Made by a program: the position numbers and the translations under genes. From Burkholderia pyrrocinia (GTDB lineage Bacteria > Pseudomonadota > Gammaproteobacteria > Burkholderiales > Burkholderiaceae), in contig NZ_CP094459.1 of assembly GCF_022809715.1 (NCBI RefSeq), positions 2,356,001 to 2,420,000 of the forward strand: DNA of 64,000 nt, read 5' to 3'. Shown one piece after another: positions 1 to 64,000 of the stretch. How positions within the stretch are numbered: position 1 is the first letter of the stretch; the number at the start of each line of letters is the position of its first letter. The notes beneath the pieces were generated by a model. The model was not told where the DNA came from and did not search any database. It saw nothing but the letters and a program-made list of their open reading frames with translations.

Positions 1-310
1 CCGGCAGCCCGCTCCCGAACGCGAGTCCCTGGGTAATGCCGGTCGCGGTACGCAGGCCGGTGAACGAGCCGGGGCCGGCGCCGAACGCGATCGCGTCGCA
101 GTCGGCGAGCGTCAGCCCGGATTCGGCGAAAAGCTCCTGGATCGCCGGCAGCACGCGCGTGCTCGACACGGCGCCCGTCTGTTCGTGGCGGACCCAGGTT
201 TGCGGGGTGGAAACGGCGTCATCGGCATGGGCCGAGCGCAGCAGCGCGACCGAGCAGTATTCGGTCGACGTATCGATGGCGAGGAGCACTGTTTGCGTCA
301 TGGCCGACAT
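1..310 (-). CDS. tsaB: tRNA threonylcarbamoyladenosine biosynthesis protein TsaB (5' part)
   Basis: N-terminal ~100 residues of TsaB; the gene runs off the left edge of the window. TsaB is the inactive partner of TsaD in the complex that adds threonylcarbamoyl to A37 of ANN-decoding tRNAs. The start reads MSAMTQTVLLAIDTSTEYCS, with the ASKHA-fold phosphate-loop-like LAIDTSTEYCSVAL. The family hallmark GPGSFTGLR lies near residues 77-85. A second in-frame ATG at 301 is an alternative start. The gene diverges from the acyl-CoA-binding protein gene. Identification rests on the two motifs; the C-terminus is not visible. Confidence 0.88.
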   Translation of the reverse strand, partial: MSAMTQTVLLAIDTSTEYCSVALLRSAHADDAVSTPQTWVRHEQTGAVSSTRVLPAIQELFAESGLTLADCDAIAFGAGPGSFTGLRTATGITQGLAFGSGLP

Positions 311-457
311 TGTAATGCGGCACCCCGCTCCCACGGGCGATCGGGCCCGATCTGTGCGCGCGTTCGGCGCCGACGGCGGTTTGGAAGGATCGCTCGACCC
401 CGCGCGGCGGTCCGCTTGTTAAGATCGCCCGACCTGAAACCCTTACGGAGACACCCG

Positions 458-727
458 ATGAGCGAACTCACCGCCCAATTCGACCAGGCCCAGATCGACG
501 TCAAGCAACTGACGGAACGCCCGGGCAACCTGACCCTGCTGCGCCTGTACGCGCTCTTCAAGCAGGCAACCGACGGCGATGCGCACGGCGACAAGCCCGG
601 CTTCACCGACATCGTCGGCAAATACAAGTACGACGCATGGGATGCGTTGAAGGGCACGTCGCAGGATGCCGCGAAGCAGCAGTACATCGAACTCGTCGAA
701 TCGCTGAAAAACGGCACGGCTTCCTGA
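458..727 (+). CDS. Acyl-CoA-binding protein (ACBP family)
   Basis: An 89-residue protein, the usual length of a free-standing ACBP, which binds medium- and long-chain acyl-CoA esters in the cytoplasm as a four-helix bundle. The family signature is visible: LYALFKQATDGD in helix 2 and GKYKYDAWDALKG leading into helix 3, with the Tyr and Lys residues that contact the CoA phosphates, then QYIELVESL in helix 4. The ATG at 458 follows ACGGAG 8 bases upstream. Longer in-frame upstream extensions have no family similarity and were rejected. It is a single gene, divergent from tsaB and followed by a 359-base non-coding stretch. Confidence 0.93.
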   Translation: MSELTAQFDQAQIDVKQLTERPGNLTLLRLYALFKQATDGDAHGDKPGFTDIVGKYKYDAWDALKGTSQDAAKQQYIELVESLKNGTAS

Positions 728-1086
728 CCGAACCACGCCGTTCGCAATAGGCAATCAAATCAGTGGCGCAGCGCAGCAAATCTCTTTATAATGCGGCCTG
801 CGTCACCCCCGCGCTCGGCTCGCTTGCCGTTCCGGCCCGACGCCTCGTAGCGTTAAGCTCCAATCCGGTTTAGAACCTGTCCCCTCCTGCTTCGACCCTC
901 GCGGTCGTCACTTATCAGGCTGGCGGCCCCGCTCCTGAAGCGCGCCGCACCCAAAACAGCTTCTAATGCCTCATCCGCCGACTGTTCGGCGGATTGCACC
1001 CGTTTCCCGATTTGCTCGCTGAATCCGACGACTTGGGTATGCGCGATTGGCGCCGACGTTTCACCCACTGTGTTTCAAGGATTGTT
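728..1086 (+). promoter_or_regulatory. Long non-coding leader of rhlE with a candidate promoter and hairpin
   Basis: No convincing gene is present in these 359 bases. A perfect TATAAT at 787-792 (only a weak -35 around 764) could start transcription near 799, giving a leader of about 290 nt before rhlE. A perfect 9-bp stem with a 4-base loop lies at 973-994 (ATCCGCCGA / TCGGCGGAT). Long structured leaders are common upstream of cold-inducible DEAD-box helicase genes, so post-transcriptional control is plausible but inferred. Confidence 0.45.
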
Positions 1087-2628
1087 ATGACTTCGAGCAT
1101 CAACTCCAGCCCGCTCAACGCGATCGCCGACCAGGCGCTCGGTCTCGACGACGCCGCCGTACCGGCCGCGGTCGAACCGGCGTCGGACGAGCCGAGCTTC
1201 GCGTCGCTCGGGTTGTCGCCGGAGATCGTCTCCGCGCTGCAGGCCGCCGGCTATGTGAAGCCGACGCCGGTCCAGCAGCGCGCGATTCCGGCCGGCATCG
1301 CCGGCCGCGACCTGCTGGTGTCGAGCCCGACCGGTTCGGGCAAGACGGCCGCATTCATGCTGCCCGCGATCGAACGCTTCGCGCAGCTCCAGAAGACGCT
1401 GGCGCAGCAACCGCGTGCGCCGCGCGAACCGAACCAGGGCGACCGCCGCGTGCGCCGCCCGCAACCCGTCGCGCGCCCGGGCCTGCTCGTGCTGACGCCG
1501 ACCCGCGAACTCGCGATGCAGGTCACCACGGCCGCATCGACCTACGGCAAGCACCTGAAGCGCCTGCGCACGGTCAGCATCCTCGGCGGCGTCGCCTACG
1601 GCCAGCAGCTGATGCTGCTCGCGAAGAACCCCGAAATCCTGGTCGCCACGCCGGGCCGCCTGCTCGACCACCTCGAGCGCGGCCGCATCGACCTGTCCGA
1701 ACTGAAGATGCTCGTGCTCGACGAAGCCGACCGCATGCTCGACATGGGCTTCATCGACGATATCGAAACGATCGTCGCCGCGACGCCCGCGACGCGCCAG
1801 ACGATGCTGTTCTCGGCCACGCTCGACGGCAAGATCGGTTCGCTGACGAGCCGCCTGCTGAAGGATCCCGAGCGCATCGAGATCCAGCAGCGCCTCGAGT
1901 CGCGCGCGAACATCGCGCAGACCGTGCACTACGTCGACGACCGCGACCACAAGGATCGCCTGCTCGATCACCTGCTGCGCGACGACGCGCTCGACCAGGC
2001 GATCATCTTCACGGCGACCAAGATCGACGCCGACCAGCTCGCCGGCCGTCTCGCCGACGCAGGCTTCGAATCGGCCGCGCTGCACGGCGACCTGCCGCAG
2101 GGCGCGCGTAACCGCACGATCCGTGCGCTGCGCGAGCGCCGCGTGCGCGTGCTGGTCGCGACCGACGTCGCGGCACGCGGCATCGACATCCCGGGCATCA
2201 CGCACGTGTTCAACTACGACCTGCCGAAGTTCGCGGAAGACTACGTGCACCGTATCGGCCGTACGGGCCGTGCGGGCCGCTCGGGTATCGCGGTGAGCCT
2301 CGTGCACCACGCCGAACAGGGCGCGCTCAAGCGCATCGAGCGCTTCGTGCGCTCGCCGCTGCCGGTCAACGTGATCGAAGGTTTCGAGCCGCGCAAGTCG
2401 GCACCCCCGCGCGGCGGCAACGGCGGCCGCGGCCGTCCGGGCGGCGGTAACGGCGGCGGCCGACGTTTCGGCGGCAAGCCGGGCGGCGGTCATGGCGGCA
2501 ACGGCCGCAGCTACGGCGGCGGCAATGGCGGCGGCTGGAGCGGCAAGCCGGGCGGCAGCCGCGACGGCGGCCCGCGTCGCGACGGCCAGCGCAGCAGCGG
2601 CCCGCGCCGCGGCAATTCCGCGTCGTAA
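1087..2628 (+). CDS. rhlE: DEAD-box ATP-dependent RNA helicase RhlE-type
   Basis: A 513-residue ATP-dependent RNA helicase of the RhlE group, acting in ribosome assembly, RNA turnover or cold adaptation. All core motifs are visible in order: Q-motif region FASLGLSPEIVSAL with PTPVQQRAIP, motif I SPTGSGKTAA (~residues 80-90), PTRELA, TPGRLLDHL, the DEAD box LDEADRML, SAT, RGIDIP and HRIGRTGRAGRSG. An insert rich in Arg/Pro/Gln (about residues 100-135) sits between motifs I and Ia. The last ~85 residues form a Gly/Arg-rich RGG-like tail, typical of beta-proteobacterial RhlE proteins and expected to bind RNA nonspecifically. The ATG at 1087 was chosen because similarity begins soon after it and the upstream frame is not protein-like. 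Confidence 0.95.
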   Translation: MTSSINSSPLNAIADQALGLDDAAVPAAVEPASDEPSFASLGLSPEIVSALQAAGYVKPTPVQQRAIPAGIAGRDLLVSSPTGSGKTAAFMLPAIERFAQLQKTLAQQPRAPREPNQGDRRVRRPQPVARPGLLVLTPTRELAMQVTTAASTYGKHLKRLRTVSILGGVAYGQQLMLLAKNPEILVATPGRLLDHLERGRIDLSELKMLVLDEADRMLDMGFIDDIETIVAATPATRQTMLFSATLDGKIGSLTSRLLKDPERIEIQQRLESRANIAQTVHYVDDRDHKDRLLDHLLRDDALDQAIIFTATKIDADQLAGRLADAGFESAALHGDLPQGARNRTIRALRERRVRVLVATDVAARGIDIPGITHVFNYDLPKFAEDYVHRIGRTGRAGRSGIAVSLVHHAEQGALKRIERFVRSPLPVNVIEGFEPRKSAPPRGGNGGRGRPGGGNGGGRRFGGKPGGGHGGNGRSYGGGNGGGWSGKPGGSRDGGPRRDGQRSSGPRRGNSAS

Positions 2629-2677
2629 GCACGCACGGGCGGCCGCCCCACCGATGGCCGCCCCGCCAATCCAGCCG

Positions 2678-2704
2678 ACCGGCGCATCTGCGCCGGTTTT
2701 TTTT
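2678..2704 (+). terminator. Intrinsic terminator of rhlE
   Basis: Inverted repeat ACCGGCGCA / TGCGCCGGT followed by a run of eight T (2697-2704), 50 bases past the rhlE stop codon. Confidence 0.88.
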
Positions 2705-3016
2705 CGTCCCGCCGCACATTTCACGATACGAAAAATTTTTTTGTGTCGTAAAAAATCATGCTGCGTGGCACAACCCAGACGATTGCGGGATGGGAAAAAG
2801 CATTTCTTATCCCGAAATCAAGAATTCAAATAATTGATTTAAAACAACTAAAAATTTACGCACTTTCTGATACAGCCGCTGTTTCGCTCCCATCGATTTG
2901 CCTAGACTCTTATACAAGACTTCACGAAACGGAACGCGCCGCTTCCCGCTTCGAGAACAGCATCCGCACCGTCAGATTCGACCCATTAGGCAACACACCG
3001 CATCAAGGAGCTCATC
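2705..3016 (+). promoter_or_regulatory. AT-rich upstream region of aceA with operator-like inverted repeats
   Basis: About 310 bases without a gene and far richer in A/T than the rest of the window, mainly 2720-2920. It holds two inverted repeats: TACGA at 2727-2731 with TCGTA at 2746-2750 around an A/T tract, and CGGGAT at 2786-2791 with ATCCCG at 2809-2814. A possible -10 (TATACA, 2911-2916) has no good -35, which suggests an activator-dependent promoter. The ribosome-binding site AAGGAG precedes the aceA ATG. This probably holds the glucose/acetate control of isocitrate lyase; the protein that binds is unknown. Confidence 0.45.
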
Positions 3017-4324
<1,308 letters not shown>

Positions 4325-4436
4325 CGCGCGCAAGCGGCGCGGCATCGGCAACAGAACAAAAATCAGGGAGGAGACGGCAGGCGCGCGATGCAGATCGCGC
4401 GACCGGCCGCGCGGCCCGCGGGCCGCCAGCAACGAC

Positions 4437-4467
4437 GCGCGCCGGCTTGGTCCGGCGCGCCCTTTTT
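4437..4467 (+). terminator. Intrinsic terminator of aceA
   Basis: Nine-base stem GCGCGCCGG / CCGGCGCGC with a 6-base loop, followed by CCTTTTTC. It lies between aceA and the convergent universal stress protein gene. Confidence 0.8.
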
Positions 4468-4516
4468 CTACGGTGCCGGTCCTGCTGCCGCCCGTGCGGC
4501 CACAACCGGCACCGCG

Positions 4517-4951
4517 CTACCGATAGACAATCACCGGAATTTTCGTATGGGTCAGCACACGCTGCGTCTCGCTGCCGATCAGCAGGCTGCCGAGCCCGCG
4601 GCGTCCGTGGGACGCCATGAAGATCACGTCGCAGCCGCCGCGTTCGGCCGCCTCGATGATGCCGAGATACGGCGACGGATGCACGCTGGTCCACGTGTCG
4701 CAGACGACGCCGGCCACCTTCGCGGCCGATTCGACCTCGTCGAGGTGCGCGCGCGCCTCGCGCTCGCTGCGCGCCCGGAAATCGGCGGGCGGCTCGATGA
4801 TCACTTCGGAAAACGGCGAGTATGGATACTGCGGCAGGCACGCGTAGGCCGTCACGCGCGCGCCGACCGCGCGCGCCAGGTCGATCGCGCCGTCAATCGC
4901 CTTTTGCGACAGTTCGGAACCGTCGGTTGGAACGAGGATGTGCCGGAACAT
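4517..4951 (-). CDS. Universal stress protein (UspA family)
   Basis: A 144-residue single-domain UspA protein. It opens with MFRHILVPTDGSELSQKAID, including the DGS segment of the family. The ATP-binding signature of the C-terminal half is MASHGRRGLGSLLIGSETQR (G-2x-G-9x-G[S/T] pattern), so an ATP-binding member is likely. The start at 4951 is preceded by GAAGGAGG and gives the standard length; upstream extension is not conserved in character. Such proteins usually accumulate in stationary phase or on oxygen limitation; no promoter was recognised here. Convergent with aceA and co-directional with the LysR gene. Confidence 0.93.
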   Translation of the reverse strand: MFRHILVPTDGSELSQKAIDGAIDLARAVGARVTAYACLPQYPYSPFSEVIIEPPADFRARSEREARAHLDEVESAAKVAGVVCDTWTSVHPSPYLGIIEAAERGGCDVIFMASHGRRGLGSLLIGSETQRVLTHTKIPVIVYR

Positions 4952-5110
4952 CGCGCCCTCCTTCGTCAATCGCACTCCGCGCGCCGCGATCCCGTTCGGG
5001 CCGACCGCGATGCGTCGCGCGTGCCTCCTACGATTGTAGTGTGCGAAACCGCGCAACCGGCACCGGCAGCGGGTTCGCCCTCATATCGGAAACGCGCGGG
5101 CACGCGCGGC

Positions 5111-6016
5111 CTACTCGCCCCAATAACCGGGCCGCTCGTACGTGTGCTTCAGGTAATCGAGAAACAGGCGCACGCGCAGCGGCAGGTGGCGGCGCTGCGG
5201 AAACACCGCGTGGATGCCGATCGGCGGCGCGGCGAACGCGTCGAGCACGCTGACGAGCCGGCCGGCCGCGATGTCGTCGCCGACCTCCCACCACGAGCGC
5301 CATGCCAGGCCGTGGCCGGCGAGACACCACTCGTGCAGCACCGCGCCGTCCGAGCATTCCATCGTGCCGTTCACGCGGATCGACACGACCTTGTCGTCCT
5401 CCTGGAACGCCCAGCCGCGCTGCTGGTTCGCGTTCGCCGCGAGCGCGAGGCAGTTGTGCCGCGCCAGTTCCGCGAGCGTGGCGGGCGTGCCGCGCCGCGC
5501 GAGATACGCGGGCGACGCAACGCACACGCGGCGATTCTCGCCGAGCTTCAGCGACACCAGCGACGAGTCCGGCAGTTCGCCGAGCCGCACCGCGCAATCG
5601 AACCCTTCGTTGACGAGGTCGACCATCCGGTCGGACAGGTCGAGCGTGACCGACACGTCCGGATGCCCGCTGCTGAACTCGGGCACGAGCGGCGCGACGT
5701 GCCGCCGACCGAAGCCGGCCGGCGCGGAAATGCGCAGGTGGCCGCTCGCCTTGACGCCGCCGGCGGACACACTCGCCTCCGCGTTCTGCATGTCGTTGAT
5801 GATCCGCTGGCAATCCTCGAGGAATGCCGACCCCTCGAACGTCAGCGTGAGCTTGCGCGTCGTGCGTACCAGCAGCTTGACGCCGAGCCGCTCCTCGAGC
5901 GCGTCGAGGCGGCGGCCGATGATCGCCGGCGCGACGCCTTCCGCGTGCGCAGCCGCCGACAAGCTGCCCTTCGCCGCGACCGCGGCGAACGTTTCGATCT
6001 GTTTGAACCGGTCCAT
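5111..6016 (-). CDS. LysR-family transcriptional regulator
   Basis: A 301-residue LysR-type regulator. The winged-helix DNA-binding domain spans residues ~1-60 (MDRFKQIETFAAVAAKGSLS, then RRLDALEERLGVKLLVRTTR). The effector-binding domain, residues ~88-295, contains GHLRISAPAGFGRRHVAPL, typical of the CrgA/DhcR-like branch. The ATG at 6016 starts the canonical HTH; an ATG at 6034 would add six residues. It is divergent from the haloacid dehalogenase-aceB pair, the usual position for a LysR regulator of the neighbouring operon. The AT-rich 154-base gap between them would hold its operator. The inducer is unknown. Confidence 0.9.
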   Translation of the reverse strand: MDRFKQIETFAAVAAKGSLSAAAHAEGVAPAIIGRRLDALEERLGVKLLVRTTRKLTLTFEGSAFLEDCQRIINDMQNAEASVSAGGVKASGHLRISAPAGFGRRHVAPLVPEFSSGHPDVSVTLDLSDRMVDLVNEGFDCAVRLGELPDSSLVSLKLGENRRVCVASPAYLARRGTPATLAELARHNCLALAANANQQRGWAFQEDDKVVSIRVNGTMECSDGAVLHEWCLAGHGLAWRSWWEVGDDIAAGRLVSVLDAFAAPPIGIHAVFPQRRHLPLRVRLFLDYLKHTYERPGYWGE

Positions 6017-6170
6017 GACTCGCGGGGACGGCACCGCCGCCCTTCAAATAGCTTAAGCCGCTCAAGATTATGTATATGAAAGTAAAAGATCAAGTGATGA
6101 TTAGCGTCTTTTTTAGCACCTGCGATCACGAATAGAATCGACCCGACCTCTGAAACCGGAGCGCAAGGCT

Positions 6171-6932
6171 ATGTCGGCCACAACGACACTCTCCTCTCCC
6201 GACGCAATCCTCTTCGACGCATTCGGCACGTTGTTCGACGTGCATGCGGTCGTGGCCGCGGCAGAGCAGATGTTTCCCGGTCACGGGGAACGGTTGTCGC
6301 AGCTGTGGCGACGCAAGCAAATCGAATACTCGCAGCTGCGCACGCTCGCCGATCCGGCCGGCGCCCGCTATCGCCCGTTCCGGGACATCACGCTCGATGC
6401 GCTGCGGTTCGCCGCGCGCGCGCTCGGCCTCGCGCTGAACAGCGCGGCCGAGAAGCGGCTGATGGACGAATACGCGTGCCTGTCCACCTATCCCGATACG
6501 GTGCCCGCGCTGCGCAAGCTGCGCGCGCTCGAGCCGCGCCCGCCGCTCGCGATCCTGTCGAACGGCAACCCGCAGATGCTCGACATCGCGATCAAGAGCG
6601 CCGGCATGTCCGGGCTGTTCGATCGCGTGCTGTCGGCCGACACCGTTCGCGCGTACAAGCCGAGTCCGGCCGTCTACGCGCTCGGCACCGCCGCGTTCGG
6701 GCCGAACCCGCGCGGCATCGTGTTCGTGTCGTCGAACGCATGGGACGTCGCCGGTGCCGCGTGGTTCGGCTACACGACGTTCTGGCTCAACCGCACGGGC
6801 GCGCCCGCCGAGGAACTCGGCGCACCGCCCGACGGCACGGGCACCGGCATGGCCGACCTGCTCGCATTCCTCGCCACCCCGGCTCCATCCGGCAGACACG
6901 CAAACCGCACGCGCCCCGGCCCGGGTGCATGA
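6171..6932 (+). CDS. Haloacid dehalogenase, type II (HAD superfamily)
   Basis: A 253-residue HAD hydrolase resembling (S)-2-haloacid dehalogenases, which turn 2-haloalkanoates into 2-hydroxy acids. Visible motifs: ILFDAFGTLFD with nucleophile Asp16, ILSNGNPQML (motif II Ser-Asn), the motif III Lys in YKPSPAVYAL, and FVSSNAWDVAGA with the Ser-Asn-x-x-Asp arrangement of type II dehalogenases. About 30 C-terminal residues (after DLLAFLA) are low-complexity. It lies 65 bases upstream of aceB and diverges from a LysR gene, suggesting co-transcription with malate synthase. The true substrate is uncertain; many annotated members act on other small acids or phosphates. Confidence 0.85.
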   Translation: MSATTTLSSPDAILFDAFGTLFDVHAVVAAAEQMFPGHGERLSQLWRRKQIEYSQLRTLADPAGARYRPFRDITLDALRFAARALGLALNSAAEKRLMDEYACLSTYPDTVPALRKLRALEPRPPLAILSNGNPQMLDIAIKSAGMSGLFDRVLSADTVRAYKPSPAVYALGTAAFGPNPRGIVFVSSNAWDVAGAAWFGYTTFWLNRTGAPAEELGAPPDGTGTGMADLLAFLATPAPSGRHANRTRPGPGA

Positions 6933-6997
6933 CGCTCGCAGCTGCCGCCTTCCCCTTTCACCGAAACCGCAACTGACCGACCAAGGAGATGAGACTC

Positions 6998-8590
6998 ATG
7001 AGCACCCCGATCACGCTGCCGCAAGGCATGACGATCACCGGCGAAATCAAGCCGGGTTACGAAGCGATCCTGACGCCCGACGCGCTCGCACTCGTCGCAG
7101 CGCTGCACCGCGCGTTCGAACCGCGCCGCCAGGCGCTGCTGCAGGCGCGCGCCGAGCGCACGAAACGCCTCGACGCGGGCGAGCGCCCGGACTTCCTGGC
7201 CGATACCAGGGCGATCCGCGAGGGCGACTGGAAGGTCGCGCCGCTGCCGGCCGACCTGCAATGCCGCCGCGTCGAGATCACGGGCCCCGTCGAGCGCAAG
7301 ATGATCATCAACGCGCTGAACTCGGGCGCCGATTCGTACATGACGGACTTCGAGGATTCGAACGCGCCGAGCTGGACGAACCAGATCGACGGCCAGATCA
7401 ACCTGAAGGACGCGATCCGCCGCACGATCTCGCTCGAGCAGAACGGCAAGTCGTACCAGCTCAACGACAAGGTCGCGACGCTGATCGTGCGTCCGCGCGG
7501 CTGGCATCTCGACGAGAAGCACGTGACGGTCGACGGCCAGCGCGTGTCCGGCGGCATCTTCGATTTCGCGCTGTTCCTGTTCCACAACGCGAAGGAGCTG
7601 ATCGCGCGCGGCTCGGGCCCGTACTTCTACCTGCCGAAGATGGAAAGCCATCTCGAGGCGCGCCTGTGGAACGACATCTTCGTCGCCGCGCAGGAACAGG
7701 TCGGCATCCCGCGCGGCACGATCCGCGCGACCGTGCTGATCGAGACGATCCTCGCCGCGTTCGAGATGGACGAGATCCTGTACGAACTGCGCGAGCACAG
7801 CTCGGGCCTGAACGCCGGCCGCTGGGACTACATCTTCTCGGCGATCAAGAAGTTCAAGAACGACCGCGATTTCTGCCTCGCCGACCGTTCGAAGATCACG
7901 ATGACGGTGCCGTTCATGCGCGCGTACGCGCTGCTGCTGCTGAAGACCTGCCACAAGCGCAACGCGCCGGCGATCGGCGGGATGAGCGCGCTGATCCCGA
8001 TCAAGAACGATCCGGAAGCGAACGACAAGGCGATGGGCGGCGTGCGCTCGGACAAGCAGCGCGACGCGACCGACGGCTACGACGGCGGCTGGGTTGCGCA
8101 CCCGGGCCTCGTGCCGATCGCGATGGAAGAGTTCGTCAAGGTGCTCGGCGACAAGCCGAACCAGATCGCGAAGCAGCGCGACGACGTGCAAATCGAAGGC
8201 AAGAACCTGCTCGACTTCCAGCCTGAAGCGCCGATCACCGAAGCCGGCCTGCGCAACAACATCAACGTCGGCATCCACTACCTCGGCGCGTGGCTCGACG
8301 GCAACGGCTGCGTGCCGATCCACAACCTGATGGAAGATGCGGCCACCGCCGAGATTTCCCGCTCGCAGGTGTGGCAGTGGATCCGCTCGCCGAAGGGCGT
8401 GCTCGACGACGGCCGCAAGGTCACGGCCGACCTCGTGCGCGAATACGCAAAGGTCGAACTCGACAACGTGAAGCGTTCGGTCGGCGGCAACACGCAGCCG
8501 TACGAGCGCGCCGCGGCGATCTTCGAGCAGATGTCGACGTCGGAAGGCTTCACCGAATTCCTGACGCTGCCGCTGTACGAGGAAATCTGA
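6998..8590 (+). CDS. aceB: Malate synthase A
   Basis: A 530-residue malate synthase of the A form, condensing glyoxylate with acetyl-CoA to malate, the second step of the glyoxylate shunt. Family sequences present include [20 protein letters not shown] (the conserved acidic/aromatic segment), [11 protein letters not shown], the active-site region [19 protein letters not shown], and [20 protein letters not shown] near the C-terminus. The ATG at 6998 is preferred over 6989: the Shine-Dalgarno AAGGAG at 6983-6988 abuts 6989 but is correctly spaced for 6998. It lies 65 bases after the haloacid dehalogenase gene and probably shares its transcript. Confidence 0.97.
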
Positions 8591-8659
8591 CGAAGCGGCC
8601 CGCCGCGACCGTCGGCCGGCCACGTGCCGTCGCCGGTCGCACGCGACGACCGCACGAAA

Positions 8660-8681
8660 AAAGCGCCCCGCGGGGCGCTTT
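8660..8681. terminator. Bidirectional terminator between aceB and the ytfP-like gene
   Basis: Perfect palindrome AAAGCGCCCC / GGGGCGCTTT with A-rich sequence on the left and T-rich (TCCTTTT) on the right, able to end both convergent transcripts. Confidence 0.82.
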
Positions 8682-8715
8682 CCTTTTGCGGCGAAACCGA
8701 CTGCCGCGCGGACGC

Positions 8716-9129
8716 TCAGGCGACCTCTCGCTCGCGCCGGTGCTGGACCCAGTCTCCCGACGCGATGCGCGGACGCCCGGCTGCCGCATGCGCGGCGACC
8801 GGGTAATACAGGCATGCGTACTGCCGGCCGCCGAGCTCGACGGTCACCTCTTCCGGCTTGAACAGCGTGTCGACGCCCGGATAAACGCGCTCGATCTCGT
8901 CGAGCACGGGAACGAGCCGTTCATCGACCTCGTAGACGTCGCCCCAGACCAGCGACTTGGCCGCAGACCCGGCGACCATCCCCGGATACGGACCGAAATC
9001 GTACAGCTCGCCCGGCAGCGCGACCGCGCCAAGCAGCGTCGGCGCGGCGATCCCGTGTCGTGCGGCCGCATGGCCGATGTCGTTGGTCTCTCCGGCTCTC
9101 AGGGTGCCGTAGACGAATACGTAGCGCAT
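8716..9129 (-). CDS. Gamma-glutamylcyclotransferase-like protein (YtfP/AIG2 family)
   Basis: A 137-residue cytoplasmic protein of the GGCT-like (AIG2/YtfP) fold. The substrate-loop motif VYGTLRAGETN is at the N-terminus and GELYDFGPYPGMV follows. The conserved acid used in catalysis in this fold is in LDEIERVYPG. The length is within the usual range for the family. The start MRYVFVYGTLR at 9129 has AGGAGAA upstream. Family members cleave gamma-glutamyl amides or are uncharacterised; no substrate can be assigned. Convergent with aceB and divergent from the AraC regulator. Confidence 0.88.
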   Translation of the reverse strand: MRYVFVYGTLRAGETNDIGHAAARHGIAAPTLLGAVALPGELYDFGPYPGMVAGSAAKSLVWGDVYEVDERLVPVLDEIERVYPGVDTLFKPEEVTVELGGRQYACLYYPVAAHAAAGRPRIASGDWVQHRREREVA

Positions 9130-9387
9130 CGTGGTTCTCCTCTTCGATTCGTATGTTGCCGTGTTCGCGCGCGATTCGTGCGAAATTGCGCACCCATCGA
9201 TAGACCACCGGATCGGCCCGATGGTTCTGACCGGCAAGCGCGCGGGGCCCCGGGCAGTCGCGCCGACTTCGCCCGCTCCCATACAAAGTTCATTTGACCA
9301 GGGCATGATCGCCCCAAAAACCGCCGCATGCGCTCGCGCGGCGCCTTCTAAAATAACGGCATCGCCGCCGCGCCGCCCGAACCGTCC

Positions 9388-10266
9388 ATGAATCCTCCCG
9401 TCCAAGCCGACGCATCGAACCCATACGACGTCATCGACATCCCGCCCGAATTCGCGCCGACCGCCGTCCATCCGATGCGCGTGCGCGCGCGGCAGGTCGA
9501 CGCCGGCCACCGCATCCCGCTGCACACGCATGCGTGGGCGCAGCTCGCGTACGCATCGCGCGGCGTGCTGCGCGTCGCGACGACCGGCACGACGTGGATG
9601 GTGCCGCCGTCCCGCGCGATCTGGGTGCCGCCGCGTGTGACGCATGAAGTCGTGATCGTCGAGGAAGCGTATTTGCGCACGCTGTATATCGACGAATCGA
9701 TCGTGCCGGACGGGCTCGACGCGTGCCGCGTCGTGGAAGTGACGGGATTGCTGCGCGAACTGATCGTCGCACTCGATGCGCGCGAGCTGAGCACCGCGCG
9801 CGAGCGCCTGCTGTGCGGGCTCGTGCTCGACGAGCTGAGCCATGCCGAGCCGTTGCCGCTTGCGGTGCCGATGCCTGATGAGAAACGGCTGCGCATGCTG
9901 TGCGAATCGGTACTCGCGCAACCGGCGCATGCGGAATCGCTCGAACACTGGGCGAGCGAGGTCGGCGCGAGCACGCGCACGATTTCGCGGCTCTTCAAGC
10001 AGGAACTGGGCGTGAGCTTTTCGCAGTGGCGCCAGCAGGCGCTGCTGGCGCGGGCGATCCCGCTGCTGAATCAGGGGCGCCCGCTGTCGCATATCGCGCG
10101 CGAGCTCGGCTACCAGAGCCAGAGCGCGTTCTCGGCGATGTTCCGCCGTGCATTCGGCGAAAGCCCGCGCGCGTTCATGCTGCGCGGCTACGAGCACCGC
10201 GGCGCGGAAGGCCGCATTGCGGACGACGAATCGCCGGACGACGACGCGATCGACGCCGTCCGCTGA
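9388..10266 (+). CDS. AraC-family transcriptional regulator with N-terminal cupin domain
   Basis: A 292-residue one-component regulator. An N-terminal cupin-type sensor (HRIPLHTHAWAQLAYASRG, then MVPPSRAIWVPPRVTHEV, residues ~38-95) is followed by a C-terminal double HTH (LEHWASEVGASTRTISRLFK; second helix pair in LSHIARELGYQSQSAFSAMF, GESPRAF). This layout matches regulators such as those controlling neighbouring transporters or amine/aromatic pathways. The gene stands alone between divergent and convergent neighbours, so no target is evident. A TAAAAT (9349-9354) upstream is a possible -10 without a clear -35. Confidence 0.91.
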   Translation: MNPPVQADASNPYDVIDIPPEFAPTAVHPMRVRARQVDAGHRIPLHTHAWAQLAYASRGVLRVATTGTTWMVPPSRAIWVPPRVTHEVVIVEEAYLRTLYIDESIVPDGLDACRVVEVTGLLRELIVALDARELSTARERLLCGLVLDELSHAEPLPLAVPMPDEKRLRMLCESVLAQPAHAESLEHWASEVGASTRTISRLFKQELGVSFSQWRQQALLARAIPLLNQGRPLSHIARELGYQSQSAFSAMFRRAFGESPRAFMLRGYEHRGAEGRIADDESPDDDAIDAVR

Positions 10267-10292
10267 GCGCTGCGCTCCGGATCGTCAGATCT

Positions 10293-10757
10293 TCAGACCG
10301 GCCGCACCATGTGGCGGATCGAGCCGAGTTGCGCGAGCCGCGGGCCGGCTACCCGATAGCCCATGCGCAGGTAGAGACGCGCGGCGGGATTGTCGACGAA
10401 CACGCGCAACTGCAATTCGTGCAGCCCGCGCGCACGTGCCCAGCGGTGCGCCATGTCGAGCATGTAGGTGCCGGCGCCCTGCCCGCGATGGCCGGCCGCG
10501 ATCTGGACATCGCGGATATGCAGCGAGTCGCCTTCCTCGGTCACGCGCAGCACGCCGATGCGCTCGCCGTCGGCCTCGAGGATGAAGTTCTCGGATTCGC
10601 GCCAGCTCGCATAGAACAGGTCGCTGCGCCACACGAGCCCATGGCGCTTGTAGTAGCCGCCCATGTTGCCGTGCGTCAGCGCTTCGGCAAACGGGAAATC
10701 GCCGGGCTCCGCTGGCCGGAGCTGATACAGGAGTCGCAGGTCGGTTGGATCGAGCAT
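10293..10757 (-). CDS. GNAT-family N-acetyltransferase
   Basis: A ~154-residue GNAT acetyltransferase. The acetyl-CoA-binding motif A is visible as IRDVQIAAGHRGQGAGTYML (pattern R-x-x-G-x-G/A), followed by the motif B segment LRVFVDNPAARLYLRMGYRV, including NPAARLYxxxGY. The substrate is not deducible. The start was set at MLDPTDLRLLYQLRP (10757); an ATG at 10787 would add ten residues. Convergent with the AraC gene and upstream of the tRNA terminator region. The acceptor could be a small amine or a protein N-terminus. Confidence 0.87.
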   Translation of the reverse strand: MLDPTDLRLLYQLRPAEPGDFPFAEALTHGNMGGYYKRHGLVWRSDLFYASWRESENFILEADGERIGVLRVTEEGDSLHIRDVQIAAGHRGQGAGTYMLDMAHRWARARGLHELQLRVFVDNPAARLYLRMGYRVAGPRLAQLGSIRHMVRPV

Positions 10758-10944
10758 CGCGCAGGGGTCAAGAACGCATCCCGCCACGATAGCGCAGTCG
10801 CGTGCGGATGCAATCGCGAATTTCTCGTAGCGGCGCGGCGCCTGATTTGCAAGCGCAGCCCTTCGAGTCCCGCCGGAAGCCGCGCAGGCGGCTTCCTCCG
10901 CTCCGCGGTCACGCGCCCGAGAACGGGCGCAACAACCGGACGCA

Positions 10945-10983
10945 CAAACGAAAATGCCCGCACAAGGCGGGCACTTTCGTTTG
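10945..10983 (-). terminator. Terminator of the tRNA array
   Basis: Long, nearly perfect inverted repeat on the minus strand: CAAACGAAAGTGCCCGCC pairs with GCGGGCATTTTCGTTTG around a TTGT loop, immediately 3' of the last tRNA-Asp. Confidence 0.82.
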
Positions 10984-10985
10984 TT

Positions 10986-11062
10986 TGGCGGAGCGGACGG
11001 GACTCGAACCCGCGACCCCCGGCGTGACAGGCCGGTATTCTAACCGACTGAACTACCGCTCC
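10986..11062 (-). tRNA. tRNA-Asp (GTC), copy 3 in transcription order
   Basis: Complete 77-base cloverleaf with encoded CCA end. Acceptor GGAGCGG pairs with CCGCTCC, the anticodon loop is CTGTCAC (anticodon GTC), and the T-loop is TTCGAGT. Last gene of the minus-strand tRNA array. Confidence 0.96.
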
Positions 11063-11135
11063 AGTCTTGCTGCTTGCCTGGCAGGCGTCGGTTGCTTCCT
11101 GCCGGCGCGTCGTTTGTTCGAACGACGCCGAAATC

Positions 11136-11211
11136 TGGCGTCCCCTAGGGGATTCGAACCCCTGTACTCACCGTGAAAGGGTGATGTCCTAGGCCTCTAG
11201 ACGAAGGGGAC
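11136..11211 (-). tRNA. tRNA-Glu (TTC), copy 3 in transcription order
   Basis: 76-base cloverleaf with encoded CCA. Acceptor GTCCCCT pairs with AGGGGAC, the anticodon loop is CTTTCAC (anticodon TTC), and the T-loop is TTCGAAT. Same sequence as the other two tRNA-Glu copies in the array as far as I can see. Confidence 0.96.
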
Positions 11212-11239
11212 AACGTACTGCTTACATCCTTAATGCAAA

Positions 11240-11270
11240 AGCCCGTTCAAAAACGTTCTTTGAACGGGCT
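11240..11270 (-). terminator. Terminator-like hairpin between tRNA-Asp copy 2 and tRNA-Glu copy 3
   Basis: Twelve-base inverted repeat AGCCCGTTCAAA / TTTGAACGGGCT; on the minus strand the stem is followed by TTTTG. It sits after an Asp gene inside the array, so it may be a partial terminator or an RNA-processing element. Confidence 0.6.
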
Positions 11271-11276
11271 TCGTTC

Positions 11277-11353
11277 TGGCGGAGCGGACGGGGCTCGAAC
11301 CCGCGACCCCCGGCGTGACAGGCCGGTATTCTAACCAACTGAACTACCGCTCC
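11277..11353 (-). tRNA. tRNA-Asp (GTC), copy 2 in transcription order
   Basis: 77-base tRNA with encoded CCA and anticodon GTC. It differs from the flanking copies at a T-loop base (TTCGAGC instead of TTCGAGT) and a D-loop base (AGTTGG instead of AGTCGG); both changes are outside paired stems. Confidence 0.96.
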
Positions 11354-11432
11354 AGCTTTCTTCACCCCACTTGCAGGACATCGTTCATGTTCCTGCAAGC
11401 GTTGCGGCACTTCTACGAAACGCCGCTGAATT

Positions 11433-11508
11433 TGGCGTCCCCTAGGGGATTCGAACCCCTGTACTCACCGTGAAAGGGTGATGTCCTAGGCCTCTAGACG
11501 AAGGGGAC
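11433..11508 (-). tRNA. tRNA-Glu (TTC), copy 2 in transcription order
   Basis: 76-base cloverleaf with encoded CCA and anticodon TTC; part of the triplicated Glu-Asp unit. Confidence 0.96.
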
Positions 11509-11535
11509 AACGTACTGCTTACATCCTTAATACAA

Positions 11536-11566
11536 AAGCCCGCTCAAAAACGTCTTGAACGGGCTT
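11536..11566 (-). terminator. Terminator-like hairpin between tRNA-Asp copy 1 and tRNA-Glu copy 2
   Basis: Inverted repeat AAGCCCGCTCAA / TTGAACGGGCTT with one mismatch; minus-strand T-run TTTTG follows. Second copy of the hairpin at 11240-11270. Confidence 0.55.
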
Positions 11567-11571
11567 CGTTC

Positions 11572-11648
11572 TGGCGGAGCGGACGGGACTCGAACCCGCG
11601 ACCCCCGGCGTGACAGGCCGGTATTCTAACCGACTGAACTACCGCTCC
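11572..11648 (-). tRNA. tRNA-Asp (GTC), copy 1 in transcription order
   Basis: 77-base tRNA with encoded CCA and anticodon GTC; identical to the last copy in the positions compared. Confidence 0.96.
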
Positions 11649-11726
11649 AGCTTTCTTACCCAACCCGCAGGACGTCGGTTACGTTCCTGCAAGCCTCGCG
11701 ACACTTCTACGAAACGCCGCTGAATC

Positions 11727-11802
11727 TGGCGTCCCCTAGGGGATTCGAACCCCTGTACTCACCGTGAAAGGGTGATGTCCTAGGCCTCTAGACGAAGGGG
11801 AC
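11727..11802 (-). tRNA. tRNA-Glu (TTC), copy 1 in transcription order
   Basis: 76-base cloverleaf with encoded CCA and anticodon TTC; follows tRNA-Ala in the transcript. Confidence 0.96.
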
Positions 11803-11942
11803 AAAATCTTTTCAGATCTGTCTGACTTTCGCTATTCACTTCTCATCAACAGCGAAGGCCGGAATTCTAACTGCTTTAGATCATTCTGTGAAGCATTTAT
11901 TACTACAACTACTGCTTCGCAAATCAATCCAATTTGTTCTGT

Positions 11943-12018
<76 letters not shown>

Positions 12019-12036
12019 TTGCAGAACAGAAATGAG

Positions 12037-12065
12037 ATTATATGGACCGACTTTGAACTTGTAAA
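12037..12065 (-). promoter_or_regulatory. Promoter of the tRNA-Ala-(Glu-Asp)3 array
   Basis: On the minus strand TTTACA, a 17-base spacer and a perfect TATAAT, ending 18 bases before mature tRNA-Ala. A near-consensus sigma-70 promoter, as expected for stable RNA. Confidence 0.85.
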
Positions 12066-12146
12066 TACCCTTTTTGCGATTCGAGCGAAATTTTTTGCGA
12101 AGCTGCCGCGATCTCACGCGCAGACAGCTTCGCTCACGCACGAACC

Positions 12147-13556
12147 TCAGGCCAGCGCGGCCTCGATGCGCGACACCACGACGTCGCGACCGAACAGCAC
12201 CAGCACCGCATCGATCGACGGCGTGTGCGTCGTACCGGCCACCAGCAGGCGCACCGGCATCGCGAGTTGCGGCATCTTCAGCTTGTGCGTGCCGAGCGTC
12301 GCCTTCAGCGCAGCGGACACCGCTTCCTTCGTCCAGTCGGCCGCCTTCAGCGCGACGACGAGATCGGCCAGTGCCGGCCGCACCGCATCGGTCACGTGCT
12401 GCGCGAGCGCGTCGGCTTCCGGTGCCGGCACGCGGTAGAACATCGCGGCGCCTTCCGCGATCTCCTTGACCGTCGTCGCGCGATCCTTCATCAGGCCGAC
12501 CACGGCGTCGAGCGCCGGGCCCGTCGCGAGCGCCGCGTCGTCGATGCCGAGCGCGTCGAGGAACGGCTTCGCGAGCGCGGCGAGGCGCGCGTTGTCGGCT
12601 TCCTTGATGTAATGCGCGTTCAGCCAGCTCAGCTTGCTGTGGTCGTACTGCGCGGGCGACTTGCCGAGATGCTCGAGATCGAACCATTCGACGAACTGCT
12701 CGCGCGAGAAGATCTCCGCGTCGCCGTGCGACCAGCCGAGGCGCGCGAGATAGTTGACGACCGCTTCAGGCAGGAAGCCCGCATCGCGATACGCCATCAC
12801 GCTCATCGCGCCATGCCGCTTGCTCATCTTCTCGCCCTGCTCGTTCAGCACGGTCGGCAGGTGCGCATAGACGGGCGCCTCGCCGCCGAGCGCATTCAGG
12901 ATGTTGATCTGGCGCGGCGTGTTGTTCACGTGGTCGTCGCCACGGATCACGTGCGTGATGCCCATGTCCATGTCGTCCACCACCACGCAGAAGTTGTAGA
13001 TCGGCGTGCCGTCCGGGCGCGCGATCACGAGGTCGTCGAGTTCCTCGTTCGAGATCTCGACGCGCCCCTTCACGGCATCGTCCCACACGACCGTGCCGGT
13101 CAACGGATTGCGGAAGCGCAGCACGGGCTTCACGCCGGCCGGCGGCTCGGGCAGCACCTTGCCGGGCTCCGGGCGCCACGTGCCGTCGTAGCGCGGCTTC
13201 AGGCCGGCCTCGCGCTGGCGTTCGCGCAGCGCGTCGAGTTCCTCGGCCGACATGTAGCACGGGTACGCGAGGCCCTTCTCGAGCATCTGCGCGAGCACCT
13301 CGCGATAGCGGTCCATCCGCTGCATCTGGTAGATCGGGCCTTCATCGAAATCCAGACCGAGCCACTGCATCCCTTCGAGGATCGCATCGACCGCTTCCTG
13401 CGACGAGCGCTCGACGTCGGTATCCTCGATGCGCAGCACGAACGTGCCCTTCATCTTGCGGGCGAACGCCCACGGATAGAGTGCGGAGCGGATGTTGCCG
13501 AGGTGGATGAAGCCGGTGGGACTCGGCGCGAAGCGGGTACGGACAGGACGGGTCAT
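12147..13556 (-). CDS. gltX: Glutamyl-tRNA synthetase
   Basis: A 469-residue class I aminoacyl-tRNA synthetase charging tRNA-Glu. The N-terminal HIGH-type motif is [11 protein letters not shown], the editing/recognition region includes [10 protein letters not shown], and the KMSKS-type motif is [10 protein letters not shown]. The C-terminal anticodon-binding domain is complete and ends [18 protein letters not shown]. The start [20 protein letters not shown] at 13556 matches the family; longer upstream frames add non-conserved residues. It lies directly upstream, on the same strand, of an array with three tRNA-Glu genes, its own substrate. The 140 bases between its stop and tRNA-Ala hold the array promoter, so the array need not depend on gltX transcription. 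Confidence 0.97.
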
Positions 13557-13836
13557 AAACGGTAACTCGAACGCCTGGGGCGCATGAATGATTCGACGCG
13601 GGATCGACGGCGGCAGCCCGGACAGCAACGGGGCCGGCGACGCCCGGAACGGGAAAGAAGCCGGAATTATACTCGCGCCTGACATCGCGCCAAGCGCACC
13701 GCTTGCTTTATGATGTGCGCGCCGCGGCCGCCAGCCGGCGCGGCGCCGGTCGCACGGAACCTGCCGCGCGGCCGCTCGGAACCTATCGCCGCCGCGGGCC
13801 GTGTAACCCGCCGCCAAGCCGCCGGAGAACCATTCG

Positions 13837-14763
13837 ATGTCGTCCCCTCGCCTGTCGCGCCGCCATTTCACGATCGCGTGCGCGTCCGCCAGCCTCGCCG
13901 CGTGTACGTCGTTCGGCGGCAAATCCCGTCCCGACAACGCCTCCAACCCCGCGCAGCCGAACGAGAAGCCCGTGAAGATCGGCATCGCGCTCGGCGGCGG
14001 CGCCGCGCGCGGCTTCTCGCACATCGGCGTGCTGAAGGCGCTCGAGGCGCGCGGCATCCCGATCGAGATCGTCGCGGGCACGAGCGCGGGCTCGGTGGTC
14101 GGCGCACTCTATGCGTCGGGCATGAGCGCGCTGCAGATCAACAAGATCGCGCTCGACATGGACCAGGCCGCGATCAGCGACTGGGCGCTGCCGTTCCGCT
14201 CGCGCGGCCTCCTGCAGGGTGTCGCACTGCAGAACTTCCTGAACAAGTCGCTCAACAACCGGCCGATCGAGAAGATGGCGAAGCCGCTCGGCATCGTCGC
14301 GACGGATCTGCAGAGCGGCCAGCCGATCCTGTTCCAGCAAGGCAACACGGGGCTCGCGGTGCGTGCGTCGTGCAGCGTGCCGTCGGTGTTCGAACCGGTG
14401 AAGATCGGCAACCGCGAATACGTCGACGGCGGCCTCGTGAGCCCGGTGCCCGCGTCGTACGCGCGCAAGATGGGCGCGAGCTTCGTGATCGCGGTCGACA
14501 TCTCGTCCCGGCCGGACGGCGCGGCGACCAGCAACCCGATCGAGATGCTGCTGCAGACCTTCACGATCATGGGCCAGACGATCAAGACCTACGAGCTCGA
14601 CAAATACGCGGACGTCGTGATCCGCCCGAACCTTGCGGCCATGGGCGGCAGCGACTTCAACCAGCGCAACGCGGCGATTCTCGCAGGCGAGGAAGCGGTC
14701 GCGCGCATCATGCCGGAACTGCAGCGCAAGCTCGCGGCGGCGCGGGGCGTAGCCGCCGCGTAA
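13837..14763 (+). CDS. Patatin-like phospholipase family lipoprotein (RssA-like)
   Basis: A 308-residue exported patatin-domain protein, probably a serine lipid acyl hydrolase at the cell envelope. The signal peptide ends in lipobox LAAC with the lipidated Cys at residue 23; an SRRHF pair near the N-terminus might allow Tat export. The patatin domain has the oxyanion loop [13 protein letters not shown] (~52-64), the nucleophile elbow GTSAGS with Ser83, and the dyad Asp198 in YVDGG. Length and motif spacing match RssA/YchK-like bacterial patatins. Divergent from gltX and convergent with the NlpC/P60 gene. Catalytic residues are intact, so activity is likely, but the substrate is unknown. Confidence 0.92.
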
Positions 14764-14856
14764 GAAGCACGCCGGTCGCGGGACGGGACGGCGCGCGCCG
14801 CCGCCCCGCGACCTGCGGAACGACTTCCGCGTCGCTGCCTGCGCCGGCCCCAAAAC

Positions 14857-14893
14857 AAAAAACCCTGCCGCCTTTCGGTGACAGGGTTTTTTC
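14857..14893. terminator. Bidirectional terminator between the patatin and NlpC/P60 genes
   Basis: Stem AACCCTG / CAGGGTT enclosing CCGCC...GG, with six A on the left and six T on the right; serves both convergent genes. Confidence 0.85.
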
Positions 14894-14919
14894 GATCCGG
14901 TCCGGCTGACCGGCGAACG

Positions 14920-15594
14920 TCAGTTGTTGCCGCTCGCCGAATCGTCGCCGATCGTCGCGCGCACGCGCTGACGCAGATCCTCGGCCTTCATCGGGAACTC
15001 CGACTCGAGCCGGCGCGCGCCGGTAAAACGCTTTTCCCAATAGCCGCTGTCGAGATCGTCGACGCGAACGGTGCTGCCCGTCGACGGCGAATGCACGAAC
15101 TTGTTGTCGCCGATATAGATGCCGACGTGCGAGAACGTGCGGCGCATCGTGTTGAAGAACACGAGGTCGCCCGGCTTGAGGTTACTCATGCTCACCTTCT
15201 CGCCGACCCGGCTCATCTCTTCCGCGCGACGCGGCAGCGACATGCCGAGCGTGTCCTGGAACACGTAGCGGACGAAGCCGCTGCAGTCGAGGCCCGAATC
15301 CGGCGAGTTGCCGCCCCAGCGATAACGCACGCCGATCATGTTCAGCGCGCCGACGACGACGTCGCCTGCCTTGCCCGCCATGCCGGCGAGGAACGACTTC
15401 GCGCCGCCGCCCGACGGCTGGGCACTGGTCTGCTGGACGGAGGAACCCGACCCGATTTGAGTCGAATTCGTGACATTCTGGTTAAAACTGCTGACTTCGT
15501 CGGCGAACGCGCCGGGAGCTGCTGCGAACAGGGCGCCGATGAACAGCCCGGCGATGGTGCGCGCGCATGCCTGGGTCAGGGATCGATGCTGCAT
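14920..15594 (-). CDS. NlpC/P60 (C40) family peptidoglycan endopeptidase
   Basis: A 224-residue exported cysteine peptidase expected to cut peptide stems of peptidoglycan in the periplasm. A signal peptide covers ~1-31 (cleavage near AFA-DE) and is followed by a Ser/Gln-rich linker to ~65. The NlpC/P60 domain has Cys104 in GLDCSGFVRYVF, His156 in FSHVGIYIGDNKFVHS and His168 as the third polar residue. Family landmarks RYRWGGNSP and LKPGDLVFF are present. The length is typical of Spr/MepS-like proteins, but no lipobox Cys was found. It follows the yej operon on the same strand, separated by 128 bases. Confidence 0.93.
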   Translation of the reverse strand: MQHRSLTQACARTIAGLFIGALFAAAPGAFADEVSSFNQNVTNSTQIGSGSSVQQTSAQPSGGGAKSFLAGMAGKAGDVVVGALNMIGVRYRWGGNSPDSGLDCSGFVRYVFQDTLGMSLPRRAEEMSRVGEKVSMSNLKPGDLVFFNTMRRTFSHVGIYIGDNKFVHSPSTGSTVRVDDLDSGYWEKRFTGARRLESEFPMKAEDLRQRVRATIGDDSASGNN

Positions 15595-15722
15595 TGGTCG
15601 ATGGAATATGCTTAAAAATCAGCTGATTGGCGGAAAATTTCGGTCGATACTAGCCAGCGCGTAATCGTTTGTCAAAACAAATTAAAAAATACAATCGAGA
15701 TGATCAGACCATTGGACGCCTA

Positions 15723-17345
15723 TCACGCTTTCCAGACCGCTTTCAACAGCTTTTGTGTGTAAGGATGTGACGGTCTGGTGAAGATGTCGGCGACGTCTCC
15801 CGACTCGACGACGGCGCCGTCCTGCATCACCGCGACGCGGTGCGCCATCGCGCCGATCACCTCCAGATCGTGGCTGATGAATACATAGCCGAGGTTGTAT
15901 TTCTGTTGCAAATTCGCGAGCAGTTTCAGCACCTGCTGCTGGATCGACACGTCGAGCGCGGAAGTCGGCTCGTCGAGGATCAGGATGCGCGGCTCCAGCA
16001 CCAGCGCGCGCGCGATCGCGATCCGCTGGCGCTGCCCGCCCGAGAATTCGTGCGGATAGCGGTGCAATACCGTGCGGTCGAGGCCGACTTCGCGCAGCAC
16101 CGCGAGCGACTTCGCGCGGCGCGCATCGGGCGTCATTTCCGGGCGATGCAGCTCGAGCCCCTCGCCGACGATCCGTTCGATCGTGTGACGCGGCGAAAGC
16201 GAACTGAACGGATCCTGAAAGACGACCTGCATGTTCGAGCGCAGCGCGGTCTGTTCGCGGCCGCGATAGGTCGACAGCGCGCGCCCCTGGAATTCGATCT
16301 CGCCGCCGGCCGTCTTCTGCAGCCCGAGCAACGCCATCGCGAGCGTCGATTTCCCGGACCCCGATTCGCCGACGATGCCGAGCGTTTCGCCCTGTCGCAC
16401 CGACACCGACACGTCCGCGACGGCCGTCACGGGCACCGTGCCGAACCAGCCCGCGAAACCCAGCCGCTTGCGTGCGAACTGCACGCTCACATGGCGCGCG
16501 TCGAGCACGACGGGCGCGATCGGCATCACCGGCGCGACCGTGCGTTGCGGCCGGCTGTTCAGCAGCCGCTGCGTATACGGATGCTCGGGTTCCGCGAAGA
16601 TCCGCTCGACCGGCCCGCTCTCGACGAGCCGGCCCTGCTCCATTACCGCGACGCGGTCGGCGAAGTGCCGCACCAGATTCAGGTCGTGCGTGATCAGCAG
16701 GATCGCCATCCCGCGCTTTTCCGCTTCCTCGCGCTGCAGTTCCAGCAGCAGGTCGACGATCTGCGCGCGGATCGTCACATCGAGCGCGGTGGTCGGCTCG
16801 TCGGCGAGCAACAACCGCGGCCGGCACGCGAGCGCCATTGCGATCATCGCGCGCTGCCGCTGCCCGCCCGACAACTGGTGCGGGTAGCTGTCGACGCGCT
16901 TGTCGGGTTCCGCGATGCCCGTGCGCGCGAGCAGCGCGATCGCGCGCTTGCGCGCCTCGATGGCCGATACGCCGTCGTGCAGCACGATCGTCTCGCCGAT
17001 CTGCACGCCGATCGTATACAGCGGATTGAGCGCCGTCATCGGCTCCTGGAAGATCATCGCGATGTCCGAGCCGCGCAGCCCGCGCATCTCTCGCTCGCTC
17101 TTGGCCGCAAGATCCTGCCCCGCGAAGCGGATCGCGCCGCTCACGTCGGCGTCGCTCAGCAGCCGCAGGATCGACAGCGCGGTCACGCTCTTGCCCGACC
17201 CCGACTCGCCGACCAGCGCGACGCGCTCGCCGCGGCCGATCGCGAGCGTCACGTCGTCCACCGCGACCGTGTCGCCGAAGCGCACATGCAGACGTTCGAG
17301 CGACAGCAGCGGCTCGTCGTGCTTCGATACGACCGTTTCGCTCAT
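15723..17345 (-). CDS. yejF: Microcin C/oligopeptide ABC transporter, fused double ATPase (YejF-type)
   Basis: A 540-residue protein carrying two complete ABC ATPase domains in tandem. Each has a Walker A (GESGSGKS) and a signature ([15 protein letters not shown] in the first, [15 protein letters not shown] in the second), with Walker B segments [12 protein letters not shown] and [12 protein letters not shown]. It drives import of short peptides through YejB-YejE. Single-chain double ATPases of this size are the YejF form rather than separate OppD/OppF. The ATG at 17345 overlaps the stop of yejE (ATGA), so translation is probably coupled. Last gene of the yejABEF operon. Confidence 0.95.
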
Positions 17346-18439
17346 CGCTGGCCTCCCGCCGCGCGTATCGAATCGGCGATCCGCGTGTCGAGCGCATTGC
17401 GCAGCGCGTCGCCCATGAAGGTCAGCAGCAGCAGCGTCGCGACCAGCACGCCGAACGTCGACAGCGAGATCCACCATGCGTCGAGGTTGCCCTTGCCCTG
17501 CGCGAGCAGCTCGCCGAGGCTCGGCGTCGGCGGCGGCACGCCGAGCCCGAGGAAATCGAGGCTCGTCAGCGCGAGGATCGCCCCGCTCATCCGGAACGGC
17601 AGGAACGTGATCACCGGCGTGAGACTGTTCGGCAGCACGTGGCGCCAGATGATCTGCCAGTTCGTGAGCCCCATCGCGCGCGCCGCGCGCACGTAGTCCT
17701 GCGTGCGGTTGCGCAGGAATTCCGCGCGCACGTAGTCGGCCAGCCCGATCCAGCCGAACAGCGACAGCAGCACGATCAGCAGCAGGAAGCTCGGCTCGAA
17801 GATCGACGCGAAAATGATCAGCAGGTACAGCTCGGGCAGCGAACTCCAGATCTCGATCAGCCGCTGCCCGACGATGTCGATGCGTCCGCCGAAGAAGCCC
17901 TGCACGGCGCCGGCGGCGATCCCGAGCAGCGTGCCGATCACGGTCAGGATCAGCCCGAACTCGACCGACACGCGGAACCCGTACACGAGCCGCGCGAGCA
18001 GGTCGCGCCCCTGCGCGTCGGTGCCGAGCCAGTTCTGGCGCGACGGCGGCGCCGGGTTCGGCACGTTCGAGAAGTAGTTCAGCGTGTCGTAGTAATAGCG
18101 GTTCGGCGGGTAGACGACGAAGTTGCCGGGCGCCTCGAGCCGCTTGCGCACATACGGATCGAGATAGTCGGCCGGCGCCGGGAAATCGCCGCCGAAGGTC
18201 GTCTCCGGGTACGCATGGAACAGCGGGAAATAGTATTGGCCGTCGTAGCGCACGACGAGCGGCTTGTCGTTCGACCACAGCGGCGCCGCAAGGCTCGCGG
18301 CGAACGCGACGACGAAGATCACGAAGCTCCAGTAGCCGAGGCGCTGCTGCCGGAAGCGCTGCCATACGCGACGCGCGGGAGACGGCGACACGCGCGCGCG
18401 CGCCACATCGATGCGGGACGACACGACGGCCCGGTTCAT
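17342..18439 (-). CDS. yejE: Peptide ABC transporter permease (YejE-type)
   Basis: A 365-residue inner-membrane permease of the peptide/nickel (DppC) family. One membrane segment lies near residues 36-55. A long periplasmic insert (~60-130) precedes the transporter core; that insert marks YejE against shorter DppC proteins. The conserved ATPase-contact loop is VRAARAMGLTNWQIIWRHVL, and LGLGVPPPTPSLGELLAQG follows. It overlaps yejF by 4 bases and begins 48 bases after yejB. Confidence 0.94.
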   Translation of the reverse strand: MNRAVVSSRIDVARARVSPSPARRVWQRFRQQRLGYWSFVIFVVAFAASLAAPLWSNDKPLVVRYDGQYYFPLFHAYPETTFGGDFPAPADYLDPYVRKRLEAPGNFVVYPPNRYYYDTLNYFSNVPNPAPPSRQNWLGTDAQGRDLLARLVYGFRVSVEFGLILTVIGTLLGIAAGAVQGFFGGRIDIVGQRLIEIWSSLPELYLLIIFASIFEPSFLLLIVLLSLFGWIGLADYVRAEFLRNRTQDYVRAARAMGLTNWQIIWRHVLPNSLTPVITFLPFRMSGAILALTSLDFLGLGVPPPTPSLGELLAQGKGNLDAWWISLSTFGVLVATLLLLTFMGDALRNALDTRIADSIRAAGGQR

Positions 18440-18487
18440 CGCGCACCTCGCCCGGTGACGCCGGGCATGCAGACGGACGGTTTCATG

Positions 18488-19531
18488 TCAGCGCTCCAGG
18501 TTGTCGAATTGAATGCGTGGATCGACCCACACATAACAAAGGTCGGAAATCAGCTTGGTCGCGAGCCCGATCAGCGTGAACAGGTACAGCGTGCCGAGCA
18601 CGACCGGGTAATCGCGGCGCACCACCGACTCGTACGACAGCAGCCCGAGGCCGTCGAGCGAGAACAGCGTCTCGATCAGCAGGCTGCCGGTGAAGAACGC
18701 GCCGATGAACGCGGCCGGGAAACCGACGATCAGCGGCAGCATCGCATTGCGGAACACGTGCTTCCACAGCACGCTGCGCTCGGAGAGCCCCTTCGCGCGC
18801 GCGGTCAGCACGTATTGCCGGCGGATCTGGTCGAGGAACGCATTCTTCGTGAGCATCGTGATGACCGCGAAGCTGCCGACGACCGACGCCGTGATCGGCA
18901 GCGCGATGTGCCACAGGTAGTCGAGCACCTTGCCGACGAGCGACAGCTCGGCGAAATTGTCCGACGTGAGGCCACGCAGCGGAAAGAGCTGCCAGAACGA
19001 GCCGCCGCCGAACAGCACGAGCAGCAGCACGCCGAGCACGAAGCCCGGGATCGCATAGCCGACGAGCACGACGAGGCTCGTCGCGACGTCGAACGGCGAA
19101 CCGTTGCGCACGGCCTTCGCGATGCCGAGCGGCACCGATATGAGATACGTGAGGAAAAACGTCCACAGCCCGATACTGATCGACACGGGCAGCTTCTGCA
19201 CGATCAGCGACCACACGCTCTGGTGGCGGAAGTAGCTGTCGCCGAGATCGAAGCGCGCGAAGCGCTTCAGCATCAGCCAGTAGCGCTCGAGCGGCGGCTT
19301 GTCGAAACCGTACAGCGCCTTGAGCTGCGCGAGCTGCTGCGCGTCGACGCCGGTGTGCGCACGCATCCCGAACGGCACCGCGCCCTGCTCCGTCGCGCCC
19401 TTGCGCAACTCCTGCACGGCCTGCTCGACCGGGCCGCCCGGCACGAACTGGGTCACTGCGAACGTGAGGGTCAGCACGCCGACGAGCGTCGGGATCATCA
19501 GCAGCAGGCGTTTGAGGATGTAGCTCCACAT
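18488..19531 (-). CDS. yejB: Peptide ABC transporter permease (YejB-type)
   Basis: A 347-residue DppB-family permease. It begins MWSYILKRLLLMIPTLVGVL, a typical first membrane helix, and has about six hydrophobic segments. The ATPase-contact loop is YVLTARAKGLSERSVLWKHV and the end FSLDGLGLLSYESVVRRDYP is typical of the family. A charged periplasmic stretch (~40-100) matches YejB. It lies between yejA (52 bases upstream) and yejE and pairs with YejE to form the channel. Confidence 0.95.
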   Translation of the reverse strand: MWSYILKRLLLMIPTLVGVLTLTFAVTQFVPGGPVEQAVQELRKGATEQGAVPFGMRAHTGVDAQQLAQLKALYGFDKPPLERYWLMLKRFARFDLGDSYFRHQSVWSLIVQKLPVSISIGLWTFFLTYLISVPLGIAKAVRNGSPFDVATSLVVLVGYAIPGFVLGVLLLVLFGGGSFWQLFPLRGLTSDNFAELSLVGKVLDYLWHIALPITASVVGSFAVITMLTKNAFLDQIRRQYVLTARAKGLSERSVLWKHVFRNAMLPLIVGFPAAFIGAFFTGSLLIETLFSLDGLGLLSYESVVRRDYPVVLGTLYLFTLIGLATKLISDLCYVWVDPRIQFDNLER

Positions 19532-19583
19532 AGGGCGTCGACTCGTGATCGGTAGGCTGGGTTGGACGAAGGGCCGGCGCGGG

Positions 19584-21467
19584 TCAGTGAGCGGGCTTCG
19601 CCCACCAGGTCGACACGACCCAGCCCTCGGCCGAATAGTACAGCGGCAGCGTCTGCGGATAGGCGAGCGTGCGCTTGTACGCGATCCGATGCGTCGTGCT
19701 GTACCACTGCGGGACCGCGTAGTAGCCGTGCATCAGCACGCGGTCGAGCGCGTGCGTCGCGTCGAGCAGTTCGTCGCGCGACTGCGCGGTGCCGAGCGCA
19801 TGCAGCAGCGCGTCGACGGCCGGCGACTTCAGCCCGATGATGTTGTCGGAGCCCGGTTCGTCGGCGAACTTGCTGCCGTAGCGCGAGAACTGCTCGGCGC
19901 CCGGCACCTGCACGCCCGGCAGGCGGACCGTCGTCATGTCGTAGTCGAACGCGTCGAGGCGCTTTTGCAGCAGCGCGTAGTCGGCCGTGCGAAAGCGTGC
20001 GTCGATGCCGAGCTTTGCCAGATTGCGCCGGTAGGCGGTCACGACACCTTCCATCGCGCCGCCCGCATCGTCGAGGATCTCGAACGTGAACGGCTCGCCC
20101 TTCTCATTGCGCAGTGCGCCGTCGCGATAGGTCCAGCCGGCCTGTGCGAGCAGCGCGCGCGCCTTCAGCAGGTTCGCGCGCAGCGAGCCCGGCGGGTTCG
20201 TGTCCGGCTGCGTGACCATCGGGCCGAACACGGCCGGGTCGAGCTGCGCGCGCAGCGGCTCCAGCAGCTTCAGCTCGCCTGCGCCCGGCGTGCCGGTCGC
20301 CTGCAGGTCGGTGTCGGCGAAATAGCTGTCGAGACGCGTATAGGCGCTGTAGAACAGTTGCCGGTTCAGCCATTCGAAGTCGAATGCGAGATCGAGCGCC
20401 TGGCGCACGCGCACGTCGCGGAACAGCGGCCGGCGCAGGTTCATGAAGAAGCCCTGCATGCCCGCGCCGTTGTGCTGGCGGAATTCGCGCTTGACGAGCT
20501 CGCCGCTGTCGAAACGCTTGCCGACGTCGCGTCGCGCCCAGTTGCGCGCGATGTACTCGACGAGCACATCGTATTCGCCGGCCTTGAACGCCTCGAGCCT
20601 CGCGACGCCGTCGCCGTACAGCTTGTAGACGATCCGCTCGAAGTTGTGGGTGCCGACCCGCACCGGCAGGTCGGCGCCCCAGTACGCGGGGTTGCGCCGG
20701 TAGGTGATCGTGCGGCCGTTGTCGTAGCGCTCGATCAGGTACGGGCCGCTGCCGATCGGCTGCTCGAACGCGAGATGGTCGAACGGGATGCGCGAGCCGT
20801 CCGCCCGCAATCCCCACTTGCGCGAGAACACCGGCACGCCGCCGGCGATCAGCGGCAGCTCGCGATTCGCGCTGCGGAACTCGAAGCGCACGGTGGCCGG
20901 GTCGACGACCACGGCCTTCGCGATCTCAGCGAAATACGCGCCGAACTGCGGCGCGGCCAGCTTGCTCTTCAGCGTGTCGAACGAAAACTTGACGTCGTCG
21001 GCCGTGACGGCGTCGCCGTTCGAGAAGCGCGCGCGAGGATTCAGGTGGAACGTGACGGAGCGGCGGTCGGGCGCGATGTCGATATCGTCGGCAAGCAGCC
21101 CGTACGCGGAGGCCGGTTCGTCCGAGCTGCCCGTCGCCAGGCTCTCGAACAGCATGTCGATGCCGGGCGCGGGGTTGCCGCGCATCGTGAACGGATTGAA
21201 CTTGTCGAACGACGTCAGCCGGCTCGGGTTCGCGAGCACGAGCGTGCCGCCCTTCGGCGCATCGGGGTTGACGTAGTCGAAATGCTTGAAGCCCGGCGGA
21301 TACTTCGGCTCGCCGTACTGCGCAATCGCGTAGGCCGCGTGCGCGGCCGTCGCGGCAAACGCCGCCTGCATCGCAAACACCGCGGCAACGCGGCCGGCGG
21401 CCCGTGCGGCATGCAGCGCGCCGAAGCGGACGCGCGCGATGGCGGCCCGGGGCGAACCCTTCGTCAT
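19584..21467 (-). CDS. yejA: Extracellular solute-binding protein of the Yej peptide transporter
   Basis: A ~627-residue periplasmic solute-binding protein (SBP family 5), capturing peptides for YejBEF. The signal peptide ends near TAAHAAYA. IAQYGEPKYPPGFKHFDYVN and APKGGTLVL are typical of YejA rather than OppA. The SBP5 signature occurs as FHLNPRARFSNGDAVTADDV. The ATG at 21467 gives a normal signal peptide; the ATG at 21518 would place 17 polar residues in front of it. In other bacteria this transporter imports microcin C and antimicrobial peptides; the ligand here is not known. First gene of the operon. Confidence 0.94.
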   Translation of the reverse strand: MTKGSPRAAIARVRFGALHAARAAGRVAAVFAMQAAFAATAAHAAYAIAQYGEPKYPPGFKHFDYVNPDAPKGGTLVLANPSRLTSFDKFNPFTMRGNPAPGIDMLFESLATGSSDEPASAYGLLADDIDIAPDRRSVTFHLNPRARFSNGDAVTADDVKFSFDTLKSKLAAPQFGAYFAEIAKAVVVDPATVRFEFRSANRELPLIAGGVPVFSRKWGLRADGSRIPFDHLAFEQPIGSGPYLIERYDNGRTITYRRNPAYWGADLPVRVGTHNFERIVYKLYGDGVARLEAFKAGEYDVLVEYIARNWARRDVGKRFDSGELVKREFRQHNGAGMQGFFMNLRRPLFRDVRVRQALDLAFDFEWLNRQLFYSAYTRLDSYFADTDLQATGTPGAGELKLLEPLRAQLDPAVFGPMVTQPDTNPPGSLRANLLKARALLAQAGWTYRDGALRNEKGEPFTFEILDDAGGAMEGVVTAYRRNLAKLGIDARFRTADYALLQKRLDAFDYDMTTVRLPGVQVPGAEQFSRYGSKFADEPGSDNIIGLKSPAVDALLHALGTAQSRDELLDATHALDRVLMHGYYAVPQWYSTTHRIAYKRTLAYPQTLPLYYSAEGWVVSTWWAKPAH

Positions 21468-21540
21468 AGAGGCCCTGTCGGTCGAATGAGGGTAGTAACG
21501 TGTGACGATTCTACCCATTCAATCCTTCGAGCCAAAAGAA

Positions 21541-21559
21541 AACCGCCACGCGGGCGGTT
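21541..21559 (-). terminator. Terminator of the Pro-rich secreted protein gene
   Basis: Stem AACCGCC / GGCGGTT with a 5-base loop, followed on the minus strand by TTTTCTTTT. It separates this gene from yejA. Confidence 0.78.
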
Positions 21560-21608
21560 TCTTCACGAACGGACGCCGCGCCCGCGTCACGCGGGCGCGG
21601 CGTGTCGA

Positions 21609-21968
21609 TCAGCGCCAGCCGTTGTGGCGGCCATGATCCCAGTGACCACGATCGCGATCGCCGCCCCAGCCGCGGCCATGGTGGCGATACCACTCGTCGC
21701 GGCCCCAGTAGCGGCGGCCGTCCCAGTAGCGATCGCCGTGCCAGCCGATTATGATCGCCGGCGCAGGCGCATACACGGGCGCAGGTGCATACACCGGCGC
21801 CGGCTGATAGATGACCGGCGGCGGCGGCGCATACACGGGCGCGGGCGCGACGTAAACCGGTGCCGGCACGCCGACGTTGATCCCGACATTGACGCCCGCC
21901 ATTGCTGCGCCCGACACGAGCAAGGCCGTCATACCGGTCAAGAGCGAGGCAACACGCAAGGTCTTCAT
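21609..21968 (-). CDS. Secreted protein with proline-rich YAPAP repeats and a Trp/His/Arg-rich tail
   Basis: A 119-residue exported protein with no confident function. The signal peptide spans ~1-24 (MKTLRVASLLTGMTALLVSG, then AAMAG). Next comes a short Gly/Val stretch and a Pro-rich region with near-repeats of PVYAPAPVYAPAP (about residues 35-70). The C-terminus is a strongly charged, aromatic tail with YWDGRRYWGRDEWYRHHGRG and a run of Asp/Arg/His. Similar YXPXP plus W/H/R-rich exported proteins are common in Burkholderia. The ATG at 21968 has AGAGGAAT just upstream. The tail could bind metal or anionic cell-wall polymers, but this is speculation. Confidence 0.8.
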   Translation of the reverse strand: MKTLRVASLLTGMTALLVSGAAMAGVNVGINVGVPAPVYVAPAPVYAPPPPVIYQPAPVYAPAPVYAPAPAIIIGWHGDRYWDGRRYWGRDEWYRHHGRGWGGDRDRGHWDHGRHNGWR

Positions 21969-22265
21969 GGATTCCTCTTCTGATTGTGTCATGTGGTGAT
22001 TCGACTATAACGGCAAGCACCATCCCCGCATATTTCAAGTTTGTAAGAACTGATGCGCGGCATCGCAACGGGAAGCGTGCGCTAACGTCTTGTAACAATC
22101 GGCGCCGGCCGGCCCTCGCCGCGACCGTTCCTAAAACATCTTTCATCCTGGTCCGCGCCCGGCGTTAAGCGGCGCCACGCACACTGCGCGAGCCGAACCG
22201 GGTTCCCGCCACGCTTCGGCACCTCGCTGACAGGCCGGCGCCCCGCGCCGGCGGAGACCTCGCCG
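21969..22265. promoter_or_regulatory. Divergent control region between the Pro-rich protein and the RND operon
   Basis: 297 bases without a gene. It holds two TTGTAA-containing elements, TTTGTAAG at 22040-22047 and CTTGTAAC at 22089-22096, about 50 bases apart, and a single TTCATC half-site at 22142-22147 like those found near the two-component genes at 28-31 kb. No clear sigma-70 promoter was found. Confidence 0.3.
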
Positions 22266-25200
22266 ATGCTGAAACTCGTCCGACTCGCGCTCGCGCGCCC
22301 CTACACCTTCATCGTCCTCGCGCTGCTGATCCTGATCGCAGGACCGCTCGCGGCACTGCGCACGCCGACCGACATCTTTCCCGACATCCGGATTCCGGTC
22401 ATCAGCGTCGTGTGGAACTACGCGGGCCTGCAGCCGGCCGACATGTCGGGGCGCATCGTCACGTATTACGAACGCACGCTCGGCACCACGGTCAACGACG
22501 TCGCGCACATCGAGTCGCAGTCGTTCCGCAGCTTCGGGATCGTCAAGATCTTCTTCCAGCCGAGCGTCGACATCCGCACGGCCACGGCACAGGTCACGTC
22601 GATCTCGCAGACCGTGCTCAAGCAGATGCCGCCCGGCACCACGCCGCCGCAGATCCTCAACTACAACGCGTCGACCGTGCCCGTGCTGCAGCTCGCGCTG
22701 ACGAGCGACACGCTCAACGAGCAGCAGCTCGGCGACTACGCGACCAACGTGATCCGGCCGCAGCTGCTGTCCGTCGCGGGCGTCGCGATTCCGTCGCCGT
22801 ATGGCGGCAAGATACGCCAGGTGCAGATCGACCTCGATCCGCAGGCGCTGCAGGCGAAGGGGCTGTCCGCGCAGGACGTCGCGACCGCGCTCGCGCAGCA
22901 GAACCAGATCATCCCGGCCGGCACGCAGAAGATCGGCCGCTTCGAATACAACATCCGGCTCAACGACAGCCCGCTGACGATCGACGAGCTCAATGCGCTG
23001 CCGATCCGGACCGTGAACGGTGCAGTGATCTTCATGCGCGACGTCGCGCACGTCCGCGACGGTTTTCCGCCGCAGGGCAATATCGTGCGCGTCGACGGCC
23101 GCCGCGCGGTGCTGATGAGCGTGCTGAAAAGCGGCTCGGCGTCGACGCTCGACATCATCGCCGGCGTCAAGGCGCAGTTGCCGCGCGTCGAGGCGACGCT
23201 GCCGCCGTCGCTCAGGCTCGTCGTGATGGGCGACCAGTCCGTGTTCGTCAAGGGCGCCGTGAGCGGCGTGGCGCGCGAAGGCCTGATCGCCGCCGCGCTC
23301 ACCTCCGCGATGATCCTGCTGTTCCTCGGCAGCTGGCGCTCGACGCTGATCATCGCCGCATCCATTCCGCTCGCGGTGCTGGCGGCGATCGCCGCACTCG
23401 CCGCCGCGGGCGAGACGCTCAACGTGATGACGCTCGGCGGGCTCGCGCTCGCTGTCGGCATTCTCGTCGACGATGCGACCGTCACGATCGAGAACGTCAA
23501 CTGGCATCTCGAACAGGGCAAGGACGTGCGCAGCGCGATCCTCGACGGCGCGTCGCAGATCGTCGCACCGGCCTTCGTGTCGCTGCTGTGCATCTGCATC
23601 GTGTTCGTGCCGATGCTGCTGCTCGACGGCGTGGCCCGCTTCCTGTTCGTGCCGATGGCCGAGGCCGTGATCTTCGCGATGATCGCGTCGTTCGTGCTGT
23701 CCCGCACGTTCGTGCCGATGATGGCCCGTTACCTGTTGCGGCCGCATGCCGCGCATCCGGCGGCCGTGCTCGCGCCGCACGGCGCACCGTTCCCGCCATC
23801 GCGCGCACGCAATCCGCTCGTCGCGTTCCAGCAGGGGTTCGAGCGCCGCTTCGCGGCACTGCGCGCAGGCTATCGTGTCGTGCTCGGCCTCGCACTCGCC
23901 CATCGCGCACGCTTCGTCATGCTGTTCCTCGCCGCGGTCGCGCTGTCGTTCGTGCTGGTGCCGTGGCTCGGCCGCAACTTCTTCCCGTCGGTCGACGCGG
24001 GCGAAATCGCGATCCACGTGCGCGCACCGATCGGCACGCGCATCGAGGAGACCGCCGCGCTGTTCGACCGCGTCGAGCACACGGTGCGCGGCGTCGTGCC
24101 GCCGCACGCGCTCGCGAGCATCGTCGACAACATGGGTTTGCCGAACAGCGGGATCAACCTCACGTACAGCAACAGCGGCACGATCGGTCCGCAGGACGGC
24201 GACATCCTCGTGTCGCTCGCGGGCGACCACGCGCCGACGGCCGACTACGTGAAGCGGTTGCGCACCGTGCTGCCGCACGCGTTTCCGGGCGTGGCGTTCT
24301 CGTTCCTGCCCGCCGACATCGTGAGCCAGATCCTCAACTTCGGCGCGCCCGCGCCGATCGACGTGCAGGTGACCGGCCCCGACCGTGCCGCCAACCGCGC
24401 CTATGCGACCGAGCTGCTGCGGCGCATCCGGACGGTGCCGGGCGTCGCCGACGCGCGCGTGCAACAGGCGTCGACCTATCCGCAGTTCACGGTATCGGTC
24501 GACCGCGCACGCGCCGCGCAGCTCGGCATCACCGAGCAGGATGTCACCAACGCCGTGGTGGCGAGCCTGTCCGGCACGAGCCAGGTGTCGCCGACCTACT
24601 GGCTCGATCCGCACAACGGCGTGTCCTATCCGATCGTCGCGCAGACGCCGCAGTACCGGATGACGTCGCTGTCGGACCTGCGCGCGCTGCCCGTCACGGG
24701 CCGCTCGGGCGCCCCGCAACTGCTCGGCGGCCTCGCGACGATCGTGCGCGGCCAGACCGACGCGGTCGTGTCGCACTACGACATCGCGCCGCTGTTCGAC
24801 ATTTTCGCGACGACGCAGGGCCGCGATCTCGGCGCGGTCAGCACGGACATCGACCGCGTGCTGCGGGCGAGCGCCGCCGACCTGCCGAAGGGATCGCGCG
24901 TGACCGTGCGCGGCCAGGTGCAGACGATGAACAGCGCATTCGGCGGGCTGCTCGCCGGCCTCGCCGGTGCGGTCCTGCTGATCTACCTGCTGATCGTCGT
25001 GAACTTCCACTCGTGGCGAGACGCGTTCGTGATCGTGAGCGGACTGCCCGCGGCGCTCGCCGGCATCGTCTGGATGCTGTTCGTCACACGCACGCCGCTG
25101 TCGGTCCCGGCGTTGACGGGCGCGATCCTGTGCATGGGTGTCGCGACCGCGAACAGCATCCTCGTCGTGACCTTCGCGCGCGAACGGCTCGCACACACCG

Positions 25201-25484
25201 CCGACGCGGCCGTCGCCGCGCTCGAGGCCGGTTTCACGCGCTTTCGGCCCGTGATGATGACGGCGCTCGCGATGATCATCGGCATGGCGCCGATGGCCCT
25301 CGGTCTCGGCGACGGCGGGGAACAGAACGCCCCGCTCGGTCGTGCGGTCATCGGCGGCCTGCTGTGCGCGACCGTCGCGACGCTGGTGTTCGTGCCCGTC
25401 GTGTTCAGCCTCGTCCACCGGCGCGATCGCGCGCCCCGCTCCGAATCCCTGTCCCTCACTCCGGGAGAACAACATGTCCACTGA
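22266..25484 (+). CDS. RND-family efflux permease (HAE-1 like)
   Basis: A 1072-residue inner-membrane RND pump component, the full length for this family. There are twelve expected membrane segments; the first is near residues 12-30 and the central cluster follows ~340. The TM4 proton-relay Asp pair is intact in VGILVDDATVTIENVN. Periplasmic porter segments include TPTDIFPDIRIPVISVVWNY and YPQFTVSVDRARAAQLGITE. The sequence resembles multidrug-type pumps rather than CzcA metal pumps, but the substrate cannot be read. First gene of a three-gene operon; its end overlaps the adaptor start by 11 bases. Having the permease before the adaptor is less common than the reverse. Confidence 0.93.
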   Translation: MLKLVRLALARPYTFIVLALLILIAGPLAALRTPTDIFPDIRIPVISVVWNYAGLQPADMSGRIVTYYERTLGTTVNDVAHIESQSFRSFGIVKIFFQPSVDIRTATAQVTSISQTVLKQMPPGTTPPQILNYNASTVPVLQLALTSDTLNEQQLGDYATNVIRPQLLSVAGVAIPSPYGGKIRQVQIDLDPQALQAKGLSAQDVATALAQQNQIIPAGTQKIGRFEYNIRLNDSPLTIDELNALPIRTVNGAVIFMRDVAHVRDGFPPQGNIVRVDGRRAVLMSVLKSGSASTLDIIAGVKAQLPRVEATLPPSLRLVVMGDQSVFVKGAVSGVAREGLIAAALTSAMILLFLGSWRSTLIIAASIPLAVLAAIAALAAAGETLNVMTLGGLALAVGILVDDATVTIENVNWHLEQGKDVRSAILDGASQIVAPAFVSLLCICIVFVPMLLLDGVARFLFVPMAEAVIFAMIASFVLSRTFVPMMARYLLRPHAAHPAAVLAPHGAPFPPSRARNPLVAFQQGFERRFAALRAGYRVVLGLALAHRARFVMLFLAAVALSFVLVPWLGRNFFPSVDAGEIAIHVRAPIGTRIEETAALFDRVEHTVRGVVPPHALASIVDNMGLPNSGINLTYSNSGTIGPQDGDILVSLAGDHAPTADYVKRLRTVLPHAFPGVAFSFLPADIVSQILNFGAPAPIDVQVTGPDRAANRAYATELLRRIRTVPGVADARVQQASTYPQFTVSVDRARAAQLGITEQDVTNAVVASLSGTSQVSPTYWLDPHNGVSYPIVAQTPQYRMTSLSDLRALPVTGRSGAPQLLGGLATIVRGQTDAVVSHYDIAPLFDIFATTQGRDLGAVSTDIDRVLRASAADLPKGSRVTVRGQVQTMNSAFGGLLAGLAGAVLLIYLLIVVNFHSWRDAFVIVSGLPAALAGIVWMLFVTRTPLSVPALTGAILCMGVATANSILVVTFARERLAHTADAAVAALEAGFTRFRPVMMTALAMIIGMAPMALGLGDGGEQNAPLGRAVIGGLLCATVATLVFVPVVFSLVHRRDRAPRSESLSLTPGEQHVH

Positions 25485-26649
25485 ATTCGAAATCCGTCCC
25501 CCCGGTACGCCGCGCTACCTGAAGCCGCTCGCGATCGCGAGCGTGATCGCCGCGCTCGCCGCCGCGGCAGCCGGCCTCGTCGCACGCGCGCACGACGCGC
25601 GCGCGATCGCCGCGTGGACCGCGCAGCAGGCGATCCCGACCGTCGCGACGGTCGCGCCGCAGCCGGCCGCCGCCGATGCGCTGGTGCTGCCCGGCCGCCT
25701 CGATGCGTATGTCGACGCACCGATCTACGCGCGCGTGCCCGGCTACCTGCATGCGTGGTACGCCGACATCGGCGCGCACGTCAAGGCCGGCCAGTTGCTC
25801 GCGTCGATCGACACGCCCGATCTCGACCAGCAGCTGCAGCAGGCACGCGCCGACCTGCAGAGCGCGAACGCGAACGAGCGGCTTGCGGCCGTCACGGCCG
25901 CGCGCTGGGCCGAGATGCTCGCACAGGATTCCGTGTCGCGGCAGGAGGCCGACGAGAAACGCAGCGACCTCGACGCCAAACGCGCGGCCGTCGCGGCAAG
26001 CACCGCCAACGTGCGGCGGCTCCAGGCGCTCGAATCGTTCAAGCGGCTCGCCGCGCCGTTCGACGGCGTCGTGACCGCCCGCAAGACCGATGTCGGCGCA
26101 CTGATCGACGCGGGCAGCGGCAACGGCGCCGAACTGTTCACCGTCTCGGACGCACGGCGGCTGCGGCTCTACGTGCACGTGCCGCAAGACGATGCGGGCG
26201 CGATCCGGGCGGGCATGCACGTCGCGCTGAGCGTGCCCGAACGCCCGGGCGCGACGTTCGACGCCACGCTCGCGGATTCCGCGCAGTCGATCGATCCGGC
26301 TTCCGGCACGCTGCTCGCGCAGTTCTCGATCGCCAACCCCGCAGGCACGCTGTTCCCGGGCGAATATGCGCAGGTGCGAATCGCAGTGGCCGATGCCGCG
26401 CATGCGCTGACGATTCCCGCAAGCGCGCTGATCTTCCGCCACGACGGGTTGCAAGTCGCCGTACTCGACGCGAGCGGGCATGCGCGGCTGCGCAACGTAT
26501 CGATCGCGACCGATCTCGGCACGCGCGTCGAGATCGCATCGGGGCTCGCAGCCCGCGACCGCGTGATCGACAATCCGCCCGATTCGCTCGCGGACGGCGA
26601 CCCCGTGCGCATCGCGAGCGCCGCGACGATGGAGCGTGCGCATGGCTGA
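25474..26649 (+). CDS. RND efflux periplasmic adaptor (membrane fusion protein)
   Basis: A 391-residue adaptor linking the RND permease to the outer-membrane channel. An N-terminal membrane anchor spans ~18-40. The lipoyl/barrel-sandwich halves are GYLHAWYADIGAHVKAGQLL and RLAAPFDGVVTARKTDVGAL. An alpha-helical hairpin (~120-185) contains DLQSANANERLAAVTAARWA. A beta-barrel and membrane-proximal domain follow (LFPGEYAQVRIAV). The start at 25474 has GGGAGA upstream and overlaps the permease gene by 11 bases, indicating translational coupling. The gene overlaps the outer-membrane factor by 8 bases. Confidence 0.93.
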   Translation: MSTEFEIRPPGTPRYLKPLAIASVIAALAAAAAGLVARAHDARAIAAWTAQQAIPTVATVAPQPAAADALVLPGRLDAYVDAPIYARVPGYLHAWYADIGAHVKAGQLLASIDTPDLDQQLQQARADLQSANANERLAAVTAARWAEMLAQDSVSRQEADEKRSDLDAKRAAVAASTANVRRLQALESFKRLAAPFDGVVTARKTDVGALIDAGSGNGAELFTVSDARRLRLYVHVPQDDAGAIRAGMHVALSVPERPGATFDATLADSAQSIDPASGTLLAQFSIANPAGTLFPGEYAQVRIAVADAAHALTIPASALIFRHDGLQVAVLDASGHARLRNVSIATDLGTRVEIASGLAARDRVIDNPPDSLADGDPVRIASAATMERAHG

Positions 26650-28057
26650 CCGTCTGCTCGCCGGGTTGCTGGGCAGCGTCGCCCTGCTCGCCGGCTGTTC
26701 GCTGGCGCCGGCCTATCGCGCGCCGGCCGTTCCGCTTCCGGCCGCCTTTCGCGAAACGGGCCCGTGGGTCGATGCCGCGCCGGCCGACCGCCTGCCGCGC
26801 GACGGCTGGTGGCGCGTATACGGCGACACGACGCTCGACCGGCTCGAGCCGCTCGTCGCGCGTGCGAACCCCGACCTCGCCGCCGCCGTCGCGCGGCACG
26901 ACGAAGCCACCGCGCTGTTCGACGAGGCGCATGCGGCATTGCTGCCGACCCTGGGCATCGATGCCGAGACCGACCGCGACCGGCAATCCGCGCGCCGGCC
27001 GCTGCGAGGCAGCGGCCAGCCCGACATCTACGAGTCGAACACGCTCGAAGCGGGGCTCGGCTACGACGTCGATCTGTGGGGCAAGGTCCGCAACACGGTC
27101 GCGGCCGGCCGCGACGACGCTCAGGCGGCCGGCGACGACCTCGCCTCCGTCCGGCTCAGCCTGCAGGCCGCCGTCGCCAGCACCTATTTCGATCTCGCGG
27201 GGCTCGACCGCGAAGCGGATACGCTGGCGCAAACGATCGACACGTACCGCCGCGCGTGGCAACTGACGGTCAGCCGCCATCGCGGCGGCCTCGCATCGGG
27301 ACTCGACGTTTCGCGTGCGCAAACCCAGCTCGCGCTCGCACAGGCGCGCGCGTCCGACATCGCCGCGCGCCGTGCGCTCGACGAGCACGCGATCGCCGCG
27401 CTCGTCGGCGTATCCGCGTCGACGTTCTCGCTGCCGCCCGTCGCCGCGCTGCCGCGCGTTCCGTCGATTCCGACCGGATTCGCGTCGACGCTGCTCGAAC
27501 GCCGCCCGGACATTGCCGCCGCGGAACGCCGCGTCGCGGCCGCGAACGCACGGATCGGCGTCGCGCGCGCCGCGTATTTCCCGGACCTGTCGCTCGGCCT
27601 CGACGCCGGCTTCCAGAGCGACACGTTTTCGCCGTGGCTCGCCGCACCGAACGAGATCTGGTCGATCGGGCCGCGCCTCGCGATGACGCTATTCGATGGC
27701 GGCCTGCGCGCCGCCGGCGTACGCAAAGCCCGTGCGCAGTTTGCCGAACAGGGTGCGCGCTACCGGGCCATCGTGCTGCAGGCGTTTCGTGAAGTCGAGG
27801 ACGATCTCGCGCTGCTGCACCGCCTTGGCGACGAATCCGGCCAGGACGACGCGGCGCTCGTCGCGGCCCGGCATTCGCTTGCGCTTGCGATGTCGCGCTA
27901 TCGCGACGGTGCCGTCAGCTATCTCGACGTGGTCACCGCGCAGACGACCGAACTCGATACGCAGATCGCGTCGCTCGATGCCGATGCGCGACGCCTGCAG
28001 GCATCCGTCGGGCTCGTGCGCGCGCTCGGCGGCGGCTGGCGCGACGCGCGTTCATGA
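26642..28057 (+). CDS. Outer-membrane efflux lipoprotein (NodT/OprM family)
   Basis: A 471-residue TolC-like outer-membrane factor anchored as a lipoprotein. The signal peptide MADRLLAGLLGSVALLAGC ends in lipobox LAGC with Cys19. It has the family duplication of helical repeats, with YDVDLWGKVRNTVAA in the first half and the LLERRPDIAAAERRVAAANA signature in the second. The ATG at 26642 has GGAG seven bases upstream and was preferred to a GTG at 26636. It completes the tripartite pump. The last bases overlap an inverted repeat (28053-28070) that may control the next gene. Confidence 0.94.
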   Translation: MADRLLAGLLGSVALLAGCSLAPAYRAPAVPLPAAFRETGPWVDAAPADRLPRDGWWRVYGDTTLDRLEPLVARANPDLAAAVARHDEATALFDEAHAALLPTLGIDAETDRDRQSARRPLRGSGQPDIYESNTLEAGLGYDVDLWGKVRNTVAAGRDDAQAAGDDLASVRLSLQAAVASTYFDLAGLDREADTLAQTIDTYRRAWQLTVSRHRGGLASGLDVSRAQTQLALAQARASDIAARRALDEHAIAALVGVSASTFSLPPVAALPRVPSIPTGFASTLLERRPDIAAAERRVAAANARIGVARAAYFPDLSLGLDAGFQSDTFSPWLAAPNEIWSIGPRLAMTLFDGGLRAAGVRKARAQFAEQGARYRAIVLQAFREVEDDLALLHRLGDESGQDDAALVAARHSLALAMSRYRDGAVSYLDVVTAQTTELDTQIASLDADARRLQASVGLVRALGGGWRDARS

Positions 28058-28070
28058 ACGTTTCTTCATC
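28053..28070 (+). promoter_or_regulatory. Candidate operator B upstream of the DUF4148 gene
   Basis: CATGAA-CGTTTC-TTCATC, an inverted repeat with a 6-base spacer located ~100 bases upstream of the DUF4148 gene at 28168 and overlapping the stop of the efflux lipoprotein gene. It matches the repeat at 31331-31348 in 11 of 12 arm bases. Confidence 0.4.
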
Positions 28071-28167
28071 GGCGCGCCGGGCGCCTGGAAGTCCGCGCCC
28101 GATAACGTGTTTCCGGCCGGCATCGCACACGCGGCACCGGCCGCTGCCATACGAAAAGGACCACGCC

Positions 28168-28410
28168 ATGAAGACATCGATATTCGCCATCCTCCTCTCC
28201 GCCCTCTGCGTCGCGCTGCCCGGCCGGGCCGGCGCAACGCAGCCCAACGCGGCCACCGCGCCGCAGACGCCCGCACCGTCGTCGCCACACGCTGCATGGA
28301 ATACGCCGCAGGCAACGCCGCTGACGCGTGCGCAGGTCTATCGCGAACTCGTCCATGCCGAACGCGACGGCCAGCTCGCGCAACTCAATCGCGAACTCTA
28401 TTCGCACTGA
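28168..28410 (+). CDS. Small secreted DUF4148 protein
   Basis: An 80-residue exported protein. The signal peptide runs to about residue 23 (ALPGRAGA), followed by a Pro/Ala-rich stretch. The DUF4148 core is LTRAQVYRELVHAERDGQLA with LNRELY near the end. DUF4148 proteins are abundant small envelope proteins of Burkholderiales with no established function. The ATG has AAAGGA upstream. It lies 110 bases after the RND operon and is convergent with the two-component operon. A second DUF4148 gene sits on the other side of that operon (31465). Confidence 0.87.
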   Translation: MKTSIFAILLSALCVALPGRAGATQPNAATAPQTPAPSSPHAAWNTPQATPLTRAQVYRELVHAERDGQLAQLNRELYSH

Positions 28411-28483
28411 CCGCACGCGACCGGGCAGGCCGCGCGACGCGCGGCACGCCTGCCGTCCACGAACGTGGCGCGATTCCGCACCG

Positions 28484-29149
28484 TCATGCGCCCGAGTCGA
28501 ACCTGAACCCGAATCGCGCAACCGTTTCGATGCGCGCGGAAAAGGCGTGCGCGGCCAGCTTGCGCCGCAGCCGGACGACCAGCGCATTGACCGTTTCGGG
28601 TTCGATGTCGGCATCGCCCCATGCGTAACGCAGCACGGCATCGCGCCCGACCGGTCGCCCCGATGCGCGCAGCAGGCATTCGACGAGACGGAATTCCCGT
28701 GCGCTGAGCGCCAGCCTCCGGCCCCCCTCTTCGAGGGCGCGCGTCGCCGTGTCGAGCCGAACCGACTCGCGCATCTCGATGACGCCTGCGCGGCGCCACA
28801 GCGCGCGCAAACGCTCGTGCAATTCCACGAACGAACACGGATGGGCAAGGCACACGTCGCAGCCGGCCTGCAGCATCCGTGCGCGCTGTGTCGGTGTTGC
28901 ACCGGCGACGATCGCGGCGATCGTCGCGCCTGCGGCCGATCCGGCGAGTCGCGGCAATGCATCGAGGACCGCCGGGCCGTCAGCCGCGTCGGGCGCAACG
29001 ATCACGATTGCATCGAACCGGTCCTGCGTCGCCGCGAAGCAGCCGTCGCGCCATTCCCCGACGCGCTCGACGCCGTGTGTGCTCTCGCGAAATGCCTTGT
29101 CGAGCCGCGCCGCCTCCGGATGCGGCTGAGCAATCAGCAGGATGCGCAT
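28484..29149 (-). CDS. Atypical OmpR-type response regulator with degenerate receiver
   Basis: A 221-residue protein with a receiver-like N-terminal domain (~1-118) and an OmpR-type winged helix (~125-220: LALSAREFRLVECLLRASGR, then VNALVVRLRRKL and RFGFRFDSGA). Aligned with the neighbouring response regulator, every phosphorylation-site residue is replaced. The acidic pair at 8-9 is Gln-Pro, the phospho-acceptor Asp51 is Val (DAIVIVAPDAADG), the switch Ser is Ala82, and the Lys is His103 (LAHP). It should therefore not be controlled by aspartate phosphorylation. It is the last gene of the two-component operon, 19 bases after the kinase gene. DNA binding looks intact. The ATG at 29149 was chosen because the receiver fold starts there. 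Confidence 0.88.
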   Translation of the reverse strand: MRILLIAQPHPEAARLDKAFRESTHGVERVGEWRDGCFAATQDRFDAIVIVAPDAADGPAVLDALPRLAGSAAGATIAAIVAGATPTQRARMLQAGCDVCLAHPCSFVELHERLRALWRRAGVIEMRESVRLDTATRALEEGGRRLALSAREFRLVECLLRASGRPVGRDAVLRYAWGDADIEPETVNALVVRLRRKLAAHAFSARIETVARFGFRFDSGA

Positions 29150-29168
29150 CGACCGTTCCCCGGCGCCG

Positions 29169-30560
29169 TCATGCCAGCGAGCGCGGCCAGCATTCGACCG
29201 TAATCGCCGCACCAGCCGGCTGCGCATCGCCGATCCGCAGCGCGAAACCGTGCACGTGCATCACCGCCGATACGATGCTCAACCCGAGCCCCGAGCCTTT
29301 CACATGACGCGTATGCTCGCCGCGATAGAAGCGTTCGAGCACCGCGTCGCGCTCGCCGGGCGGGATGCCGGGCCCGGTGTCCTCGAACCGGACGAGCGGG
29401 CCGCCCGGCGTCGCGCGGAGTACGGCGCGCACGCGGCCACCCGGCGGCGTGAACTTGATGGCGTTGTCCGCGAGATTGCTGAACGCCTCGAACAGCAATG
29501 CGCGGTCGCCATGAATGCCGTCGACCGGTGCCGCGTCGAGTTCGAACGACACGTCGACGGCTTCGGCGAGCGGCTCGTAGAGTTCGCACACGTCGCGCAG
29601 CAATGCCGCGACGTCGACCACGGCAAAGCCGCCGCGCCGGCTCAGCGTACCGATCTCGGAGATGCGCAGCATCGCGCGAAAGCGCTCGAGCAGCCGGTCG
29701 GTCTCGTCGCGCGCCGACGCCAGCAGCGCCGCCGACGCGGGATCGTCCGCACAAAAAGGCTGCTCGGCCAGTCGCGCCAGCATCGTATGCACGCGCGCGA
29801 GCGGCGTGCGCAGATCGTGCGCGATGCCGTCGCAGGTATGACGCACCTCGCCCATCAGTCGCTCGACTTCGTCGAGCATGTGATTCACGAGATGCGCGAG
29901 CAGGTCGAGCTCGTCGTAGCGGCCGACCGGCAGCCGCTTGCCGAGGTCGCCCTCGGCGATCTGCCGCGTGGCGCGCCGGATCGCGGCGACGCGGCGCATC
30001 TGCCGCATGCCGAGCATGCTGCCGCCCGCGATGCCCGCGACCAGGATCATCACGCCGCCGATCACGAGCCCGCGGATCGCGACATCGCGGATCTGGATGA
30101 AATGCGACAGGTCGCGCGCGACGACCAGCGTCATCCCGTTGTCGCGGCGCACGGCCATCGCGCGCGTGATCGGTGCGGGCTGGCCGTCGAGCAGCACGAG
30201 CGTGCGGTTCAGCGTGCGTCCGGCGCGATCCGTACGCAGCGCGGGCAGCGTCGCGATGTCGCCGGCCACGCGGCGCCCGGCCGCGTCGAACAGCCCGTAG
30301 AAACTCGTATGCAAGTGTTCGTGCTCGAGTCGCCGGTGGATCGCGAGCGGCAACTGGGCATCGGGAATCGAATCGAAATAGATCAATTGCCACGCGAGCA
30401 CCTCGTCGGTGTCGCGCGTCATCGTGTGTGTCGCGGCGACGCTGATCACGCCCGCGAGCAGCAGCAGCGAAACCGAGAAGATCGCCGCATACGCGCACAG
30501 CCAGCGAAACGTCGTCGTATGCCAGCGGCGTGTGAAGTTCGCCGCGCGGGCCGCATCCAT
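29169..30560 (-). CDS. Sensor histidine kinase
   Basis: A 463-residue membrane histidine kinase. TM1 spans ~20-44, a periplasmic sensor ~45-158, TM2 ~161-181 and HAMP ~182-235. The HisKA phospho-acceptor is His248 in GIAHDLRTPLARV. The catalytic domain has NLADNAIKFTPPGG (N box), FEDTGPGIPPGERDAV (G1) and HVKGSGLGLSIVSAV (G2), so it should be active. The periplasmic region has no recognisable sensor domain. It starts 11 bases after the response regulator gene and is followed 19 bases later by the degenerate regulator. The proximity of the RND pump suggests envelope or antimicrobial sensing, which is inference. Confidence 0.94.
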   Translation of the reverse strand: MDAARAANFTRRWHTTTFRWLCAYAAIFSVSLLLLAGVISVAATHTMTRDTDEVLAWQLIYFDSIPDAQLPLAIHRRLEHEHLHTSFYGLFDAAGRRVAGDIATLPALRTDRAGRTLNRTLVLLDGQPAPITRAMAVRRDNGMTLVVARDLSHFIQIRDVAIRGLVIGGVMILVAGIAGGSMLGMRQMRRVAAIRRATRQIAEGDLGKRLPVGRYDELDLLAHLVNHMLDEVERLMGEVRHTCDGIAHDLRTPLARVHTMLARLAEQPFCADDPASAALLASARDETDRLLERFRAMLRISEIGTLSRRGGFAVVDVAALLRDVCELYEPLAEAVDVSFELDAAPVDGIHGDRALLFEAFSNLADNAIKFTPPGGRVRAVLRATPGGPLVRFEDTGPGIPPGERDAVLERFYRGEHTRHVKGSGLGLSIVSAVMHVHGFALRIGDAQPAGAAITVECWPRSLA

Positions 30561-30571
30561 CCGTGCCTCCG

Positions 30572-31246
30572 TTACGCGAGCATGTAGCCCGAACCGCGCA
30601 CCGTCTGGATCATCGGGTTCGCGCCGGGCGGGTCGATCTTCTTGCGCAGCCGGCCCATGTGGACGTCGATCAGGTTGGTGCCGGGATCGAAGTGATAGCC
30701 CCACACGGCCTCGAACAGCATCGTGCGCGTGATCGTCTGGCCCGCGTTGCGCATCATGAATTCGAGCACGCGAAACTCGGTCGGCAGCAGCGGAATCTCG
30801 TCGGCGCCGCGGCGCGCGCAGCGCGAAATCAGGTCGAGCTCGAGCGCACCGACCTTCAACAGTGTCTGCTGAGGCACACCCGACGCCTGCCGGCGGCGCA
30901 GCAGCACCTCGATGCGTGCGCTCAGTTCGCCGGAATCGAATGGCTTCGTCAGGTAATCGTCGCCGCCCGCGCGCAGCCCGCGGATGCGCTCGTCGACATC
31001 GCCGAGCGCGCTCAGCATCAGCACCGGCGTATCGATGCCGACCGTGCGCATCGCGGTCAGGATCGCGAGACCGTCTGCGCCCGGCAGCATCCGGTCGAGC
31101 GTGATCGCGTCGTACGATGCACTCATCGCACGCATCATCCCTTCGCGGCCGTTGTCGATCCAGTCGACCTCGAACCCGCGTGCGGTCAGTTCGCCGACGA
31201 TTTCGTTCGCGGTCACCGCATCGTCCTCGACCGTCAGTACTCGCAT
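30572..31246 (-). CDS. OmpR-family response regulator
   Basis: A 224-residue response regulator. The receiver is intact: acidic pair Asp8-Asp9 in TVEDD, phospho-acceptor Asp51 in AITLDRMLPGADG, switch Ser79 and Lys101 in YLTKPFD. The OmpR-type winged helix spans ~127-222, with LLPTEFRVLEFMMRNAGQTI and NLIDVHMGRLRKKID. It begins at MRVLTVEDD (31246). First gene of the regulator-kinase-degenerate regulator operon. Its upstream region is shared with a divergent DUF4148 gene and contains inverted repeats that could be its own binding sites. Confidence 0.95.
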   Translation of the reverse strand: MRVLTVEDDAVTANEIVGELTARGFEVDWIDNGREGMMRAMSASYDAITLDRMLPGADGLAILTAMRTVGIDTPVLMLSALGDVDERIRGLRAGGDDYLTKPFDSGELSARIEVLLRRRQASGVPQQTLLKVGALELDLISRCARRGADEIPLLPTEFRVLEFMMRNAGQTITRTMLFEAVWGYHFDPGTNLIDVHMGRLRKKIDPPGANPMIQTVRGSGYMLA

Positions 31247-31330
31247 GCCTGTCCTCACAATGAACTTCATGACGGGCGCACGCCATGCGCCCGCGACTAT
31301 CGTAGACGACGCGATCGCCGTCCGGCGCCA

Positions 31331-31382
31331 GATGAAAATAGCTTCATCCGGCGCCGGGGCCAACGCGCGTGAAACATGTTTC
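31331..31382. promoter_or_regulatory. Candidate operator A plus palindrome in the divergent regulator/DUF4148 promoter region
   Basis: A perfect inverted repeat GATGAA-AATAGC-TTCATC lies at 31331-31348 and a 12-base palindrome GAAACATGTTTC at 31371-31382, between the response regulator start (31246) and the DUF4148 start (31465). The first element recurs upstream of the other DUF4148 gene (28053-28070). Confidence 0.45.
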
Positions 31383-31464
31383 ATCCATGCGTCGCCCACC
31401 CGGTCGTGCGCTCCGCCTACGCTGACGTCATGCGGCATCGGGCCGCGAACACAGGAGCCACCGA

Positions 31465-31761
31465 ATGAAACTGTCGACCACCGTCGCCTGCATGCTGCTC
31501 GCATGCGCGAGCACCGCCGCGTTCGCGGCACCGCACCTGACGCCGCAGGAATGCAACGCCTACCCGTTCGTTCACACGGGCCACGAAGTCACCCACTCGG
31601 ACCTCGTGCGCGAGCTGACCGAACTCGAACAGGTCGGCTACGAGCCGGCGCACGCGAGCCCCTACTACCCCGACGATCTCGACGCCGCGAAGGATCGGCT
31701 CGCCGCCGAGTATCGTACGGACTGCACGCATGCGCTGACGGCGGACGCGGGCCCGCACTGA
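31465..31761 (+). CDS. Small secreted DUF4148 protein
   Basis: A 98-residue exported protein. The signal peptide MKLSTTVACMLLACASTAAF is cleaved near FAA-PH. The mature part has HSDLVRELTELEQVGYEPAH, the DUF4148 pattern of an acidic amphipathic helix followed by a Tyr/Pro segment, and two Cys residues (CNAYP and DCTHAL) that could form a disulfide. It diverges from the two-component operon and is convergent with cyo. It probably belongs to the same regulon as the 28168 gene because of the shared inverted repeat. Confidence 0.85.
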   Translation: MKLSTTVACMLLACASTAAFAAPHLTPQECNAYPFVHTGHEVTHSDLVRELTELEQVGYEPAHASPYYPDDLDAAKDRLAAEYRTDCTHALTADAGPH

Positions 31762-31789
31762 CCGGCTCGCACCACGCAGCAGGAATAAA

Positions 31790-31815
31790 AAAGGCGGCAC
31801 TCGCGTGCCGCCTTT
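31790..31815. terminator. Bidirectional terminator between the DUF4148 gene and cyoD
   Basis: Stem AAAGGCGGCA / TGCCGCCTTT with a 6-base loop; A-run on the left and T-rich on the right, between convergent genes. Confidence 0.85.
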
Positions 31816-31861
31816 GTTTCATGAACGCGCATGGACATCGACCGCTGCGCCGCGACGCCGC

Positions 31862-32194
31862 TCAGCGCGACATCATGTTCATGCTGACGTTGTGCATCAC
31901 CCACAGCGTGCCGACGATCAGGATCGCCGCGGTCAGCACCGTGTAGCTGAATGCCATCACGTTCCAGCGCTGGCCCGACGAGCTGTTCATGTGCAGGAAG
32001 TACACGAGGTGCACGACGATCTGCACGAATGCCAGCACGGCCAACGCGATCAGCGACGCATGCGGCGACAGCACGCCGCCCATCACGAGGCCGAACGACG
32101 CGGCCGTGAGCAGCACCGACAGGACGAAGCCGGCGACGTAGCCGCCGACACTGCCGTGCCCTTCTTCGAGTTGAGACGAATGCGAATGGGCCAT
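31862..32194 (-). CDS. cyoD: Cytochrome o ubiquinol oxidase subunit IV
   Basis: A 110-residue inner-membrane protein with three hydrophobic helices (~20-40, 47-65, 80-100). It is the small assembly subunit of cytochrome bo3. VGGYVAGFVLSVLLTAASFG and QIVVHLVYFLHMNSSSGQRW match the family. Its ATG directly abuts the cyoC stop codon (TAAATG), so the pair is translationally coupled. No cyoE (heme o synthase) gene follows; the next gene is convergent. Confidence 0.95.
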   Translation of the reverse strand: MAHSHSSQLEEGHGSVGGYVAGFVLSVLLTAASFGLVMGGVLSPHASLIALAVLAFVQIVVHLVYFLHMNSSSGQRWNVMAFSYTVLTAAILIVGTLWVMHNVSMNMMSR

Positions 32195-32803
32195 TTAGAT
32201 CACGCTCGCGAGATAGACAAAGGAAAACACGCAGATCCACACGATGTCGAGGAAGTGCCAGAAGAGGCTCAGGCACGTCAGGCGCCGCAGGTCGCGATCG
32301 GTCAGGTCGCCGCCGCGGAACACGATCTGCCCGGCGAGCACGAGCATCCACAGCAGGCCGGCCGTCACGTGCAGCCCGTGCGTGCCGACCAGCGTGAAGA
32401 ACGCCGACAGGAACGCGCTGCGCTGCGGGCCGGCGCCCTCCGCGATCAGGTGCGAGAACTCGCGCAGCTCCATCGCGAGAAACGCCGCGCCGAGCACGAA
32501 CGTCACCGCGAGCCACGCGAGCAGCGCGCCGCGCCGCTGCTTGTAGGCAGCGAGCATCGCGAACCCGTACGTGATGCTCGACAGCAGCAGCGCGGCGGTT
32601 TCCACCGCAACGCCCGGAATGTCGAACAGGTCTTTCGCGGTCGGCCCGCCCGCAAACTGGTGGCCGAGCACCGCGAACGTCGCGAACAGCGCCGCGAAGA
32701 TCACGCAGTCGGTCATCAGGTACAGCCAGAAACCGAACACCGAATGCGACGGCGGATGGTCGTCGTGCTCGAGCAGGGTTGCGCTCAAGGTTTTCTGCAA
32801 CAT
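32195..32803 (-). CDS. cyoC: Cytochrome o ubiquinol oxidase subunit III
   Basis: A 202-residue membrane subunit with five expected helices. Family sequences [36 protein letters not shown] and [19 protein letters not shown] are present. The start codon overlaps the cyoB stop by one base (TGATG). Subunit III of the bo3 oxidase stabilises the core rather than carrying redox centres. Confidence 0.96.
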
Positions 32804-34809
32804 CAGTTGGCCTCCAGTTCCACGTCGTCGACACGCGCAGGCACGCGCTTGGTCGGCTGCTTGTCTTCGATCTTCCGCACCGTCGACGCGGGGATGTAAT
32901 AACCGTCGTTATCGCGCGAGCTGTAGATCACCAGCGTCGCGACGATCCCGACGAGCCCGGCGATCGCGAGCCACCAGATGTGCCACACCAGCGCGAAGCC
33001 GAGCACCAGGCTGAATATCGCGACCACGAGGCCCGCGCAGGTATTCGACGGCATGTGGATATCGCGGATCGACGCCGGGTTCGGCCGGCCTTCGCCGCGC
33101 GCCTTCAGGTCCGCGTACGCGTCGAGCGTGCGCACCTGCGGGATCACCGCGAAGTTGTAGTCGGCCGGCGGCGACGAGGTCGCCCACTCCAGCGTGCGGC
33201 CGCCCCACGGGTCGCCCGTCGTGTCGCGGTACTCAGGCAGGTTACGGTTGCGGATGCTGACCACCAGTTGCAGCAGCTGGCATGCAATGCCGATCGCGAT
33301 CAGCACGGCGCCGAACGCGGCGACCAGCAGCCACGGATGCCAGGCCGGGTTGTCGTAGTGGTTGAGCCGCCGCGTCATGCCCATGAAGCCGAGCACGTAG
33401 AGCGGCACGAAAGCGACGTAGAAGCCGACCTGCCAGAACCAGAACGCGGCCTTGCCGAGCTTCTCGTTCAGCTTGAAGCCGAACGCCTTCGGGAACCAGT
33501 AGTTGAAGCCCGCGAGATAGCCGAACAGCACGCCGCCGATGATCACGTTATGGAAGTGAGCGATCAGGAACAGGCTGTTGTGCAGCACGAAGTCCGCGCC
33601 GGGGATCGCCATCATCACGCCGGTCATGCCGCCGAGCGTGAACGTGACCATGAAGCCGATCGTCCACAGCACCGGCGTCGTGAATTCGATCCGGCCGCGA
33701 TACATCGTAAACAGCCAGTTGAACACCTTCACGCCGGTCGGGATCGCGATGATCATGGTCATGATGCCGAAGAACGCGTTCACGTTCGCACCCGAGCCCA
33801 TCGTGAAGAAGTGATGCAGCCACACGAGGAACGACAGCACCATGATCGCGCAGGTCGCGTACACCATCGTCTTGTAGCCGAACAGCGGCTTCTTCGCGAA
33901 CGTCGCGATGACCTCCGAGAAGATGCCGAACGCCGGCAGGATCAGGATGTACACCTCCGGATGGCCCCACGCCCAGATCAGGTTCAGGTACAGCATCGCG
34001 TTGCCGCCGGCTTCGTTCGTGAAGAAGTGCATGCCGAGGTAACGGTCGAGGCCGAGCAGCGCGAGCGTCGCGGTCAGGATCGGGAACGACGCCATGATCA
34101 GCACGTTGGTGCAGAGCGCGGTCCACGTGAACACCGGCATCTTCAGCAGCGTCATGCCCGGCGCGCGCATCTTGATGATCGTCACGAAGAAGTTCACGCC
34201 GGTCAGCAGCGTGCCGACGCCCGAGATCTGCAGCGCCCACAGGTAGTAATCGACACCTACCCCCGGGCTGAACTGCAGCTCCGACAGCGGCGGGTACGCG
34301 AGCCAGCCCGTCTGCGCGAATTCGCCGATCACGAGCGAGATGTTGATCAGGATCGCGCTGACCGCCGTCATCCAGAAGCTCAGCGAGTTGATGAACGGAA
34401 ATGCGACGTCGCGCGCGCCGATCTGCAGCGGCACGATCAGGTTCATCAGGCCGACCATGAACACCATCGCCATGAAAAAGATCATGATCACGCCGTGTGC
34501 CGTGAAGATCTGGTCATAGTGGTGCGGCGGCAGGTAGCCGGGCGCGTTGTACGCGAGCGCGAGCTGCATGCGCATCATGATCGCGTCGGCGAAGCCGCGC
34601 AGCAGCATGATCAGCGCGACGATGATGTACATCACGCCGAGTTTCTTGTGGTCGACTGTCGTCAGCCATTCCGTCCACAGCCATTTCCACCGGCCGGTGA
34701 TCGTCAGCGCGGCGAGAATGCCCAGCACGGCCAGCCCCATGAAGGCGCCGGCCACCATGATGATGGGCTGATCGAACGGGATCGCCGATAGTGTGAGTTT
34801 GCCGAACAT
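32803..34809 (-). CDS. cyoB: Cytochrome o ubiquinol oxidase subunit I
   Basis: A 668-residue catalytic subunit of the heme-copper quinol oxidase, which reduces O2 to water and pumps protons. The core motifs are intact: [17 protein letters not shown], which holds the CuB His and the cross-linked Tyr, and the His ligands in [19 protein letters not shown] and [12 protein letters not shown]. It has about 15 membrane segments including the extra helices of CyoB. Length matches the E. coli protein (663 residues). Three bases separate it from cyoA. Confidence 0.97.
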
Positions 34810-34812
34810 GCG

Positions 34813-35703
34813 TTACCCCTTCGTGCCGCAGGCGGCGTCCTTCAGGTCAAGGACGTGGCCATCGTTGTATTTCGCGATGATGTTGTGGAAGAGCCGCGGA
34901 TCGACCGACGAGAAGTAGCGCACGGGCGCCTTCTCGCTCGGCTGCGCGACGGTGCCGTACACGGTCGCATCGAGCCGGTCCGGCGATGCCTTCACCTTCT
35001 GCACCCATGCATCGAACTGTTCGCGCGGCTCGGCGAGCGTGCGGAATTTCATGTCGGAGAACCCGCGGCCGCTGAAGTTGGCGGACGTGCCTGCGTAGTT
35101 GCCGGGCTCGTCGGCGATCAGGTGCAGGCGCGTCTGCATGCCGGCCATCGCGTAGACCTGGCCGCCGAGCTGCGGAATGAAGAACGAGTTCATCACCGAA
35201 TCCGACGTGATGCGGAAATTCACCGGCGTCCCCACCGGAATCGCGAGCTGGTTCACCGACGCGATGCCGAGTTCCGGATAGATGAACAGCCACTTCCAGT
35301 CGAGCGCGACGACCTCGACGTCGATCGGCTTCACCGACGACTCGAGCGGCTTGTACGGGTCGAGCTCGTGCGTGGTCTTCCACGTGAGCACGCCGAGAAA
35401 CAGGATGATCAGCGTCGGCACCGTCCAGATCACGACTTCGATCGCGGTCGAGTGCGACCAGTTCGGCGCGTACGTTGCGTTGCGGTTCGATGCGCGGTAG
35501 CGCCATGCGAACCACAGCGTAAGCAAGATCACCGGCACGACGACGATCAGCATCGCCCAGGTGGACGTCGCGATCAGCGCCTTTTCGGCAGCGCCCACGC
35601 TTCCTTTCGGATTTAGTACATCTAACTTACAGCCTGACAGGCTCAGCGCCGCGCCGATTGACATCAGCGCCGACCAGCCTCTTGAAGCTCTTGTTTTCAT
35701 CAC
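34813..35703 (-). CDS. cyoA: Cytochrome o ubiquinol oxidase subunit II (lipoprotein)
   Basis: A 296-residue subunit II. The signal peptide carries lipobox LSGC with Cys25. Two membrane helices (~45-65 and ~88-108) are followed by a periplasmic cupredoxin domain without the CuA ligands, as expected of quinol oxidases; WKWLFIYPELGIASVNQLAI and FFIPQLGGQVYAMAGMQTRL match CyoA. A second ATG one codon downstream is possible. First gene of cyoABCD, ~70 bases downstream of a candidate promoter. Confidence 0.96.
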   Translation of the reverse strand: MMKTRASRGWSALMSIGAALSLSGCKLDVLNPKGSVGAAEKALIATSTWAMLIVVVPVILLTLWFAWRYRASNRNATYAPNWSHSTAIEVVIWTVPTLIILFLGVLTWKTTHELDPYKPLESSVKPIDVEVVALDWKWLFIYPELGIASVNQLAIPVGTPVNFRITSDSVMNSFFIPQLGGQVYAMAGMQTRLHLIADEPGNYAGTSANFSGRGFSDMKFRTLAEPREQFDAWVQKVKASPDRLDATVYGTVAQPSEKAPVRYFSSVDPRLFHNIIAKYNDGHVLDLKDAACGTKG

Positions 35704-35771
35704 ACAGCCCGAGGGTCATTGAATCCGTTTTGCGTATGCCCGATGCGCATTCGATTCACGAAAGTGGCCGA

Positions 35772-35799
35772 ATCATACGTCGCGCGGGTGCGATGAAAA
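35772..35799 (-). promoter_or_regulatory. Candidate promoter of cyoABCD
   Basis: On the minus strand TTTTCA, a 16-base spacer and TATGAT, ending about 70 bases before the cyoA start. It lies between cyoA and the NuoM-like gene. Confidence 0.45.
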
Positions 35800-35972
35800 A
35801 CCGGTGGGTGCGACAAATCATCATTGCAAAATCTGCCGTGAGACACATTGTCGCGGGGCAATTTCACGCAGCCGGAAGCGGGCCCGGCGCCGCATGCGCC
35901 GGACCGCAATCGATGTGTGCGCAACGACCGCATCGCCGTGCGATGCGCCCCCGCTCTCGCGGCGTGCCGCGA

Positions 35973-37502
35973 TCAGCCGTGCGTCGATGCCATGTACGAC
36001 GGCTGCGCCCGCACCGGGCCGTCCGCTGCCGGCACCTTCGAACGGCTGGCCTCGTCGATCAGCTTGCCGACGGTCGGATCGATCGCGTCGGTAAACGGTT
36101 TCGGATCGATGCCGACCGCCAGCACGACCAGCGCGAGCGACGCGAACATCACGATCTCGCGACGGTTCAGGTCGGCGAGCTTCGCGATCCGCTGGCTCGC
36201 GACCTTGCCGAACACGACGCGCTTGAGCATCCACAGCGTGTACGACGCGCTGAGGATCAGCGTCAGCGCCGCGATCGCGCCGATCCAGAAGTTGAAACGG
36301 ATCGCGCCCATGATGACCATGAACTCGCCGACGAACCCCGACGTGCCCGGCAGGCCGACGTTGGCCATCGCGAACAGCAGCGCGAAGGTCGCGAAACGCG
36401 GCATCACGCCCGCCACACCGCCGTACGCGGCGATCTCGCGCTGCTTCGTGCGATCGACGAGCACGTTCACGCACAGCAGCATCGCGCCCGCGACGAAGCC
36501 GTACGACACGAGCTGCACGATCGCGCCTTCGACGCCGATCCGGTTGAACAGGAACAGCCCGAGCGTGACGATGCCCATGTGCGCGACCGTCGAGTACGCG
36601 AGCAGCTTGCCGAGATCGGTCTGCGCGAGCGCGATCAGGCTTGCATAGACGATCGCGAACAGCGACAGCGCGATCACGGCCGGTGCGAAGAAATGGCTCG
36701 CGTCGGGCGTGATCGGCAGCGCGAAGCGCAGGAACCCGTATCCGCCGAGCTTGAGCATCGCGAGCATCAGGGCGGCGCCCGTCGGGCCGTCCGTGTACAC
36801 GTCGCTCAGCCACGTATGAACCGGCCACATCGGCACCTTGACCGCGAACGCGGCGAAGAAGCCGAGGAATACCAGCAACTGCGGCGCGAAACCGAGCTGC
36901 AGCGTGCGCCACACGGCCAGGTCGAACGTATGCGACTGCGCGTACAGGTACAGCATCGCCATCAGCAGCAGCAGCGAGCCGGCGAACGAGATGAAGAAGA
37001 ACTTCACGGCCGCATACACGCGGCGCTCGCGCCCCCACGTGCCGATCAACAGGTAAAGCGGGATCAGCGTCGCCTCGAAGAAGATGAAGAACAGCAGCCC
37101 GTCCTGTGCGGCGAACACGCCGACCATCAACCCCGACAGGATCAGGAACGACGCGTAGTACTGCGCGACGCGCACCGTGACCGACTCCCACGACGCGATC
37201 ACCACCACGAGCGTCGTGAATGCGGTCAGCACGACGAGCCACAGCGACGCGCCGTCGATGCCGACCCGCCATCCCGAATTGAACGCCGCCAGCCAGTTGC
37301 GGCTTTCGACGAACTGCATCGCGGCCGAATGCGCATCGAAACCGGCGACCAGCGGGACGACGGCGACCAGCCCCGCCAGCGCACCGGCGAGCGCAATCAG
37401 TCGTGTCCGGCGTGGATGATGGTCGGAACCGGCGCGCAGCACGCACGCGCCAAACAGGATCGGAACCCAGATGGCCAGGCTCAGGAAGGGAAAATCATGC
37501 AT
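35973..37502 (-). CDS. Solitary NuoM-like proton-translocating subunit (NADH-quinone oxidoreductase chain M family)
   Basis: A 509-residue membrane protein of the NuoM/antiporter family with about 14 hydrophobic helices. All four key charges of the NuoM proton path are present: Glu143 in FFEATLIPLYLLIG, Lys222 in FAVKVPMWPVHTWLS, Lys251 in AMLKLGGYGFLR and Glu393 in GFVGEFMVIMG. No other nuo genes are nearby; the neighbours are cyoABCD (269 bases downstream, same strand) and a glycosyltransferase-like gene. It could be a second NuoM that exchanges into complex I, or work with another partner. The C-terminal ~25 residues are hydrophilic. An ANR/FNR-like box lies ~135 bases upstream. Confidence 0.88.
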   Translation of the reverse strand: MHDFPFLSLAIWVPILFGACVLRAGSDHHPRRTRLIALAGALAGLVAVVPLVAGFDAHSAAMQFVESRNWLAAFNSGWRVGIDGASLWLVVLTAFTTLVVVIASWESVTVRVAQYYASFLILSGLMVGVFAAQDGLLFFIFFEATLIPLYLLIGTWGRERRVYAAVKFFFISFAGSLLLLMAMLYLYAQSHTFDLAVWRTLQLGFAPQLLVFLGFFAAFAVKVPMWPVHTWLSDVYTDGPTGAALMLAMLKLGGYGFLRFALPITPDASHFFAPAVIALSLFAIVYASLIALAQTDLGKLLAYSTVAHMGIVTLGLFLFNRIGVEGAIVQLVSYGFVAGAMLLCVNVLVDRTKQREIAAYGGVAGVMPRFATFALLFAMANVGLPGTSGFVGEFMVIMGAIRFNFWIGAIAALTLILSASYTLWMLKRVVFGKVASQRIAKLADLNRREIVMFASLALVVLAVGIDPKPFTDAIDPTVGKLIDEASRSKVPAADGPVRAQPSYMASTHG

Positions 37503-38001
37503 GTCAACAAGGCCTTGATGAGGTCGCGCACTGCATCGGGGACAGGCGAAACGAAAGGAACGAAATCAGATCGACAGATAGATTTCGTGAATCGCCAATG
37601 TTGGCAAAATGTAAAGCGGCATCACACAAAAACTTGATGTCGCTCAAGCGCAGTCGGGTTAACCAGCATAAGGCGATCGATTATTTTTTGCATCGCAGCA
37701 GCGCATCGATTTTCGGCGTCGGCGCAGAAGACTGATTTTTATGAGTAATTTTTTGTATTGCGCGATGAGGGATGTCGTGGAAATCGACGCAGCGCCGCAA
37801 TTTTGACGTCAACGCATCGTTTCGGAGGGCCGGAGCGCGATGGTTGACGCCGTGCCGGAGCGCGATCGCGCGGTGCTCCCAGCCTTACATCACTGCTTTC
37901 ATTTTTATTTCATTCAGCGTTGCTCGATGCAGGTCCGGCGCGCATGGCCGCTCCACCGTCCGGCGTCGCTGCAGGCACCGCGTCGTTCATGTTCCCGACC
38001 G
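37503..38001. promoter_or_regulatory. Non-coding, AT-rich region upstream of the NuoM-like gene
   Basis: About 500 bases with no supported gene and clearly richer in A/T than the flanks, mostly 37530-37830. It contains the ANR/FNR-like site at 37634-37647 and a 10-base palindrome TTGACGTCAA at 37803-37812. It is the shared upstream/downstream gap of two minus-strand genes and is likely the control region of the NuoM-like gene, possibly also the 3' region of the 38002 gene. Confidence 0.45.
37634..37647 (-). promoter_or_regulatory. ANR/FNR-like binding site
   Basis: TTGAT-GTCG-CTCAA, one base from the consensus TTGAT-N4-ATCAA. It lies 132 bases upstream of the NuoM-like start codon. A TTTACATTTTG stretch about 35 bases closer to the gene could be the -10 region of a class II promoter. 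Confidence 0.4.
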
Positions 38002-39453
38002 CTAGCGCTGATGACTCAGACGGTCCCATACGCGCATCGTTACCGCGCGATAGTGGTTGTGTTGTGCGGGAAAATGAACGAAGCGGCTGTCGCGCGTGGC
38101 ATAGACCGGCGATGACGCGAGCGTCATCGCATCGACGATATGGCGCGCATCGATCATGCCGGACTGCAGCAGTTCCACATAGATCGCCTGCTGGTCGCCG
38201 CCGCTCGCGTAGACCGACGAACGATCGCCGAAACTCTCGATGCGCGCGCAGATGCGCTCGACCAGTTCGCGCATCGGCGCCACGTTGCGCACGCCGACCA
38301 TGCATGAGTTGATCGCCCAGGCCGTGTGATCGGTACCGATCACGAAGTCGCGGCCGTCGATCGTACTGTCGACGGACTGACTCTGATCGATCGCCAGGAT
38401 GTCCGCATCGACCCAGAACACGAACGCGTGATGCGGCAGATGTTCGTGAATCAGATGCAGCTTCGCCCAGTTCGCATCGATGCCGCCCGGCAGGAATGCG
38501 GGCGCCTCGCGATACGCGTGGTACGCATAGCCGTGCCGCGTGCAGTAGCGAACGAAGTTCTCCTCGTGCAGGTCGCCGTAGCCCGCGATATGCGATGTAT
38601 GCAGGCTCACGAACGCAACACGCGCCTGCGGATTCACATGCCGCTCCGCGGCGCGCGTTCGTTGCTGCGCGGCACGCCAGTCGTCCATTGCGTGCGGGTG
38701 ATCACCACGCTGGACCCGTTCGGCATCGTCGACGAGTGCCGCCACATAGCGGAAGTCGTAGTCGGCAGTCGGCGCCCAGACGCCCTCCACCTGCCGCCAC
38801 TCGGGCGCCTGGTGCGCCACGAGCGGCCGGGCGCCGGCGATCGCATCGATCGCGACCCCGTCCCGCCAGACCGTCTGGGCCGACGCGAAATGGCCGTTCG
38901 CGAGCGGCAAGTCGAACGGCAGCGGCGGAAAGGTCTCCGCAAGCAGCGTCGCCTCGCACGCGTGCTGCCGCTCCGGAAGATGCATCGCCCACTTGCCCAG
39001 TTCGACCGCCAGCTTGCGCAACCGCTCCCGCACGTCGGGCACGTTGCGGAAGATCATGCCGCTTGCGGCGGGCAGCGCCGATTTCGACGTCTGCGTCGTG
39101 ACGATCGCATCGTAACCGTGCGCGACATCCGGCAGCGCGTGCGGGTCGAACACGACGGAGAACGGATCGAGCACGAGCAGCAATGCGCCAGGCTCCATCG
39201 CGACGAGCTGCGCGATGATCGCGTGGTACTTGTGCAGGACCTGCTGGCGCTCGCCATACACGTGCATGCCGTCGACCGTCGCATGCCGGTAGCCGTGCAG
39301 CCGCGCGTAACGCCCGTGATTGTCGACAAGTCCGTCGACAGGCCGATGAGAGAGGACAGTCAGAACGGAATGCGGGCTGGCCAAGAGCATCACCTTGAGT
39401 CGCGCCAATCGATACGCGATATGTAGCGCGTTACCGCCGCTCAAGTCGAGCAC
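38002..39453 (-). CDS. Two-domain glycosyltransferase-like protein (GT34/GMA12-type C-terminal half)
   Basis: A 483-residue cytoplasmic protein without membrane helices. The C-terminal half (~280-480) resembles galactosyltransferases of the GMA12/MNN10 type: LHEENFVRYCTRHGYAYH, ANWAKLHLIHEHLPHH, then the DXD metal/nucleotide-sugar motif in FVFWVDADILAID and INSCMVGVRNVAPM. The N-terminal half (~25-170) aligns with it segment by segment (RYARLHGYRHATVDG; VLHKYHAIIAQLVAM; ALLLVLDPFSVVFDP; SGMIFRNVPDVRERLRKL) but has Asp-Pro-Phe where DXD should be. The annotated start is GTG; an ATG at 39390 is an alternative. No sugar-pathway genes adjoin it, so the acceptor is unknown. Confidence 0.75.
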   Translation of the reverse strand: MLDLSGGNALHIAYRLARLKVMLLASPHSVLTVLSHRPVDGLVDNHGRYARLHGYRHATVDGMHVYGERQQVLHKYHAIIAQLVAMEPGALLLVLDPFSVVFDPHALPDVAHGYDAIVTTQTSKSALPAASGMIFRNVPDVRERLRKLAVELGKWAMHLPERQHACEATLLAETFPPLPFDLPLANGHFASAQTVWRDGVAIDAIAGARPLVAHQAPEWRQVEGVWAPTADYDFRYVAALVDDAERVQRGDHPHAMDDWRAAQQRTRAAERHVNPQARVAFVSLHTSHIAGYGDLHEENFVRYCTRHGYAYHAYREAPAFLPGGIDANWAKLHLIHEHLPHHAFVFWVDADILAIDQSQSVDSTIDGRDFVIGTDHTAWAINSCMVGVRNVAPMRELVERICARIESFGDRSSVYASGGDQQAIYVELLQSGMIDARHIVDAMTLASSPVYATRDSRFVHFPAQHNHYRAVTMRVWDRLSHQR

Positions 39454-39552
39454 TCATTGCCTGACTGGTAACCTCGGCCACTTCCGCCTGAGGATGAGAT
39501 CCGGCTGCATCGAATGTTTTGTGCGTGAGGGCGTGATGCAGTCGAAAAAGAA

Positions 39553-39586
39553 AAAGCCCCGTAAGTCCTTGAACTTACGGGGCTTT
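39553..39586 (-). terminator. Terminator of tRNA-Ser
   Basis: Perfect 14-base stem AAAGCCCCGTAAGT / ACTTACGGGGCTTT with a 6-base loop, followed on the minus strand by TTCTTTTTC. Confidence 0.88.
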
Positions 39587-39597
39587 GTCACCGCTTT

Positions 39598-39691
39598 TGG
39601 CGGAGACGGAGGGATTCGAACCCTCGATCCAGGTTTTGGCCCAGATGCTCCCTTAGCAGGGGAGTGCCTTCGACCTCTCGGCCACGTCTCC
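39598..39691 (-). tRNA. tRNA-Ser (GCT)
   Basis: 94-base class II tRNA with a long variable arm and encoded CCA. Acceptor GGAGACG pairs with CGTCTCC; anticodon stem-loop CTCCC-CTGCTAA-GGGAG gives anticodon GCT; T-loop TTCGAAT. Confidence 0.96.
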
Positions 39692-39734
39692 CAAACTTTC
39701 GCTCGCACCAGGGAGGCAGTGCGACGAGAACGAA

Positions 39735-39763
39735 ATAATATAGGGTTTCGAACCGCGCGTCAA
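39735..39763 (-). promoter_or_regulatory. Promoter of tRNA-Ser
   Basis: On the minus strand TTGACG, a 17-base spacer and TATTAT, about 44 bases before the mature tRNA 5' end. Confidence 0.82.
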
Positions 39764-39804
39764 TTTCCGTGATGCATTTTCGTCAACGCATCACGAAAAT
39801 TTCA

Positions 39805-41055
39805 TCATGCCTGGTCGAGTTCGAATGCCTTGTGCAGCGCGCGGACGGCCAGCTCCATGTATTTCTCGTCGATCAGCACCGAAATCTTGATTTCGGACGT
39901 CGAGATCATCTGGATGTTGATGCCCTCTTCCGACAGCGTGCGGAACATCTTGCTCGCGACGCCCACGTGCGAACGCATGCCGACGCCGACGACCGACACC
40001 TTCGACACCTTCGGGTCGCCCTGCACCTGCTCGGCGTTCACATGGCCCTTCACCTGGTTGGTGAGGATGTCCATCGCCTTCTGGTAGTCGCCACGGCCGA
40101 CCGTGAACGTGAAGTCGGTTTTGCCTTCGACGCTCTGGTTCTGGATGATCATGTCGACGTCGACGTTCGCATCGGCGACCGGGCCGAGGATCTGATACGC
40201 GATGCCCGGCTTGTCGGGCACGCCCATCACAGCAATGCGTGCTTCGTCGCGCTGGAACGCGATGCCGGAAATGACTGCCTTTTCCATGGTCTCGTCTTCT
40301 TCAAAAGTAATCAGGGTGCCCGAGCGCATTTCTTCGTCGAGCGCAATCAGCGGATCGGTCAGGCTCGACAGCACGCGCGTCTTCACCTGGTATTTGCCGG
40401 CGAATTCGACCGAGCGGATCTGCAGGACCTTCGAGCCGAGGCTGGCCATTTCCAGCATCTCCTCGAACGTCACGCGATCGAGGCGTCGCGCCTCTTCGAC
40501 GACACGCGGATCGGTCGTGTAGACGCCATCGACGTCCGTATAGATCAGGCACTCTTCGGCATCCAGCGCAGCCGCGACCGCCACCGCCGACGTGTCCGAG
40601 CCGCCACGGCCCAGCGTCGTGATGTGGCCGTCCGGATCGACGCCCTGGAAGCCCGTGATGATCACGACCTTGCCGGCATTCAGATCGGCCTTCACGCGCT
40701 CGTCGTCGATCGAGTGGATGCGCGCTTTCGTGAACGCGCTGTCGGTCTTGATCGGCACTTGCCAGCCGGCGTAGCTCACGGCCTCGACGCCGATTTCCTG
40801 CAGCGCGATCGACAGCAGGCCGACGCTGACCTGCTCGCCGGTCGACGCGATCATGTCGAGCTCACGCGGGCTCGGCTGGCTCGAAATCTCTTTCGCAAGA
40901 CCGAGCAGACGGTTGGTTTCGCCGGACATCGCCGAAGGCACGACCACCATCTGGTGCCCGGCCTGATGCCATTTTGCGACGCGTTTCGCGACGTTCTTGA
41001 TGCGCTCGACCGAGCCCATCGAAGTGCCGCCGTATTTGTGTACGATGAGTGCCAT
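39805..41055 (-). CDS. lysC: Aspartate kinase
   Basis: A 416-residue aspartokinase catalysing the first step from aspartate toward lysine, threonine, methionine and diaminopimelate. The kinase domain begins [20 protein letters not shown] and includes [19 protein letters not shown] and [16 protein letters not shown]. Two ACT domains follow (~265-416) with [20 protein letters not shown] and [20 protein letters not shown], indicating allosteric feedback control. An alternative internal start for a separate beta subunit, as in some aspartokinases, was not tested. The upstream frame extension to 41217 is not family-like. The tilS gene lies upstream, with a promoter in between. Confidence 0.97.
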
Positions 41056-41398
41056 TGTCGTTCTGAACTGGAGGAGAGACCGCACGGGCGCGCTGGGCAG
41101 GCCGCGTTGCCGTTCGGTCACGCGGCTTGTGGCTGTGGACGGACGACGAGGGGGACGGCTGGGACGCAACACGCAAGCGTGACGGATTTTGCCCGGAAGG
41201 CCGATCAGGCCGCGCAAACCGGGTACGTCACGCGGGAAACCTGCACAAATCGCTCAAAAATCGAGCCGAGCAAACGTCCGAGCGTACCCGATAGAAGCCC
41301 GCTTGACAAGCCGCTCGCCGTGTCCACGGCCGTTCCGGCGCTGTTTACCAAATGGTGAAAATGGGCGCGCCATCACGCTGCCGGAAGCCTGCCCGCCG
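41056..41398 (-). promoter_or_regulatory. Upstream region of lysC
   Basis: 343 bases with no supported gene. It contains a good sigma-70 promoter for lysC (separate entry) with a leader of ~220 nt. No lysine-riboswitch-like conserved core was recognised, although this was only checked by eye. Confidence 0.5.
41281..41309 (-). promoter_or_regulatory. Candidate promoter of lysC
   Basis: On the minus strand TTGTCA, a 17-base spacer and TACGCT, about 226 bases upstream of the lysC ATG. Confidence 0.62.
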
Positions 41399-42817
41399 TT
41401 ACGCGATCAGCAGGTCGGGACGCCATTCGATCCGGCGCCATGCGCCGCCGGACGACCCATTGTCGAACAACTCGCCATCGCGGTTCACGCCAAGCCGCGG
41501 CACGTAGATCAGCCGGTCGCCCGCGAACAGCAGCGGCACGTCGCGCTGCCATGCCGGCACGCCGCGCTCCTGGAACAGATTCTTCAGCGTCCGGCCCGGC
41601 CCGCCCGGCGACGTGCGCATCCGCTCGCCGCCCGCACGGGCGCGCGCGGCGAGCCGTGCGCCGCGCAGCAGCGCCTCCGGCACCGCGTCGGCGCTTCCCG
41701 CATCGGCCGGCGCGAACACGAACGTGCCGCGCCATCCCGGCAGGTGCCAGACTTCCTGCCCATCCCACGCGAGCGTCGATTCCGGGTGCGGTGTACCGGT
41801 GCCGTCGTCGGCCGGTTCGGCGCTGTCGCCCGCTTCCCAGTAAACGACATCGCGATAGAGCCGCAGGCACTGCCCCGCGTGATCGACGCGCAGCGCATGC
41901 GCGTCGTGCGCGGCGCGCAGTTGCCGCATCATGTTGGCGAGCCGGGCGGCGGACGCACCCGGCAAACCGAGCCGGCGCATCCAGAAACGCAGCAGATTCG
42001 CGCCGCGCGTGTCGTCGAACGCGACCAGCGACTCGCGCGACAGCGCCCGCCCGTCATCGCGCGCGGCGACGGCGAAATCCAGTTCGGCCAGATCGTCGAG
42101 CAGCCGCTGTGCGGCGGCCGCATGCTGGGCCGCGCGACCGAGCGCGTCGCGAAAGCCAGGGAAATGCACGGCCAGCGCCGGCAGCACGTCGATGCGCAGC
42201 GCATTGCGCGCGTAGCGCGTGTCGCTGTTCGATTCGTCGTCGATCCATTCGAGTTCGTGCTGCGTCGCATAACGCTCGAGTTGCGCGCGCAACAATCGCA
42301 GCAACGGACGCACGCGCTCGACGCTCGCGCCATCGGGACGGTAGCGCGGCGCCATGGCGGCGAGCCCCGCGATCCCCGCGCCGCGCAACAGTTGCAGCAG
42401 CACGGTCTCGGCCTGGTCGTCCGCATGCTGCGCAAGCCACAGCGTAGCCGCGCCATAGCGCTCGCACATCGCGTCGAGCGCGGCATAACGACGCTCGCGG
42501 GCGGTCGCCTCGATACCGGGACCGCTGTCGCGCGGCACGTCGACGCGCATCGATTCGAATTCGACGCCGAGCCGCGCCGCTGCCGCCTCGGCATGCGCGA
42601 CCCACGCGTCGGCGTTCGCGCTCAGGCCGTGATGCACGTGCAGCGCGATACAGCGCGACCCGCCCGCGACACGCACGGCCGCGTCGAGCAGCACCGTCGA
42701 ATCGAGGCCGCCGCTATAGGCGATCGCGATGCGTGCATCGGACGGCATGCCGGAAAGCGCAACGCCGACCGCGTCGAGTACGGCGCGGTCGGCGGAGAAT
42801 TCGGTCGGTGGGATCAC
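41399..42817 (-). CDS. tilS: tRNA(Ile)-lysidine synthetase
   Basis: A 472-residue enzyme that converts C34 of tRNA-Ile(CAU) to lysidine with ATP and lysine, so that AUA is read as Ile. The PP-loop SGGLDST lies at residues 35-41, and LHVHHGLSANADAWVAHAEA matches the N-type ATPase core. The TilS middle domain and the C-terminal substrate-binding segment (VRPRLGVNRDGELF-like, read as YVPRLGVNRDGELFDNG) are present; the length is full. It follows accA by 46 bases in the same orientation and is probably co-transcribed with it. Confidence 0.94.
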   Translation of the reverse strand: MIPPTEFSADRAVLDAVGVALSGMPSDARIAIAYSGGLDSTVLLDAAVRVAGGSRCIALHVHHGLSANADAWVAHAEAAAARLGVEFESMRVDVPRDSGPGIEATARERRYAALDAMCERYGAATLWLAQHADDQAETVLLQLLRGAGIAGLAAMAPRYRPDGASVERVRPLLRLLRAQLERYATQHELEWIDDESNSDTRYARNALRIDVLPALAVHFPGFRDALGRAAQHAAAAQRLLDDLAELDFAVAARDDGRALSRESLVAFDDTRGANLLRFWMRRLGLPGASAARLANMMRQLRAAHDAHALRVDHAGQCLRLYRDVVYWEAGDSAEPADDGTGTPHPESTLAWDGQEVWHLPGWRGTFVFAPADAGSADAVPEALLRGARLAARARAGGERMRTSPGGPGRTLKNLFQERGVPAWQRDVPLLFAGDRLIYVPRLGVNRDGELFDNGSSGGAWRRIEWRPDLLIA

Positions 42818-42863
42818 GAGAGTGACGCGCGCTTGGCGGCGCGCGTATCGAGCACGCGGCCGG

Positions 42864-43835
42864 TCATGCGCCCGGCGTGGTTTCCTTGAACTTGCCGTAG
42901 GCCATCAGGCGCTCGAAGCGGCGCTCGCGCAGCGCATCGATGCTCATGCCCTGGAACTGGCGCAGCGAATCGGCGAGCGCGCGGCGCAGCAGCGCAGCCA
43001 TGCCCTTCGGATCGCGATGCGCGCCGCCGAGCGGCTCGTTGATGATCTTGTCGATCAGGCCGAGCGCCTTCAGGCGGTGCGCGGTCAGGCCCAGCGCTTC
43101 CGCGGCTTCCGGCGCCTTCGCGGCGCTTTTCCACAGGATCGACGCGCAGCCTTCCGGCGAGATCACCGAGTAGGTCGAGAACTGCAGCATCATCACGGTG
43201 TCGGCCACGGCGATCGCGAGTGCGCCGCCCGAACCGCCCTCGCCGATCACCGTCGTGATGATCGGCGTCTTCAGCTCGGCCATCACGTACAGGTTGCGGC
43301 CGATCGCCTCCGACTGGCCGCGCTCTTCCGCGCCGATGCCCGGGTACGCGCCCGGCGTGTCGACGAACGTGAAGATCGGCAGCCCGAACTTCTCGGCGAG
43401 ACGCATCAGGCGTTCGGCCTTGCGATAGCCTTCCGGACGCGGCATCCCGAAGTTGCGCGCGGCGCGTTCCTTCGTGTCACGGCCCTTCTGGTGACCGATC
43501 ACCATGCACGGATGGCCGCCGAAGCGCGCGAGACCGCCGACGATCGACAGATCGTCCGCGAATGCGCGGTCGCCGTGCAGTTCGTGAAAATCGGTAAACA
43601 GTTCCGCAACGTAATCGAGCGTGTACGGACGCTGCGGGTGCCGCGCGATCTGCGAAACCTGCCACGGCGACAGGTTCGCGTAGAGGTCCTTCGTCAGTTG
43701 CTGGCTTTTCTTCGACAGCCGCTCGATTTCTTCCGAAATATCGACAGCCGAGTCATCCTGCACGAATCGCAGTTCTTCGATCTTGGCCTCGAGTTCGGCG
43801 ATCGGCTGTTCGAAATCCAGAAACGTGGTCTTCAT
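42864..43835 (-). CDS. accA: Acetyl-CoA carboxylase carboxyltransferase subunit alpha
   Basis: A 323-residue carboxyltransferase alpha subunit, which with AccD transfers CO2 from biotin to acetyl-CoA to make malonyl-CoA for fatty acid synthesis. It begins [20 protein letters not shown], and the CT-domain sequences [40 protein letters not shown] and [20 protein letters not shown] are intact. Length equals the E. coli protein within a few residues. It lies between the DNA glycosylase gene and tilS. Confidence 0.97.
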
Positions 43836-43938
43836 GTGTTCGAATCCTTGGGTCTTGCGGCAGCGCGTATTCTACCCGCGCGGGCGACGCTCAAAACCGA
43901 CTCTCAACTATTGATGTTTAAAACCCGATAGCCAACAC

Positions 43939-44763
43939 TCAGGCGTCGGTGTCGGGTGCATCGAGGCTGCGCCACATGTACCAGGTCGCGACGGTGCGCC
44001 ACGGCTCCCAGTTGGCCGCGACCTCGCGCGCCTCGCTGCGCGTGACGGGTTCCCCGCTGAAGTAATTGACGCTGATCGCGCGAATCAGGCCCGGGTCGTC
44101 GAGCGGCAGCACATCCGGCCGCGACAGGTTGAAGATCAGGAACATCTCGGCCGTCCAGCGGCTGATGCCGCGGATCTGCGTGAGTTCCGCGATCACGTCC
44201 TCGTCGTCCATCGACGTCCATTTGTCGACGTGCAGCGCGCCCGACACGAAATGCTGCGCGAGATCGAGGATGTATTCGGTCTTGCGCTTCGACAACCCGC
44301 AAGCGATCAGCTTGTCCGCGCCAAGCCGGATCACCGGCTGCGGTGCGAGTTTCGGACAGGCGTCCTCGATATGCGCCCACAGCGACTGCGCGGACGGCAC
44401 CGAAATCTGCTGGCCGACGACCGAGCGCGCGAGCGTGACGAACGGGTCGCCGCGCTTCACGAGATGCGCGGGACCGAACTTCGGGATCAGTTTCTTCAGG
44501 ATCCGGTCGCGCTTGACGAGGTCGGCGCATGCCTTGTCCCAGTATGCAGGACGCACGACAACCTCCTCGCCGTCCGCTTCGGACACACGCGTCTTGCGGG
44601 CCGCGTCGGCGGCCGGCTGCGCAGCCGCCGGCTGCGCATGACCGTTCAGCGCGCCGTTCGGCGCGGCGCGCGTGGCGTCCGCCTTCGACGGCACGCGCTT
44701 GGCTGCCGGACGCGCGGCGACCGGGGTCGCGCGCCTGACCGGCGCTTTTCTGGCCGTTGCCAT
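43939..44763 (-). CDS. DNA-3-methyladenine glycosylase (AlkA/HhH-GPD type) with basic N-terminal extension
   Basis: A 274-residue base-excision repair glycosylase expected to remove alkylated purines from DNA. The HhH-GPD core spans ~80-265: FVTLARSVVGQQISVPSA, the helix-hairpin-helix TQIRGISRWTAEMFLI at ~195-210 and the catalytic Asp (LPLDDPGL, probably Asp223). The first ~65 residues are an Ala/Arg/Lys/Pro-rich low-complexity extension absent from compact family members. Most family proteins start near RPAYWDKACADL (residue 71), but no good internal ATG is evident there, so the extension appears to be translated. It lies between cysS and accA on the same strand. Confidence 0.9.
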   Translation of the reverse strand: MATARKAPVRRATPVAARPAAKRVPSKADATRAAPNGALNGHAQPAAAQPAADAARKTRVSEADGEEVVVRPAYWDKACADLVKRDRILKKLIPKFGPAHLVKRGDPFVTLARSVVGQQISVPSAQSLWAHIEDACPKLAPQPVIRLGADKLIACGLSKRKTEYILDLAQHFVSGALHVDKWTSMDDEDVIAELTQIRGISRWTAEMFLIFNLSRPDVLPLDDPGLIRAISVNYFSGEPVTRSEAREVAANWEPWRTVATWYMWRSLDAPDTDA

Positions 44764-44806
44764 CCTGCCTCCTACCTGACGGATCGGTCAGTGGAACGCA
44801 CCGCGC

Positions 44807-46204
44807 TCATACGCGACGCCATTCGGTCGATCCGCCCGGTTTGTCTTCAAGTGCGATGCCGGCCTCGAGCAGTTCTGCCCGGATCCGGTCCGCTTCGGCA
44901 TAGTCCTTCGCTTGCTTCGCCGCGACGCGCGCGGCGATCCTCGCTTCGATCTCGTCGGCGGCGAGCGCGCCCGCCTGCGCGGCGCCGGACGCCTGCTGCA
45001 GGAACGCGCGCGGTTCGCGCCCCAGCAGGCCGAGCAGGCCTGCCAGTTGTTTCAGTTGCCGCGCGAGCGCCGCGTCGCGCGTGCGATTCACCTCGCCCGC
45101 CAGCTCGAACAGCGTCGCCACCGCGACGGGCGTGTTGAAGTCGTCGTTCATCGCGGCCGCGAAACGCTGCGCATGCGGCTCGTTCCAGTCGAGCGCGAGC
45201 GTGTCGGCCTCGACATCCTTCAGCGCGGTATAAAGACGCGTGAGCGACGCGCGCGCATCGTCGAGATGCACGTCGCTGTAGTTGAGCGGCGACCGGTAGT
45301 GCGTGCGCACGATGAAGAAGCGCACGACTTCGGCGTCGTACCGCTCGAGCACTTCGCGGATCGTGAAGAAGTTGCCGAGCGATTTCGACATCTTCTCGTT
45401 GTCGACCTGCACGAAGCCGTTGTGCATCCAGTAGTTGACGAACGTCTGGCCGGTCGCGCCTTCGCTCTGCGCGATCTCGTTCTCGTGGTGCGGGAATTGC
45501 AGATCCTGCCCGCCGCCGTGGATGTCGAAATGATCGCCGAGCAGCGTGCAGCCCATCGCCGAGCACTCGATGTGCCAGCCCGGGCGGCCCATCCCGTACT
45601 TCGATGCCCACGACGCGCCTTCCGGATCTTCCGGCTTCGCGCGCTTCCACAGCACGAAATCGAGCGGATCTTCCTTCGCGTCGTTCGCGGCGACGCGCTC
45701 GCCCGCGCGGAGATCGTCGAGCGACTTGCCCGACAGCTTCCCGTAGTTCGCGAACTTGCGCACCGAGTAATTGACGTCGCCGTCGGCCGCCTGGTACGCG
45801 TAACCGTTCGTCTCGAGCGTCTCGATCATGCCGAGCATCTGCGGAATGAATTGCGTCGCACGCGGCTCGATGTCGGGCCGCTGGATGCCGAGCGCGCCTT
45901 CATCCTCGTGCATCGCGCCGATGAACCGGTCGGTCAGCGACTTGATCGTCTCGCCGTTCTCGACCGCGCGGCGGATGATCTTGTCGTCGATGTCCGTAAT
46001 GTTGCGCACATACGTGACCCGGTAGCCGATCGCACGCAGCCAGCGCTGGACGAGGTCGAACACGACCAGCATGCGCGCGTGGCCCACGTGACAATAGTCG
46101 TAGACGGTGATCCCGCATACGTACATCCGCACTTCGCCGGACTGGCGCGGCACGAAAACTTGCTTGTCACGCGCGAGCGTGTTGTAGATGCGCAGTGATT
46201 CCAT
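44807..46204 (-). CDS. cysS: Cysteinyl-tRNA synthetase
   Basis: A 465-residue class I synthetase charging tRNA-Cys. The Zn-binding first Cys is in [16 protein letters not shown], which also holds the HIGH motif. WHIECSAMG and [12 protein letters not shown] supply the remaining Zn ligands, and the KMSKS motif is [12 protein letters not shown]. The C-terminal anticodon-binding domain ends with the typical [19 protein letters not shown]. The start [17 protein letters not shown] matches the family. It heads a minus-strand block with the DNA glycosylase, accA and tilS. Confidence 0.97.
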
Positions 46205-46416
46205 AGAGATGAACCGTGAGCCGAAGGAGACCGCCCTGGCGAAGCTCGCCCAGCATGCGAAGCGGACGGACCATCTGCTGCGGCGCCAGGCCGAGCGTCC
46301 TCGCTATCACACGGGGCGGTCAGGCTGCAAGCACAGCGGTGACGGCCACGAGAGGCTAAGAAAGACTGCCTGCGGCTCGCCGGAACGCGCAGACGTTTTG
46401 TTAGAATGGCTCGGAG

Positions 46417-46422
46417 TATAAC
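46417..46422 (+). promoter_or_regulatory. Possible -10 element of the TPR protein gene
   Basis: TATAAC 17 bases before the start codon at 46439. A -35 at the right spacing was not found (TTGTTA lies at 46398-46403, only 13 bases away), so this is weak. Confidence 0.3.
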
Positions 46423-46438
46423 ATTCCGATTTACGCCT

Positions 46439-47164
46439 ATGAAACCTCATCGCGGCCGCGCGCCGAGCGCTGCGACCCTCGTTGCGACCACCGTCATGGG
46501 CGTCGCGCTGACGCTGTTCGCGGCCCCCGCGGCGCATGCGCAGAAAGCCCCGGCCACCGCCGACGGCACCCCCGAAATCGACGCGTCGATCGCCGGCAAG
46601 CAGTGGAAGCAGGCGCTTGCGCAGCTCGACGCGCGCATCGCGTCGAACCCGCGCGACGTGCAGGCGCAGTTCAAGCGCGGCACCGTGCTGGCCCGCCTGA
46701 ACCGCGACGACGATGCGATCCAGCAGTTCGTCGCGATCACGCAGGCGTACCCCGAACTGCCCGAGCCGTACAACAACCTCGCGGCGCTCTACGCGAAGCA
46801 CGGCCGCTACGACGAAGCGCGCACCGCGCTCGTCACGGCGACGCAATCGAACCCGAGCTACTCGCTCGCGTACGAAAACCTCGGCGACCTGTACCTGCGC
46901 CTCGCGGCCGAATCGTACAAGCGTGCGCAATCGCTCGGCCGCACGAGCGGCGCGACCGCGCAGCGCCTCGCCGACCTGCAGAAGATCGTGTCGCCGCCGA
47001 AGGTCGCGCCGAATGCCCGCGCGGTCGCGCCGGCCACGCGCGACTACTCCGAACGCGCAGCCGCGAACGTGAGCACCACCACGCTGCCGATGTCGCCGAC
47101 GTTCCAGTTCAGCGGTCCGTCGGGCGCACTGGCGGCACCGTATGTCGCGCCGCCGTCGCAATAA
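46439..47164 (+). CDS. Exported tetratricopeptide-repeat protein
   Basis: A 241-residue periplasmic TPR protein. A signal peptide with an N-terminal basic segment covers ~1-35 (FAAPAAHAQ). Three TPR-like units follow at ~55-155: AIAGKQWKQALAQLDARI-like, then LARLNRDDDAIQQFVAITQA, then YNNLAALYAKHGRYDEARTA and YENLGDLYLRLAAESYKRAQ. A Pro/Ala/Thr-rich tail completes it. TPR proteins of this size act as scaffolds; no partner can be named. It is divergent from cysS and 39 bases upstream of the periplasmic cyclophilin, with which it may be co-transcribed. Confidence 0.85.
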   Translation: MKPHRGRAPSAATLVATTVMGVALTLFAAPAAHAQKAPATADGTPEIDASIAGKQWKQALAQLDARIASNPRDVQAQFKRGTVLARLNRDDDAIQQFVAITQAYPELPEPYNNLAALYAKHGRYDEARTALVTATQSNPSYSLAYENLGDLYLRLAAESYKRAQSLGRTSGATAQRLADLQKIVSPPKVAPNARAVAPATRDYSERAAANVSTTTLPMSPTFQFSGPSGALAAPYVAPPSQ

Positions 47165-47203
47165 GCGGCGCGGCCCCCTTTCCCTCCCAACCTGAGGATC
47201 GCA

Positions 47204-47779
47204 ATGAAACGTCTGTTGCTGGCGCTTGGCGGCGCCGCCCTTCTCGCGACCGCGCCCGCTTTCGCGCAAACGGCTACCGCGCACCCGGTCGTGCAGCTCA
47301 AGACCTCGCAGGGCGACATCCGTGTCGAGCTCTACCCGGAGAAGGCGCCGAAGTCGGTCGCCAACTTCCTCGATTACGTGAAGGCCGGCCAGTACAACGG
47401 CACGATCTTCCATCGCGTGATCAAGGGCTTCATGATCCAGGGCGGCGGCTACAAGACCAGCTTCGAGGAGAAGCCGACCCGCGCGCCGATTCCGCTCGAG
47501 AGCCGCAATGGTCTGAAGAACCTGACGGGCACGATCGCGATGGCACGCACGAGCGATCCGAACTCGGCCACCGCGCAGTTCTTCATCAACACGGTCGACA
47601 ACAGCGGCCTCGACTACCCGAACCCGGACGGCAACGGCTATGCGGTGTTCGGCAAGGTCGTGTCGGGCCTCGACGTCGTGAAGAAGATCGAAGGCGTGGC
47701 GACGACCTCGCGCGGCCCGATGCAGGACGTGCCCGCGCAACCGGTCGTGATCGAATCGGCCAGCATCGTCTCGAAGTAA
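47204..47779 (+). CDS. ppiA: Periplasmic peptidyl-prolyl cis-trans isomerase (cyclophilin A type)
   Basis: A 191-residue cyclophilin with a signal peptide (~1-21, ending AFAQ). It isomerises prolyl bonds in the periplasm. The cyclophilin core has [15 protein letters not shown] and [20 protein letters not shown], containing the Arg, Phe and Gln residues of the active site. Unlike human cyclophilins it lacks the Trp that gives strong cyclosporin binding, as usual in bacteria. A cytoplasmic paralogue follows 88 bases later. Confidence 0.93.
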   Translation: MKRLLLALGGAALLATAPAFAQTATAHPVVQLKTSQGDIRVELYPEKAPKSVANFLDYVKAGQYNGTIFHRVIKGFMIQGGGYKTSFEEKPTRAPIPLESRNGLKNLTGTIAMARTSDPNSATAQFFINTVDNSGLDYPNPDGNGYAVFGKVVSGLDVVKKIEGVATTSRGPMQDVPAQPVVIESASIVSK

Positions 47780-47867
47780 GAACCTGCCGGCACGTCCGGC
47801 GACTCACGCGGCCGCGTCGCACGACCGGCCGCGTGCCATTTAAACCGCCTCATCGAAGGAATTCATC

Positions 47868-48359
47868 ATGGTTGAACTGCATACGAACCACGGCGTGATC
47901 AAGCTCGAGCTCGACGCCGCGAAGGCACCGAAGACGGTCGAGAACTTCCTGAACTATGTGAAGAAGGGCCACTACGACGGCACCGTGTTCCATCGCGTGA
48001 TCAACGGCTTCATGATCCAGGGCGGCGGCTTCGAGCCGGGCCTGAAGCAGAAGCCGACCGACGCGCCGATCGACAACGAGGCGAACAACGGCCTGAAGAA
48101 CGACAACTACACGGTCGCGATGGCGCGCACGAACGATCCGCACTCGGCCACCGCCCAGTTCTTCATCAACGTGAACGACAACGACTTCCTGAACCACTCG
48201 TCGCCGACGCCGCAGGGCTGGGGCTACGCGGTGTTCGGCAAGGTCGTCGAAGGCCAGGACGTGGTCGACAAGATCAAGGGCGTCAAGACGGGCAACGCCG
48301 GTTTCCACCAGGACGTGCCGACCGACGACGTCGTGATCGAGAAGGCCGTCGTGGTCTGA
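47868..48359 (+). CDS. ppiB: Cytoplasmic peptidyl-prolyl cis-trans isomerase (cyclophilin B type)
   Basis: A 163-residue cyclophilin without signal peptide, so cytoplasmic. [19 protein letters not shown] and [20 protein letters not shown] are typical of PpiB, and length equals the E. coli protein (164). It is closely similar to the upstream exported copy, suggesting a local duplication with change of compartment. It lies 23 bases upstream of lpxH, a linkage seen in other proteobacteria. Confidence 0.95.
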
Positions 48360-48382
48360 CGCACGGTAACGGAGGCACTTCG

Positions 48383-49183
48383 ATGTTGCAGGAGAGTCCG
48401 CCGCGAAGCGTCTCCGCGGGCGTGCCGGGCGAGCGCGAATACGCGCAAGCCGCACGCCCGTTCCTGTTGCTCTCCGATCTGCATCTGAGCGAGGCGATTC
48501 CGAAGACGGTCGCCGCGTTCGAGCATTTCGTGAAATACACCGCGGACAGCGCCGACTCGGTGTTCATCCTCGGCGATCTTTTCGAATACTGGATCGGCGA
48601 CGACATCCTCGACGACGATCCGTTCGCGGCACGCATGGCCGCGCTGATGCATACGTTCTCGGAACGCGGGATCGCGCTCTACGTGATGCACGGCAACCGC
48701 GATTTCCTGCTCGGCCGGCGCTTCATGAAGGCAGCCGGCGCGATGTTGCTGCCCGACCCTTCGCTGATCATGGCGTTCGGCCAGCGCATCGTGCTCGCGC
48801 ACGGCGACGCGCAATGCACGGCCGACCGCGGCTACCAGGTGTTCCGCCGCTTCGCACGCAACCGCGTTGCGCAATGGCTGTTTCTCGCATGGCCGTTGCG
48901 CTGGCGCCGCGCGCTCGCGCAACGCATGCGCTCGAACAGCGAAGCGGGCCGGATGCGCCCTGCTTCGGCAATCTACGATGTCACGCGTGAAGGCGTGGCC
49001 GCGCTGTTCCGGAAAAGCCGCGCAACCGTGATCATTCACGGCCACACGCACCGCCCCGCGAGCCACGCCGAACCGGGCGGCATCCGCTGGGTGCTGCCCG
49101 ACTGGGATCTCGACCACGGCAAGCCGCGCGGCGGCTACCTGCGCGTCGACGCGGAAGGCATCCACGCGATGCCGCTCGACTGA
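48383..49183 (+). CDS. lpxH: UDP-2,3-diacylglucosamine diphosphatase
   Basis: A 266-residue metallophosphoesterase that hydrolyses UDP-2,3-diacylglucosamine to lipid X in lipid A synthesis, at the inner face of the inner membrane. All metal-binding motifs are present: LLLSDLHLSE, ILGDLFEYWIGDD, MHGNRDFLLG, LAHGDAQCT and IHGHTHRPA. About 20 extra N-terminal residues precede the conserved start at PFLLLSDLHL, so an internal start is possible. Last gene of the ppiA-ppiB-lpxH series. Confidence 0.95.
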   Translation: MLQESPPRSVSAGVPGEREYAQAARPFLLLSDLHLSEAIPKTVAAFEHFVKYTADSADSVFILGDLFEYWIGDDILDDDPFAARMAALMHTFSERGIALYVMHGNRDFLLGRRFMKAAGAMLLPDPSLIMAFGQRIVLAHGDAQCTADRGYQVFRRFARNRVAQWLFLAWPLRWRRALAQRMRSNSEAGRMRPASAIYDVTREGVAALFRKSRATVIIHGHTHRPASHAEPGGIRWVLPDWDLDHGKPRGGYLRVDAEGIHAMPLD

Positions 49184-49231
49184 CGCCGCCGCTGCCATCT
49201 CACCGACCGGCAGCCGTCGGCGTGCATCGCT

Positions 49232-50005
49232 TTACGCCTGGCGCTCGACCGTCTTTCCTTCCAGCACCGCCGACAGCCTGCGCAGGTCGAGACGCGCCGC
49301 GTCGGCGCCCTGCAGCGTTTCCAGATGCGTGCCGAGCCGCTCGAGCGCCGCGACGATCTCGTCGACGCGGCGGCTTTCCTTCGCCGCGTGATCGATCAGC
49401 CCGTGAATCGCGAGCGACATCGGATCGTCGGCGTTCGGCGTGATCCCGTATGCGCAGAACGCCGCGCGTTCCGGCTGCGGCTTCGGCTGCGCCGGCATCA
49501 CGATGCGCGCCGGATTGCCGACCGCCGTGCCGCCCGCCGGCACCGGCTTCACGACGACCGCGTTCGAACCGATCTTCGCACCCGCGCCGACCGTGAAACC
49601 GCCGAGCACCTTCGCGCCCGCGCCGACGATCACGCCGGCCTCGAGCGTCGGGTGGCGCTTCGCGCCGCGCGTGAGCGACGTGCCGCCCAGCGTCACGCCC
49701 TGATAGATCGTGCAGTCGTCGCCGATGATCGCCGTTTCGCCGATCACGACACCCATGCCGTGATCGATGAACACGCGCCGGCCGATCGTCGCGCCGGGGT
49801 GGATCTCGATACCCGTCAGGAACCGCCCGGCCTGCGACGCGAAACGTGCAAGCCAGTAGCGCTTTGCGCGCCAGCAGGCATGCGCGAACCGGTGCAGCAC
49901 GAGCGCATGCAGCCCCGGATAACAGGTCAGCACTTCCCAGGCACTGCGAGCGGCGGGATCCCGCTCGCGAATCGTTGCAACGTCTTCGCGCAATCTCGTG
50001 AACAT
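49232..50005 (-). CDS. cysE: Serine O-acetyltransferase
   Basis: A 257-residue serine acetyltransferase making O-acetylserine for cysteine synthesis. The short N-terminal helical part ([20 protein letters not shown]) resembles the EpsC/SAT form rather than the longer E. coli CysE. The left-handed beta-helix is visible as hexapeptide repeats: [50 protein letters not shown]. The His of DHGMG is the catalytic base. A C-terminal extension of ~70 residues (after AVGNPARIV) is helical and not part of the core. The start at 50005 fits the family; the frame extends upstream without similarity. Confidence 0.94.
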
Positions 50006-50302
50006 GATCTGATCGGGGAAAAGGCCGGCGCGCACCGCCGGCAATGACCGGCCGTTATCGCGCCGGGTAATTTGCTTATGACGTCCGGCGATTGTAGGGC
50101 CAGTCGCACACGGCCGCACGAGGTCGCGCGTTCACCCCGCCGCCGGCGCGGGTATTCGGGCGGGAGGCTCGCTGTCGCAGTGTTTGCGGGAGGTTCGGCC
50201 GGCCGGAAACGCTGCGGGCCCGGCGCTTCCGGAGGCCGCGCAACGCCGCCCGGCCGACCGTGACGCCGCGCCTGAACGCCAGGTTGCCGGCGCGCCGGCC
50301 GC

Positions 50303-51127
50303 TTATGCGTCGCCGTCGGGCTTGCCCGTTTTCAGCAGGATGTGCTTCGCGACGCCGCGCAGGATGTTGACCTCCTCGCGCTCGAGGCCCGTGCGTGCGA
50401 ACAGGCGCCGCAGCCGCGGCATCAGTTTCTTCGGATTGCGCGGGTCGAGGAAATCGAGCGCGATCAGCGCGTTCTCGAGGTGCACGTACATCCGCTCGAT
50501 CTCGTCGCTCTGCGCGAGCGTGCCGGCCTCGGCCGACGGTTGCGGCGAAGGCTCGCTCGCCTGCTCGAGAAACGCGACGCGCAGCTCGTACGCGAGCACC
50601 TGCACGGCCTGCGCGAGGTTCAGCGAGCTGTATGCAGGGTTCGCCGGGATGTGCGCAAGCGCGCTGCACTGCTCGACATGCTCGTTCGCGAGACCCGTGC
50701 GCTCGTTGCCGAACACGAGCGCGATGTCGCCCGCGCCGACCTGCGCGCACGCCTGCGCGGCGGCCGCGCGCGGTGCAAGGCGCGGCGGCCCGTATTCGCG
50801 CGTGCGCGCGGTCAGCGCAATCGACCAGTGGACGCCGGACAGCGCGTCGCCGAGCGTCGGCACGACATGCGCGGACGCGAGGACGTCGTCCGCGCCGCTG
50901 GCCATCGCGATCGCCTCGGGGTCGCTCTGCACGTGCGGCACGCGCGGCGCGACCAGCACGAGACGCGAGAAGCCCATCGTCTTCAGCGCGCGGGCGGCCG
51001 CCCCGACATTGCCGGGATGGCTCGGCTCGACGAGCACGAAACGGGTGGACGTGAAGCCGCCGGACGGCGGCCGGGACGTGTCCGCGCCCGACTCGGACGG
51101 CGCGGCGGTGTTCTGCGGGGTTTCCAC
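50303..51127 (-). CDS. trmJ: tRNA (cytidine/uridine-2'-O-)-methyltransferase TrmJ
   Basis: A SpoU-class 2'-O-methyltransferase acting on position 32 of several tRNAs. The SPOUT core begins [20 protein letters not shown] and contains [20 protein letters not shown] (knot region) and [22 protein letters not shown]-terminal dimerisation domain ends LNILRG-like ([16 protein letters not shown]). No ATG lies near the conserved start: GTG at 51127 was chosen, giving 274 residues; a TTG at 51244 would extend it by 39. The first ~25 residues are low-complexity. Divergent from suhB. Confidence 0.9.
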
Positions 51128-51407
51128 TACGATACGACTCGGTTCATCAGAATGGCCGTATGGTAGCGCTATCGCTCCGGCAAACCCACTCGTCCGGACG
51201 GCCAGCGGGGGTTTCCCCGCATTCCGGTCGCCTGAAACCGCCAAAAATCGGGTAAAATCATGCCTTTACGCGTCGCGCTCCGTGCGACGCGGGTCGTACC
51301 CCGCTCTTTGTCAATTCGCGTCTCACCTCGCCCGGCACGCTTGCGCCGTCCCGGGCGGTTGTTCCACTTCGTGGCGGCCCGTGCCGCCGGCTACAGGATC
51401 CAGGCTC

Positions 51408-52211
51408 ATGCATCCCATGCTCAACATTGCTGTCAAGGCTGCGCGCCGCGCCGGACAGATCATCAATCGCGCGTCCCTCGATCTCGACCTGATCGAGATC
51501 CGCAGGAAGCAGCAGAACGACTTCGTCACCGAAGTGGACAAGGCCGCCGAAGAGGCGATCATCGAGACGCTGAAGACTGCCTACCCCGACCACGCGATCC
51601 TCGCGGAGGAATCGGGCGAATCGGAGAACGAATCCGAATTCAAGTGGATCATCGATCCGCTCGACGGCACGACCAACTTCATCCACGGCTTCCCGTACTA
51701 CTGCGTATCGATCGCGCTCGAGCACAAGGGCGTCGTCACGCAGGCCGTCGTCTACGATCCGAACAAGAACGACCTGTTCACGGCCACGCGTGGCCGCGGC
51801 GCGTACCTGAACGATCGCCGCATCCGCGTCGGCCGCCGCGACCGCCTGTCCGACGCACTGGTCGGCACCGGCTTCCCGTTCCGCGAGAAGGACGGCCTCG
51901 ACGCATACGCGCGCCTCTTCACCGAAATGACGCAGGCGTGCACGGGCCTGCGTCGCCCGGGCGCGGCGGCACTCGATCTCGCGAACGTCGCGGCCGGCCG
52001 CCTCGACGCGTTCTTCGAGCAGGGCATCAACGTGTGGGACATGGCGGCGGGCAGCCTGCTGATCACCGAGGCCGGCGGCCTCGTCGGCAACTACACGGGC
52101 GATGCCGATTTCCTGCATCGCCATGAGATCGTCGCCGCGAACCCGAAGATCTACGCGCAGATGATCCCGATCCTGAATCGCTACACCCGCGTGCATCCGA
52201 CGGCCGAATAA
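51408..52211 (+). CDS. suhB: Inositol-1-monophosphatase family protein SuhB
   Basis: A 267-residue inositol monophosphatase, also a partner of the rRNA antitermination complex in enteric bacteria. The start [20 protein letters not shown] closely matches the E. coli N-terminus. Metal-binding motifs are [18 protein letters not shown] and [15 protein letters not shown], preceded by the acid in LAEESGE. All Mg-binding residues appear present, so it should be enzymatic. Transcribed away from trmJ; a TAAAAT at 51253-51258 is a possible -10 with a poor -35. A hairpin without T-run (52245-52280) follows the gene. Confidence 0.95.
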
Positions 52212-52676
52212 GTCCCGGCCGCGCCCGCCTGTGCGGTGCGCTTCGACGGCCCGGGCCCGCTTCACGCGGCACGGGCCGTCGGCAAAGCGATGCCGCGTGC
52301 GTCGCTACCGCCCTTTTCGCTCTGGCGGCCGCATTTTTGCGTGGCATTGATATCGATGTGCTATGTTGGCCGGCATGAACGACAAGGGCGCTACGCCCGC
52401 CTGGCGTGGCTTTCGACAAACCACTCGCCGGCACCGTGATGATGGAGCGACTTTCGCCTTCCGATGGCTCGGGGACGGAAAAATCTTCCCCGCGCTTCAC
52501 GCTCCCGTCCTGAAGTTGCCCGAGTTGTCCGGCCTGGTCAGCATGCAGCCCGTCGTACCGCGTTTTCCAGCGATGAATGATTTGATGCCCGCGTGGCGAA
52601 CAACGCCCCCACCCGCATGCCTGCCCCGCCTGTTTCAACACCGCCACGACGTCGTGGCGACAGCATCCGAGTACCC
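52212..52676. other. Gap between suhB and the FAD dehydrogenase gene
   Basis: 465 bases without a gene I can support. A GACGGCCCG / CGGGCCGTC hairpin at 52245-52280 could help end suhB transcription. The part from ~52330 to 52676 has a lower GC content than its flanks. Open frames there (for example from 52378) show no protein-like features and lack a ribosome-binding site. No conserved riboswitch core was recognised. Confidence 0.4.
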
Positions 52677-54299
52677 ATGTTACGGCTAAGCGAAATTAAA
52701 CTCCCCCTCGACCATCCCGAAAGCGCTCTCGAAGCCGCGATTCGCGCGCGCCTCGAGGAGCTTGGCGTGGCGGCAGACGGGCTCGTCCGTTACACCGTGT
52801 TCCGCCGTGCGCACGATGCACGCAAGCGCTCCGACATCAAGCTGACGTATATCGTCGATGTCGAAGTCAAGGACGAAGCGGCCGCGCTCGAGCAACTCGC
52901 CGGCAAGCCGCATTGCGGCGTGACGCCCGACATGGCGTACCACTTCGTCGCGAAGGCCCCGGAACACGCCGATTTCCTGCGCCCGGTCGTCATCGGCATG
53001 GGGCCGTGCGGCCTGTTTGCAGGGCTGATCCTCGCGCAGATGGGATTCCGCCCCATCATCCTCGAACGCGGCAAGGCCGTGCGCGAGCGCACCAAGGACA
53101 CCTTCGGCCTGTGGCGCAAGAGCGTACTCAATCCCGAATCCAACGTGCAGTTCGGCGAAGGCGGCGCCGGCACGTTTTCCGACGGCAAGCTGTACAGCCA
53201 GATCAAGGATCCGAACCACTATGGCCGCAAGGTGCTCGACGAATTCGTCAAGGCGGGCGCGCCGGAAGACATCCTGTATCTGAGCCGGCCGCACATCGGC
53301 ACGTTCCGCCTCGTCAGCATGGTGGAAAAAATGCGCGCCTCCATCCACGAACTGGGTGGTGAAGTGCGCTTCGAAACCCGGGTCGACGACATCGAAATCG
53401 ATCAGGGCAAGGTGCGCTCGCTGAAGCTCTCGAACGGGGAAACGCTCCGGTGCGACCACGTGGTGCTGGCCGTGGGCCACAGCGCGCGCGACACCTTCCA
53501 GATGCTGCACGATCGCGGTGTGTATATCGAAGCCAAGCCGTTTTCGCTGGGTTTTCGCATCGAACATCCGCAGGGGCTGATCGATCGCAGCCGCTTCGGC
53601 AAGTTTGCGGGCCACAAGCAACTCGGTGCGGCCGACTACAAGGTGGTCCACCACTGCAGCAATGGACGGGCGGTCTACAGCTTCTGCATGTGCCCCGGCG
53701 GCACGGTGGTCGCGGCGACCTCGGAGCCGGGCCGCGTGGTCACCAATGGCATGAGCCAGTATTCCCGTGCCGAGCGCAACGCGAATGCGGGCATCGTCGT
53801 CGGCATCACGCCGGAAGACTATCCAGGCGGTCCGCTGGCGGGCATCGCGTTCCAGCGCAAATGGGAAGAGCGCGCATTCGAACTCGGCGGCGGCGATTAC
53901 CGCGCGCCGGGCCAGCTGGTCGGGGATTTCATCGCGGGCCGGCCGTCGACGTCGCTGGGCTCGGTGGAGCCGTCGTACAAGCCGGGCGTGAATCCGACCG
54001 ACCTCAGCACCGCGCTGCCGGACTACGTGATCGAAGCGATCCGTGAAGCATTGCCGCAGATCGACAAGAAGATTGCGGGCTTCGCGATGCACGATGCCGT
54101 GCTCACCGGCGTGGAGACGCGCACTTCGTCGCCGATCCGGATTCGACGCAAGGACGATTACCAAAGCATGAACGTCGAAGGCCTGTATCCGGCCGGCGAA
54201 GGCGCGGGGTATGCGGGCGGCATCTATTCGGCAGCCATCGACGGCATCGAAGTCGCGCAAGCGGTGGCACTCAGCCTGACGTCGACGCACGCGTCCTGA
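52677..54299 (+). CDS. FAD-dependent dehydrogenase, COG2509 type
   Basis: A 540-residue putative flavoprotein of unknown reaction. A small N-terminal domain (~1-95; VRYTVFRRAHDARKRSDIKL) precedes a Rossmann FAD-binding segment PVVIGMGPCGLFAGLILAQM (G-x-G-x-x-G). The middle region has LNPESNVQFGEGGAGTFSDG and VKAGAPEDILYLSRPHIGTF, typical of this uncharacterised family, and the C-terminal FAD contact is GLYPAGEGAGYAGGI. SFCMCPGG carries a Cys pair that may be redox-active. The start is MLRLSEIKLPLDHPE; the frame extends upstream to 52593 without similarity. It stands alone upstream of mutS. Confidence 0.85.
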   Translation: MLRLSEIKLPLDHPESALEAAIRARLEELGVAADGLVRYTVFRRAHDARKRSDIKLTYIVDVEVKDEAAALEQLAGKPHCGVTPDMAYHFVAKAPEHADFLRPVVIGMGPCGLFAGLILAQMGFRPIILERGKAVRERTKDTFGLWRKSVLNPESNVQFGEGGAGTFSDGKLYSQIKDPNHYGRKVLDEFVKAGAPEDILYLSRPHIGTFRLVSMVEKMRASIHELGGEVRFETRVDDIEIDQGKVRSLKLSNGETLRCDHVVLAVGHSARDTFQMLHDRGVYIEAKPFSLGFRIEHPQGLIDRSRFGKFAGHKQLGAADYKVVHHCSNGRAVYSFCMCPGGTVVAATSEPGRVVTNGMSQYSRAERNANAGIVVGITPEDYPGGPLAGIAFQRKWEERAFELGGGDYRAPGQLVGDFIAGRPSTSLGSVEPSYKPGVNPTDLSTALPDYVIEAIREALPQIDKKIAGFAMHDAVLTGVETRTSSPIRIRRKDDYQSMNVEGLYPAGEGAGYAGGIYSAAIDGIEVAQAVALSLTSTHAS

Positions 54300-54509
54300 G
54301 GTGCCGGGCAGGATCGGCGCGCGAAGCGCCGTGAGCCGGGTGACGCCGACTTTCGCGGGCCCGCCCGAGTGCGGGGTCGACTCGTCGGACAGCGCCGGCA
54401 GCAGCCGGTCGTGGTCTCCGGCACCTGGCCGAACGGCGAACTTCGCACTTGCACGTCGGGGCCGCTGGTAAACTCGGGCGACCAAAGCAACAAACCTGAT
54501 GCCTGACCT

Positions 54510-57167
54510 ATGACCACGTTGTCGCCCGAAGCCTTTGCAGGCCACACCCCGATGATGCAGCAGTACCTGCGCATCAAGGCCGACCATCCCGACACCCTCG
54601 TGTTCTACCGGATGGGCGACTTCTACGAGTTGTTTTTCGAAGATGCCGAAAAGGCCTCGCGCCTGCTCGACCTGACCCTCACGCAGCGCGGCGCCACAGC
54701 CGGCACGCCGATCAAGATGGCCGGCGTGCCGCATCACGCGGTCGAGCAGTATCTTGCGAAGCTCGTGAAGATGGGCGAATCGGTCGCGATCTGCGAGCAG
54801 ATCGGCGATCCGGCCACGTCGAAGGGCCCCGTCGAGCGCAAGGTCGTGCGCGTCGTCACGCCCGGCACGCTGACCGATGCCGCGCTGCTGTCCGACAAGA
54901 ACGACGTCTACCTGCTCGCGATGTGCACGGGCCACAACAAGCGCGGCGTCGCGGTCAACATCGGCCTCGCGTGGCTGAACCTCGCAAGCGGTGCGCTGCG
55001 GCTCGCCGAAATCGAACCCGAGCAGCTCGGCGCCGCGCTCGAGCGCATCCGGCCGGCCGAAATCCTGACGGCGGACGGCGCAACCGACGCCGTGCCGACA
55101 GGCCCGGGCGCAACCAAGCGCGTGCCGGCGTGGCACTTCGACATCGCGTCGGGCACGCAGCGCCTGTGCGACCAGCTCGATGTCGCGAGCCTCGACGGTT
55201 TCGGTGCGCATTCGCTGACGAGCGCCTGCGGCGCGGCCGGCGCGCTGCTGCTCTACGCAGCAGCCACGCAAGGCCAGCAACTGCGGCACGTGCGCAGTCT
55301 GAAGGTCGAGAACGAAACCGAATACATCGGGCTCGATCCGGCCACGCGCCGCAACCTCGAACTGACCGAGACGCTGCGCGGCACCGAGTCGCCGACGCTG
55401 TATTCGCTGCTCGACACCTGCTGCACGACGATGGGCAGCCGCCTGCTGCGTCACTGGCTGCATCACCCGCCGCGCGCGTCGGTCGCCGCGCAGTCGCGCC
55501 AGCAGGCGATCGGCGCGCTGCTCGATGCGCCGGCGAATGCAAGCCTCGACGCACTGCGCAGCGCGCTGCGCCAGATCGCCGACGTCGAACGGATCACCGG
55601 GCGTCTCGCGCTGCTGTCCGCGCGCCCGCGGGACCTGTCGAGCCTGCGCGACACGTTCGCCGCGCTGCCGGCGCTGCGCGAGCGCATCGGCGCGATCGTC
55701 GCGAATGCGGACGCGCTCACCCGTGTCGACGCGGCGCTCGCGCCGCCCGCCGAATGCCTCGACCTGCTGACGAGTGCGATTGCGCCCGAGCCGGCTGCCA
55801 TGGTGCGCGACGGCGGCGTGATCGCGCGCGGCTACGACGCCGAGCTCGACGAGCTGCGCGACATCTCGGAGAACTGCGGGCAGTTCCTGATCGATCTCGA
55901 AGCGCGCGAACGCACGCGCACCGGCATCGCGAACCTGCGCGTCGAATACAACAAGGTGCACGGCTTCTACATCGAGGTCACGCGCGGCCAGACCGACAAG
56001 GTGCCCGACGACTACCGCCGCCGCCAGACGCTGAAGAACGCCGAGCGCTACATCACGCCCGAACTGAAGACCTTCGAGGACAAGGCACTGTCCGCGCAGG
56101 AACGCGCGCTGGCGCGCGAGCGCGCGCTGTACGACGCGGTGCTGCAGGCGCTGCTGCCGTTCATCCCCGAGTGCCAGCGCGTCGCGTCGGCACTCGCCGA
56201 GCTCGACCTGCTCGCCGCATTCGCTGAACGCGCACGCGCGCTCGACTGGGTCGCGCCGACCTTCACCGACGAGATCAGCATCGAAATCGAACAGGGCCGC
56301 CACCCGGTCGTCGAAGCGCAGGTCGAGCAGTTCATCGCGAACGACTGCCGGTTCGGCACCGAACGCAAGCTGCTGCTGATCACCGGTCCGAACATGGGCG
56401 GTAAGTCGACGTTCATGCGGCAGACCGCACTGATCGCGCTGATGGCTTACGTCGGCAGCTACGTGCCGGCGAAGTCCGCATGCTTCGGTCCGATCGACCG
56501 GATCTTCACGCGCATCGGCGCGGCCGACGATCTCGCGGGCGGCCGCTCGACGTTCATGGTCGAGATGACCGAGGCCGCGGCGATCCTCAACGACGCGACC
56601 CCGCAAAGCCTCGTGCTGATGGACGAGATCGGCCGCGGCACGTCGACGTTCGACGGCCTGGCGCTCGCATGGGCCATCGCGCGCCACCTGCTTGCGCACA
56701 ACGCCTGCTACACGCTGTTCGCTACGCACTACTTCGAGCTGACGCAACTGCCGGCCGAATTCCCGCAGGCAGCCAACGTCCACCTGTCGGCCGTCGAGCA
56801 TGGCCACGGCATCGTGTTCCTGCACGCGGTCAACGAAGGCCCGGCGAACCAGAGTTACGGCCTGCAGGTCGCGCAGCTCGCTGGCGTCCCGGCGCCCGTG
56901 ATCCGCGCCGCGCGCAAGCACCTCGCCTATCTCGAACAGCAGTCGGCGGTACAGCACACGCCGCAACTCGACCTGTTCAGCGCGCAGCCGGTGGTCGCCG
57001 ACGATTTCGAATGCGCGGACGCGCCGGCGCTGCCTGACACACCGCATCCGGCGCTCGAGAAGCTGCGCGACATCGACCCCGACGATCTCAAGCCGCGCGA
57101 AGCGCTCGACCTGCTGTACGAGCTGCGCACGCTGGTCCGGTCGCACGATGCCGACGGGCACGCGTAA
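54510..57167 (+). CDS. mutS: DNA mismatch repair protein MutS
   Basis: An 885-residue MutS, which binds mismatches and insertion/deletion loops and starts repair with MutL. The mismatch-contact Phe-x-Glu is in [16 protein letters not shown]. The clamp and lever helices occupy the middle. The ATPase domain has Walker [21 protein letters not shown], Walker [21 protein letters not shown] and the HTH dimerisation segment. Length is full (E. coli 853). A Shine-Dalgarno is weak. The 3' end overlaps the next gene by 20 bases. Confidence 0.97.
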
Positions 57168-58419
57168 GCGCATCCCGCGGCGCCTGCCGGCCCGCGCCGC
57201 CGCCACGCTCGCCGCGGCGGTACTGGCGCTCGCGCAGGCCGGCGCGCTGGCAGCGCCGCCGAAGCGTGCCACCGCGCCCTACTCGTTCGCGGTCGTGTCG
57301 GGCGTCATCAACGTACCGGCGGACGAACCGGCGACCCAGCGGCTGCTCGATTCGATCGCGCGCGAGCGCAACCTCGCTTTCGTCGTCTATGCGGGCGATC
57401 TCAAGGGCTCGAAGGAAGCGTGCCGCGATGCGCTGTATTCGCAGCGCGGCGCGATCCTGGACGCCGCACGCGTGCCGCTCGTCTTCATCCCCGGCCACGA
57501 CGACTGGGTAACGTGCAACACCGTGGCCGGCGGCAACTACGATCCGGTCGAACGGCTCGACTTCCTGCGGCAGACGCTGCTCGCCGATTCGGCGCTGCCC
57601 GACCCGGGCGCGCTGCAGATCACGCGGGAAAGCGAGATCGCCCGGTTCCGGCCGTATCGCGAAAACGCACGCTGGATGCGCGACGACATCGTCTATGTCG
57701 CACTCAACGCACCGGCGCCGAACAACCACTTCCTGACGGCCGGCGGCCGCAACGGCGAATTCGAGGACCGCGTCATCGCGAACGGGTTCTGGATCGATCA
57801 CGCAGCCGAATACGCGAAGCGGCGCGAAGCGCGTGCGATGGTGGTGATTTTCGAAGGCGATCCGCAATTCGAACGCTATGAACGCTCGGAGCGGTTCGCG
57901 TGGCTGCGTTTCAACCGGCCGCGCGTGCGCGACGGCTTCCGCGAGTTGAAACGAACGCTGGTGAAGGCGGCGACGACGTTCCGCGGCCCGATACTGGTGC
58001 TGCACGCGAGCGGCGAACCGCTCGCGAACGGCTTTCTGATCGATCGACCGCTGCGGACCGACGACGGCGACCTGGTGGGAAACGTGACGCGTGTCGCGAT
58101 CGGACCGCGCCATCCGGTGAATCAGTGGGTAAAGGTGAGCGTGTCGCCGGCACGGCAGACGATCTTCAACGTGAGCCTGCAGGAGGTACCGAAGAACCTG
58201 CCTGTGCCGCCCGCGCTGCCGCTCGTGCCGCACGACGATGTCCCGCTGCCGCAGATGCCGGAAATCCCCGCGTTGCCGGCGCTGCCCGACTCGTCGGCGG
58301 TCGCGCCGCCGCTGCAGGGTGACGGCGCCGCACCCGGCGGCGCGTCGTGGCCGGCACCGCCCCCCGCATCGGGGCCGGCGCCCGGCCTCCCTGCGAGCTC
58401 AGTGCAGGGTGCGCCCTGA
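57148..58419 (+). CDS. Exported protein with degenerate metallophosphoesterase-like fold
   Basis: A 423-residue secreted protein. An N-terminal signal sequence covers ~1-36 (LAQAGALAA). The next 250 residues resemble calcineurin-like phosphoesterases, but the metal-binding motifs are altered: the expected DxH of motif I reads FAVVSGVIN, motif II is VYAGDLKGS, and motif III GNHD reads FIPGHDDW. Metal binding is therefore doubtful. The last ~75 residues are a Pro/Ala-rich tail ([15 protein letters not shown] and later [12 protein letters not shown]). It overlaps mutS by 20 bases and is convergent with slyD, overlapping it by 21 bases. Function unknown. Confidence 0.75.
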
Positions 58420-58941
58420 CGGCGATTCGCCGTCTTCGTCTTCATCCTCGTCGACGATCTCGAGCCCTTCCGCGCCATGCGCGTGCTCGTGCTCGATTTC
58501 GTCTTCGGTTGCTTCGCGGACGTCCTTCACCGTGAGTGCGAAACGCAGCGCCATGCCTGCCAGCGGGTGATTGCCGTCGAGCACGACCTTGTCTTCGGCG
58601 ACGTCGGTGACCGTATAGATCAGCGAATCGACGTCCTCGTCGCCGTCTTCCGGGGTGCCTTCGAACTGCATGCCCACTTCGAGCGGCTCGGGGAAGCGAT
58701 CGCGCGGCTCGATCTTCACGAGTTCGGGATCGTAGTCGCCGAACGCGTCCTGCGGCTCGAGCTGAATCTGCGCCTGGTAACCCGGCTCGTGCCCGTCGAG
58801 CTGTTCCTCGATCTTGGGGAACGTGCCATCATAGCCGCCGTGCAGATAGACCATCGGCTCGTCGCTTTCCTCGATCAGATTGCCCTGTGCATCCGACAGC
58901 TTGTAAGTGACCGATACGACGGTGTTTTTTGCGATTTTCAT
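58399..58941 (-). CDS. slyD: FKBP-type peptidyl-prolyl isomerase SlyD
   Basis: A 180-residue SlyD-type chaperone/prolyl isomerase. The FKBP halves (VVSVTYKLSDAQGNLIEESD and GNHPLAGMALRFALTVKDVR) flank the insert-in-flap chaperone domain (GHEPGYQAQIQLEPQDAFGD). The C-terminal tail is acidic with few His (HEHAHGAEGLEIVDEDEDED), much poorer in His/Cys than E. coli SlyD, so nickel storage should be weaker. The start at 58941 matches MKIAKNTVVSVTYKL. Cytoplasmic. Overlaps the convergent gene by 21 bases. Confidence 0.95.
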   Translation of the reverse strand: MKIAKNTVVSVTYKLSDAQGNLIEESDEPMVYLHGGYDGTFPKIEEQLDGHEPGYQAQIQLEPQDAFGDYDPELVKIEPRDRFPEPLEVGMQFEGTPEDGDEDVDSLIYTVTDVAEDKVVLDGNHPLAGMALRFALTVKDVREATEDEIEHEHAHGAEGLEIVDEDEDEDGESPSGRTLH

Positions 58942-58973
58942 CCAATTCTCCCAAATACAAGTCTCATTATACG

Positions 58974-60194
58974 ATGCGCAACCGGTCTCAAGCCGAACCG
59001 CGGGATGCCGCTGCCGCCCCGCTCGGCGCGCCGCCTTCCGATCTTCCCACACCATTGCTCGGCGGTCTCACGCCGGCGCAATTCATGCGCGGCTACTGGC
59101 AAAAGAAGCCGCTCCTGATCCGCCAGGCGATCCCCGGCGTTGCGTCGCCGGTCACGCGCGATGCGCTGTTCGAGCTCGCATCCGACTATGACGCGGAATC
59201 GCGACTGATCACCCATTTTCGTAACAAGTGGCAACTGGCGCACGGGCCGTTCGAGCCCGACTCGCTGCCGGCCGTCACGCGCAAGTCATGGACCCTGCTC
59301 GTGCAGGGGCTCGACCTGCATGTCGACGCGGCACGCGCGTTGCTCGACCGCTTCCGCTTCATCCCGGACGCGCGGCTGGACGACCTGATGATCTCGTATG
59401 CGACCGACGGCGGCGGCGTCGGCCCGCACTTCGATTCATACGACGTATTCCTGCTGCAGGTCGAAGGCCGGCGCCGCTGGCGCGTCGGTGCGCAGAAAGA
59501 CCTGTCGCTGCAACCGGACGTGCCGCTGAAGATCCTCGAAAACTTCGAACCGAGCGACGAATGGGTGCTGGAGCCCGGCGACATGCTGTATCTGCCGCCG
59601 CACATCGCGCACGACGGCGTCGCAGAAGGCGAATGCATGACCTGCTCGATCGGCTTCCGGGCCCCGTCCGCGGGCGAGCTGGGCGCCCAGTTCCTGTACT
59701 ACCTCGCGGAGCGCGGCGGCCTGCGCGACGGGAACGGCGACGACCTCTACCGCGATCCGAAGCAGCCGGCCGTCGACACGCCCGCGCAGCTGCCTCCGGC
59801 GATGGTCGAACGCGTCGCCGAGATCGTCGACGCAATCCGCTGGCGCAAGCGCGACGTCGCCGAATTCCTCGGCTGCTACCTGAGCGAGCCCAAGCCGAAC
59901 GTCGTATTCGACCCGCCCGCACGTCCGCTGACCGAGGCCGCGTTCGTCGCGCAAGCGTCACGCCGCGGCGTATGTCTCGACAGAAGGGCCGCATTGATGT
60001 ATAACGCGCGATCGTACTTCATTAATGGCGAGGAAGGACCGCTCGAGCAGGCCGGCGAATGGCTGCCCGAACTGGCCAATCAACGCCAGGTGGAGGCGAA
60101 ACGGTTTGTAACACTATCTCAGGTTCCCTCGATGACAGCCTTGTTGCACGAGTGGTATCGTGCGGGCTGGATACGGGTCGGAAGCCGGAATTAG
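58974..60194 (+). CDS. JmjC-type cupin, ribosomal protein hydroxylase-like (RoxA/YcfD family)
   Basis: A 406-residue Fe(II)/2-oxoglutarate oxygenase of the YcfD/MINA53 group, whose E. coli member hydroxylates an Arg in ribosomal protein uL16. After a variable N-terminus, LTPAQFMRGYWQKKPLLIRQ is the typical entry to the JmjC domain. The metal triad is His and Asp in VGPHFDSYDVFLLQVEG and the distal His in YLPPHIAHDGVAEG. A C-terminal dimerisation/winged-helix part follows (LLHEWYRAGWI). The ATG at 58974 was chosen; it diverges from slyD across only 32 bases. Confidence 0.91.
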   Translation: MRNRSQAEPRDAAAAPLGAPPSDLPTPLLGGLTPAQFMRGYWQKKPLLIRQAIPGVASPVTRDALFELASDYDAESRLITHFRNKWQLAHGPFEPDSLPAVTRKSWTLLVQGLDLHVDAARALLDRFRFIPDARLDDLMISYATDGGGVGPHFDSYDVFLLQVEGRRRWRVGAQKDLSLQPDVPLKILENFEPSDEWVLEPGDMLYLPPHIAHDGVAEGECMTCSIGFRAPSAGELGAQFLYYLAERGGLRDGNGDDLYRDPKQPAVDTPAQLPPAMVERVAEIVDAIRWRKRDVAEFLGCYLSEPKPNVVFDPPARPLTEAAFVAQASRRGVCLDRRAALMYNARSYFINGEEGPLEQAGEWLPELANQRQVEAKRFVTLSQVPSMTALLHEWYRAGWIRVGSRN

Positions 60195-60265
60195 TGTGAG
60201 TCGCCCCGTATGCCCATACAGATCAAATTCTGTATGGGAAAGACAACGTATTGACCCCGCATTTG

Positions 60266-60294
60266 TCGACGGTCGATAGGAAAGTGCATATAAT
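60266..60294 (+). promoter_or_regulatory. Promoter of the Ala/Ser-rich lipoprotein gene
   Basis: TCGACG (60266-60271), a 17-base spacer and a perfect TATAAT (60289-60294). The implied leader is ~125 nt and ends in AAAAGGACG before the start codon. Confidence 0.6.
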
Positions 60295-60425
60295 TTCCGC
60301 CCAAGCCGTAGGGAAGATTCACGCTCTAGAAGTGCGTCTCCACCAGCGGCCCAGGTCGGTGTTGGAGCACATTACCGGTATTGTTTCGCGCTGTTGCTTA
60401 CCTTTAACCATAAAAGGACGTGATC

Positions 60426-60689
60426 ATGAAGAAATCCCTCCTCGTAGCTTCCCTGTTGGCTGCTGTTGCACTGGCTGCTTGCAACAAGAGCGCTGATCAA
60501 GCTGCTTCGTCGGCTGCAAGCGACGCAGCTGCTGCTGCTTCGTCGGCTGCTTCGGCAGTTGCTGGTGCTGCGAGCGACGCTTCGGCTGCTGCTTCGTCGG
60601 CAACGGCTGCTGCGAGCGACGCTGCTGCTGCAGTGGCGTCGGCTGCTTCGGCAGCGACGGCTGCTCCGGCTTCGGGCGCAAGCCAGTAA
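60426..60689 (+). CDS. Small Ala/Ser-rich repeat lipoprotein
   Basis: An 87-residue lipoprotein. The signal peptide MKKSLLVASLLAAVALAAC gives lipidated Cys19. The mature part after NKSADQ is almost entirely Ala and Ser with Asp placed at intervals (AASDAAAAASSAASAVAGAA and similar), ending in a short ATAAPASGASQ. This is an alanine-zipper-like helix resembling in plan the abundant Lpp-type lipoproteins, but without their C-terminal Lys for peptidoglycan linkage. Codons are mostly GCT for Ala, unlike the GCG/GCC preference elsewhere, as in very highly expressed genes. It has a strong promoter and terminator of its own. Confidence 0.85.
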   Translation: MKKSLLVASLLAAVALAACNKSADQAASSAASDAAAAASSAASAVAGAASDASAAASSATAAASDAAAAVASAASAATAAPASGASQ

Positions 60690-60710
60690 GCCTCAGCGTC
60701 AGCTGAAAAA

Positions 60711-60732
60711 AAACCGGCCCGAGGGCCGGTTT
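60711..60732. terminator. Bidirectional terminator after the Ala/Ser lipoprotein
   Basis: Stem AAACCGGCCC / GGGCCGGTTT (tight loop) flanked by A- and T-runs; lies between the lipoprotein gene and the convergent MBL hydrolase gene. Confidence 0.88.
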
Positions 60733-60789
60733 TTTTACGTCTGCAGGTTCCGGATCGATCGCCCGTCCGCCGCAGCGGCCCTGCCCCGC

Positions 60790-61566
60790 TCATCCGAGCA
60801 TCAGCCAGTCGAATCCCGCGTCCTGCGTGGCCACGACCACCTCCTCCCCGCTCGTCCCCAGCACGCCGGCAAACGCCTGGCGCGCCAGTTCCGGCAGGTT
60901 GTTCTGCTGGCTCAGGTGCGCCGCGACCAGGTGCTTGAGGCGGCTGCGTTCGAGCGACGCGAGGATGTCGGCCGCCGCGTCGTTGCTCAGGTGGCCGTGG
61001 TTGCCGCCGATCCGCGCCTTCAGCGACTGCGGATAGCGGCTCGCGGCCAGCATCGCGGGGTCATGGTTGGATTCGAGCACCAGCGCGTCACAGCCGCTCA
61101 GGACGGCCGTGATGTGCGGCGTGGCCATCCCCACGTCCGTCAGCACGCCGAGCCGGCTGCAGCCGTCCATGAAGACGAACTGGAGCGGTTCGCGCGCATC
61201 GTGAGGGACCGTATAGGGCATGACGGCCAGATCGCGTATCGCGGCCGTCTCGTCGCCCCACAGCACGTGGAGATCGACATCGGCCTCGTCCGCGCCGACC
61301 GCGCGCGCGGTGCCCCAGCTCATGTAGAGCGGCAGCGACGCACGCCGGGCGAGTGTCAGCGCGCTGCCGATGTGGTCGCTGTGTTCATGGGTGATGAGGA
61401 TCGCATCGAGATCATCGATGCCGAGATTCAGTCGGCCGAGCCGACGCTCGACCTCCTTGGCAGAAAAGCCGCAGTCGAGCAGCACGCGGGTGGTCGTCGT
61501 GCCGCTCGAGGCCTCGACGACCAGCGCGTTGCCTTCGCTGCCGCTTCCGAGGCTGGCGAATCGCAC
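60790..61566 (-). CDS. MBL-fold metallohydrolase (YycJ/WalJ-like)
   Basis: A 258-residue metallo-beta-lactamase fold hydrolase. The metal-binding motif is ILITHEHSDHIGSALTL (HxHxDH) and further ligands lie in LVLESNHDPAML and GNHGHLSN. It starts MRFASLGSGSEGNALVVEAS, the hallmark of YycJ-like proteins (5'-exonuclease-like in Gram-positives). It has no signal peptide. Five bases separate it from bamC upstream, so it is in the dapA-bamC operon. The substrate is undetermined. Confidence 0.9.
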   Translation of the reverse strand: MRFASLGSGSEGNALVVEASSGTTTTRVLLDCGFSAKEVERRLGRLNLGIDDLDAILITHEHSDHIGSALTLARRASLPLYMSWGTARAVGADEADVDLHVLWGDETAAIRDLAVMPYTVPHDAREPLQFVFMDGCSRLGVLTDVGMATPHITAVLSGCDALVLESNHDPAMLAASRYPQSLKARIGGNHGHLSNDAAADILASLERSRLKHLVAAHLSQQNNLPELARQAFAGVLGTSGEEVVVATQDAGFDWLMLG

Positions 61567-61570
61567 GCGC

Positions 61571-62713
61571 TCAGTTCAGCTGCGCATGCAGCAGCGAAAT
61601 GATCCGCTGCGCGTCCGACGAGTTGTCGACCTGCCCGTTTGCGCCGACCACCGCGACCTGTGTACCGCCGCCTTGCGCGCGCACGTTGACCAGGAATTCC
61701 CGGCCCGGCTTCGCCGCCGACGGACCGCCGTAGAACAGCTTGCCGAACAGGCCGTCGCGCTTGAGCTCTTCCATCGAATTCGCATAGCGCACGGTATATA
61801 CGCCCTTCTCGCGGTCGCGATTGTCGACCGTGAAGTTCGTACGGTCGAGCGCGAGACCCACGCGCAGCCACGCACGGTCGAACGACTCGGCCAGCTGCAG
61901 CGTCGCTGCGCCGCTGCTCGTGTCGCCGACCTGCGCCGGCGCCGTCGCGGGACGTGCATCGGTCAGCAGTTGCTTCGCCTGCGCGTCGGTCAGGCCGAAC
62001 TTCTGCATCAGCTTCGACAGGAACACGGCTTCGAGCACCGGGTTGCGCGGACGCTCTTCCCAGCGCGACGACGTGCCGCCCTGCGGGCCGACCATCATTT
62101 CTTCCATCGCGCTATGCGTGATCGAGATGTCGGTATTGCCGTCCGACGTGCGGTTCACGAGCGTACGGAAACGGTCGCGCGTGCCGGACGAGTACGCGAA
62201 ATCGATGACCTTGCCGATCGTGCGGCGGAACCAGTCGTCGGGAATGTTCGCGCGGTTCTCGGCCCAGTCGGTGGCCATGATGCCCGTCGACGGCGCGTCG
62301 GTCTTCAGCGAGAAGCCGTTCTCCTGCCAGAACTCCTTCAGGATCGGCCACAGCTGCTCGGGCGTCCGGCCATCGACGACGAGCCAGCGGCGATCGCCGT
62401 CGCGCTCGATGTGCATGCCGAGCGGATCCTGCGCGCTCGGGATGCCGTCGGTCGCGTTGCCGGCCTGCGTCGTGGCCCGCGGCGGCAGCGTGCCGAGCCC
62501 CGCGTTGGTCGGCGGAGCGACGAACTGCTGGGTCGTCGGCACCGGCTTCAGGTCGCTCGGCACCGCGAGCGGCGGCGCCGAACCGGTGTTCTTGTAGTTG
62601 ACCCGGTCGGGAGCCAGGTAGTCGTTCAGCGTATCGCAGCCAGCGAGCGCGCCCAGCGCCAGCGCCACCATCGACATCTGGATGGCGCGAGAGGAAAAGG
62701 CGAAACGTTTCAT
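61571..62713 (-). CDS. bamC: Outer-membrane assembly lipoprotein BamC
   Basis: A 380-residue lipoprotein of the BAM complex, which inserts beta-barrel proteins into the outer membrane. The signal peptide ends in lipobox LAGC with Cys26 (MVALALGALAGC). An N-terminal unstructured stretch (DTLNDYLAPDRVNYKNTGSA) is followed by two helix-grip domains; LVVDGRTPEQLWPILKEFWQ and YTVRYANSMEELKRDGLFGK are typical of NlpB/DapX. It lies 111 bases downstream of dapA, as in many proteobacteria, and 5 bases upstream of the MBL hydrolase. Confidence 0.93.
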   Translation of the reverse strand: MKRFAFSSRAIQMSMVALALGALAGCDTLNDYLAPDRVNYKNTGSAPPLAVPSDLKPVPTTQQFVAPPTNAGLGTLPPRATTQAGNATDGIPSAQDPLGMHIERDGDRRWLVVDGRTPEQLWPILKEFWQENGFSLKTDAPSTGIMATDWAENRANIPDDWFRRTIGKVIDFAYSSGTRDRFRTLVNRTSDGNTDISITHSAMEEMMVGPQGGTSSRWEERPRNPVLEAVFLSKLMQKFGLTDAQAKQLLTDARPATAPAQVGDTSSGAATLQLAESFDRAWLRVGLALDRTNFTVDNRDREKGVYTVRYANSMEELKRDGLFGKLFYGGPSAAKPGREFLVNVRAQGGGTQVAVVGANGQVDNSSDAQRIISLLHAQLN

Positions 62714-62824
62714 GAAATCCTTCGTCTTGCTTGAACGCTCGTCAGGAGCGGCGCCGGACGGAGCCGGCCGGTGCGGGTTGATCAGGGGTCGAGCCGGCGG
62801 CCGCAGGACGCGGCCGCCTCGGCA

Positions 62825-63730
<906 letters not shown>

Positions 63731-63776
63731 GAAACGCGATTGAATGTGTACCGGTAAACGTTGAGATTGTAGCGGA

Positions 63777-64000
63777 TTAGCCGGGCAGTTCGTAACGTGG
63801 AATTCCCGCCCCCGCCTTCGGGGTCGCGCCCTCGCGCACCGCGCAGAGACGCTGGACGAACGCCTCGCGCGGCGCGGCGACGAAACCGTCCTCGTACGCG
63901 ACCACCCGCAGGCGGCCGTGCACGGCGTCCAGCAGCTCGCCCGGGGCGAGCAGGAACGCGGGGTTGGACGGTTTGCCGACCGTTTCGTTTCCTTGCGCGA
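63777..64000 (-). CDS. Probable class I SAM-dependent methyltransferase (C-terminal part)
   Basis: The last ~73 codons of a gene running off the right edge. The visible part reads [20 protein letters not shown] then [20 protein letters not shown] and ends PRYELPG. These sequences are typical of the C-terminus of small SAM-dependent methyltransferases of the TehB-like group often found upstream of dapA in Burkholderia. The SAM-binding motif itself lies outside the window, so the call depends on resemblance of the tail only. Confidence 0.6.

What the first reader, a model, noticed from the sequence alone, without database searches (positions are those of the whole stretch)
28484..29149. A response regulator with no phosphorylation site sits at the end of a complete two-component operon
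Side by side with the adjacent regulator (30572-31246), residues 8-9 are Gln-Pro instead of Asp-Asp, Asp51 is Val51, Ser79 is Ala82 and Lys101 is His103, while the OmpR-type DNA-binding domain looks intact. A kinase with two regulators, one canonical and one apparently phosphorylation-blind, suggests the second acts constitutively, by binding a ligand, or by pairing with the first on DNA. Pseudo-receiver regulators are known, but one as third member of such an operon next to an RND pump is unusual.
Basis: partly seen in the sequence, partly recalled or inferred. Interest (0 to 1): 0.7.

Follow-up and report, generated by a model that had tools for sequence, protein, structure and literature searches.

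The report
Phosphate-blind regulator in kinase operon
A bacterial gene switch that has lost the part normally turned on by its sensor is not a broken copy: it is kept in many related bacteria, nearly always beside a working sensor and a working partner switch, and gives biologists a natural test set for how such 'deaf' switches work.

Summary
Confirmed and extended. The protein at 28484-29149(-) is an OmpR-type regulator (RR2) whose receiver lacks the phosphorylation residues. Pfam's receiver model misses it, yet AlphaFold predicts a complete receiver plus winged helix. It is third in a compact operon after a canonical regulator (RR1) and a kinase (HK).
It is not a local mutation. Of 65 Burkholderia genomes, 23 hold an orthologue of at least 80% identity, all 23 with HK and RR1 adjacent; related cassettes occur in 8 of 25 Burkholderiaceae genera searched. 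None of 83 RR2 sequences has the phospho-Asp. Omega is 0.17.
The pocket varies freely, 7 of 12 dimer-face positions are nearly fixed, and the switch tyrosine is cysteine in 82 of 83. Palindromes (ATGAA-N6-TTCAT or variants) precede RR1, the RND pump and a DUF4148 gene; relaxed forms also precede 7 of 8 RR1-HK pairs without RR2, so they are probably RR1's sites. Six of 23 genomes lack the pump but keep the cassette.
Best reading: a phosphorylation-independent partner regulator whose amount is set by RR1, acting through the retained dimer face. Closest known: C. difficile CmrRST. No DNA target or dimer partner is shown.

The parts
28484..29149 (-). RR2: pseudo-receiver OmpR-type regulator, 221 aa; pocket Q8 P9 V51 V81 H103; Cys100 at the K-3 switch position; retained dimer-face residues R89, L93, D98, E109, R113
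29169..30560 (-). HK: sensor histidine kinase (HAMP, HisKA, HATPase_c); stop codon 19 bp before RR2 start
30572..31246 (-). RR1: canonical OmpR-type response regulator (D8 D9 D51 S79 Y98 K101)
31332..31347 (.). exact ATGAA-N6-TTCAT palindrome, 85 bp upstream of RR1; exact in 24 of 24 other orthologous loci (22 genomes, two fetched twice); likely RR1 site (inferred)
31369..31384 (.). second palindrome (GTGAAACATGTTTCAT, 1 mismatch) in the region between RR1 and the divergent DUF4148 gene
28054..28069 (.). exact ATGAA-N6-TTCAT, 98 bp upstream of the DUF4148 gene that faces RR2
22131..22146 (.). variant palindrome CTAAA-N6-TTCAT, 119 bp upstream of the RND gene
22266..25484 (+). RND efflux permease (ACR_tran)
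25474..26649 (+). RND periplasmic adaptor
26636..28057 (+). outer-membrane efflux protein (NodT type); start codon not fixed
28168..28410 (+). small DUF4148 protein, convergent with RR2
31465..31761 (+). second small DUF4148 protein, divergent from RR1

Best explanation
RR2 is a phosphorylation-independent OmpR-family regulator with a true pseudo-receiver, and a near-constant third member of an RR1-HK-RR2 signalling cassette. Proposed working: HK phosphorylates RR1. RR1 binds ATGAA-N6-TTCAT palindromes and raises its own operon, the DUF4148 genes and the RND pump. RR2 rises with the operon, so its amount replaces phosphorylation as its input. RR2 then acts through the preserved part of the alpha4-beta5-alpha5 dimer face and its own winged helix: I think more likely paired with RR1 than as a free homodimer. 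Shown by computation: pocket loss, conservation, purifying selection, predicted receiver fold, cassette linkage, palindromes at the promoters. Inferred: phosphorylation independence, that RR1 binds the palindrome, dosage control, pairing. About 0.75 for 'phosphorylation-independent partner regulator of this cassette', about 0.4 for the RR1-RR2 pairing itself.
Against: No binding, expression or phosphorylation data. Five of 12 face positions are not tightly conserved (entropies 3.25, 2.70, 2.17, 1.24, 1.01). The palindrome, relaxed to 2 mismatches, also precedes 7 of 8 RR1-HK pairs without RR2 (L166 has none), so it does not show an RR2 site; in exact form it occurs in only 14 of the 48 loci from other genera, and 5 of 12 further RR1 genes in RR2 genomes have it at up to 2 mismatches. 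RR2's recognition helix differs from RR1's, so RR2 may have its own targets. RR2 lacks an adjacent HK in 9 of 83 cases, which fits a free homodimer at least as well. One of 83 RR2 genes (G320, L120) has an internal stop.
Confidence: 0.7

Rival explanations
1. RR2 is a constitutive homodimer with its own regulon; the operon merely sets its dose (the model proposed for CmrT).
For: Dimer face partly kept; DBD under stronger constraint than receiver; DNA-bound CosR is the best structural match; RR2 lacks an adjacent HK in 9 of 83 cases, among them a copy with its own divergent DUF4148 gene and palindrome (L102).
Against: The central Asp of the interface is lost in 62 of 63, which should weaken a homodimer; the tight HK linkage is not explained.
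Confidence: 0.35
2. RR2 works on the kinase: it binds HK and tunes its kinase or phosphatase activity, with DNA binding secondary.
For: RR2 follows HK in 74 of 83; in 9 cases that HK has no RR1 directly upstream (one, L117, is a short fragment), and in the other 8 a full-length kinase with H and N boxes carries its own RR2; distances of RR2 correlate with HK given RR1 (0.49) more than with RR1 given HK (0.32).
Against: The DBD is the most constrained part; both partial correlations beat 2000 of 2000 permutations and their difference was not tested; RR2 genes without adjacent HK exist.
Confidence: 0.2
3. Cys100 makes RR2 a thiol switch (redox or metal) that replaces phosphorylation.
For: Cys in 82 of 83 at the switch-Tyr position, where 61 of 67 other OmpR-type hits have Tyr and 1 has Cys; Cys158 in 59 of 63; redox control by Cys is described for RitR and HP1021 (PMC12632262, section 20).
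Against: Cys100 lies in predicted strand beta5 and could simply fill the space left by the aromatic residue; the known redox cysteines are elsewhere (linker; DD+19). Metal-binding motifs were not searched for.
Confidence: 0.15
4. RR2 is a decaying duplicate of RR1.
For: RR2 evolves faster than RR1 (omega 0.17 against 0.064); one of 83 has an internal stop (G320).
Against: No stop inside any of 23 unique genus orthologues; RR2 is one clade apart from RR1 in two quick trees; at one paralogous locus (G012) RR1 is broken and HK not found while RR2 is open.
Confidence: 0.03

Closest known systems
CmrRST of Clostridioides difficile (PMC12548384, abstract and part 1 of the Discussion read; PMC12632262, abstract and sections 4, 7, 19, 20 read)
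   Same: Gene order RR-HK-pseudo-receiver RR in one operon; both RRs OmpR type; first RR canonical and binding an inverted repeat upstream of its own operon.
   Different: CmrT keeps most of its pocket (D to E, DD to DGD; T, K and the K-3 Tyr kept); here D, DD, T and K are gone in nearly all and K-3 is Cys. The present cassette spans several genera and is usually beside an RND pump. No sequence comparison of CmrT with RR2 was made here.
CosR / HP1043 phosphorylation-independent OmpR regulators
   Different: Described as essential and, for HP1043, orphan regulators (abstracts listed); RR2 sits in a kinase operon.
RitR, HP1021 redox pseudo-receivers
   Same: Pseudo-receivers with a functional Cys (PMC12632262 section 20).
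   Different: Their cysteines lie in the linker or at DD+19, not at K-3; no redox evidence here.
WhiI/BldM heterodimer of Streptomyces (PMC12632262 section 19)
   Same: Model for an atypical RR acting by pairing with another RR.
   Different: Not co-transcribed (PMC12548384 Discussion); BldM has no known partner kinase.

Membership tests
OmpR/PhoB response regulators | C-terminal winged helix (PF00486) | tested here: met
   4.1e-15, 56 bits against cut-off 26.2
OmpR/PhoB response regulators | N-terminal (beta-alpha)5 receiver fold | tested here: met
OmpR/PhoB response regulators | Phosphorylatable receiver (DD, D, T/S, K) | tested here: not met
   0 of 83 with phospho-Asp
Pseudo-receivers / atypical response regulators | Receiver fold lacking catalytic residues | tested here: met
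Pseudo-receivers / atypical response regulators | Identified as receiver by PF00072 | tested here: not met
   some full-length NCBIfam RR models match over residues 1-218, below their cut-offs
Pseudo-receivers / atypical response regulators | Activity without Asp phosphorylation | not testable with these tools
   needs biochemistry
CmrRST-type three-gene system | RR, HK and pseudo-receiver RR in one operon | tested here: met
   same strand, 19 bp HK-RR2 gap; transcript not tested
CmrRST-type three-gene system | First RR autoactivates the operon | tested here: inconclusive
   conserved palindrome upstream of RR1; no binding data
CmrRST-type three-gene system | Pseudo-receiver homodimer and heterodimer with first RR | not testable with these tools
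   only the partly conserved dimer face
Redox pseudo-receivers (RitR, HP1021) | Regulatory Cys in the linker or at DD+19 | tested here: not met
   window RR2 has no Cys at 122-129 nor before residue 37; near-invariant Cys of the family are at 100 and 158

The most novel reading that the evidence does not exclude
RR2 proteins are interchangeable 'address' subunits: one phosphorylatable regulator (RR1) is steered to different promoters according to which pseudo-receiver it pairs with. In the doubled cassettes (HKb-RR2b-RR1-HK-RR2) two kinases would share one phosphorylatable RR while each supplies its own pseudo-receiver, giving kinase-specific output from a shared phosphate carrier.
Probability: 0.2. 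Interest if true: 0.8.

Novelty: new variant of a known kind. Interest (0 to 1): 0.57.

Why it matters
A 2025 review (PMC12632262) says the mechanisms that switch bacterial pseudo-receivers 'remain a mystery' and, for one inside an otherwise normal kinase operon, discusses CmrRST. This family gives many natural cases of that arrangement, in orthologous, paralogous, doubled, pump-less and kinase-less forms, with candidate binding sites. The review's 9,153-sequence set appears to be drawn from PF00072 receivers; RR2 is not matched by PF00072, so such pseudo-receivers may be under-counted. In Burkholderia it also offers a candidate regulator for an efflux pump locus.

Tried and rejected
Local mutation or sequencing error: rejected, 0 of 83 relatives keep the Asp. 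Decay: disfavoured, though one of 83 (G320) has an internal stop; its open N-terminal piece was counted and left out of A2. RR2 as a young duplicate of RR1: not supported; RR2 is one clade (support 88, 95), on average nearer to other canonical OmpR regulators than to most RR1 rows. Both trees are quick ones on thinned rows (85% identity; every second other protein), one search also without 7 long or odd rows, one of them an RR2 (L112); long branches leave the origin unresolved. Family outside Burkholderiaceae: the order search matched 16 of 399 genomes at 1e-40; 3 are Burkholderiaceae, and the loci of the other 13 are all canonical (13 of 13), so that cut does not separate RR2 from canonical RRs there. 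In one search one of 76 genomes (G137) groups with canonical regulators, leaving at most 75; of the 48 matching genomes outside Burkholderia, 40 were read (G137 among them) and 8 were not. A palindrome specific to RR2: rejected, relaxed forms precede RR1-HK pairs without RR2. A heterodimer half-site (CTAAA with TTCAT): dropped, symmetric forms stand at the same place in some paralogous pump loci. My reference for the second DUF4148 gene was one base out of frame and found nothing; corrected. One search read minus-strand loci on the wrong strand; repeated. Strict patterns missed H, N or G boxes in some kinases with an RR1; not followed up. Dimers could not be modelled here. That the window's pump is BCAL2134-2136 (RND-16) of B. 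cenocepacia J2315 is recalled synteny, not tested; PMC8300704 (one table passage) lists that pump with regulator not available. Searches for print on this cassette (only listings seen, the best 10 of 2,876 and of 695) listed none that I recognised as about it. PMC7549894 (passages) notes other DUF4148 genes next to two-component genes in B. pseudomallei.

Full report
Observation. RR2 (28484-29149, minus strand, 221 aa) starts 19 bp after the stop of HK (29169-30560), which follows RR1 (30572-31246). Relative to RR1, RR2 has Q8 P9 for D8 D9, V51 for D51, H103 for K101; S79 aligns with V81 rather than A82. Pfam finds only the winged helix in RR2 and both domains in RR1. Some full-length NCBIfam response-regulator models match RR2 along its length, well below their cut-offs.

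It is conserved. Among 65 Burkholderia genomes, 32 have an RR2-like match at 1e-30. In 23 the match is 80-100% identical, and in all 23 an HK of at least 90% and an RR1 of at least 96% identity lie next to it. Fourteen genomes, five of them among the 23, hold a second, paralogous RR2 (44-47%); 13 of the 14 have an HK of 56-59% beside it and an RR1 of 73-76%; in the fourteenth (G012) HK was not found and RR1 carries a stop while RR2 is open. The other 33 genomes have no match at that cut. In Burkholderiaceae, 76 of 398 genomes in 8 of 25 genera match profile A1 at 1e-35; one (G137) is canonical. Of the 48 matching genomes outside Burkholderia I read loci from 40, with at least one RR2 in each of the 7 other genera.

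Anatomy of the family. Reading 77 loci gave 83 distinct RR2 sequences. The phospho-Asp is absent from all 83; position 51 is V, M, T, L, C, A and others. The switch aromatic at K-3, Tyr98 in RR1, is Cys in 82 of 83. In 63 thinned sequences (A2) the five pocket positions have median entropy 2.60 bits against 1.73 for the rest of the receiver (p=0.018), while twelve positions of the alpha4-beta5-alpha5 dimer face have 0.45 (p=0.010). Face positions come from contacts of PhoB, BfmR and KdpE in PMC4888885 and PMC4773095 (passages), with some PhoB correspondences recalled. Seven of the twelve are at 0.45 bits or less (R89, L93, D98, E109, E112, R113, A116); five are not (90, 94, 99, 115, 120). The Asp that pairs with R113's equivalent in BfmR is Ala, Val or Ile in 62 of 63 RR2 but present in RR1.

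Genomic logic. RR2 directly follows an HK in 74 of 83 cases, and that HK follows an RR1 in 65 of 74. The nine exceptions (L054, L099, L102, L103, L107-L111) include RR2 beside cytochrome oxidase genes (L103) and beside a divergent DUF4148 gene (L102). Five of their genomes were searched for RR1, and all five hold a homologue of at least 70% elsewhere, so RR2 is not alone in those cells. Eight loci carry a full-length HKb-RR2b pair without RR1 directly upstream; in seven (L074, L076, L077, L079, L080, L118, L119) the order is HKb-RR2b-RR1-HK-RR2, in L106 RR1-HK follows without a second RR2 seen. H and N boxes were found in all eight HKb. Distances of RR2 correlate with those of HK given RR1 (0.49) and with RR1 given HK (0.32), 51 cassettes, 0 of 2000 permutations as high for either; the difference was not tested.

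The pump. An RND-adaptor-outer membrane protein-DUF4148 gene set converges on RR2. At the orthologous locus it is present in 17 of 23 genomes (in G057 only its near end is on the contig) and absent in 6 (G012, G026, G036, G039, G041, G054), where the cassette is intact. G012 keeps a remnant of the RND gene, so there it was lost by deletion; in the other five only sequence upstream of the RND start was found. Five of the six carry the paralogous RR2 locus with a pump elsewhere. The cassette therefore has a role beyond this pump, or one shared with the paralogue.

Regulatory DNA. The palindrome ATGAA-N6-TTCAT is exact at 31332 (85 bp before RR1) and 28054 (98 bp before DUF4148), and in variant form at 31369 and 22131 (119 bp before RND). 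The window has 3 matches at up to one mismatch against 0.55 expected; 2 of 100 shuffles reach 3. The whole genome has 6 exact sites and none of the reversed control; the 65 genus genomes, with or without the cassette, have 0-9, controls 0-1. Upstream of RR1 it is exact in 24 of 24 orthologous loci (22 genomes) besides the window. Among all 77 loci 43 have an exact site, but only 14 of the 48 from other genera. Upstream of full-length RND genes, a form with at most one mismatch to one of three variants stands in 26 of 28 regions, 118-127 bp from the start (RND genes scoring under 1700 bits or with under 150 bp upstream were left out). Relaxed forms (0-2 mismatches, 112-124 bp upstream) precede RR1 in 7 of 8 RR1-HK pairs that lack RR2 (L166 has none); four RR1-like genes without an HK hit (L167-L170) have a 2-mismatch form at 143 bp; of 12 further RR1 genes in RR2 genomes, 5 have one at up to 2 mismatches. 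Chance was not computed for these. I conclude that it is most likely RR1's site and that RR2 is produced under RR1 control; RR2's own site is unknown, and its recognition helix (VNALVVRLRRKL against IDVHMGRLRKKI) suggests a different one.

Reading. The pocket has been abandoned; the fold, the DNA-binding domain and much of the dimer face are under selection; and the gene nearly always stands behind an intact kinase. The simplest account is a phosphorylation-independent partner whose dose is set by RR1 and which acts on DNA, alone or paired with RR1. CmrRST of C. difficile is the precedent for the layout; CmrT homodimers and probable CmrR-CmrT heterodimers were reported there (PMC12548384, abstract and Discussion part 1). 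The review PMC12632262 lists binding to the kinase, heterodimers and simple dose control as open models; this family can discriminate between them because it contains cassettes with one or two kinases, with or without pump, and RR2 genes without a neighbouring kinase. The near-invariant Cys at the switch position is the feature I can explain least.

Noticed in passing
window 28850-28852 (RR2 Cys100): Cys replaces the K-3 switch aromatic in 82 of 83 RR2 sequences; a second Cys (158) in the DBD is kept in 59 of 63.
   Followed up: partly
L074, L076, L077, L079, L080, L118, L119 (and L106 variant): Doubled cassettes with two kinases, two pseudo-receiver regulators and one phosphorylatable regulator.
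   Followed up: partly
window 22131-22146, 28054-28069, 31332-31347, 31369-31384: Palindromes before RND, DUF4148 and RR1 genes outline a small regulon; two DUF4148 genes flank the system.
   Followed up: yes
L039, L040, L041, L145, L146, L148, L149: The pump is missing between RR2 and the ABC-transporter gene in 6 of 23 genomes; five of the six carry a paralogous RR2 locus with a pump elsewhere.
   Followed up: yes
P0041: OmpR-type regulator with Asp51 and one acidic-pair Asp but no Lys, and the Cys at K-3: a possible halfway stage towards RR2.
   Followed up: partly
L103 1-14501: RR2 with no kinase or RR1 found nearby, beside cytochrome oxidase genes, the same neighbourhood as the full cassette in the window; the same genome has a full cassette in L083.
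   Followed up: partly
L054 4259-5695: Paralogous locus with broken RR1, no kinase found and an open RR2.
   Followed up: no
L120 6405-6932: An RR2 with an internal stop (G320), the only one flagged so in that call's table.
   Followed up: no
L155, L156, L157, L158 (each at 1501-1516; places outside the window in the same genome): Four further exact palindromes in the genome; their neighbouring genes were not examined.
   Followed up: no
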